DNA from: an uncultured bacterium
GTDB lineage: Bacteria; Bacillota_I; Bacilli_A; RFN20; CAG-826
NCBI GenBank assembly: GCA_949285665.1
Contig: CASDYC010000003.1
Coordinates: 1 to 38,537 of the forward strand
DNA length: 38,537 nucleotides
Direction of reading: 5' to 3'
In this document: positions 1-38,537 of the stretch, piece by piece
Layout: each line of letters starts with the position of its first letter
How positions within the stretch are numbered: the first letter of the stretch is position 1
Translations under genes and position numbers: made by a program
Notes under the pieces: model-generated
Databases searched by the model: none
What the model was told of the DNA's origin: nothing
Seen by the model: only the letters and a program-made list of their open reading frames with translations

Positions 1-176
1 TTTAGACAATTTAATTTTCCATTCTTATCTCTTGTATCTAGCCAATATTTAATAGTAGATGGTATTAATCCATATTTCTTAGCAAGGGCTCTTCTTCCTT
101 CTTTCCCTTCAAGATATTCATTAATTACTTTTGCTTTAAATTCGTTAGTAAATCTCTTGGGTTTAGTCTTTTTCAT
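1..176 (-). CDS. IS3-type transposase OrfA, N-terminal helix-turn-helix part (partial)
   Basis: This is the first 58 codons of an ORF that runs off the left edge. It starts at the ATG complementary to 174-176, about 10 bases after a GGAGG ribosome site (186-190 on the plus strand). The product is very basic, opens with KKTKPKRFTNEFKAKV, and continues with a helix-turn-helix of the form ALAKKYGLIPSTIKYWL. Both are typical of OrfA of IS3-group elements, which binds the terminal repeats and supplies the N-terminus of the OrfAB transposase after frameshifting. It is too short to assign a subgroup. A domesticated HTH protein with the same fold is a weaker alternative. Confidence 0.7.
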   Translation of the reverse strand, partial: MKKTKPKRFTNEFKAKVINEYLEGKEGRRALAKKYGLIPSTIKYWLDTRDKNGKLNCL

Positions 177-254
177 AATAAAAAACCTCCTAAGTATATT
201 TTAACTTAAGAGGTGTCTAATATGATAATGGTGAACTAAATGGGGTTCAGTTCA
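1..254 (-). mobile_element. Left end of an IS3-family-like insertion sequence, cut by the window edge
   Basis: The minus strand reads, from 254 leftward, TGAACTGAACCCCA, a TG-starting terminus of the kind seen at IS3/IS150-group ends, then a short leader with AGGAGG and the first transposase ORF. The terminal 14 bases are partly repeated inverted just inside (AGTTCA), so the tip can fold on itself. Only this end is visible, so target duplication, the second ORF and the other terminus cannot be judged. The element stops 29 bp from the tRNA-Met gene. Confidence 0.6.
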
Positions 255-283
255 TTAATTTTATCAAAATGTTAGTTATAAGA

Positions 284-360
284 TGGTCGCGGGGGCAGGA
301 TTTGGACCTGCGACCTCCGGGTTATGGGCCCGACGAGCTACCAGGCTGCTCTACCCCGCA
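284..360 (-). tRNA. Initiator tRNA-fMet (anticodon CAU)
   Basis: The minus strand folds into a 77-nt cloverleaf with encoded CCA (complement of 284-286). The anticodon CAU is complementary to 324-326, in a stem with three consecutive G-C pairs (GGG before the loop, CCC after), the initiator hallmark. The first acceptor pair is U1-G72 rather than a Watson-Crick pair, again as expected for an initiator that must not bind EF-Tu. The D-loop AGCAGCCTGGTAGCTCGT matches bacterial fMet tRNAs closely. Confidence 0.95.
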
Positions 361-439
361 ATTTATGTGCTTAATTATTATAATACAAAATACTTAATTA
401 TTGCAAGAATTTTTAAGCACATAACATATATAGGTTATA

Positions 440-1657
440 TTATTTATGGGTTACAATTTCTTTTAATATATTAATAACACAAATTGATTCATCAACATCA
501 ATAAATTCAAATCTTGAATGATAATTATAAGATCCAGTTGCAATATTTGGACATGGGAGTCCTTTATAAGTTAAACTTGCCCCATCAGTTCCGCCTCTAA
601 TAGCTTCAAATTCATAAGAAATATTGAGGTTTTGATAGGCTTTTTCAATTTTATCTACTACTTCTTTATGTTTATCTAATTCTGGCTTCATGTTTTTATA
701 AGCTAATTTAATATCTAAAGAAATAATATCTTTTTTATACATATTATTAATTCTTTCTTTTGATAAATTAGCAATTTCTATCATATAATTTAATTTATTT
801 ATATCATGTTCTCGAATTATATAAACCATAACCGTTTTTTCTTCATTACCATTAATATCTGATAGATGATAAAAACCTTGTCTATTAGAAGTATCTTCTG
901 GTCTTAAAAATTCTGGTAATGAATTATGGAATTTAATTCCAACATTAATTGCATTAATCATTTTATCTTTAGCATATCCTGGATGAATTGCTCTTCCATT
1001 AATTATTACCTTCATAGAAGCTCCATTGAAGTTTTCTGCTTCAATATATCTTAAATCTCCACCATCAATGGTATATCCAAACTTAGATTTAATTTTATCT
1101 ATATCAACATGATCTGCTCCAACTCCAATTTCTTCATCGCTTGTAAAAATAACTTCAATTGGACAGTGTTTTACATTTTTATTATTAACTAGATATTCAA
1201 TTAATTCCATAATAATTGTGATACCAGCTTTATCATCTCCTCCAAGAAGTGTTGTTCCATCGCTAACAATTAAGTTATGACCAATTTTATTTCTTAATAC
1301 TGGATAATCTAATTTTGATAAATATATATTATTACTTAATAAGATATCACTTCCATCAAATTTAACTAATCTTGCTTTAATATCTTTCCCATTTGCTTGA
1401 TTAGAGGTATCAAGATGAGCAATTAAAGCAATAGAATCTTTATTATTTTCATCATTACCTGGAAGATATCCATAAACTGTTGCAAATTTATTAATATATA
1501 AATCAATTAAACCTAATTCTTCTAGTTGTTTTTTTAATAAATTTGCTAAAACAAACTCATTTTCATTACTTGGTTTATCACTAAATACTTCATTACTTGT
1601 TGTATCTATTTTGGAATATTCTTTAAATCTATTATAAAATTTTTCAACTTCTGACAT
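440..1657 (-). CDS. pepT: Peptidase T (tripeptide aminopeptidase)
   Basis: This cytosolic two-zinc metallopeptidase of the M20B family releases the N-terminal residue of tripeptides. The start at MSEVEKFYNRF is preferred over one seven codons upstream because an AGGAG site lies just before it; the protein is then 405 residues, the usual PepT length. Visible motifs in order are AHLDTS (first metal His and Asp), GGDDKAG (bridging Asp), TSDEEIGVGA (catalytic Glu and metal Glu), TIDGG, the dimerisation region around INGRAIHPGYAKDKMINA, and a C-terminal YHSRFE metal His. All key residues are present. It is a single gene; a terminator lies on its upstream side. Confidence 0.95.
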   Translation of the reverse strand: MSEVEKFYNRFKEYSKIDTTSNEVFSDKPSNENEFVLANLLKKQLEELGLIDLYINKFATVYGYLPGNDENNKDSIALIAHLDTSNQANGKDIKARLVKFDGSDILLSNNIYLSKLDYPVLRNKIGHNLIVSDGTTLLGGDDKAGITIIMELIEYLVNNKNVKHCPIEVIFTSDEEIGVGADHVDIDKIKSKFGYTIDGGDLRYIEAENFNGASMKVIINGRAIHPGYAKDKMINAINVGIKFHNSLPEFLRPEDTSNRQGFYHLSDINGNEEKTVMVYIIREHDINKLNYMIEIANLSKERINNMYKKDIISLDIKLAYKNMKPELDKHKEVVDKIEKAYQNLNISYEFEAIRGGTDGASLTYKGLPCPNIATGSYNYHSRFEFIDVDESICVINILKEIVTHK

Positions 1658-1710
1658 AAAATTAACTCCTTTAACCATCTAATATTTTAAACTTTTTTAA
1701 TATATTTCTC

Positions 1711-1750
1711 ATTAAAAATGGACAAATACTTTTTTTAGTATTTGTCCATT
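1711..1750 (-). terminator. Rho-independent terminator of the collagen-like lipoprotein gene
   Basis: A perfect 13-bp stem (1718-1730 with 1737-1749) closes a 6-base loop. On the minus strand it is followed by a short T-rich tail, TTTTTAAT. It sits 36 bases after the stop codon of the lipoprotein gene and before pepT, which is transcribed the same way, so it separates the two units. Confidence 0.8.
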
Positions 1751-1785
1751 GTTTGTTATTTATTATTAATTAAATATATTAATAA

Positions 1786-3826
<2,041 letters not shown>

Positions 3827-3865
3827 TAATATTATGAACTTTTTTATTATTAAAATCAATATTTT

Positions 3866-3889
3866 ATAATTTACATTAATGTAAATTAT
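3866..3889. promoter_or_regulatory. Perfect 24-bp palindrome in the lipoprotein promoter region
   Basis: ATAATTTACATT is followed immediately by its exact reverse complement, with no central gap. It lies 74 bases upstream of the lipoprotein start and directly downstream of a minus-strand TTGACG (-35-like, complement of 3890-3895), so it would occupy the spacer and -10 region. That is an ordinary place for a dimeric repressor operator. The TTACATTAATGTAA core is compatible with Fur/PerR/Zur-type or BlaI/CopY-type sites, but I cannot assign one. Being adjacent to the end of the CRISPR array, it might also act as a hairpin for that transcript, though it lacks a T-run. Confidence 0.5.
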
Positions 3890-3915
3890 CGTCAATAAAT
3901 CATTTTGTTATTAAT

Positions 3916-5603
3916 TAAAAATAAAATTTGAGGATAACACTGCTCCCAAACTAATGTTCAACCTGTTACAATGAGAGGAGGTGTTTAAGAGCTATTGAGG
4001 ATAACACTGCTCCCAAACTACCATATTTTTTAGATACTTTTATAGGGAGTTTAAGAGCTATTGAGGATAACACTGCTCCCAAACTGAGTGATATGTTTAA
4101 TCCAGTTAAATATGGTTTAAGAGCTATTGAGGATAACACTGCTCCCAAACGGTTTCATAAAAGTACCTCCATTATAGCTTGTTTAAGAGCTATTGAGGAT
4201 AACACTGCTCCCAAACATGTAAGGATTAGAATAATCAAATAATTCAGTTTAAGAGCTATTGAGGATAACACTGCTCCCAAACCTCTGGATCAACTTCTTC
4301 TGCTACTTTTGAGTTTAAGAGCTATTGAGGATAACACTGCTCCCAAACTATGATAAACACTAACAGCAATAATACAATGTTTAAGAGCTATTGAGGATAA
4401 CACTGCTCCCAAACAGGTGGCACGAGATATAAAGAAATTTTATAGTTTAAGAGCTATTGAGGATAACACTGCTCCCAAACATGAGTTTGAATGCAGAAAA
4501 AGTGCTATATGTTTAAGAGCTATTGAGGATAACACTGCTCCCAAACATGTGGGTATTAATAATACTAATAGCAATAGTTTAAGAGCTATTGAGGATAACA
4601 CTGCTCCCAAACTAGATTGTCTGTATTTTTGAGCCAAAAATTGTTTAAGAGCTATTGAGGATAACACTGCTCCCAAACTTTATCAGCATCAGATCTAATT
4701 CTTAAACCGTTTAAGAGCTATTGAGGATAACACTGCTCCCAAACTGATCATATAAACAAACTAAATATTTTGTCGTTTAAGAGCTATTGAGGATAACACT
4801 GCTCCCAAACTTGTTTTAAGTTGTCCTAAATAGTAGTTTCGTTTAAGAGCTATTGAGGATAACACTGCTCCCAAACTAATTGTCATGCAAGCACGCACGC
4901 GCGCATGTTTAAGAGCTATTGAGGATAACACTGCTCCCAAACTTTTAATTTGGTCTTTTTGAACGACATAATGTTTAAGAGCTATTGAGGATAACACTGC
5001 TCCCAAACTAAGGTTATAAACGATGTTTCTAATGCTAAGTTTAAGAGCTATTGAGGATAACACTGCTCCCAAACTATGCGTATGAAAACGAAAAAGTAAC
5101 AATAAGTTTAAGAGCTATTGAGGATAACACTGCTCCCAAACATTGTCGCTAGATATGTTTGTGTTTTCATCGTTTAAGAGCTATTGAGGATAACACTGCT
5201 CCCAAACAAAGTAGGAAACTACTAGAAAGGAGGAGAGGTTTAAGAGCTATTGAGGATAACACTGCTCCCAAACGATATAGATATATATTTCTTAGTATTG
5301 TTTGTTTAAGAGCTATTGAGGATAACACTGCTCCCAAACAAACCTTCTCGTGTTACTGGCTCTTTTGCTGTTTAAGAGCTATTGAGGATAACACTGCTCC
5401 CAAACGCCAATTTTCAATGCTACCAAAGATAATTGGTTTAAGAGCTATTGAGGATAACACTGCTCCCAAACTATACAGGATTATTGAGTGTTAATGCTGA
5501 TGTTTAAGAGCTATTGAGGATAACACTGCTCCCAAACCACTTCGTATAATGTTTAGATAGTACCCACGTTTAAGAGCTATTGAGGATAACACTGCTCCCA
5601 AAC
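3916..5603 (-). CRISPR. Type II-A CRISPR array, 26 repeats and 25 spacers
   Basis: Repeats are 36 bp, starting at 3916, 3983, 4049 and then every 66 bp to 5039, and from 5106 every 66 bp to 5568. Spacers are 30 bp, with two of 31 bp (3952-3982 and 5075-5105). On the minus (transcribed) strand the repeat begins GTTTGGGAGCAG and ends GCTCTTAAAC. The 25 copies from 3983 on appear identical; the one at 3916-3951 has lost its left 14 bases, which marks the oldest, trailer end. The youngest end therefore abuts csn2. All spacers read as distinct. Orientation rests on pairing with the tracrRNA and on the leader end. Confidence 0.98.
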
Positions 5604-5667
5604 CTCAAAATAAATGAGGTAATGTTATCCCATACATAAATAATATAATATTTATTTAATTACACAA
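5604..5667 (-). promoter_or_regulatory. CRISPR leader with promoter and leader-anchoring end
   Basis: Only 48 bases separate the csn2 stop from the first repeat. On the minus strand TTGTGT (complement of 5662-5667, inside the end of csn2) and TATTAT (5640-5645) are 16 bases apart, a fair sigma-A promoter. The last bases before the first repeat are TTTTGAG. In type II-A systems the leader ends with ATTTGAG or a close variant, which Cas1-Cas2 uses to direct new spacers. The promoter boxes are read by eye and are less sure than the leader end. Confidence 0.6.
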
Positions 5668-6329
5668 CAATCTTTATCAATTATTATTTTGTTCTCTTTT
5701 AGAATATTTGAAGTCTCATTTATTGTTTCTATATCAAACAAAATTATATCTTTATATGCACATTCTTTTATAATATCTAAAATTTCTTCATCAGAAAAAT
5801 ATTCTTTTAAATGTATTATTATAAAAATAGAGTATTTTTGTAATTCTTGCATTACAAACATATAATTAATTAGTCTTTTTAATAATATTTCTTCATTATC
5901 TTTTATTTTTATATCAAACATTTTAAATAAATCTTCCGTTTTAATCTCATTATTCATATCAAGTTCAATATTTAAGTCCAATGATATTTCCTTTATTATT
6001 TCAAGAGCTTTTTGTTTTATATTATTTATGTCTTCGTCTAGTTTATCATAGTAAGTTTTTTTGATTATTCTATATAAATAATTTATATTTTTCTTATTGT
6101 TTAAATCCAAACTAAAAATATTAAAAATAACAGAAATGTTACTATCAAAATCTAAAATAGAATCGTCTTTATAAAAAGTAAATAAGGAATTATCATTTTG
6201 CAAATATTCAAAATATAAAGATTTAATTAAATCTCTATAGTATTCTTTATTTTCAACTATTAAAGTATTTAATTTATTAGAAGTTAAATAAACTTCTTCA
6301 TTATTTAAATCAAATTTAATTTTAATCAT
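5652..6329 (-). CDS. csn2: CRISPR adaptation protein Csn2 (type II-A)
   Basis: The product is 225 residues, the size of canonical Csn2, a tetrameric ring that slides on DNA ends and assists Cas1-Cas2 in spacer acquisition. The sequence follows Csn2 order: an N-terminal beta segment (MIKIKFDLNNEEVYL), a mid-region of acidic and lysine-rich helices, then a P-loop-fold core with SIFIIIHLKEYFSDEEI and DIILFDIETI resembling the IFVNSGAFLTKDEV and TVLFLEPRE segments of streptococcal Csn2. The start codon overlaps the cas2 stop (ATGA), so translation is coupled. Its presence assigns the locus to subtype II-A. It is the last gene before the leader. Confidence 0.88.
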   Translation of the reverse strand: MIKIKFDLNNEEVYLTSNKLNTLIVENKEYYRDLIKSLYFEYLQNDNSLFTFYKDDSILDFDSNISVIFNIFSLDLNNKKNINYLYRIIKKTYYDKLDEDINNIKQKALEIIKEISLDLNIELDMNNEIKTEDLFKMFDIKIKDNEEILLKRLINYMFVMQELQKYSIFIIIHLKEYFSDEEILDIIKECAYKDIILFDIETINETSNILKENKIIIDKDCCVIK

Positions 6330-6631
6330 AATTTTAAAACCCTTTCATCACTAATTACCACATCAGATTTAAAATCACCTAAAATACACTCAATAGATTG
6401 AAATTGTTTTTCACTTAAAGTTAAACAAGAAACAAAACCATCTTTTGGTAAATTTGCTTTTATATTTTTCATTGTTGAGTTTACAACCGTTTCATTTAGA
6501 CATAATTTTGTATAGACGCTTTCTTGAAACATCGAAAAACCTTGACTTTTTATATACTTTACAAATTTTGTATATTCTCTATGATCTTTTTTTGTAATTG
6601 AAGGTAAATCAAAAAAAATAATTATTCTCAT
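6326..6631 (-). CDS. cas2: CRISPR-associated endoribonuclease-fold protein Cas2
   Basis: This small ferredoxin-fold protein dimerises and bridges two Cas1 dimers in the spacer integration complex. I start it at MRIIIFFDLPS (101 residues), which gives the canonical Cas2 N-terminus with the conserved Asp after the first strand. An ATG 15 bases upstream, overlapping the cas1 stop, is in frame and cannot be excluded, and neither start has a clear ribosome site. The following GFSMFQESVYTKLCL matches Cas2 proteins of type II systems. It ends in TGA within the ATGA overlap with csn2. Confidence 0.92.
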   Translation of the reverse strand: MRIIIFFDLPSITKKDHREYTKFVKYIKSQGFSMFQESVYTKLCLNETVVNSTMKNIKANLPKDGFVSCLTLSEKQFQSIECILGDFKSDVVISDERVLKL

Positions 6632-6635
6632 AAAT

Positions 6636-7514
6636 CTATAAATCATAATATTTTGGAAATTTTATTGAACCAATATCACCATTATTTAATGCATTAATTA
6701 TTGAAGAAACATAAATATTTATTGAATTAGTTAAAGATTGGTTAGTGTTATTAATTGATATATCTAAATTTAAAATTTCTTGAACTTTTTCTTTATTATA
6801 AGTATTACTTATAAAACATTTACATGCAATTATATCGATTAAAGGTCGAAAAGGCTCCATTAAATCACATGAAAAATTAAATTGGTTATATTCATTTTTG
6901 TGATGAATACCAATTTGAGTTAAATACCCAAAACTAATTATTGCTCTATTAAATAAAGATAAAATTATAGAATATCCATAATTTAAAATCATGTTTATAT
7001 CATCATTATTATTTCTTGAAAATCCTTCATAAAATAAAGAATTAAAATATACTTTGGCGGCATGTCCTTCTCTATTTGTAAAGTCTCCATTAACAACGTT
7101 CGACTCAAAATTCTCAAGCAATTCCCAATTATTTTTATCTCTTCCATATTTTTTTAATACATATTTTTGATTTTTGATTTTTTGTTTAATAATTTCTTTC
7201 CAAATAATGTCTTTTAAACCATTATCCCATTTAATTTGTTCTTGTAATCTTTTTGAAGTATTATGAGAACCATATAAAGAATTCAATTGCGCTAATGGAT
7301 TATGTTTTTCGTCACAAAATATAATGTTAATTTTTCTTTTAACCATTTCTATCAGGATACTAGAAGTAATGGAAATATTTGTTGATTCAAAAATAACTGT
7401 CGAAATTTCATCTAAATGAACTCTTTTTATTTCATCAACAGTTCTAAAAACTAAATAATCAAGCGAGTATTCAATTTTTGAATGAGTAGAAATAATTAAA
7501 GTTCTAAATGCCAT
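6636..7514 (-). CDS. cas1: CRISPR-associated integrase Cas1
   Basis: This 292-residue metal-dependent integrase inserts protospacers at the leader-repeat junction. Visible active-site residues are Glu149 in TNREGHAAKVYF, His205 in IGIHHKN and Glu220 in CDLMEPFRPLID; spacing and sequence around them match type II-A Cas1. The N-terminal beta domain begins MAFRTLIISTHSKIEYSLDYL. It starts one base after the cas9 stop codon and ends just before cas2, so cas9-cas1-cas2-csn2 form a tight operon. No disruption is seen. Confidence 0.97.
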   Translation of the reverse strand: MAFRTLIISTHSKIEYSLDYLVFRTVDEIKRVHLDEISTVIFESTNISITSSILIEMVKRKINIIFCDEKHNPLAQLNSLYGSHNTSKRLQEQIKWDNGLKDIIWKEIIKQKIKNQKYVLKKYGRDKNNWELLENFESNVVNGDFTNREGHAAKVYFNSLFYEGFSRNNNDDINMILNYGYSIILSLFNRAIISFGYLTQIGIHHKNEYNQFNFSCDLMEPFRPLIDIIACKCFISNTYNKEKVQEILNLDISINNTNQSLTNSINIYVSSIINALNNGDIGSIKFPKYYDL

Positions 7515-7515
7515 T

Positions 7516-10500
7516 TTATAATTTAATATCTTTGAAGAATAAACCGGTAACTGAGGTTAATCGTAAAGTAGGATTTTCATTAATGAATTTATCCATACTA
7601 ACTCTAAAACGGCCATCTTTTCTATTAAAATATCTTACTGATTCTATTAGATTTTTAATTTGTTCATCAATTTTTAAATTTTTAAAATTGCTTTCTGGTC
7701 CAAGTAATTCAGTAATTTTTATAATTTTTTCTTTGTCTTTAAAATATTCTCTTTCTTTTTTATTTAGTTCATTTAGTAATATATTTTTCAAATCAATATT
7801 TAATTTTTTGGAAATTATATCAAATTTCGAATTTTCTTTATTTCTAACAAATTTATATTCATCTTTACTATTAAATTTTTCTTCATTATTAATATAATCT
7901 TTCTTTTTAATTATTAATTTTAAATATTTTCTATCAGAGTTTTTTAAAAATAAAGGAACAACAGGCGTAAGAATTAATTGTTTATTATTTGATAAATTTA
8001 ATAAAAACTTTGATTGAACATCATCTAGGTAAACTAATGAATTTGGATAAATTTTATTTTCAAGATCAAATTTAACATTTTTATTTGATTTTGAATAAAT
8101 CTCGCATAATCTTTTATTTAATTCATAATTAGTTAAGTTTTTAAAAATTATTGGTACTGATATCATAACTTTTTTATTTTTATCATTTTTCCCAATTACA
8201 AAATATGATCTTGATAAATTGTTAAAACCACCATATTTACTAATATCTGACAATTTATTATTGGAATGGATTGGATATAAAAGTTTATTATTACTTCTAT
8301 CTGGTCTTGCTGTGATATTTTGATCATAGAAAGCCGCATCTAAATACTTTTGTCTAAAAGTTAATAACATATCTTTTTGTTCACATATGTTTATAATTTT
8401 TTTAAGCATTTCTTCATTTACTTTAAATTCGTGTTTTATAACATTTTCAGGATTTAATGTTTTTAAATTTGAAGTATTAATTCCTCTATAATAAGTATAT
8501 CCATAATATTTTTTTAATATATCACCAGCAACAACATTTAAATATGCATCTACGGCATGATGTGTGTCATTTAATTCTCTAACTTTTGTAATTTCATATT
8601 CATTTCTAATATATGATACATTTTCGGCTTTTTGAAATAAAATTTGAGTTTTTGGAAAGATAATTTCAAAAATTTTTCTAACTAGAATATTTGAATAATC
8701 TAAAACATTTAATTGTCTATTAATAAATCCAATTTTTTCTTCTTCACTAATAGGAGTTTTTCTAATTAAAGAATTATATTTTTTAGAACTCATTAATTTC
8801 TTAGAATAAAGATATTTCCATAGTTTTTGGCAATTCTTTTGAATTGTATGATTTAATGGATATGCTGAATTCTTTTCTTTTTGATTTGTATTAACATTAA
8901 CTAAAACTTTATTATCTAAAGAATCATCTTTAATTAAACTTTTTGGAACTATATGATCAACATTATATTTGTCGGTTCCATTAATAACATCATTAAAATC
9001 AATTTGTTTACCAGTATAAATATCATAGCCTAATTGCTTAAAGTATAAATAAATTGACTCGGAATTAATTTTGATATTATTTATTTCATCATCTTTTAAA
9101 TTTTCCAAAGTTTCTGATACACTTTGAATGTTTTCTTTGTAAGTTTCATCAATATCTTTTATTAATGGATTAATTAATTGTTCTAATTCCTTATATCTAG
9201 AAGGTTTCTTTTTACCCTTTCCATTTTTATCTTTTACTTCGTTAGTTCTACGAGTTTCAATAGAAATTAATTGAGGATCATTTTTAGTTATTTTTTTAAT
9301 CTCTTTTGCAATTTTCATTGCTTGAATAGCTGGTCTTCTCATCATTGGAGGAGCACTTTCAATTACTTCATTTAATTTTTCACCAATTTTAAAATTTTCT
9401 GTTTTATCTGCATTTAAAGAATTGATTGTTTCCTGTATGTGGTATTGTTTATCATTCATTAATTGCATTAAATTTTTGGTATTATTTTTTAATAAATCTA
9501 AAATAGAACCGATAACTATGCCATCTTCATCAAAAATTGTATAAGTTAGGAATTTTTTAGATAATTTCCCCCATTCGGTGCATTTTAATTTTCTTATTGC
9601 TTTTTCTTGTTCTCTCGTCAAATTATCAAAATTTTGTTTAATTATTTTAATTGCTTGTTCTTTACTTGAATCAAAAATAGTTAATGTTTTTATTATTATT
9701 TCATCAATCTTGTTAATAATATCCGTTTTTGTTAAATCAAAAACAGGGCTTAAAATTGGCCTAATTTGAGAAGTAAATTCAAAATTATCATTTTCATTAT
9801 CAATTCCTGAAATTACAATTTCATTTTTATATTCTGTATAATTTTCTTTTAAATATTTTTTCATTTGTCGTATTGTTGTCTTTTTATTTTTGTTTATAAA
9901 GTCAAACAATTTTAATTTTATGTCTTGATTAATAACTGAACCATTAATTTTTAATGTATTTAATATATTAAGATTAATAAAATCATTATAAATAATTGAA
10001 CATCTTGGTAAAACACTTTCACCAATTAAATATGTGCAATCACTAACATGATCATCAATAAATTTTTTACTTGTTTTATCTTTATCAACTAATTCACTAA
10101 AATTCCAAGGCAAAATCTTTTCATAATTGTTACTTTTAAAAACAACATTTGAATATTTTGATTTATCATTTATTGGACCATAGTAATATTCAATTTTATA
10201 TCTAAATATATCCTTTATTTTTTGTATATTATTATCCTTTTTTAAAAATTCAAAATGTTTACTCGCATTTTTTAAAATAATATCAAGTTCTTTTTCATGA
10301 AATTGATGCGGAAATGAACTACTATTTACATCAGAAATTCGTTGCAAAAATGAATTATTTTTAATTGCTAACTCAATTTTATTTAGATACTCTTGTAATC
10401 TAGGATCGCTATCTATTTTAGATTTAAAACCTTCGTTACTTTTTATACTACTTATAAAATCTTTACAACTATTTAAAAAAGAATTATAACCCTTTTCTTT

Positions 10501-11691
10501 ACCATAAATATATTCATTAGGATTGTCAATAAATTTAGCATAAGATGGTATTTTACTTTGTTTGTAATCAATGTTCTTTTCCTTGCAATAATTATCACTA
10601 TTTCTATTAAAAATTTTTCTATATACAGCATGCTCATATCCATATAATTTTTTTACGATATATTTAAACATTTCTAATTCTTTATCATGTTTTTTATAAA
10701 CATCAACCATACTTTCTGAAAGATAAGTATTTTTTCCTAAAAATTTCTTTACATATATAGCATCATAAATTTGTTTTGCAAAATCTAATAATAAAATTTT
10801 TTCTTTCAAAATTTTTTCATAATTTTCTCTATTTTCTTCATAGTTTTTTGTAAATGTTACTGTTTCATTTAAGTCTTCATCACCAATTTTACACGAGCCA
10901 CCAGTAACACTATGAACAAATAAATCGATTAAGGAATTCCATTCTTTGGTACCTTCTTTGTCTAAATCATATGCTGAACCATTTTTAAATAAACTTTTAA
11001 TATCTTTTTGACACTTTTTTGTATCATTTTTATCAATGTTATCTACTAATATTTGAAAAATTTGATTATATGTATCTTTACCTAAAATTTGTTCTACTTC
11101 AATTTCATCTTCTGATTTATCTTGGATAAAATTTACCAGTAAATCATTAACATTTTCAATTGTTTCGTAACTAACGGGATTATTATCATAATTGCTTTCA
11201 GTTAAAAAATTACCTCTTTTCTTAATGATATGATGTACAGTTAGATATAAATATCTTACATCTTTAAAACTTCCTTCTTCATCATAAATTTGAGCTTTTC
11301 TTAAATGATATATAGTTTTGTAGTTTTGATAGAATTCTTTTTCTTCATCTTTATTTTTAAATAATGGATATTTAACTTTATTATTGTCAGATTTATCTTC
11401 TAACCATAAATTAGATTCATTTAATCTTAAAAAGAAAGTTGGATCAATTTTGTTTATTTCGTCTTTAAAAACGTAATTATTTAATAAATAAATTCTGTAG
11501 TTTCTTCTTTGAAGTCTTCTTCTATTAGAACGCATACTTCTTCTAAATTTTGCATCACTTGCTTCATCAAATAATCTACATCCCCAAGCTGTTTTACCAT
11601 TTAATTTTAATAAATTATAATTTTCATCTGTAACAGCCCAACCAATTGAGTTTGAGCCTATATCAAGTCCTAAATAATATTTGTCAACCAT
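7516..11691 (-). CDS. cas9: CRISPR effector endonuclease Cas9 (type II-A)
   Basis: This 1391-residue RNA-guided DNA endonuclease is in the size range of long II-A Cas9 proteins. All catalytic positions are intact: RuvC-I Asp10 in YLGLDIGSNSIGWA, RuvC-II Glu812 in SIETRR, HNH His913 in NVDHIVPKS, and RuvC-III His1045/Asp1048 in HHAVDAY. The arginine-rich bridge helix (RRSMRSNRRRLQRRNYR) follows RuvC-I. The long middle is the helical recognition lobe and the last roughly 280 residues should hold the PAM-interacting domain, whose specificity cannot be read by eye. The start is ATG preceded by AAGGAG. It is the first gene of the cas operon, directly downstream of the tracrRNA terminator, so it appears to use its own promoter (TGGTAAAAT-like -10 near 11730). 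Confidence 0.98.
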   Translation of the reverse strand: MVDKYYLGLDIGSNSIGWAVTDENYNLLKLNGKTAWGCRLFDEASDAKFRRSMRSNRRRLQRRNYRIYLLNNYVFKDEINKIDPTFFLRLNESNLWLEDKSDNNKVKYPLFKNKDEEKEFYQNYKTIYHLRKAQIYDEEGSFKDVRYLYLTVHHIIKKRGNFLTESNYDNNPVSYETIENVNDLLVNFIQDKSEDEIEVEQILGKDTYNQIFQILVDNIDKNDTKKCQKDIKSLFKNGSAYDLDKEGTKEWNSLIDLFVHSVTGGSCKIGDEDLNETVTFTKNYEENRENYEKILKEKILLLDFAKQIYDAIYVKKFLGKNTYLSESMVDVYKKHDKELEMFKYIVKKLYGYEHAVYRKIFNRNSDNYCKEKNIDYKQSKIPSYAKFIDNPNEYIYGKEKGYNSFLNSCKDFISSIKSNEGFKSKIDSDPRLQEYLNKIELAIKNNSFLQRISDVNSSSFPHQFHEKELDIILKNASKHFEFLKKDNNIQKIKDIFRYKIEYYYGPINDKSKYSNVVFKSNNYEKILPWNFSELVDKDKTSKKFIDDHVSDCTYLIGESVLPRCSIIYNDFINLNILNTLKINGSVINQDIKLKLFDFINKNKKTTIRQMKKYLKENYTEYKNEIVISGIDNENDNFEFTSQIRPILSPVFDLTKTDIINKIDEIIIKTLTIFDSSKEQAIKIIKQNFDNLTREQEKAIRKLKCTEWGKLSKKFLTYTIFDEDGIVIGSILDLLKNNTKNLMQLMNDKQYHIQETINSLNADKTENFKIGEKLNEVIESAPPMMRRPAIQAMKIAKEIKKITKNDPQLISIETRRTNEVKDKNGKGKKKPSRYKELEQLINPLIKDIDETYKENIQSVSETLENLKDDEINNIKINSESIYLYFKQLGYDIYTGKQIDFNDVINGTDKYNVDHIVPKSLIKDDSLDNKVLVNVNTNQKEKNSAYPLNHTIQKNCQKLWKYLYSKKLMSSKKYNSLIRKTPISEEEKIGFINRQLNVLDYSNILVRKIFEIIFPKTQILFQKAENVSYIRNEYEITKVRELNDTHHAVDAYLNVVAGDILKKYYGYTYYRGINTSNLKTLNPENVIKHEFKVNEEMLKKIINICEQKDMLLTFRQKYLDAAFYDQNITARPDRSNNKLLYPIHSNNKLSDISKYGGFNNLSRSYFVIGKNDKNKKVMISVPIIFKNLTNYELNKRLCEIYSKSNKNVKFDLENKIYPNSLVYLDDVQSKFLLNLSNNKQLILTPVVPLFLKNSDRKYLKLIIKKKDYINNEEKFNSKDEYKFVRNKENSKFDIISKKLNIDLKNILLNELNKKEREYFKDKEKIIKITELLGPESNFKNLKIDEQIKNLIESVRYFNRKDGRFRVSMDKFINENPTLRLTSVTGLFFKDIKL

Positions 11692-11743
11692 AAAGCTCCT
11701 TTTTTATATAAATAAGTTTTATTTATTTTACCATATAATTTAA

Positions 11744-11835
11744 AAAAGAAAAAAACTCTCTTACGAGAGTTACCACATTTAAGGTCTTATAGCTATTTGC
11801 TTATTTGGACTTAGCGATGTTATCCTCAACATCCT
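11744..11835 (-). ncRNA. tracrRNA of the type II-A system
   Basis: The minus strand carries a 12-base match to the repeat complement (TTGAGGATAACA), then a bulge and CCAAAU. This pairs with the 5' part of the minus-strand repeat as a lower stem (GUUUGG with CCAAAU), an internal bulge (GA against UAAGU) and a long upper stem, the standard Cas9 repeat:anti-repeat form. AAUAAGC after it resembles the AAUAAGG that precedes the nexus in streptococcal tracrRNA. A terminal hairpin (11754-11760 with 11765-11771) ends in a T-run. A GATAAT -10 (11842-11847) and TTGTAT -35 (11865-11870), 17 apart, predict the 5' end near 11835, an RNA of about 90 nt. Confidence 0.88.
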
Positions 11836-11841
11836 ATTAAT

Positions 11842-11870
11842 ATTATCTTATAATTTTTCAAAAAATACAA
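11842..11870 (-). promoter_or_regulatory. Predicted tracrRNA promoter
   Basis: On the minus strand TTGTAT and GATAAT are separated by exactly 17 bases. The predicted start lies seven bases downstream, just ahead of the anti-repeat. It is the only plausible promoter in this gap that points toward the tracrRNA. Confidence 0.6.
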
Positions 11871-11999
11871 CACAATTATTTTATTCATTAAAATAAATTA
11901 AATATAATTTTTCACTTTTTTATCTTCATAAAAATACCAATTTTTGATATTTTTTTAAAATTTAATCAATTTTTTGTTTTAAATATTATAATTTATATC

Positions 12000-13304
12000 G
12001 TGATACCTGCAATAATAATATCAATATTATCAATACTTGGAATGATTGTATGTGTGTTTGCATGTCCGGTTTTAAAAATTAAAAACTTTGAAGTGCAAAC
12101 ATTTTGGTTTGCTCCAACTCTTGGAGCAATTATTCTTTTAATTTTTGGATTAGTTGATGCAAATGTTGTATTTTTAAGTATGATTGAAAATTCTAGTGTA
12201 AATCCTCTTGAGATATTAGTCTTATTTATATCGATGGTTTTCTTAAGTGTTGTCTTAGATGAAGTAGGATTTTTTAAATATTTAGCAACATTAGCAGTTA
12301 AAAAAGCAAAAAACTCACAATTTGCAATGTTTATTATATTATTTTTCATGGTATCAATTTTAACTATCTTTACTTCTAATGATATTATTGTTATTACTTT
12401 TACGCCATTTATTATCTTTTTTTGTAAGAATACTAAAATATCTCCAATTCCTTATTTAGTAGCAGAATTTGTTGCCGCTAATACTTGGAGTATGTTATTA
12501 ATTATTGGAAATCCAACTAATATATATTTAGCAACTTCATTTAATATAGATTTCTTTACATATATTAAATATATGTTTTTACCAACAATATTTGCTGGAA
12601 TTACTAGTTTATTAATCATGTTATTAATATTTAAAAATAAATTAAAACAAAAATTAGATTCTAATATATCAAGCGATTATATATTAGATAAAAATATATT
12701 TATAATATCTTTAATATTATTAATTATATGTATTATTTTATTAGCAATATCTTCTTTTATTAATTTAAGTATGTGGATAATATCTTTAACTTCTGCAGGG
12801 ATTTTATTAATATTTTTAATAATTTATTGTATATTTAATAAAGATAAAAGATATATCTTAAAAGAATCTATTTTTAGATTACCATTTAATTTAATTCCAT
12901 TATTATTATCAATGTTTGTAATTGTATTAACACTTCATCAATATGATATTACAACATATATATTTAACTTATTGAATACTAGTCAGCCAATATTAACATT
13001 TGGATTATCTTCATTTGTATTTGCAAATTTAACTAATAATATTCCAATGAGCATATTATATGTAGATATTATTAAAAACTTTACTAATATATCACCTCAA
13101 GCGATATATTCTAGTATTATTAGTTCAAATATTGCGGCATATTTTACTCCAATTGGAGCATTAGCTGGTATTATGTGGATGTCAATATTAAGAAAAAATG
13201 ATGTTGAATTTTCATTTTTAAAATTTTCAATATATGGAAGTATAATTGCAATTCCAACTCTCCTTGTTAGTCTTGGAGGTTTATATATTAGTTTTCTTTT
13301 TTAA
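12000..13304 (+). CDS. ArsB/SLC13-type (IT superfamily) anion permease
   Basis: This 434-residue integral membrane protein has about ten to eleven hydrophobic segments. It shows the two pseudo-symmetric hairpin motifs of the ion transporter superfamily (ArsB, NhaD, DASS/SLC13, CitMHS): FTSNDIIVITFTP followed by IIGNPTNIYLATS in the first half, and ANLTNNIPMSILYVD with SNIAAYFTPIGALAGIMW in the second. The substrate (arsenite, a dicarboxylate or Na+/H+ exchange) cannot be read from this. The start is uncertain: the GTG at 12000 has no ribosome site but lies eight bases after a TATAAT box, which would make the message leaderless; the first in-frame ATG is at 12042. No arsenic regulator or ATPase is nearby. 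Confidence 0.8.
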   Translation: MIPAIIISILSILGMIVCVFACPVLKIKNFEVQTFWFAPTLGAIILLIFGLVDANVVFLSMIENSSVNPLEILVLFISMVFLSVVLDEVGFFKYLATLAVKKAKNSQFAMFIILFFMVSILTIFTSNDIIVITFTPFIIFFCKNTKISPIPYLVAEFVAANTWSMLLIIGNPTNIYLATSFNIDFFTYIKYMFLPTIFAGITSLLIMLLIFKNKLKQKLDSNISSDYILDKNIFIISLILLIICIILLAISSFINLSMWIISLTSAGILLIFLIIYCIFNKDKRYILKESIFRLPFNLIPLLLSMFVIVLTLHQYDITTYIFNLLNTSQPILTFGLSSFVFANLTNNIPMSILYVDIIKNFTNISPQAIYSSIISSNIAAYFTPIGALAGIMWMSILRKNDVEFSFLKFSIYGSIIAIPTLLVSLGGLYISFLF

Positions 13305-13343
13305 AATCACTATCTTTCTTTTTTACATATTTTGCAAAACACT

Positions 13344-13808
13344 TTAAAAAAAATAATAATTAACAAATACAAAAATAATAAACAAAGGTAAATATATAAA
13401 AAAATAAAAACCAGGATTAAAATGTACACTAAAAGATGTGCTTGAATGCATTTCAACTCTATTTGTAAAAATACTAACAAATAAAAATATAGCGCTTAAA
13501 ATAACATAAATACTTGAAAGAAATATACCTAAATATATATTTTTAAACACCTTATATCTAATTATTAAATCTAAAAATCTAAAATAAAAATATAATAAAA
13601 ATAAACCACATATAATAATTAAATAAGATAAAACTTGTGCCATTAAATTATAAAAATATATTCCAATAAAAGTTTCAAAAGTTGTAAAACATAAAGAAAA
13701 TGACATTATTGAAAAATAATATACCCAAAAAGATCTTCTTACTTTAAAGTTATCAATCTCTTTTATATTACTTTCATTGACTATTTTTTCATATAATAAT
13801 TGCTTCAT
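13344..13808 (-). CDS. Small four-helix membrane protein, unknown function
   Basis: The 154-residue product has a short charged N-terminus (MKQLLYEKIVNESNIKEIDNF) and four hydrophobic stretches at about 27-53, 56-78, 88-112 and 130-154, the last running to the C-terminus. There are no catalytic motifs, no lipobox and no recognised domain. It is convergent with the permease gene at 12000-13304, with 39 bases between stops. No clear ribosome site precedes the ATG, so the start is tentative. Codon use and composition match the surroundings. Confidence 0.6.
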   Translation of the reverse strand: MKQLLYEKIVNESNIKEIDNFKVRRSFWVYYFSIMSFSLCFTTFETFIGIYFYNLMAQVLSYLIIICGLFLLYFYFRFLDLIIRYKVFKNIYLGIFLSSIYVILSAIFLFVSIFTNRVEMHSSTSFSVHFNPGFYFFIYLPLFIIFVFVNYYFF

Positions 13809-13848
13809 GTTTTATATTTTATAACACATCAAATAAAATATAAAGGAT

Positions 13849-14240
13849 TTATAAAGATAGCCAAGTTATTATTCTATTTTTGTCAACTTTATACGCTTTA
13901 TTCAAATTAATTTTATTTAATAATTCTCTTCTTTCTTTATTATTTTTTGAATTATTAACTTTACTTAATTCATTTACAATTATTGATTCTGCGTCTTTAA
14001 TTAAATATGGATTATGATATGAATCTTCATAATTAAATATGTTTATATTCTTATAATTTTTAACTTTATTTATTATTTTCTCTTGTTGAATTTCATTAAC
14101 AATATTATCTTTTTTTACAAAAACTAATGCATATCTAACACATTTTTTAGTTTTTATTACTTTATTAACGCTTAAAAAGATAATATTGGATGTGTTATAT
14201 AATCTTTAATAATTAATAATAAAAACAATAAATATAACAT
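13849..14240 (-). pseudogene. Frameshifted remnant of a small membrane-anchored protein
   Basis: From the ATG at 14238-14240 a hydrophobic segment (MLYLLFLLLIIKDYITHP) runs 22 codons to a TAA. A second frame, open from 14205 to its TAA at 13849-13851, continues with VIKTKKCVRYALVFVKKDNI and a long lysine- and asparagine-rich part ending RIITWLSL but has no start codon. The join lies at a run of five A residues near 14173-14177, so a single-base slip would restore a protein of about 129 residues. I do not recognise the family. It is either a recent pseudogene or an indel in the assembly. The rest of the gap up to 14391 holds only promoter-like AT-rich DNA and a repeat copy. Confidence 0.4.
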
Positions 14241-14311
14241 CACTTATTTATTTTAATCTATATTTTTTAAATATTAAAATAAAAAACTTAACAAATCTTA
14301 AATAATTTTTA

Positions 14312-14340
14312 AAAAACACTGCAAAACTTAAATATTTTTA
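14312..14340 (+). repeat. Copy 1 of an intergenic CACTGCAAAACYTAAATATTTTTA-type motif
   Basis: About 28 bases here match the segments at 22413-22440 and 33003-33030, with the shared core GCAAAAC followed by TTAAATATTTTTA or a near match. This copy is not followed by the second arm that makes the third copy a terminator. Confidence 0.4.
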
Positions 14341-14391
14341 TATAAATAAAATTTAAATATGGTAAAATATTTATGCACTTAGGAGGCGAAT

Positions 14392-16665
14392 ATGAAAACA
14401 AAATTTAGTATTGTAACTGTTGGTTTACTCTTATTATTAACTTCTTGTAATAATAGCGATTTAACAAACAGTCAATCAACCACAAGTAATCAAACAACTA
14501 CTACAACTACTACAGAAAATGAAGTTATTAAAATTGAAGACTTATTTAAAGAATTAACCAAAGATGATGGTTTATATTTGGCAGGTCTTCAAGATGACAA
14601 TAATAATGGAACACAAATTAAAAGAAAAGTTAACTTATTCTTTTCAAATGATGAATTTTATTCCGAAATTGATGGATTAGAAGCAATTCATTTATTTCCA
14701 AACGAAGAAAATATTGCATGTGAGAAAATATTAAATATTTCAAATACGTTTAATTATGAACCAGTTTTAGATTTTAATGATGAAGAAATTCCATTTTCAA
14801 ATTATCAAAATCCGTTTTTAACTTATACTTCTGATTTATTTAAATTAGAAAATAATAGTTATGTATATAATGTAGGTGAAAATGATCAATTAAAAGTTGG
14901 AGAAAGATTTTTAGGTTATATTAATTATCCAGTTTATAAAATTGAATTAAGTTTAAATAATAATTCACTAAATGATATTAAGTTATATTCAAAAGATAGT
15001 AATTTTTCATCTCTTACAACACTAAAATTATCTTCAAGTAGTGAAGTTATTGTCCCTGAAGTTACTACAAGACCAGAAACTAATGAATCAAAAGTTTTAA
15101 AGGAAGTTTTTGAAAAATTTAAAGCTTTAAATTACACTGCAAGTTATACTGATACTTCAAGTGACGGAACTATCACGAATGGAAAAATGATTGTTACAAG
15201 CGATGTTGTAACTCTCCAATATAATAAAGATAATAAAGATTATACAATTGGAGAAATTCAAAGTGATGAAAACACAATTACAACATTTTCATTATTAGAA
15301 GATGGAAAAATTCATGGAATTACTGCTGGTCAAACTGGATTAACAATGCTTCAAGTTTTAGCAACTGATTATCCAATTGCACCAGAATTTTATACATATA
15401 AAGATGGAGTTTATACTCCAGAAGATGTTGCTCTTCCATATTTATATCGTAATTCTCCAGTATTTTATTTAGAATTCACCCTTGGTGATCATTTAGCAGC
15501 AGATCCAAATAATTCATATAAATTAAAAATAAATGATGATGGAACTTATACAATTACTTATTCATATGATTATTATGATTATGTTAATTTAAAACAACAA
15601 AAAGGTGATATTAAAATTAATATTACAAATGTAGGAACTACTACTTCTCCATATACTTTAAATGATTATGTACCTTATACTCTTCCTCTTTCTTGGAGCG
15701 AAGTAATGGATGAAAGTTCTTATTCTGAATTTGAAACTTTAATGGGTGGAGATACAAGTATTCTTCCTTATCCTTCAAATATTGGAGTTAAAAATATTAC
15801 TGCTACATTCTATTATGGAATGGGATATTTAAATTTCTATAATGAAGAAAATTATACATTAGAAGGAATTTTATCTTCATATGAATTACTTCTTGAAAAT
15901 GCTGGATGGAGTAAAGGAAGTTATGATGAATATTATGGACAAACTTATATTTTTAAAACATCAACTCATGAAATAAGTTTTGTTATTGGTATTTCGATGT
16001 TTGGAGATTCAATTGAACTTGGTTCATTTACTTGTAAAATTGCTTCTCCATTTCATAATTTTTTAAGAGATAATTTTGCAATTAGTAATAATGCAACTGC
16101 TAGTACTACTATTAACATAGTCTCAAAAAATACAAATAATGAAGAAATATCTAATGAAACTATATATTATAAACGTTTATGGCAAGATAATTATAGATAT
16201 GAAGAATTAAGTAAAAATAATACAACTAATAAACAAATCTTATATTATGATGAAGCTTTATGGTCTGTTACTGCATATAATTTCATAGATGGAAATTATG
16301 TTTCAAGTGATACTACATTATATAACATTCCTTCTTTAAGTGATTTATGTAATGGCTATACCGATTATGTTAGTGAAATAAAAATAAATGACGATAAAAC
16401 TTATTATTATGAAGTTAGTGAATATAATACTTCTGTTGGAGTTGAATATTTATTAAGTGCATTAATTGGAGGAGAATTTACTTCAAGTAATTTAACTAGT
16501 AATGTAATATTTAATTTTAATGAAGAAACAAAATCATTTACTATTAATATGACTGCTAAAATTGAAGAAGAAAACGGTGTAAAAGAAATTACTTTAAATA
16601 GCATTGTAAGTGATGTTGGAACAACGGTTATTGACGATTTATCACTTCTTCCAAATAACAATTAA
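14392..16665 (+). CDS. Large secreted lipoprotein, unknown function
   Basis: This 757-residue protein has a signal peptide MKTKFSIVTVGLLLLL ending in the lipobox LLTSC, lipidated Cys at 19, followed by a Ser/Thr/Asn linker with a run of threonines (about 33-41). The start is firm: AGGAGG lies seven bases upstream and a TAAAAT -10 at about 14365. The rest looks like two or three related beta-rich units, each opening with a helix of the type KIEDLFKELTKDDG, SKVLKEVFEKFKALN or FHNFLRDNF and continuing with strands and NDDGTYTITY- or NDDKTYYYE-like turns. No enzyme motif is visible. A lipid-, peptide- or substrate-binding role would be a guess. It is monocistronic, ended by a strong terminator. 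Confidence 0.7.
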   Translation: MKTKFSIVTVGLLLLLTSCNNSDLTNSQSTTSNQTTTTTTTENEVIKIEDLFKELTKDDGLYLAGLQDDNNNGTQIKRKVNLFFSNDEFYSEIDGLEAIHLFPNEENIACEKILNISNTFNYEPVLDFNDEEIPFSNYQNPFLTYTSDLFKLENNSYVYNVGENDQLKVGERFLGYINYPVYKIELSLNNNSLNDIKLYSKDSNFSSLTTLKLSSSSEVIVPEVTTRPETNESKVLKEVFEKFKALNYTASYTDTSSDGTITNGKMIVTSDVVTLQYNKDNKDYTIGEIQSDENTITTFSLLEDGKIHGITAGQTGLTMLQVLATDYPIAPEFYTYKDGVYTPEDVALPYLYRNSPVFYLEFTLGDHLAADPNNSYKLKINDDGTYTITYSYDYYDYVNLKQQKGDIKINITNVGTTTSPYTLNDYVPYTLPLSWSEVMDESSYSEFETLMGGDTSILPYPSNIGVKNITATFYYGMGYLNFYNEENYTLEGILSSYELLLENAGWSKGSYDEYYGQTYIFKTSTHEISFVIGISMFGDSIELGSFTCKIASPFHNFLRDNFAISNNATASTTINIVSKNTNNEEISNETIYYKRLWQDNYRYEELSKNNTTNKQILYYDEALWSVTAYNFIDGNYVSSDTTLYNIPSLSDLCNGYTDYVSEIKINDDKTYYYEVSEYNTSVGVEYLLSALIGGEFTSSNLTSNVIFNFNEETKSFTINMTAKIEEENGVKEITLNSIVSDVGTTVIDDLSLLPNNN

Positions 16666-16698
16666 AACACTATAAAATTAATAACTCGGATAAATAAA

Positions 16699-16739
16699 AA
16701 GAGTTTTTGAATAAGACTTCAAAAACTCTTTCTTTTATT
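16699..16739. terminator. Bidirectional terminator between two convergent genes
   Basis: A perfect 13-bp stem (16699-16711 with 16718-16730) closes the loop TAAGAC. It has a T-rich tail on the plus strand (TCTTTTATT) and a T-rich tail on the minus strand. It serves the lipoprotein at 14392-16665 and the SHOCT protein gene at 16762-17286. Confidence 0.85.
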
Positions 16740-16761
16740 AATTTTTATTTAATTATAATTA

Positions 16762-17286
16762 TTATTTAATTTTATTTAAAATTTCAGCTTTCTTTTCTAA
16801 AAATTCTTCTTCAGTAATAATACCTTGTTTTTCCAAATCTTTCCATTTTAATAATAATTGAATTTTAGAATTCATATCAGGATCACAATTTTCTGCAGCC
16901 GTTAATCTTACAATAAGATAATGAATACCATACATAATTAATCCAGCAAAATATAAACTTGAACCAACCAATCCAATAACAATGCTAATTGATTTAACTT
17001 CAACACCAGTACTATATTCTGCAATGCAAAGTCCAAAAACAACAACATTTGCTACTAATAGTAATCCAATTCCAACTTTATTATATTTTGAAAAATATAA
17101 TACAATACCAAGCGATAATAAAAGAACAATAAAAATGCATCCTAGAACAGAATAAGCAAGACTATTTGTAACAATTCCGGCAATTCCTTGTGATTCATCT
17201 GCAGAACCTGAAATTAAAAATGCAAGTAAGCAGAAAACTGTAGCAATAAAGATAACTACTTTTTCGATAACTTTTAATATTTTCAT
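16762..17286 (-). CDS. Four-helix membrane protein with C-terminal SHOCT domain
   Basis: The 174-residue product has hydrophobic segments at about 8-26, 37-66, 71-90 and 99-126. It ends in a short helical hairpin, LLLKWKDLEKQGIITEEEF then LEKKAEILNKI, which is the SHOCT (short C-terminal) signature: a leucine-rich helix, a GxIT turn, then EEEFxxxKxxIL. SHOCT is an oligomerisation or protein-interaction motif found at the ends of many unrelated bacterial proteins; no activity is known from it alone. A GGAGGAAA ribosome site precedes the ATG. The gene lies upstream of a terminator and next to the DFYNRI repeat gene on the same strand. Confidence 0.75.
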   Translation of the reverse strand: MKILKVIEKVVIFIATVFCLLAFLISGSADESQGIAGIVTNSLAYSVLGCIFIVLLLSLGIVLYFSKYNKVGIGLLLVANVVVFGLCIAEYSTGVEVKSISIVIGLVGSSLYFAGLIMYGIHYLIVRLTAAENCDPDMNSKIQLLLKWKDLEKQGIITEEEFLEKKAEILNKIK

Positions 17287-17390
17287 AAATATTTCCTCCG
17301 ATACTCGTATTATACTTTAAAGTTAAATTATTGACAATATCTAAAAAATTAAAACATTAAATATAATAAATTATATATTATTAATTTATT

Positions 17391-17600
17391 TTATTTATTT
17401 TTAGCATTATATACAAGACCACTTGTAACATCACCTCTTGCAATAATTCTATTATAAAAATCTTTTGTAACATTTTGACTTTTATAATATGTTCCAAGTA
17501 TGCGATTATAAAAATCATATGCTACTTTATCGCCGTTTGGTTTTTCTTCAATATAACCTAATATTCTGTTATAAAAATCTTTGATTGGTACTCTACTCAT
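17391..17600 (-). CDS. Small protein made of three DFYNRI repeats
   Basis: The 69-residue ORF has a good AAGGAG site ten bases before its ATG. Three near-repeats fill most of it: KDFYNRILGYIEEKPNGDK (about 7-25), YDFYNRILGTYYKSQNVT (28-45) and KDFYNRIIARGDVTSG (46-61). The spacing of about 19-22 residues and the alternating hydrophobic and charged pattern suggest small beta hairpins that could stack or self-assemble. There is no signal peptide, membrane segment or catalytic motif. Comparable small DFYGRI-type ORFs occur in Firmicutes with unreliable enzyme names; I give none. It is encoded just upstream of the SHOCT gene on the same strand, 104 bases away. Confidence 0.65.
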   Translation of the reverse strand: MSRVPIKDFYNRILGYIEEKPNGDKVAYDFYNRILGTYYKSQNVTKDFYNRIIARGDVTSGLVYNAKNK

Positions 17601-17805
17601 AATAATTATTTCTCCTTTTTATATAGATATTTTACATAAACTATATTAATTAATTTATAAATTTTTATAAGCTCGTTATTATATGTTTTAAAGCTTTCTT
17701 TATATTAATAAGAATTAAGTTGTTTTTATACTAAATTAGTTATTTTTAATTTACTGATTAAAAAATTGACAATTTTTAAGCATTTTGAAATTGCATTTCT
17801 TTTAC

Positions 17806-18336
17806 TTAATTTAACTTTTCTAAACCATTCCAATATTTAATTCCCCAATTATCAAAATCCCATTTTAGATTATATAAATTACATTCATAATCAATATAAT
17901 AAATTAAATTATCTATCTTATTAACTATGAAATTTGTTGGATAATAATCAATATTAAGTCCGGCATTATAAATATTAGGAAACATTTCTCTCATTTGATT
18001 AATATAAATTGTTATATCTTTATTTTCTTTAATTAAACCAGATAAAACTGCTCCTTTTATATATTCTTTAATTATTATTTCTTTATCTATATCAACTGCA
18101 ATCATTTTAGGAATTCTAATTCCAGTATTAAATAAACGTTTATAATCATTTAATTCTGTTTCTATTTTATTTCCAAATTGATAATAAGGATATGGTTCAT
18201 GATGAATTTTCTTTAATACATATTCTTTATTATTCGCAACTACTAAATATGAATATCCACCTTTCCCATGACCTAAAAGTTTTATTATCTTATATTTAAT
18301 ATTATTTATTATTATTTCATCATTAATATCAAACAT
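17806..18336 (-). CDS. Minimal protein-kinase-like protein
   Basis: The 176-residue product carries a shortened kinase-like (PKL) fold. A glycine-rich loop LGHGKGGYSY at 21-30 is followed by an invariant-lysine candidate in YVLKK (42 or 43), a Glu in the next helix (about 60), a hinge-like IKEYIKGAVL, the catalytic-loop equivalent NIDYYPTNFIV (Asp130, Asn135) and YIDYE (Asp149) in place of DFG or DFE. The core residues of a phosphotransferase are thus present, but the C-lobe ends about 25 residues after Asp149, far shorter than Ser/Thr kinases and closer to the Kdo or aminoglycoside kinase style. The substrate is unknown. It could be active or a binding-only relative. Confidence 0.6.
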   Translation of the reverse strand: MFDINDEIIINNIKYKIIKLLGHGKGGYSYLVVANNKEYVLKKIHHEPYPYYQFGNKIETELNDYKRLFNTGIRIPKMIAVDIDKEIIIKEYIKGAVLSGLIKENKDITIYINQMREMFPNIYNAGLNIDYYPTNFIVNKIDNLIYYIDYECNLYNLKWDFDNWGIKYWNGLEKLN

Positions 18337-18399
18337 CTTTAAACTCCAATAATTTGTTATATTATAAATTACTCAATTTATTATAAAAAGATTTTGTTA

Positions 18400-18927
18400 T
18401 TAATTTTCTTTCTTAGGTATTATTGGCAATAAAATATAAGGTTTATCGTTTTCATCAGAATATATTGTTGTAATTCCATGATATGATTTAGATTTACTGT
18501 CAATATTATGAGTATACATAGCTTATCCTTTCCATACTTTATCATGTTTTAATAAAGCTAACATTACTTTTAAAGATAGCGTTCTAAATAAACTAAGTAG
18601 CATTCTTAAACGTAGATATGATGAAATATTAACTCTTGACCATTTATCTTTACTAGTAAATGAAAAATCTTTTCCTCCAACATAAAATACTAAACGATAT
18701 CCTTTTGGAACAATAACCGATGTAGGCCATACTTCTACTACATCAAGCTGAACTTTTTCGTTTTCTTTTAGAAGTTGTTTTTCATCATGAGTATGATATG
18801 GACGATATGGTTTACTTTTTTCATGATCAAGTTTTCTATGAGATACACGTAACCAACCATTAGTTATTACTCCATGTTAATCATTTTCCGATATAAAAGA
18901 AAGATCTTTTTCATTTTCATGTTTTAA
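18400..18927 (-). pseudogene. Decayed CocE/NonD-family hydrolase (C-terminal fragment)
   Basis: One minus-strand frame reads TNGWLRVSHRKLDHEKSKP, then KPYRPYHTHDEKQLLKENE, VQLDVVEVWPTSVIVPKGYR, and near the end DKPYILLPIIPKK. These are the C-terminal jelly-roll (X-Pro dipeptidyl-peptidase C-like) blocks of CocE/NonD hydrolases, in the right order. The frame is broken by TAA just before the TNGWLR block and by another TAA after KVWKG, and the alpha/beta-hydrolase part with the catalytic serine is missing. The piece between GGKDF and the last block does not fit the family, suggesting replacement or drift. It is a dead remnant, confidently non-functional; the exact left and right edges are estimates. 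Confidence 0.75.
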
Positions 18928-18928
18928 T

Positions 18929-18951
18929 AAAAAAAGCCCGACTTCTCGGAC
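18929..18951 (-). terminator. Terminator after tRNA-Ser(GCU)
   Basis: On the minus strand the hairpin CCGA-GAAG-TCGG is followed by GC and a run of seven T. It lies 54 bases downstream of the tRNA gene and ends its transcript. Confidence 0.75.
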
Positions 18952-19004
18952 ATATATAATTAATTTTGACACATTTGAATTATATCAAAATATTAGCTAT
19001 ACGA

Positions 19005-19095
19005 TGGCGGAGTAAGAGAGATTCGAACTCTCGCACCGGTTACCCGATCTACTTCCTTAGCAGGGAAGCCCCTTCACCAACTTGGGTATTACTCC
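19005..19095 (-). tRNA. tRNA-Ser (anticodon GCU)
   Basis: A 91-nt class II cloverleaf on the minus strand with the long variable arm expected of tRNA-Ser and an encoded CCA. The acceptor pairs GGAGTAA with TTACTCC, G is the discriminator, and the anticodon loop CTGCTAA sits between CTTCC and GGAAG. It reads AGC and AGU codons. Confidence 0.95.
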
Positions 19096-19158
19096 GTTTG
19101 TGCTTTAATATAATAACATAAATTAGTTATTATAATAAAGCATTTATTTACTTAATAA

Positions 19159-20592
19159 TTAATAAGCTTTAGCAAAATATATTACATATTTTGCTTTTTT
19201 TCCACATATTGGGCATTTTTCTTCAAATAAATCTTGTTCAAATGGCATACATCTTGAAGTTGCGCTGGTATCATCTTTTACTTTATTTTCACACTCTTCG
19301 TCACCACACCAACAAACTTTAGCATATCCACCTTTATTAACAACATCTTTTAATTCTTTATAACTATGAACTTCATATATATTTTCATTTAAAAATTTTA
19401 ATGCTTTTTTATACATTTCTTGATGAATTTCTTTTAAAATTGTTGGTACAGCTAATTCAAAATCACAGAGATCTGTAGTGATTTTTTGATTATTTACTCT
19501 TTTTACATATGTAATTTGATTAATAGCTAAATCTCTTGGTCCAATTTCAACTCTAAGTGGTACGCCTTTCATTTCATATTCTGAAAACTTCCAACCAGGA
19601 GTATGATCACTTACATCTAATTTAGTTCTAATTCCAAGTTTAGTTAAATCTTTTAATAATTTATCACAAGCATTTTTAACTTTTTCATCTTGATATCTTA
19701 TTGGAACAATAACAACTTGAATTGGAGCAACATATGGAGGTAATACTAAACCATTATCATCTCCATGTACCATAATGATAGCTCCTAATAATCTTGTAGA
19801 TACACCCCAACTTGTTTGATATGGATATTTAATTTTTCCATCTTTATCCAAATATTTAACACCAAAAGCCTCTGTAAATCCTTGGCCAAAATAATGAGTT
19901 GTTCCACTTTGAAGAGCTCTTTTATCATGCATTAACGCTTCAATTGAATAAGTTTCAAGAGCACCAGCAAACTTTTCTTTTTCTGATTTTCGACCTTTTA
20001 CAAATGGAATTGCTAAAACATCTCTTCCTAAATTATCATAAATATCAAGCATTTTAAGAGTTTCTTCTCTAGCTTCTTTTTCACTTAAATGTAGTGTGTG
20101 ACCTTCTTGCCATAAGAATTCGCTACCTCTTAAAAATGGTCTTGTTGTTTTTTCCCATCTTACAACACTACACCATTGATTATATAATTTTGGTAAATCT
20201 CTGTAAGAATTAACAATTCTTGCATAAAAACTCGTAAATAAAACTTCACTAGTTGGTCTAATTATTAAAGGATCTTCAATCTTTTTTTCTCCACCAATAT
20301 TTGCCACTAATGTTTCAGGAGCAAATCCTTCAACATGTTCTTTTTCTTTATTAAATAAACTCTCTGGTATAACAAGTGGCATATAAACATTTTCATGACC
20401 AGTTTCTTTAAATTTTTTATCTAAATAATTTCTAATTTCTTCCCAAATTGCATAACCATATGGACGATAAATAATAAAACCCTTAACATCACTATAATCC
20501 ATTAATTCGGCTTTTTTACAAACATCTGTGTACCATTTTGCAAAATCTTGGTCTCTTGGAGTTATTGCATCATTTTTAAATTTTTGTTTCAT
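19159..20592 (-). CDS. proS: Prolyl-tRNA synthetase, eukaryote/archaea-like type without editing domain
   Basis: This 477-residue class II synthetase attaches proline to tRNA-Pro. It is the short form (ProS type 3): it lacks the 180-residue insertion editing domain of the bacterial type and carries the C-terminal extension. Motifs seen are GFIIYRPYGYAIWEEIR (motif 1), RPTSEV and RWEKTTRPFLRGSEFLWQEGHT (proline-binding TxE and motif 2), and a Cys-rich C-terminal domain with CWCGDEEC and CPICGKK, likely a zinc site, ending in the usual Tyr. Its start lies one base beyond the stop of the upstream degenerate GGDEF/EAL gene, so they are cotranscribed. Confidence 0.96.
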   Translation of the reverse strand: MKQKFKNDAITPRDQDFAKWYTDVCKKAELMDYSDVKGFIIYRPYGYAIWEEIRNYLDKKFKETGHENVYMPLVIPESLFNKEKEHVEGFAPETLVANIGGEKKIEDPLIIRPTSEVLFTSFYARIVNSYRDLPKLYNQWCSVVRWEKTTRPFLRGSEFLWQEGHTLHLSEKEAREETLKMLDIYDNLGRDVLAIPFVKGRKSEKEKFAGALETYSIEALMHDKRALQSGTTHYFGQGFTEAFGVKYLDKDGKIKYPYQTSWGVSTRLLGAIIMVHGDDNGLVLPPYVAPIQVVIVPIRYQDEKVKNACDKLLKDLTKLGIRTKLDVSDHTPGWKFSEYEMKGVPLRVEIGPRDLAINQITYVKRVNNQKITTDLCDFELAVPTILKEIHQEMYKKALKFLNENIYEVHSYKELKDVVNKGGYAKVCWCGDEECENKVKDDTSATSRCMPFEQDLFEEKCPICGKKAKYVIYFAKAY

Positions 20593-20593
20593 C

Positions 20594-22351
20594 TTAATTC
20601 TCCTTTTTGTTTAATATATTTTTCTTAATTTTATTTAAAATTCTCTTATTAACCGGTAATATCATATCACTAATTTCTCCAATAGAATCACCAGAAATAT
20701 AATTCAAACCTTCTTTAACTCTTACTTCTAATTCACTAAGAGTGTTGACAGATTTTAATATAATAGTTTTCTTAAATTTTAATATCTTTTCAATAGCTTT
20801 TATTAAAGATATTGAAGAGTGTGATATATCTTGAAAAGTTTTTTCAAAATATACACTATCAAATATAAAATATGAAAATAAATTATATAACTCATCCGGT
20901 AGTTCTAATGTTCTTTCAGTTATATTTAATCCTAATATATAACTCTTATTTGAAATTTTTCTAAATTCATCAATAATTGTTTTACTATCTAAATTTCTTA
21001 AAATATCATCTTCATTAAAAACTAAAACTAATTGAACATTTTTAGCATTTTGAATATAACCAAGTAATGAATTACAGCAATCTAATTCAAAGAATTTTAA
21101 TTCATAAAATAATAATAAATTACTAGTATCTAAAGATTTTTCATTATTAAATTTAGAACATAAATATTTTAATATCTCTGAAAATAATCTTTTTGATAAA
21201 CCAAGATTATAAGCATATTGTTTAACTTCATTAATATCACTGAATACTTTACTAGTAGCTCTTACATACGATAAATATCCAAAAACACTTAAATCATTAA
21301 TATCTAAAATTGGTTGAAATGAGAATTTTAAGGAATGTAATTTAATAATACTTTCAATTTCATTTTTATAAGATTGATCAAAATAAAATGAATTACTAAT
21401 ATTTGTATCATAAAATAAATATTTTTTCTGTTTAGTTATTGCTTCATTTAGTGTTTGTCTTAAAGTTTTAATAACTTTTGAAAAATCTTTTGGGAAATAT
21501 TTATGTTCAACAACACCCGCTTTATATGTAACTTTGTTTCTTAAGTTATTTAATTCAATAAATAAATCAAAATCATTAAAAATATTATTCAATAATCTCA
21601 AGGCTTCAATATGTTTTATAACTTTAAAATCATGTAATATAAATGAATTATTAGAAAAATCAACTAAGACTCTTTTTTTACAATATTTTGCAATAATGTC
21701 TTTAAATGAATAAAAGACAAAAATATCAATATTTGTATCATTAATTAAATAATCGATCTTAAATTGAAAAATATATGAAGCACCTCTAAATGGTTTGTTA
21801 TTTAAAAAATAACTCTCAATTTCTTTATTTGTTGATTTAAAAGAATAATTAACACTATTTATGTGTTTATTATCATCCATATTTACAAGAGGTAAATTTT
21901 TAAATAACATTTCTCTCATGTGAATCATATTTTTTGCACGATTTACAGCATATATTTCTAAAAGACAAAAACAGTGTAATTTTTTAGAACCAATATTTTT
22001 AATATCAACACAGACTTCTTTATTAATATCTTTAATATTTTCTACAGCTTGACTTAAAAAATCTTCGACTATATTTTGACTGTGTTCATCAAAAGATTTA
22101 ATAAAACTTTCAACTCTTATTTTTTTAACTCCACCTAATTTTCTTTTATCAAAATAATAAACATATTGAGATTTATAATCATAACAAATGATATTTTCGT
22201 GATATTTGTGGTTTTTTCTTCTCAAAATTATGTTATCAAAAATGATAAAGTAAATTAAAAAGCAAATAACTACAACAAAAACAATCGCAACTATTGAAAT
22301 TACGATATAAAAATCATTTGAAGTAAATTTGGTTACTAAAAAGTTATTCAT
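20594..22351 (-). CDS. Membrane-anchored degenerate GGDEF/EAL-like protein
   Basis: The 585-residue product has one N-terminal membrane helix (about 14-42). Residues 270-320 resemble the end of a GGDEF domain (VTYKAGVVEHKYFPKDF, then an Lys-Lys-Tyr-Leu-Phe-Tyr-Asp stretch) without the signature. Residues 342-570 follow EAL-domain order: FSFQPILDINDLSVFGYLSY in place of YQPIVD...GFEALLR, then KSVNTLSELEVRVKEGLNYI and SGDSIGEIS for the usual VETEEQ...YVQGYLFGKP. The catalytic Glu of EAL is Leu360 here, and I do not see the metal ligands of the later motifs, so c-di-GMP hydrolysis is unlikely. A binding or scaffold role is inferred. It is cotranscribed with proS, one base apart. Confidence 0.6.
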   Translation of the reverse strand: MNNFLVTKFTSNDFYIVISIVAIVFVVVICFLIYFIIFDNIILRRKNHKYHENIICYDYKSQYVYYFDKRKLGGVKKIRVESFIKSFDEHSQNIVEDFLSQAVENIKDINKEVCVDIKNIGSKKLHCFCLLEIYAVNRAKNMIHMREMLFKNLPLVNMDDNKHINSVNYSFKSTNKEIESYFLNNKPFRGASYIFQFKIDYLINDTNIDIFVFYSFKDIIAKYCKKRVLVDFSNNSFILHDFKVIKHIEALRLLNNIFNDFDLFIELNNLRNKVTYKAGVVEHKYFPKDFSKVIKTLRQTLNEAITKQKKYLFYDTNISNSFYFDQSYKNEIESIIKLHSLKFSFQPILDINDLSVFGYLSYVRATSKVFSDINEVKQYAYNLGLSKRLFSEILKYLCSKFNNEKSLDTSNLLLFYELKFFELDCCNSLLGYIQNAKNVQLVLVFNEDDILRNLDSKTIIDEFRKISNKSYILGLNITERTLELPDELYNLFSYFIFDSVYFEKTFQDISHSSISLIKAIEKILKFKKTIILKSVNTLSELEVRVKEGLNYISGDSIGEISDMILPVNKRILNKIKKNILNKKEN

Positions 22352-22412
22352 AACCTAAATATTTTATCATAAAAAAATATATTTTTTTATGAAAGATATA
22401 ATTATTTAAAAA

Positions 22413-22440
22413 AATATTGCAAAACCTTAATATTTTTATT
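22413..22440 (+). repeat. Copy 2 of the intergenic GCAAAACYTAAATATTTTTA-type motif
   Basis: A diverged match (ATTGCAAAACCTTAATATTTTTA) to the segments at 14312-14340 and 33003-33030. It sits 30 bases upstream of tRNA-Ser(CGA), again in an AT-rich gap. Confidence 0.35.
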
Positions 22441-22469
22441 TTTTAAAATATTGATTTATAATATTTATT

Positions 22470-22557
22470 GGAGAAGTACCCAAGAGGTTTAAGGGATCAG
22501 TTTCGAAAACTGACAGTAGCTTTGCTAGCGAGGGTTCAAATCCCTTCTTCTCCGCCA
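22470..22557 (+). tRNA. tRNA-Ser (anticodon CGA)
   Basis: An 88-nt class II tRNA with encoded CCA. The acceptor is GGAGAAG with CTTCTCC, G is the discriminator, the anticodon loop TTCGAAA is flanked by CAGT and ACTG, and the variable arm is AGTAGCTTTGCTAGCGA-like. It decodes UCG. The 258-base gap that follows up to the YitT gene contains a TTTGCCA/TGGCAAA hairpin (22644-22661) without a good T-run, and nothing else that I can support. Confidence 0.95.
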
Positions 22558-22785
22558 TATCAAAAATAAATGTAAAATTATTAGTCTATATTTTTCTTAA
22601 TAAACAAAAAACAAGTTTTTCTCAATAAATTCAAGTACGGACATTTGCCATTTTTGGCAAAAATTTGCATTAGAGTTAAAAAATAATTTTCAAATTTTGT
22701 TTAAATGTTTTAATTGCTTAGAAAATTAGTGGTTTTATTAATCAATAAATTTTATTTATTATTTGATAAGTTTATTATCTAATAA

Positions 22786-22819
22786 TTAAAAATAACCAGC
22801 AAAACCTGGTTATTTTTAA
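22786..22819 (-). terminator. Terminator hairpin at the end of the YitT-family gene
   Basis: A 14-bp perfect stem, with CCAG/CTGG at its top and A/T-rich base, closes CAAAAC. The stop codon of the YitT-family gene lies in its right arm. The T-run is part of the stem, so it works mainly on the minus strand. Confidence 0.65.
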
Positions 22820-23841
22820 TCAATTGGTCTTATAAAGAATCTACCATATACTTGTTTTAAGTTAACAGTATTTATAAAACTAGTCGGATCTGAAATTCTA
22901 ATTTTGTGGACTAATCTTGCAACCTCACTATTTGAAACAACACAATAAATTATAAATTTATCATTTCCTGTATAGCCACCTTTTGCTTTTACAATGGTAC
23001 AAGAATGTGGAACGTTAGCAACAATTACCTTTGCTAATTGTTCATTACCGGTGACAATTTGAAGTTGAACTTTTTTATTTCTAACATTAATTGTATCTAT
23101 AACTAAAGATGAGAAGAATAAATACGAAATAGAAAATAAAGCTGTAACAATTGCTACACTTGCATTAGAATGATGGAATATTGATAAAATTGTAAATGTT
23201 AAAATAATTATTCCATTTAATAAAGACATATATTTTCCAGTTGAAGTAGATTTTTTTGTTGAATAATAATAAGCAATAATATCAACCCCGCCCGCACTAT
23301 GATTTGCTTTAAATGCAATTCCTGAAGAAAGACCAGTCATAATACCTGCAAATATACCTCTTGCTAGTGGTTCATCTGCTAAAAATAAACCAATTTGATC
23401 AAAAATTACATTTTCTCCAGTTGGTAAAAAGTTAATAAAAATTGATACAAAAGCAACATTTAATGTTGTATAAAATGAAAATTTAAATCCTAATTTCCAA
23501 AATGAAAAAACTAATAATGGAATATTTAAAATAAAATAAAATATAGATTGAAGTAAATTATAATTTACTTCTAATCCAAATATTTGCCCGAATAAAATAA
23601 TACATTGAGAAACACCAGACATACCTCCAGTTGCAAGATGTGGAATAATATTTGGATCACTTCCAACAACTGCTAGAGTTGAATCTCCTAAAGAAATAAA
23701 ACATCTAAATCCAAGAGCAAAAAAGAACGCACTTAAAATACATAAAAATAGTGTTGTACCAGATTCAATTACAAATCTAGTGCTTTTGTGTTCAATTAAG
23801 AAATAATGGAGCTCTTTTTTTAGATATTTAAAGTAAAACAT
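22816..23841 (-). CDS. YitT-family membrane protein with DUF2179 domain
   Basis: The 341-residue product has five to six membrane segments (from IESGTTLFLCILSAFFFALG onward), the conserved GGMSGVSQ and GIMTGLSSGIAFKANHSAGG stretches of the YitT/DUF161 family, and a C-terminal cytoplasmic DUF2179 domain (PHSCTIVKAKGGYTGNDKF, then VSNSEVARLVHKI and DPTSFINTV). YitT proteins are widespread in Firmicutes; their substrate is not established. The long basic N-terminal part (MFYFKYLKKELHYFL) is unusual but no better start is visible. It is divergent from the thioredoxin-like gene, sharing a 179-base promoter region. Confidence 0.88.
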   Translation of the reverse strand: MFYFKYLKKELHYFLIEHKSTRFVIESGTTLFLCILSAFFFALGFRCFISLGDSTLAVVGSDPNIIPHLATGGMSGVSQCIILFGQIFGLEVNYNLLQSIFYFILNIPLLVFSFWKLGFKFSFYTTLNVAFVSIFINFLPTGENVIFDQIGLFLADEPLARGIFAGIMTGLSSGIAFKANHSAGGVDIIAYYYSTKKSTSTGKYMSLLNGIIILTFTILSIFHHSNASVAIVTALFSISYLFFSSLVIDTINVRNKKVQLQIVTGNEQLAKVIVANVPHSCTIVKAKGGYTGNDKFIIYCVVSNSEVARLVHKIRISDPTSFINTVNLKQVYGRFFIRPID

Positions 23842-24020
23842 ATCTATGAAAAATGATATATTATTTTTTCAAAAAAATGAATATTTTTTAAAAAAATTAT
23901 TTATAATTTTAAGTATACATTTTAAAGATATTAATATATATATTAATATTTGAATATGTTTTTAATTAGTGATAATATATTAAAGATTTATTTTTATGGA
24001 TTTAAGGAGAGTGTACAAAC

Positions 24021-24863
24021 ATGTGGAAAAAATTAGCTACACCATTTGTTAAAATATGGGATTGGATTAAAGAAACAGCATGGATCCAACCTTTATTAAT
24101 TGTTGGTATTGTATTTGGTATTATTTTCTCAATTTCACCATTAGTTTCTTGGATTCAAGGAATGCAAGATAATACTGGTGAAGCAATGGAATACTATAAT
24201 AGATTTAACGTATCATTAAGAGGTGTTAGTGCTGATCAAGCAGATGATACAAGTGAAGCTGGAAAATTAGTTCAAAATATTATGACTGCATATAATTCTG
24301 CTGACGCAACTGAAAGAAATAATGCAATTGAAAATTTACCAGCAGAAAGATTTTTCTTAGCATTTGTTGAAGAAGATTGTACCGCTTGTGAAGAAGCAAA
24401 AGGTGGTTTTGAATATTTAGAAAAGAACTTTGGAAGTGGTAACTTTGTTTCAAAAACTAACGGAACAAGCGATAATTTAGATTTTAATTTAGTCACAATC
24501 AATGTTGGAGAAGAAAGAGATTCAGGTGATACTGAAGATGAAACATTATTCAGTGTATTTACTGGAACTTATAGCTTCTTTTTTGAAACATTTGGAGGAA
24601 ATATGTTTGATTCTGAATATTATATTGGTGGCCATGTTGATGAAACAAGCCTTGAAACATTTATTTCAGCAAGTTCTAGCGATACATTCCCAACTCCTTC
24701 TATTTTATTAGTTGATTTTACAACTCCAGAAAATGGCGGAGTTAGAGATATTATGTTCCAAGTCCAAGGTAAAGATAATAGATCTGGTGATGGTGCAAAA
24801 GCATTAACATTAATGGATTGTTGGAATAAAACTGGTGATTTTTCACTTGTTGAAAATGACTAA
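24021..24863 (+). CDS. Membrane-anchored thioredoxin-like protein with CTAC motif
   Basis: This 280-residue protein has an amphipathic N-terminus rich in Trp and Lys (WKKLATPFVKIWDWIKE), one membrane helix at about 22-45 and an outside-facing domain. Residues 112-123 read FLAFVEEDCTAC: a strand followed by a CxxC pair (Cys120, Cys123), the thioredoxin active-site layout. About 100 residues later, FPTPSILLVDF supplies the cis-proline strand. The long, acidic, Ser/Gly-rich insertion between them is unusual. AGGAG lies ten bases before the ATG and a GATAAT -10 near 23971. A thiol-disulfide role on extracytoplasmic proteins is inferred. The gene after it follows at 26 bases on the same strand. 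Confidence 0.65.
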   Translation: MWKKLATPFVKIWDWIKETAWIQPLLIVGIVFGIIFSISPLVSWIQGMQDNTGEAMEYYNRFNVSLRGVSADQADDTSEAGKLVQNIMTAYNSADATERNNAIENLPAERFFLAFVEEDCTACEEAKGGFEYLEKNFGSGNFVSKTNGTSDNLDFNLVTINVGEERDSGDTEDETLFSVFTGTYSFFFETFGGNMFDSEYYIGGHVDETSLETFISASSSDTFPTPSILLVDFTTPENGGVRDIMFQVQGKDNRSGDGAKALTLMDCWNKTGDFSLVEND

Positions 24864-24889
24864 TTAATAATTAAAGAGTTTTAAATAAA

Positions 24890-25582
24890 ATGTCTTGCTT
24901 TAAATATAAACTAAATCAAAATAATATTGAAATTGAATCTAGTACTTTTAAAAAACCAAAATATGATTTTGAAAACGGTTTTATAATTATTAAAGACGAT
25001 TCAAATGAAATTAGTAAAAAAATTAAATATAAAAAAGGAAAAAATTTAATTGAACTTTGTAAATTATCAAGTGAACAAACAATTGATGATTTAAATTTAG
25101 ATTATATTAAAGCAATTTATACTGATTCTAATAAATTTAAAATTGGAATCTTATCAAAAACTTATGCACCACTATTTTTATATTCAAAAGATAAAAATAT
25201 AATTTGTGCTATATATATAAATAAGGATACAACCATTGATTTATTAGTTAAAAAAGTTATTGAAACTTTAAAAATTAAAGAAAATATTAATCCTCAAGAA
25301 TTAATTGCAATTTTTGCTCCAGGTGTTTCTTTTTCTAGTATTAATATAACTTCAAAAGAAAGAGCAAAAATTGATAAATTAGGCTATTTAGCTAGTCTTA
25401 AAACTTCATTTGATGTAATTCATTTTGATGTCACACTTATGAATTATATGATGTTAATTGAAGAAGGATTATTAGCTGATAATATTATCTTAAATGACCA
25501 AAACTTATTCGATGATTATAATGAAATATTTGAAGCTATTAATAAAAATCAATCAATATTAACTAGTATTAAATTAAAATAA
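24890..25582 (+). CDS. YfiH/laccase-domain-like protein lacking the metal site
   Basis: The 230-residue product shows the order of the YfiH (Cu-oxidase_4, purine nucleoside phosphorylase-like) family: KIGILSKTYAPLFLYSKD (85-102) in place of VGVLTADCVPVLF, NIICAIYINKDTTIDLLVKK for the AAHAGWRG block, NPQELIAIFAPGVSFSSI (134-151) for the ENLLAWLGPAISPCCYEV block, and HFDVTLMNYMMLIEEGL (178-194) for HLDLWAANRAQL. The conserved Cys and His residues that bind the metal in the family are replaced (Tyr92 and Asn111 regions), so enzymatic function is doubtful. The family call is from pattern alone. It probably shares a transcript with the thioredoxin-like gene 26 bases upstream. Confidence 0.5.
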   Translation: MSCFKYKLNQNNIEIESSTFKKPKYDFENGFIIIKDDSNEISKKIKYKKGKNLIELCKLSSEQTIDDLNLDYIKAIYTDSNKFKIGILSKTYAPLFLYSKDKNIICAIYINKDTTIDLLVKKVIETLKIKENINPQELIAIFAPGVSFSSINITSKERAKIDKLGYLASLKTSFDVIHFDVTLMNYMMLIEEGLLADNIILNDQNLFDDYNEIFEAINKNQSILTSIKLK

Positions 25583-25595
25583 GCTAAAAAATTAA

Positions 25596-26150
25596 TTAAA
25601 TATTTCTTAAAATATAAAGTTTAGAATAACCATAAGAATAATATTTAATAAATTTAAAATAATTACTATATTTACTTAAATCAAGTTGTGTATTAGTTTC
25701 CAAAACTAATACACTTTTTTTATTAATTAAGTTATTTTTTATTAAATAATCAACACTATTAAAATAATAATCTAAATTAATATATGGTGGATCTAAAAAA
25801 ACAATATCAAAAACTAGATTATTATTTTTATAATATTCTAAAGCACTTAAATAATCTAAATTTTTTACCTCATTATTTAAAATATTTAAGTTTTGCACGT
25901 TTTTTTGAATGATTTGGTATGAATTTTTATCTAAATCATTAAAATAAACAAACTTTGCATCTCGAGAAATTGCTTCAATTCCAAGAGCGCCTGATCCTGA
26001 AAATAAATCTAAAACGACTGATTCATAAATATAAGGTTGTAAGATTGAAAAAATTGCTTCTCTAACTCGAGATTTACTTGGAATTGTTTTTAAAGTATCT
26101 GGTGTTAAAATATTTTTGTTTTTAAATTTTCCAGCAATAATTTTAATCAT
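25596..26150 (-). CDS. rsmD: 16S rRNA (guanine966-N2)-methyltransferase RsmD
   Basis: This 184-residue SAM-dependent methyltransferase modifies G966 of 16S rRNA in the small subunit. Motifs are IIAGKFKNKNI and TIPSKSRVREAIFSIL at the N-terminus, the SAM site VLDLFSGSGALGIEAISR and the catalytic DIVFLDPPY (D/NPPY type). Length matches the family. The ATG overlaps the stop of the ylbF-like gene by four bases (ATGA), as in the ylbF-ylbH neighbourhood of Bacillus. It is convergent with the YfiH-like gene. Confidence 0.95.
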   Translation of the reverse strand: MIKIIAGKFKNKNILTPDTLKTIPSKSRVREAIFSILQPYIYESVVLDLFSGSGALGIEAISRDAKFVYFNDLDKNSYQIIQKNVQNLNILNNEVKNLDYLSALEYYKNNNLVFDIVFLDPPYINLDYYFNSVDYLIKNNLINKKSVLVLETNTQLDLSKYSNYFKFIKYYSYGYSKLYILRNI

Positions 26151-26500
26151 TTTTTAATGTCCTTATTAAAAATATATATTAAATTTTCATCTATATAAGA
26201 ATAAAAATCTTTAACTTCTGCATAGTATTTTAAATAATTCTTAACAATTTGATTATCATAATAAACTTTTGATAATTCATTAAATTCTTTTTTAATTTGT
26301 TTTATTTTTTTATTATCTTTATTATTTTTACTCACTTCTATTTTATATTCTTCTTGAAGTTTATTTATTTTTGTTTTCATATTAAATAAATTAATATCAT
26401 TATTTAATTTATTTTCATAAAAAATTAAATTCTTATAAGAATCACTTTCTAATATTAATTGTTTAAGTTCGAGTAATTTTTCTAATAATAACGCTTCCAT
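26147..26500 (-). CDS. ylbF: YlbF-family protein (Com_YlbF)
   Basis: A 117-residue all-helical protein: LLLEKLLELKQLILESDSY, then a central coiled segment MKTKINKLQEEYKIEV and LSKVYYDNQIVKNYLKYYAEV. This is the YlbF/YmcA helical-hairpin pattern. In Bacillus, YlbF works with YmcA and YaaT in the Y-complex that tunes RNase Y cleavage of mRNAs. No YmcA or RNase Y is in the window, but RNase J (27212-28897) is close by. The stop overlaps rsmD, the same order as in Bacillus, which supports the call. Confidence 0.75.
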   Translation of the reverse strand: MEALLLEKLLELKQLILESDSYKNLIFYENKLNNDINLFNMKTKINKLQEEYKIEVSKNNKDNKKIKQIKKEFNELSKVYYDNQIVKNYLKYYAEVKDFYSYIDENLIYIFNKDIKK

Positions 26501-26545
26501 TTATATCAAAATTCTTTAAAAAATATTATAAATATTATAATATAT

Positions 26546-27121
26546 ATGGCGATGGAAAAATTATTTAAAATTGTAAAAGATAATAAAAAAAGTTTAAGAG
26601 AGAAATCAATTGATATTAAATTGCCTTTAAATGATGAAATTAATCAACTTGGTCTTGATATGTTAAATTATTTAAAATTATCTCAAGATGAAGAATTTTT
26701 AAAAACTCATAAAGATGTTAGAGAAGGCGTTGGATTAGCGGCTCCTCAAATTGGAAGAAATATTAAATTAATTGCAATTTATTTACAAGATTTAAATCAT
26801 AATAATCAATTAATAACAAAACAATTTGTCTTAGTTAATCCAAAAATTGTTCAAGAATCAGCTAAAAAATGTTACTTAAGGCAAGGCGAAGGGTGTCTTT
26901 CCGTTGATAAAAAACATGAAGGTTATGTTTATCGAGCAAATAAAATAACTGTTGAAGCTTATTCAATTTTAGATCAAAAACCAATTACAATAACTGCAAG
27001 TGGTTATTTAAGTATTGTTTTACAACATGAAATAGATCATCTTTATGGTATTTTATATTATGATAGAATAAATTCATTTGAACCATTCAAAGTTGATAAT
27101 AATGCTGTTGCAATTGAATAA
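26546..27121 (+). CDS. def: Peptide deformylase
   Basis: The 191-residue enzyme removes the formyl group from nascent proteins at the ribosome exit. The three deformylase motifs are complete: GVGLAAPQIG, EGCLSV (metal Cys) and QHEIDHLYG (two metal His and catalytic Glu). The extra segment between motifs one and two and the N-terminal extension (MEKLFKIVKDNKKSLREKS) are typical of type 2 deformylases of Gram-positive bacteria. It is divergent from ylbF with 45 bases between starts; the ATG at 26546 lacks a strong ribosome site, and the alternative Met two codons on would change little. Confidence 0.96.
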   Translation: MAMEKLFKIVKDNKKSLREKSIDIKLPLNDEINQLGLDMLNYLKLSQDEEFLKTHKDVREGVGLAAPQIGRNIKLIAIYLQDLNHNNQLITKQFVLVNPKIVQESAKKCYLRQGEGCLSVDKKHEGYVYRANKITVEAYSILDQKPITITASGYLSIVLQHEIDHLYGILYYDRINSFEPFKVDNNAVAIE

Positions 27122-27211
27122 TAATTGATAATTTTATAATATAAATATATAATAAAAACGAAGAAGAAAAATATGACAATTATTGACTGTTAATTTAATT
27201 ATGGAGAAAGT

Positions 27212-28897
27212 ATGGAAAAAAGTATTATTTCACAACCGATAAAAGTATATGCTCTAGGTGGTTTAGGAGAAGTTGGTAAAAATACATATTGTGTTGAATC
27301 AAATAACTCAATTTTAATTATTGATGCTGGTGTAAAATTTCCAAATGAAACACTAGTTGGTGTTGATTATGTTGTACCAGATTACACCCAACTTAAAGAT
27401 AATCAATCAAAAATTAAAGCTCTTGTTATTACTCATGGTCACGAAGACCATATTGGTGGAATCCCATTTTTAATTCAAACAATTAATGTACCTGTTATTT
27501 ACGCTCCACCTCTTGCGGCAGCTTTAATTAGAAATAAATTAGAAGAACATAGAATTAGAGAAAAAGTTAAAATCGTTGAAATCCAAGAAACTGATATATT
27601 AAGTGTTGGAGAATTTAAATTATCATTTTTTAGAGTTACTCACTCAATTCCAGATGCTTTTGGAATTGTTGTAGATACTCCAGCTGGAAGAATTGTTACA
27701 ACAGGTGACTTTAAAATTGATTTAACTCCAGTTGGACCAGATATTAATTTAAGAAAAATCGCTCGACTTGGAGAAGAAGGTGTTGATTTATTATTAGCTG
27801 ATTCGACAAATGCCGCTTTAGAAGGTTATACCCCAAGTGAAAAAAATGTTGTTAACTCAATTCATGAAATTTTTTCAAAATGTGTTTCAAGATTAATTAT
27901 TTCAACTTTTTCTAGTAATATTTCAAGAATTCAACAAATTATTGATGCTTGTTTAAAATATAAAAGAAAAGTTTGTGTAATTGGCCGATCAATGGAATCA
28001 GCTGTATCTCTAGCAAGAAAAATTGGCTATATTAAAGCTCCTGATTCTACTTTTGTTGATTCAAATGATTTAAACAAATATCCATTAAATCAAATAACAA
28101 TATTATGTACTGGTTCTCAAGGTGAACCAATGGCTGCTTTATCCCGTATCGCTCAAGGCGATGTTAAAGGAATTAAAATTTATCCTGGAGATACAATTGT
28201 ATTTTCTTGTAATCCAATTCCTGGAAATACTTTATTAGTTAATAAATTGATAAATTTACTAACAAGACTTGGAGCAACTTGTATTACAACAAGTCAATAT
28301 CCAAACATCCACTCATCTGGTCACCCATCAAAACAAGAATTAAGATTAATGTTAAAATTATTAACTCCAAAATATTTTATGCCAGCTCATGGTGAATATT
28401 ACATGTTAAAATCCCATGCTGATATTGCTGAAAAAATTGGAATTCCTAAAGAAAATATCTTTATTTGTTCAAATGGAGATACATTAATTTTACAAAATCA
28501 TAAAGTTAGAGAAGGCGAAAGAGTCCAAGCTGATGATATATTTATTGATGGAAATGATATAAATGGTATTTCAACTGCAATTATTAGAGATCGACAAATT
28601 TTAAAAGAAGATGGGGTTGTTGAAGTTTTAGTTGCAATTGATGCTAAAAATAACATGATTTTAACTCAACCAATTGTTAAAACAATTGGTTTTGTTGCCG
28701 AAGGTTTATATAAAGATCACTTAATGAGACACGCTTCTAGTCAAATTTATGATGCTTTATATGAATTAATGAGTTTTAATAAAGTTACATTTGCAGATAT
28801 AAAAATTACTATAAAATCAGTTGTTAGTAAATATTTCACAAGAAAAACTCAACGTAATCCAATGGTAATTCCAGTAATTATAAATAAAAATGCATGA
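27212..28897 (+). CDS. rnj: Ribonuclease J
   Basis: This 561-residue enzyme of the metallo-beta-lactamase/beta-CASP group matures and degrades RNA by 5'-to-3' exonuclease and endonuclease action. Visible are GGLGEVGKN at the N-terminus, the metal-binding HGHEDHIGG, TGDFKID, LLADSTNA, the beta-CASP segments IISTFSSNISRIQQII and CTGSQGEPMAAL, and MPAHGEYYML. The C-terminal domain is complete. GGAGAAAG precedes the ATG. The stop overlaps the maf start by four bases. Because the rnj paralogues cannot be separated by eye, I do not choose between J1 and J2. Confidence 0.95.
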   Translation: MEKSIISQPIKVYALGGLGEVGKNTYCVESNNSILIIDAGVKFPNETLVGVDYVVPDYTQLKDNQSKIKALVITHGHEDHIGGIPFLIQTINVPVIYAPPLAAALIRNKLEEHRIREKVKIVEIQETDILSVGEFKLSFFRVTHSIPDAFGIVVDTPAGRIVTTGDFKIDLTPVGPDINLRKIARLGEEGVDLLLADSTNAALEGYTPSEKNVVNSIHEIFSKCVSRLIISTFSSNISRIQQIIDACLKYKRKVCVIGRSMESAVSLARKIGYIKAPDSTFVDSNDLNKYPLNQITILCTGSQGEPMAALSRIAQGDVKGIKIYPGDTIVFSCNPIPGNTLLVNKLINLLTRLGATCITTSQYPNIHSSGHPSKQELRLMLKLLTPKYFMPAHGEYYMLKSHADIAEKIGIPKENIFICSNGDTLILQNHKVREGERVQADDIFIDGNDINGISTAIIRDRQILKEDGVVEVLVAIDAKNNMILTQPIVKTIGFVAEGLYKDHLMRHASSQIYDALYELMSFNKVTFADIKITIKSVVSKYFTRKTQRNPMVIPVIINKNA

Positions 28898-29457
28898 TTA
28901 TTTTAGCTTCGACTTCAAAAAGAAGAATTGAATTAATTAAAAAAATTACAAATAACTATAAATGTGTAAAACCATCAATTAATGAAAAAGATTTTCATTA
29001 TGGAGATAATTCTTCAATTTCAAAAGAATTATCAAAAATTAAAGCTTACTCAATTTCCCCTAGCTTTAAAAATGATGTGATAGTTGCTGCTGATACAATT
29101 GTTTTATTTAAAGATAAATTAATTGAAAAACCAAAAGATGAAATTGAAGCATATAATTTTTTAAAATTATTATCTAATAATACCCATGTAGTTTTAACAT
29201 CGTATACAATTCTTTATAAAGATTTTGAATTAACAAAAACGGTCAAAACTTATGTAACTTTTAATAATTTAAGTGATGAATTAATTAAAAATTACTTAAA
29301 ACAAAACACATATAAAGATAAAGCTGGAGGCTATGCCATCCAAGATAAAAATTTTAATTTTGTAAAATCAATTAAAGGCTCTTATTATAATGTCGTTGGT
29401 TTTCCATTAGAAAACATTAAAAAAGATTTAATAAAATATAATTTAATTGATAAATGA
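28894..29457 (+). CDS. maf: Maf-family nucleoside triphosphate pyrophosphatase
   Basis: The 187-residue product has the Maf signature: IILASTSKRRIELIKKI near the N-terminus, VIVAADTIVLFKDKLIEKP with the catalytic Asp, and YKDKAGGYAIQDKNFNFVKS (usually DKAGAYGIQ). Maf proteins hydrolyse non-canonical or pyrimidine nucleoside triphosphates and prevent their incorporation. The start overlaps the end of rnj in ATGA, so the two are translationally coupled. The TGA stop is the first base triplet of a strong hairpin shared with the convergent gene. Confidence 0.92.
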   Translation: MIILASTSKRRIELIKKITNNYKCVKPSINEKDFHYGDNSSISKELSKIKAYSISPSFKNDVIVAADTIVLFKDKLIEKPKDEIEAYNFLKLLSNNTHVVLTSYTILYKDFELTKTVKTYVTFNNLSDELIKNYLKQNTYKDKAGGYAIQDKNFNFVKSIKGSYYNVVGFPLENIKKDLIKYNLIDK

Positions 29458-29483
29458 TGATTTATTTACCAAATAAATCATCA
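29455..29483. terminator. Bidirectional hairpin covering both stop codons
   Basis: A perfect 13-bp stem (29455-29467 with 29471-29483) with a three-base loop. The left arm begins with the maf stop TGA and the right arm encodes the last residues of the convergent EIIB-like protein. T-rich stretches follow on both strands (TATTCTTTTTG on the plus strand, TTTATC on the minus strand). Confidence 0.7.
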
Positions 29484-29857
29484 TATTCTTTTTGATTATC
29501 TAAAAAAGTTAATTCTAAATTATTATCCACAATTATTTTTAAGTCTATAACACCATAATCTTTTAATAAATCTTCTTTTATTAATTTAATATTTTTTAAA
29601 TAGACTAATAAATACTCTTCTTTATATTCAATTTTTATAATATTTTCAACACCACCTAAATAAGAAAAAAATAAATCTCTTTTATAAATTTTATCTTCTA
29701 GTGTTAACTTATTTTTATTTTTTATACTTTTATTGGATGGTTTTAAATTATCTTTAAATAACTTAAATACAACAAAAATAAACGCTATTAAAACACATGC
29801 AATTAATATACTTGCAAATGTTGTTACAATTATTTCTCCAGTATCTAGCAAAAACAT
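29462..29857 (-). CDS. Membrane-anchored EIIB-like protein without active cysteine
   Basis: The 131-residue product has one membrane helix at about 10-35 and a cytoplasmic domain. Residues 64-130 (FSYLGGVENIIKIEYKEEYL, then LKNIKLIKEDLLKDYGVIDL and NNLELTF) follow the glucose-type PTS EIIB fold: LGGxxNI, a beta strand, a helix ending in GV, and a final strand. In true EIIB the next strand starts with Asp-Ala-Cys-x-Thr-Arg, and the Cys is phosphorylated; here that position is EYKEEY, so phosphotransfer is not possible. No other PTS subunit is present. It is likely a non-catalytic relative. Confidence 0.6.
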   Translation of the reverse strand: MFLLDTGEIIVTTFASILIACVLIAFIFVVFKLFKDNLKPSNKSIKNKNKLTLEDKIYKRDLFFSYLGGVENIIKIEYKEEYLLVYLKNIKLIKEDLLKDYGVIDLKIIVDNNLELTFLDNQKEYDDLFGK

Positions 29858-30043
29858 ATAAATATTATAATTTATTAATGTAATTAAGTTAAATATTTAT
29901 ATTTGATATTTAATAAATTCATTAAGTTTTGATAAAAATTAACTTAATTTAGTACTATTTTAAGATAATAAAAATGTTGATAAATTATAAAATAAATTAA
30001 GTTAATCAAATATTTTTTATATAATATTAAAAGAGGTGATTTT

Positions 30044-30637
30044 ATGGCTAACAACATTGAAATTGAAGCGAAGGTATTAATTGATGAAAAATCGTACCAA
30101 AAAGTTAAAGAACATTATAAAAAATATGTAACTAGTCAATATACACAAACTAATTATTATATTGATACAACTGATTTTGAACTTAGAAATAAAGGAATTG
30201 GATTAAGAATTAGAGAAAAAGATAATAAATATGAATTAACACTTAAAACTCCACTTTCTGAAGGTTTACTTGAAAAAACTGATCCAATTACTCAAGAACA
30301 ATTTTTAGATTTAAAAGATAAAAATATTTTCCCAGATACAAACATTAAAACATTTATTTTAATGTTAGGCTTTGATTTTGATATCTCACAATTAAAAATT
30401 CTTGCAAGTTTAGTTACTGAAAGAATTGATGTTGAATTTGATACAGGTATTTTTTCAATTGATAAAAACACATACTTAGGTCATGTTGATTATGAACTTG
30501 AAAAAGAACACAACAATTTAAAAGAAGCCGAAAACTTCTTAGTTGATGTTTGTAAAAAATGTCAAATTGATTACACAATTAACAAAGTTTCAAAAGAAGC
30601 GCGTACATTAAACGCTTTAAAAGAACAAAGTAAGTAA
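30044..30637 (+). CDS. CYTH-domain protein (triphosphate tunnel family, YjbK-like)
   Basis: The 197-residue product opens with the ExExK motif (EIEAKVLI, Glu5-Lys9), then NYYIDTTDFELRNKGIGLRI and YELTLKTP, which contribute the tunnel of basic and acidic residues in CYTH proteins that bind triphosphate compounds with metal ions. YjbK-type members in Bacilli usually lie near (p)ppGpp synthase genes; none is here. AGAGGTGAT precedes the ATG. A strong bidirectional terminator follows, overlapping the end of the convergent Spx gene. Confidence 0.87.
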   Translation: MANNIEIEAKVLIDEKSYQKVKEHYKKYVTSQYTQTNYYIDTTDFELRNKGIGLRIREKDNKYELTLKTPLSEGLLEKTDPITQEQFLDLKDKNIFPDTNIKTFILMLGFDFDISQLKILASLVTERIDVEFDTGIFSIDKNTYLGHVDYELEKEHNNLKEAENFLVDVCKKCQIDYTINKVSKEARTLNALKEQSK

Positions 30638-30664
30638 TTAGTTAGATTAAATTAAATAACATAC

Positions 30665-30698
30665 AAAAAATAGAAATCTTTCGATTTCTATTTTTTTT
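30665..30698. terminator. Terminator shared by the CYTH and Spx genes
   Basis: A 10-bp stem AATAGAAATC/GATTTCTATT with loop TTTC, followed by eight T on the plus strand. It includes the stop codon of the convergent Spx-like gene at 30688. Confidence 0.85.
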
Positions 30699-31122
30699 CT
30701 TCATCGCATTTCCCATCACAATGTTCGTATTCAGGACAATCATGGTTACACCACTTTTGTGCTAATCTTCGGGCAACGGGAATAAATGTTCTAATTTCTT
30801 CATCATTGTACCCAACTTGAATTCTAGAATCGTCAACAATGATTGGTCTTTTTAAACAAGATGGATTTTCTTTAATAAATTTTACTAAATCTGAAACTTT
30901 CATTTCTTCAATGTTGATATCATTTTCTTTAATAATTTTACTTCTCTCTGAAATTATATCTTCGGTTCCATTTTCAGATTTAGCTAAAATTTCTTTAATA
31001 TCATTTTCATTTAATGATGGAGAGAATATTGATTTTTCTTTATATGGTATATTTTGTTCTTCAAACCACTTTTTTACTTTTCGACACGAAGAACAACTTG
31101 GTGAAGTATAAATTTTAATCAT
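30688..31122 (-). CDS. spx: Spx/ArsC-family regulator with extra C-terminal Cys cluster
   Basis: This 144-residue member of the Spx family binds the RNA polymerase alpha C-terminal domain and controls thiol-stress genes. It has the redox CxxC pair (Cys10, Cys13) in YTSPSCSSCRK, Gly52 used for alpha binding, EDIISERSK, and KRPIIVDDSRIQVGYNDEEI, close to Bacillus Spx. The ending is not the usual one: residues 125-139 are CNHDCPEYEHCDGKC, four Cys and several His/Glu that look able to bind a metal. The ATG follows the trpS promoter region, divergently. MgsR-type and ArsC-type relatives are possible, but the Gly52 and RPIIVD match Spx best. Confidence 0.85.
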   Translation of the reverse strand: MIKIYTSPSCSSCRKVKKWFEEQNIPYKEKSIFSPSLNENDIKEILAKSENGTEDIISERSKIIKENDINIEEMKVSDLVKFIKENPSCLKRPIIVDDSRIQVGYNDEEIRTFIPVARRLAQKWCNHDCPEYEHCDGKCDEEKK

Positions 31123-31192
31123 AACAATATGTCCTTAACTAACATAAATTATATAGAAAATTTATTAAAATTTCTATATAATATTTCATGTT

Positions 31193-32188
31193 ATGAAAAA
31201 AATTGTATTAACTGGAATTAAACCAACCGGTCGATTAACACTTGGAAATTATATCGGTGTTTTAAAGAATTTAAAAAATTTCCAAGATGAATTCGAACCT
31301 TATATATTTGTTGCTGATTTACACGCTTTAACGTTACCAATTGAACCTGAAGAATTAAATACTAACACTAAAGATATCGTTGCTTTTTATTTAGCTTCTG
31401 GTTTAGATATGAATAAATCTCATATATTTTTACAATCAATGGTTTCTGCTCATGCAGAATTAAATGCAATAATGATGAATTATTTATATATGGGTGAATT
31501 GTCAAGAATGACTCAATTTAAACAAAAATCTCATCTAATGAATGAATCTGCAATTGGATTAGGATTGTTCTCTTATCCTGTCTTAATGGCTTGCGATATT
31601 ATTCTCTATGATGCAGATATTGTTCCAGTTGGAGAAGATCAAGTTCAACATGTTGAATTAACAAGAGACTTAGTTAGAAGATTTAATTCTCGATATAAAA
31701 CTGATATTTTAAAAGAACCAAAAGCTGTTGTAAATACAACTGGAAAAAGAATTATGTCTTTATCAGATCCAACTAAAAAAATGTCAAAATCTGATCCAAA
31801 AGGTGATATTTATTTAAAAGATGACGAAAAGACAATCAGAAAAAAGATTATGTCAGCAGTCACTGATTCTGGATGTGAAGTTAAATTTGATAAAGAAAAT
31901 AAACCTGGAATTTCAAATTTATTAACTATTTATTCTGCTTTAAAAAATATTACCATGGAACAAGCTGAAGTAGAATTTAAAGGCTGTAATTATGGCACAT
32001 TTAAAAAAGCTGTTGCTGATGCAGTTGTTAATGAATTAATTCCATTCCAACAAAAATATAATGAAATTATTAATTCAAATTTAGTTGATGAAGCTCTTAA
32101 CTTAGGTGCTGAAAAAGCTAGAGTAATCGCAAATAAAAAATTACATCAAGTACAAAAAATTATTGGTTTATATGAAACTAAAAAATAA
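31193..32188 (+). CDS. trpS: Tryptophanyl-tRNA synthetase
   Basis: This 331-residue class I synthetase charges tRNA-Trp. The HIGH-type signature is PTGRLTLGNYIG at the N-terminus and the KMSKS signature is KKMSKSDPKGDIYL around 197-210. Also seen are YPVLMACDIILYDADIVPVGEDQVQH and the C-terminal anticodon-binding helices. Its 3' end overlaps the next gene by 17 bases, so both are translated from one message. The promoter lies in the short gap shared with the divergent Spx gene. Confidence 0.97.
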   Translation: MKKIVLTGIKPTGRLTLGNYIGVLKNLKNFQDEFEPYIFVADLHALTLPIEPEELNTNTKDIVAFYLASGLDMNKSHIFLQSMVSAHAELNAIMMNYLYMGELSRMTQFKQKSHLMNESAIGLGLFSYPVLMACDIILYDADIVPVGEDQVQHVELTRDLVRRFNSRYKTDILKEPKAVVNTTGKRIMSLSDPTKKMSKSDPKGDIYLKDDEKTIRKKIMSAVTDSGCEVKFDKENKPGISNLLTIYSALKNITMEQAEVEFKGCNYGTFKKAVADAVVNELIPFQQKYNEIINSNLVDEALNLGAEKARVIANKKLHQVQKIIGLYETKK

Positions 32189-32987
32189 ATATTTAATAGC
32201 CCTAGATTTAGATGGGACACTATTAAAAGATAATAAAAAAATATCTATAAAAACTAGATATTTTTTAAAAAACCTTGCAAAACGTGGACAGATTTTTATT
32301 TTTTCATCTGGAAGACCAATTAGAGCTTTACTAAATTATTACAACCAATTAAAACTCGATACTCCAATTATTTCATATAATGGAGCAAGAATTTTTGATC
32401 CTAAAAAACCAGATGCTTTTGACCAAGCAAAAACTTTTAATAAAGATATGATTAAAGAAATCATTATTGAATTAAGAAAGCATAACATAATTAAATCAAT
32501 GATGTCTGAAACTGATAGTGAAATCTGGGTTGATAAAGATGATTTATTTTTATTTGCATTCTTTTTAAATAAAAATATGGTTGTAAATCGTGGAGATTTT
32601 TTAAATATTTTAGATAAAGATCCTATTACATTTATCGTTAATTTTGTTGATAATAAACAAAATAGAGAAATAATTGAAAAAACAGTATCAAGATATCCAC
32701 ATATTAAAGTTAGATTTTGGCAATCTGATAATTATTTTGAATTATATTATGATGATGTTTCAAAATATAATAAAATTATTGAAATTGCAAAATATTACAA
32801 TATAAATGAAGAAAATATTTATGCATTTGGAGATGCTGATAATGATATTGAATCTTTATCGTTATTAAGTCATGGAATTGCGATGGCCAATTCCCCAAAA
32901 GAAGTAAAAGATATTGCAAAAGATGTCACAAAAAAAGACAATAACCATAATGGTATTGTCGATTATTTGAAAAAACATTTAAAATAA
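32172..32987 (+). CDS. Cof-type HAD-IIB phosphatase
   Basis: A 271-residue HAD hydrolase starting at the ATG inside the trpS gene end; a TTG start nine bases earlier is also in frame but less likely. Motif I is IALDLDGTLL, motif II FSSGRP, and motif IV FGDADNDIESL; the large C2B cap lies between. These enzymes dephosphorylate small sugar or cofactor phosphates; the substrate cannot be predicted. The overlap with trpS means translational coupling. It ends in a strong terminator. Confidence 0.92.
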   Translation: MKLKNKYLIALDLDGTLLKDNKKISIKTRYFLKNLAKRGQIFIFSSGRPIRALLNYYNQLKLDTPIISYNGARIFDPKKPDAFDQAKTFNKDMIKEIIIELRKHNIIKSMMSETDSEIWVDKDDLFLFAFFLNKNMVVNRGDFLNILDKDPITFIVNFVDNKQNREIIEKTVSRYPHIKVRFWQSDNYFELYYDDVSKYNKIIEIAKYYNINEENIYAFGDADNDIESLSLLSHGIAMANSPKEVKDIAKDVTKKDNNHNGIVDYLKKHLK

Positions 32988-33002
32988 ATATATTTTTTAT
33001 TA

Positions 33003-33046
33003 AAAACACTGCAAAACCTAAATATTTTTAGGTTTTGTTTTATTAT
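33003..33046 (+). terminator. Terminator built from copy 3 of the intergenic motif
   Basis: CAAAACCTAAA (33012-33022) and its exact complement TTTAGGTTTTG (33027-33037) form an 11-bp stem with loop TATT, followed by TTTTATTATT. The left part matches the motifs at 14312 and 22413. It ends the trpS-HAD transcript and may also serve the convergent phosphoglucomutase gene. Confidence 0.75.
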
Positions 33047-34755
33047 TCACCGTTTAAATTTATTTTGTATTTTAAGACAAAATCATTGAATAATTGTTTT
33101 TCGTAATTATCTGCTTCTTCCCTTGAAGTTGAAATTGCTTCAACATAAATTTTACATTTTGGCTCTGTTCCACTTGGTCTAATAGCAATCGAAGAGCCAT
33201 CATCAAAGAAAAATTTTAAGACATTACTTGAATCTAAGTTTATTTTTTCTTGTCTATCTTCGGTGTAACTTATTTGATTTAAGTAATCATTATATTTAAC
33301 AACTTTATGTCCACATAAATAATCCATAGGATTTTTTCTAATATAATCAATTAAATTAATCATATCATTTTGTCCTTTTGATCCTTTAAATTCAATACTA
33401 TGGGTGACTGGAGTATGATACCCAAATCTTTTTTCTAATTTATCATATTGTTCATCAAGTGTTAAATTTTTTAACTTATAAAATAAAGTCATTTCTGTAT
33501 ATAAAAGAATTGCTTGAATACCATCTTTATCTCTGACAAATGGAGAGAGTAAACATCCATAACTTTCTTCATAACCAAATTCAAATTCTGGACCTCTATT
33601 TTCTTCATAATATTGAATTCTATCTCCAATATATTTAAATCCAGTTAAAAATTGTTCAGTTTTAACTCCATAACTTGTGGCTATCTTTTCACCTAATGAA
33701 CTTGTAACAATGGTGTTATACATAACACCATTTTTAGATAAAAGACCAAGTCTTTCTTTTTCTTTAAAAATATAATTCATTAGTAAAGCTCCGCTTTCAT
33801 TACCGGTATAAATTCGATATTCTCCATTTCTCATCTTAGAAGCAATACCTAATCTATCGCCATCTGGATCGGTGACACAAATTAAATCTGCGTTAATTTT
33901 CTTTGCATATTTAATAGCTTCACTATAAGCTCTTGGATCTTCTGGATTTGGTGATAAAGTACCAGTAAAATCAGGATCTGGAGCACTTTGAGAAAGTACT
34001 GGATAAACATGATATCCACATTCTTTAAATGTTCTAATAGCATTGACAAAACTTGTTCCATGTTCGGGAGAATAGACGATTTTAAAGTCTTTTTTATTTA
34101 AATTTGAATTAATTTGAATACCTTTAATTAAATTTAAATAAGTTTCATCAATTTTATAATCTAAAATAATAAATTCACCTGGGGTTTTAAATTTTGGAAT
34201 TTCAACATCAATTGGACTTGCTAAACCATCCATAATCTCCAATAATGATGAAATTTTATTTGGAACTAATTGACAACCATTTTCATCATAAACTTTATAA
34301 CCATTATATTCTTTTGGATTATGAGATGCAGTAATCATAATTCCGCCACATGCTCTTTTAAATCTAACAGCGAATGATAACTCAGGTGTTGGTCTTAAAG
34401 AGTCAAAAATAAATGCTCTAAAACCCATTTCATTTAAAACTTGGGCACATTCAAAGACAAATTCACGAGACATATGTCTATTATCGTGAGATATTACAAC
34501 GCCTCTTTCTCGTGCATTTCTAAATTTTCTTGCTAAATAAATTGCAAAACCAACTGTTGCTTTTCTTATTGTATATACATTAATTCTGTTAGAACCAGGA
34601 CCTAAAAGTCCTCTCATTCCAGCAGTTCCAAATTCTATATCTTTAAAAAATGCATCATCAATTTCTTGACTAGACATTTTAGCTAATAATTCTTTATCTT
34701 TACTTGTTACTTTACTTGAATTTAACCATTCATTGTATCTATCAATTGCATTCAT
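33043..34755 (-). CDS. pgcA: Phosphoglucomutase/phosphomannomutase family enzyme
   Basis: This 570-residue alpha-D-phosphohexomutase interconverts the 1- and 6-phosphates of glucose (and possibly mannose), feeding cell-wall and lipid sugar synthesis. Active-site motifs are GTAGMRGLLGPG, the phosphoserine loop GGIMITASHNPKEYNGYKVY, metal loop DPDGDRLG, sugar loop GYEESYG and phosphate loop RPSGTEPKCK. I take the ATG at 34753-34755 as start because GAGGTG lies before it; an upstream GTG overlaps that site. Length is normal for the family. Confidence 0.94.
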   Translation of the reverse strand: MNAIDRYNEWLNSSKVTSKDKELLAKMSSQEIDDAFFKDIEFGTAGMRGLLGPGSNRINVYTIRKATVGFAIYLARKFRNARERGVVISHDNRHMSREFVFECAQVLNEMGFRAFIFDSLRPTPELSFAVRFKRACGGIMITASHNPKEYNGYKVYDENGCQLVPNKISSLLEIMDGLASPIDVEIPKFKTPGEFIILDYKIDETYLNLIKGIQINSNLNKKDFKIVYSPEHGTSFVNAIRTFKECGYHVYPVLSQSAPDPDFTGTLSPNPEDPRAYSEAIKYAKKINADLICVTDPDGDRLGIASKMRNGEYRIYTGNESGALLMNYIFKEKERLGLLSKNGVMYNTIVTSSLGEKIATSYGVKTEQFLTGFKYIGDRIQYYEENRGPEFEFGYEESYGCLLSPFVRDKDGIQAILLYTEMTLFYKLKNLTLDEQYDKLEKRFGYHTPVTHSIEFKGSKGQNDMINLIDYIRKNPMDYLCGHKVVKYNDYLNQISYTEDRQEKINLDSSNVLKFFFDDGSSIAIRPSGTEPKCKIYVEAISTSREEADNYEKQLFNDFVLKYKINLNGE

Positions 34756-34838
34756 AAAGCACACCTCACAAGTAAATATTATACCAAAAATAAATAATTA
34801 TTTTAAAAAACACATAATGTTTTCTAATAAAATTGCAC

Positions 34839-36185
34839 TTATTTATTTAGTTTTTTATAATTTGTGATCATTTTTGCATCAAATTTATCAAGTTTATCAA
34901 TGATTCCTTCAATATAATTATGAATTATTGAATCTAATTCTTTATCAATTGCGCTTGCACAATTTTTAATTTTAGTTGATTGATCTTGTATATTTTCAAT
35001 TTTTGATTTTAAACCTTCAAGTGGTTTATCTAAGTAAGTATTTTTTAATTTTTCATATTCCAATTTAAAATCGCTTTGTTTTTGAATTTCAATTGAATAT
35101 TCATAATCTTTTAATATTAAATCTTTAAATTTATTGCTTAATGAAGTAATTAAATTTAAGAAAGTAACCATATAACCAGGTCTTACGACATACATATTTT
35201 TATATTCACTAACTTTTCTAATTGGTAAGTCATTATCTTGATTTAATTCTAAATTCGAAACAAGTAATGCATATTCACAATTCTTTTTAACTCTATTTTT
35301 ATCTAGTGTTTTATAAAAATCAGAATTTTTATGTTTATTAGTAGAATTAATTGTGTCGTTTTTCATCTCTAAACAAACAGAAGTTAATAAATCTTTTTCA
35401 TTATGATTTTCATCTTTATATACTTTAAATATAAAATCAGCTTTTGTTCCTTTATCTTCACCTTCATCCTTAATTACATCATTATCTTTATACCAAACGC
35501 AATTTAAAAAGCCGTTTTGCATTCGATCTACCATTTCATTATTACAATATTGTTCTAAATCTTCACCGACATTTTTTGTAACAAGAATAGATTTTTCATT
35601 TTTAAGTAAATTATATTGATTATTTAATAAATCATACTTTTCAGTCATTTGAGCTTTTACATCACTAATTTGTTTATTTAAAACATTAACTTCTTTTGCA
35701 TGTTGTTCAACTAAATTTGTTTTTTCGTTATTAAGTTTTTCAATTTTTTCTAAATAAGAATCAATTGTTTTTTTGTTTTCTAATTCAATTTTATTTTTTT
35801 CTTGGATAAATTGTTTATTTAACTCAATTTCTTTTGTTGATAATTTATTATTTAAATTTTCATTAATATTTTTATTTTCTGTTTCTAATTTATATATTTT
35901 CTCTTTTAAATCATTGATAATTTTATCTTTTTCTTTTTCAATATTTGTATTACTTACTACGACTTCACTTTTTAATTTTTCTTCGTATTTTAAAATTAAA
36001 TCATTTTTAATATCGTTTAATTTTTTGTTATAAACTGCATCTTTATTTTCTTCAATTAATTTTAAAAGTAATGTATCATCAACTTTTTGTAAATCTGTTA
36101 AATCAATAATATCACCTTTTTTAGCATCTTGATCTAAGATAAGAGTATTTTTATCTCTAACAATAACTTTAATTTTTTCTGCCAT
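34839..36185 (-). CDS. DUF2130 protein, coiled coil plus nuclease-like core
   Basis: The 448-residue product has a short N-terminal globular part (IKVIVRDKNTLILDQDAKKG), a long coiled coil at about 60-195 and a DUF2130 core from about 200: VGEDLEQYCNNEM, KGTKADFIFKVYKD, VCLEMKNDTINSTNKH, ALLVSNLEL and VRPGYMVTFLNLI. The D...ExK spacing (AD, then CLEMK) recalls PD-(D/E)xK nuclease folds; that is an inference from spacing. Function in cells is not established. AGGAG precedes the ATG. The 93 bases upstream hold a weak terminator-like AAAACCT/AGGTTTT stem with a large loop. Confidence 0.75.
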   Translation of the reverse strand: MAEKIKVIVRDKNTLILDQDAKKGDIIDLTDLQKVDDTLLLKLIEENKDAVYNKKLNDIKNDLILKYEEKLKSEVVVSNTNIEKEKDKIINDLKEKIYKLETENKNINENLNNKLSTKEIELNKQFIQEKNKIELENKKTIDSYLEKIEKLNNEKTNLVEQHAKEVNVLNKQISDVKAQMTEKYDLLNNQYNLLKNEKSILVTKNVGEDLEQYCNNEMVDRMQNGFLNCVWYKDNDVIKDEGEDKGTKADFIFKVYKDENHNEKDLLTSVCLEMKNDTINSTNKHKNSDFYKTLDKNRVKKNCEYALLVSNLELNQDNDLPIRKVSEYKNMYVVRPGYMVTFLNLITSLSNKFKDLILKDYEYSIEIQKQSDFKLEYEKLKNTYLDKPLEGLKSKIENIQDQSTKIKNCASAIDKELDSIIHNYIEGIIDKLDKFDAKMITNYKKLNK

Positions 36186-36278
36186 ATTAAACTCCTCAAA
36201 TAATAATACTAATATTATAAATAATTTAAAAAATAAAACCTGTTTATATATGAAAAAACATAAAATATTAGGTTTTTG

Positions 36279-37232
36279 CTATAGTTTTTTTAAAATATTT
36301 TCAAAAAAAGCTGGAAGTTTAGCTTTAAATTTTTTATTAGATAAATATTTTAAGCAACCGTCTAAATTATAAAATTGAATTTCACTTGAGTGTAAAAGTT
36401 GATAATTTAAATTAAATTCATTTTTAAATTTTTTATTAACTTCTATATTTCCATATTTTTGATCACCTACAATTGGATGATTTATATATTGCATATGAAC
36501 TCTAATTTGATGAGTTCTGCCAGTTAATAATTTAACTTTAAGTAATGTAAACCCATCATAATTTTTTAAAACTTGATATTGCGTTATGGCTTTTTTTGCT
36601 TTTTCGTCATCGCTTACAATAACAAGGTTTTTATTTTCTATTTTTAATAAACTTTTATTTATTTCTCCATCTTTTAAAATATTTCCACAAACTAGAGTAA
36701 TATATTCTTTACTAACACTACTTTTTCCTTTAAAAATATTCATTAATCCTTGCAGAACTTTATTATTTTTTCCAAAAATTACTAAGCCAGATGTATTTCT
36801 ATCTAATCTATGGGCTGGAGCTGGAGTAAATAGAGAATTAGAATTATATTCATTTTTTGAATATAAATAATTTAAAACATCATTAGTAAGAGTTTCTTTT
36901 TTATTTTTACTATCACCATGAATTAATAAACCAGCTGGTTTATTAATTATTAAAACATTTTCATCTTCATAAACAATTTCATGATTAAATTTTATTTGTT
37001 TTAATTGAATATTTTTTTTAAAATCTTCTAATTGATCTTCGCTAATATAAACTTTAACTTCATCATTTTCTTTCAAAATATAATTAATATCAACATGTTT
37101 ATTATTAACTTTAACATCTTTTTTTCTAAACAATTTATAAATAAATGATAAAGGTGCATTTCTTAATTGTTTTCGAATAAATTTATCAATTCTTTGATTT
37201 GATTGAGTGTCATTAATTAAATATGAAATCAT
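36279..37232 (-). CDS. RluC/RluD-family 23S rRNA pseudouridine synthase
   Basis: The protein has an N-terminal S4 RNA-binding domain (SNQRIDKFIRKQLRNAPLSF...VNNKHVDINYILKENDEV) and a pseudouridine synthase domain with catalytic motif HRLDRNTSGLVIFGKN, preceded by INKPAGLLIHGDS and followed by LLTGRTHQIRVHM. I choose the Met of MISYLINDTQ (317 residues), where the family normally begins; a longer frame opens 22 codons upstream but adds a hydrophobic stretch not typical of the family. Which pseudouridine it makes (RluC versus RluD site) is not decidable here. It lies just downstream of the divergent tRNA-Ser(GGA). Confidence 0.92.
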   Translation of the reverse strand: MISYLINDTQSNQRIDKFIRKQLRNAPLSFIYKLFRKKDVKVNNKHVDINYILKENDEVKVYISEDQLEDFKKNIQLKQIKFNHEIVYEDENVLIINKPAGLLIHGDSKNKKETLTNDVLNYLYSKNEYNSNSLFTPAPAHRLDRNTSGLVIFGKNNKVLQGLMNIFKGKSSVSKEYITLVCGNILKDGEINKSLLKIENKNLVIVSDDEKAKKAITQYQVLKNYDGFTLLKVKLLTGRTHQIRVHMQYINHPIVGDQKYGNIEVNKKFKNEFNLNYQLLHSSEIQFYNLDGCLKYLSNKKFKAKLPAFFENILKKL

Positions 37233-37309
37233 ATTAAACAATATAAAATATAAATTATTTATTATCAATATTTTTATGATATAATAATCAAGCATCAATT
37301 AATTTTAGT

Positions 37310-37400
37310 GGAGAAATACCCAAGTGGTTGAAGGGGCGGGCTTGGAAAGCTCGTAGGTCTGTAACAGGGCGCCAGGGTTCAAATCCCTGTTTCTCCGCCA
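37310..37400 (+). tRNA. tRNA-Ser (anticodon GGA)
   Basis: A 91-nt class II tRNA with encoded CCA. The acceptor is GGAGAAA with TTTCTCC, G is the discriminator, the anticodon loop TTGGAAA sits between CGGGC and GCTCG, and the long variable arm is GGTCTGTAACAGGGC-like. It decodes UCC and UCU. Confidence 0.95.
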
Positions 37401-37437
37401 TTAAAAAAATAAGATTTGTATAAATTAAAAACTCAAT

Positions 37438-37463
37438 AAAAGCCCTAAAAGGGCTTTTTATTT
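37438..37463 (+). terminator. Terminator after tRNA-Ser(GGA)
   Basis: A 9-bp stem AAAAGCCCT/AGGGCTTTT with loop AAA and a following TTATTTTA tail, 38 bases after the tRNA. Confidence 0.85.
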
Positions 37464-37539
37464 TACTACCATAAGTTGACAAAATAATTATACTTTTATT
37501 TTTAATGACCTTATAAAATTTAACTTTAATTCTAATAAA

Positions 37540-37606
37540 AAAGAGAGTGTTATTTTAGATTACAAAGTTTTATAGAACTTTATATCAAACGCTCACTTTT
37601 AAGTAT
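37540..37606 (-). terminator. Imperfect terminator after the truncated lipoprotein-like ORF
   Basis: On the minus strand GAGCGTT pairs with AACACTC across an inner AAAGTT/AACTTT hairpin, followed by TCTTTTTT. It lies 36 bases beyond the stop of the ORF at 37642. Confidence 0.55.
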
Positions 37607-37641
37607 TATTACAATATTAACTAATTTTAATTAATTATATT

Positions 37642-37905
37642 TTAATTACTTGGTGTGTATACATTTTTAATAAATATATCCTTATTTAAATCTGCTCCAT
37701 CAAGATTAATTGATGGATATTTAGTTAAATCAGTAACAATGTTAAGTCCCACGCTTGTGAATAAGAATATACCAAAGTTTTTAACTTTAAGTAAGAATGT
37801 TTTTCCAAATTTATCACTAAAATTAGCATTGTATTTGAAATAATCATCTGATGTTGTATCAGCAGGTTGATCTTTCCATGAATATTCACTAGTAATATTG
37901 GAATA
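37642..37905 (-). pseudogene. C-terminal fragment of an unknown extracellular-type protein
   Basis: A minus-strand frame with no start codon reads SEYSWKDQPADTTSDDYFKY, then NANFSDKFGKTFLLKVKNFG, GLNIVTDLTKYPSINLDGAD and ends KNVYTPSN with TAA at 37642-37644. It has the Asn/Asp/Ser/Lys bias of the two lipoproteins in the window but I find no homologous block. It stops abruptly at about 37905, where sequence composition changes, so it looks cut off by an insertion or rearrangement. The stretch from 37464 to 37641 holds only its terminator. Confidence 0.45.
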
Positions 37906-37917
37906 AGTGATGAAAAA

Positions 37918-38049
37918 ATGCTTATGGTAATTCTTTATCGAGATGTCTCCTTTAATTCCTATGAAGATATCTCAAAGGCAGTAAACTTGTCACTTAGCTA
38001 TTTCTATAAACTTCATAAGATGAGAATAGACGAGCTAAATAAGACTTAA
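37918..38049 (+). pseudogene. HTH fragment resembling sigma-70 region 4
   Basis: Forty-three codons, MLMVILYRDVSFNSYEDISK then AVNLSLSYFYKLHKMRIDEL, ending NKT. The spacing Ser-Tyr-Glu-Asp-Ile-x-Lys, then Leu-Ser four residues apart and a final helix, is that of the C-terminal helix-turn-helix of sigma-like and related regulators of mobile elements. The frame is open back to 37882 without a ribosome site, so this is most likely the 3' end of a gene lost at the junction. Codons such as GAC, GAG and CTA differ from the neighbours. A strong terminator follows. Confidence 0.45.
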
Positions 38050-38057
38050 ATAGCACT

Positions 38058-38088
38058 GAGGTTACTAGTGATGGTAGCCTCTTTTCTT
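38058..38088 (+). terminator. Strong terminator after the HTH fragment
   Basis: An 8-bp stem GAGGTTAC/GTAGCCTC (one G-U pair) with loop TAGTGATG, followed by TTTTCTT. Confidence 0.85.
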
Positions 38089-38360
38089 AATTTGCGATAA
38101 TTTGGGCTTCTTTTGGCTTCAGTGGGGTTTTAGAAACTAGAACGATTTTTACTAAAGAAAGAAGAATAAGCGAATGTGGTGTAAACGTGAGCCTTTTAGA
38201 ACACAAGAGAACCGATAGTTAATCTATTTCTCATTTATTTACAATTTAACTCTTTAGCAGTATAATAAATCCGAAAACGAGCGTGGACTTTTCCTGAGTC
38301 ATCATCTTTTTGCCACACAACCTAGTGATGAATAAGTAGTTTTGTATTTATCGTGATTTT
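38089..38360. other. Gene-free stretch of foreign-looking composition
   Basis: About 270 bases between the terminator and the nitroreductase ribosome site. It is visibly richer in G+C than the chromosome to its left. Every frame that I read is closed by stops after short runs. I see no tRNA, riboswitch or repeat that I can name. Confidence 0.4.
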
Positions 38361-38378
38361 GGGAGGAAAATGATATTC

Positions 38379-38537
38379 ATGGAAACTGATTTTATTAAAC
38401 TAATTGAAACTAGAAGAAGCATAAGAACTTATAAGAAGGAACCAGTATCAGAAAAGGATTTAAATAAGATTCTTGAAGCTGGAACTTATGCTCCTACAGG
38501 TGGTGGAAGACAATCGCCTACCATTGTGGCTGTTACT
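38379..38537 (+). CDS. Nitroreductase-family protein, N-terminal part (cut by window end)
   Basis: The visible 53 residues, METDFIKLIETRRSIRTYKK then EPVSEKDLNKILEAGTYAPT and GGGRQSP, are the classic N-terminus of FMN-dependent nitroreductases: RRSIRxYxxxP supplies FMN phosphate contacts and AxxAPTGGGRQ the conserved substrate-side loop. GGGAGG lies 12 bases before this ATG and 3 bases before an in-frame ATG at 38370; the later start fits the family better. Codons (AAG, ACA, GGA) and the G+C level differ from most of the window, in line with transfer. Confidence 0.88.
   Translation, partial: METDFIKLIETRRSIRTYKKEPVSEKDLNKILEAGTYAPTGGGRQSPTIVAVT

Follow-up and report, generated by a model that had tools for sequence, protein, structure and literature searches.

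A small three-repeat protein of an uncultured bacterium, predicted to be half a beta-flower, and its relatives in bacteria and phages

The locus

The whole stretch of DNA analysed here (the window; 38,537 nucleotides from an uncultured bacterium) encodes on its minus strand, at positions 17391–17600, a protein of 69 residues in an open reading frame with an ATG start. The features of the gene and of the structural model of its protein are the following:

17391..17600, minus strand: predicted three-petal protein, 69 aa, MSRVPIKDFYNRILGYIEEKPNGDKVAYDFYNRILGTYYKSQNVTKDFYNRIIARGDVTSGLVYNAKNK (open reading frame, relatives, AlphaFold2 model)
17601..17619, minus strand: putative ribosome-binding site, AAAAGGAGAAATAATTATT (sequence)
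17565..17579, minus strand: predicted petal tip 1, DFYNR, residues 8–12, turn between strands 2–7 and 13–19
17502..17516, minus strand: predicted petal tip 2, DFYNR, residues 29–33, turn between strands 25–29 and 34–39
17448..17462, minus strand: predicted petal tip 3, DFYNR, residues 47–51, turn between strands 44–47 and 52–55
17397..17426, minus strand: predicted C-terminal helix, residues 59–68 (DSSP on the model)

The hexamer DFYNRI is present exactly three times (residues 8–13, 29–34 and 47–52), and 100,000 shuffles of its residues never produced a 5-mer in three copies. This bears out the earlier sequence-only reading, which had noticed three near-copies in 69 residues. Its description of the protein as made almost only of DFYNRI repeats was an overstatement, since the exact hexamer accounts for about 26% of the residues and the repeated unit is a hairpin of 17–21 residues. 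The ribosome site, which it had called good, is plausible: AAAAGGAG is located 5' of the ATG, with a gap of 11 bases between GGAG and ATG that is slightly long.

The gene downstream shows a plausible match to SHOCT (23 bits, Pfam cut-off 27), and the gene upstream a weak protein-kinase/Bud32-like match. The intergenic gaps are 104 and 205 bases and the genes need not form an operon. The wider surroundings comprise proS, tRNA genes and housekeeping genes, and phage genes were not seen around the gene. Elsewhere in the window, at 3982–5603 and 6636–11691, repeats of about 36 bases with a period of about 66 accompany open reading frames for a Cas9-like (1391 aa) and a Cas1-like (292 aa) protein, which, named by eye, looks like a type II CRISPR-Cas locus. 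Moreover, a frame with internal stops at 18420–18960 on the minus strand resembles by eye an X-Pro dipeptidyl-peptidase/CocE-type hydrolase in its C-terminal part and is likely a gene remnant.

A family of small three-repeat proteins

Searches of the window protein against the Pfam, NCBIfam and PHROG models gave no match beyond noise, and none was found in the PDB by sequence; eIF-3c_N and DUF3316 (Pfam) and superoxide dismutase (PDB) were rejected as matches below significance. Judged from its relatives, the open reading frame is a real gene, because a second genome within the family encodes an 82% identical protein and further relatives with 35–60% identity are found elsewhere. Weaker matches than the 82% identical protein include proteins on plasmids of Microvirga, Cupriavidus, Synechocystis and Caballeronia. 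The plasmid carriers are in part proteobacterial and in part cyanobacterial. The protein belongs to an unnamed family of three-repeat proteins of about 60–75 residues with a common layout of three [KR]-D-x-x-[GNHF]-[RKHM]-x-[LIV]-G units followed by G-[ND]-x-x-x-x-L-[LIV].

In a profile search the family was detected in 41 of 279 genomes of the order, mostly with one copy per genome, and in a few other genomes of the class. Furthermore, members are encoded on at least 12 IMG/VR viral contigs, including gut phage contigs. One genome (G136) holds three copies, and three members (L062, L063 and L064) form a subfamily with DFNTRQ-type tips, in which the tip of every one of the three repeats has one inserted residue. 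An AddA-like helicase with two DFYNRI motifs (L005) was rejected as a relative, the motif match being due to chance. A match inside a frame of 2175 residues in genome G081 was not reproduced by a broader profile and therefore gives no evidence of a fusion. The three-petal form is very small, occurs in bacteria and phages and is absent from the family libraries searched, making it a minimal experimental system.

Predicted fold

AlphaFold2 models were built for the window protein and for a second member, L089, from the same set of 14 sequences, and the two models are consequently not independent. Their mean pLDDT values are 93.4 for the window protein and 92.9 for L089, and both show six strands followed by a C-terminal helix. 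In the model of the window protein each DFYNR sits at a hairpin turn. The helix is only partly hydrophobic in this protein, and relatives are hydrophobic at this position (e.g., GNLLSMLL).

In Foldseek searches with both models no match reached an E-value of 0.001. Among the 50 PDB matches listed, the Tubby/scramblase-like protein 1ZXU from Arabidopsis had the top probability for both models (0.96 and 0.93), with TM-scores by query of 0.55 for the window protein model and 0.53 for the L089 model. VIA listed 1ZXU twice (Z 3.6 and 4.1) and human TULP1 once (Z 4.5), all of these being low Z scores; DUF3836 scored better than these Tubby-like proteins (Z 5.0 and 5.4, the latter being the maximum), values too low to claim kinship. 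As the structural Z scores are low and no Foldseek match reaches E 0.001, the fold assignment rests on the combined evidence, including the relatives described below. Taken together, the models and motifs suggest that the window protein very likely adopts a half beta-flower fold.

Relationship to beta-flowers

The name of the beta-flower fold dates from 2023, when no function was known for it, and its description includes a [DNEQ]xxG tip, half flowers and, in many members, a hydrophobic C-terminal helix; 1ZXU is the structure that was set against the beta-flowers in the same study (PMC10584680). Most three-repeat relatives have DxxG at the petal tip, the window protein has DFYN, and both models show hairpins there. 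None of the three-repeat members tested scored above a Pfam cut-off; the best match, to PF21784 (14.2 bits against a cut-off of 25, E 0.059), belongs to a plasmid-borne relative. The window protein itself gave no match to PF21784–PF21786 (clan CL0395). In the models the number of petals per chain is three, compared to the four, five or six that close a shallow barrel in these Pfam families. A 4-fold beta flower was looked for in the genome of the window and was not found.

The connection is provided by larger proteins of the same order. Two matches of the three-repeat profile are proteins of 114 residues with six similar repeats of 16 residues and a C-terminal hydrophobic segment, a six-repeat protein being reached at 6e-11 in a small search. 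Such six-repeat relatives are present in 64 of the 273 genomes searched from the order. Among those that share the [DE]-[FY]-x-G-R unit with the three-repeat proteins, five of six matched PF21785 (best E-value 3e-12), three of six matched PF21786 and one matched LURP-one-related (LOR) at 0.00098. In profile-profile comparison the three-repeat family aligned with the FSG/FYG-type six-repeat set at a probability of 96.7%, over 10 columns (one repeat) only; with the Cys-type set no significant alignment was obtained. The C-terminal helix of the three-repeat form corresponds to the longer hydrophobic segment of the six-repeat relatives. In viral contigs no six-repeat relatives were found. Since the beta-flower models of Pfam recognise single-chain six-repeat relatives from the same order, we read the window protein, by predicted fold and motif, as half of a six-petal beta-flower and not as a member of a Pfam family.

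Three-repeat and six-repeat forms across genomes

Three-repeat genes were found in 40 genomes and intact six-repeat genes in 62 genomes of this comparison, and in no genome do they occur together, the expected overlap being about nine. In the two apparent exceptions among the genomes with a three-repeat gene, G222 and G182, only remnants with two repeats are present, and the one in G222 lies next to the gene that also adjoins the intact six-repeat copies. A within-genus estimate, for which approximate genus sizes were used, also favours mutual exclusion. This pattern may be partly a product of descent. It is consistent with, but no proof of, two split chains pairing to take over the role of the single-chain form. 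As far as we have checked, the finding that the two forms never occur together appears not to have been described before.

Petal tips are alike within each protein

The four residues following the tip aspartate were compared in register between repeats, and their identity was 0.645 within proteins compared to 0.34 between proteins (z 22). For 28 sequences below 50% identity the values were 0.56 and 0.30 (z 14). Out of register no excess was observed, showing that amino-acid composition is not the cause of the likeness, and the in-register excess remains after removal of the DFY-type members. Tip chemistry varies widely among relatives (e.g., DEHFK, DASGR and DALGR), which argues against one ligand common to all. 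The same homogeneity is present in the six-repeat proteins, about half of 20 having YCG at all six tips (L123, L124, L127, L129, L130, L133–L136 and L138). For these, the sequences predict a ring of six cysteines that might be a metal or redox site.

Repeats that are more alike within one protein than between proteins could also have arisen by recent repeat duplication or gene conversion, without any functional symmetry. This explanation is quite improbable as, at matching residues, codons agree in 390 of 789 cases and 387 are expected from codon usage. Synonymous sites of the repeats thus differ, on average, as freely as in unrelated codons, a few members (L076, L026) with codon agreement above expectation being the exception, and in the window protein the three tip arginines are encoded by AGA, CGC and AGA. 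As judged from the codons, which match only as chance predicts, it is selection for equal petals that keeps the tips alike and symmetric, and not conversion of DNA. Tips that are alike within a protein and different between proteins appear, as far as checked, to be undescribed. Their concerted change without homogenisation of the DNA suggests that all petals touch one thing, and the question what beta-flowers bind thereby becomes testable.

Alternative explanations and genomic neighbours

The sequence-only reading had proposed the SHOCT and kinase-like proteins as possible partners. In such a partnership the window protein would bind the former, be a phosphorylation substrate of the latter, or both. 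All that speaks for this is that the genes are adjacent and on the same strand in the window, separated by the gaps given above. Among 40 carrier genomes checked, the SHOCT gene adjoins the three-repeat gene only in the genome of the window itself; relatives of the kinase-like protein are present in 57 of 196 genomes, none of them beside the three-repeat gene where genomes carry the latter; and blast clustering of the genes flanking about 40 copies gave no SHOCT or kinase neighbour in common. The idea fails by the refuting condition that the sequence-only reading had itself named, since no relative elsewhere adjoins either gene, and such a partnership is highly improbable. In the same clustering no neighbour of any kind recurs across genera.

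On phage contigs a gene for a protein of about 120 residues is located directly before the three-repeat gene, and once directly after it, on 12 contigs (8 distinct). Around those bacterial copies that were inspected no such gene was found, and three of the phage proteins tested against PHROG gave no match. The adjoining copies are:

L079:2627-3001, L083:2630-2983, L084:2648-3004, L086:2593-2955: phage gene of about 120 aa, adjoins the three-repeat gene
L088:3201-3551, L091:2601-2990, L097:2651-3001, L100:2603-2989: phage gene of about 120 aa, adjoins the three-repeat gene

This conserved neighbour is a candidate partner of the three-repeat protein and bears on two further explanations. The protein might be a monomeric mini-fold in which the helix closes the open face of three hairpins and the tips touch one partner protein, without any six-petal barrel being formed. 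A single chain modelled alone with high confidence by AlphaFold2 is in line with this, and the phage neighbour could be the hetero-partner. However, both the mutual exclusion with single-chain six-repeat proteins and the match to a part of the Tubby-like barrel of 1ZXU are better explained by pairing of half flowers, and we regard the monomer as rather unlikely. The gene might alternatively be an accessory gene of phages or mobile elements (a moron) that acts on the host cell, the sporadic bacterial copies being derived from there. Several of the viral contigs with members show phage genes nearby (terminase-like, NrdD, SSB-like), the upstream gene is coupled to it on phage contigs, its occurrence in bacteria is patchy and plasmid copies exist. 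Such an origin is nevertheless doubtful, given that the window gene lies among proS, tRNA and housekeeping genes and that several related genomes keep the gene beside conserved chromosomal genes, named by eye as tyrosyl-tRNA synthetase-like and rpsD-like.

Proposed mode of action

The window protein would be a small cytosolic half beta-flower in which each DFYNR forms the tip of a beta-hairpin petal, i.e., a [DNEQ]xxG tip with asparagine in place of glycine. The three petals are confidently predicted to build a curved six-stranded sheet that carries the C-terminal helix. Two copies would then close a barrel of six petals, the counterpart of those beta-flowers of the order that carry all six repeats in one chain, with the C-terminal helices in or on its channel; the chances of this homodimer are about even. 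Six near-identical tips would form a symmetric ring of aromatic and basic residues, kept alike by selection because all of them would engage one partner jointly. If Tubby-like and scramblase proteins are a guide, this partner might be a lipid head group or the surface of a membrane, or alternatively a symmetric protein, and lipid or membrane binding by the window protein itself is a possibility to which we give rather little weight. For the account as a whole, comprising fold, dimer and joint action of the tips, we consider the balance to be level. The suggestion of the sequence-only reading that the repeats serve self-assembly or binding to a repeated ligand is accordingly plausible in a modified form, with symmetric petals, probable pairing and selected tips, and without its SHOCT and kinase partners. 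More tentatively, and at somewhat less than even chances, half beta-flowers might be a widespread family that forms symmetric rings, with selection driving a concerted evolution of the tips, the ligand of the whole ring changing between species and phages and the single-chain six-petal and split three-petal forms replacing each other.

Comparison with known systems

With the 4-fold and 5-fold beta flowers (PF21784 and PF21785) the predicted half flower shares the petal unit, and PF21784 weakly matches the plasmid relative and PF21785 the six-repeat relatives; the petal number differs and the window protein itself scores nothing. The 6-fold beta flower (PF21786), together with the six-repeat relatives of the order, has the same kind of beta-hairpin repeat (16 residues there, 17–21 here), the [DNEQ]xxG tip, the C-terminal helix and a related tip, DFYGR. 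Unlike PF21786, the family has three and not six repeats and 60–75 residues compared to about 114, and the window protein has asparagine for the tip glycine and no Pfam match. The Tubby C-terminal, LURP-one-related and phospholipid scramblase proteins (1ZXU, TULP1) are complete barrels of about 160–240 residues with longer strands, the fold having 12 strands around a central helix, whereas here only a half is predicted; curved antiparallel hairpins and a hydrophobic helix are seen there and are predicted here.
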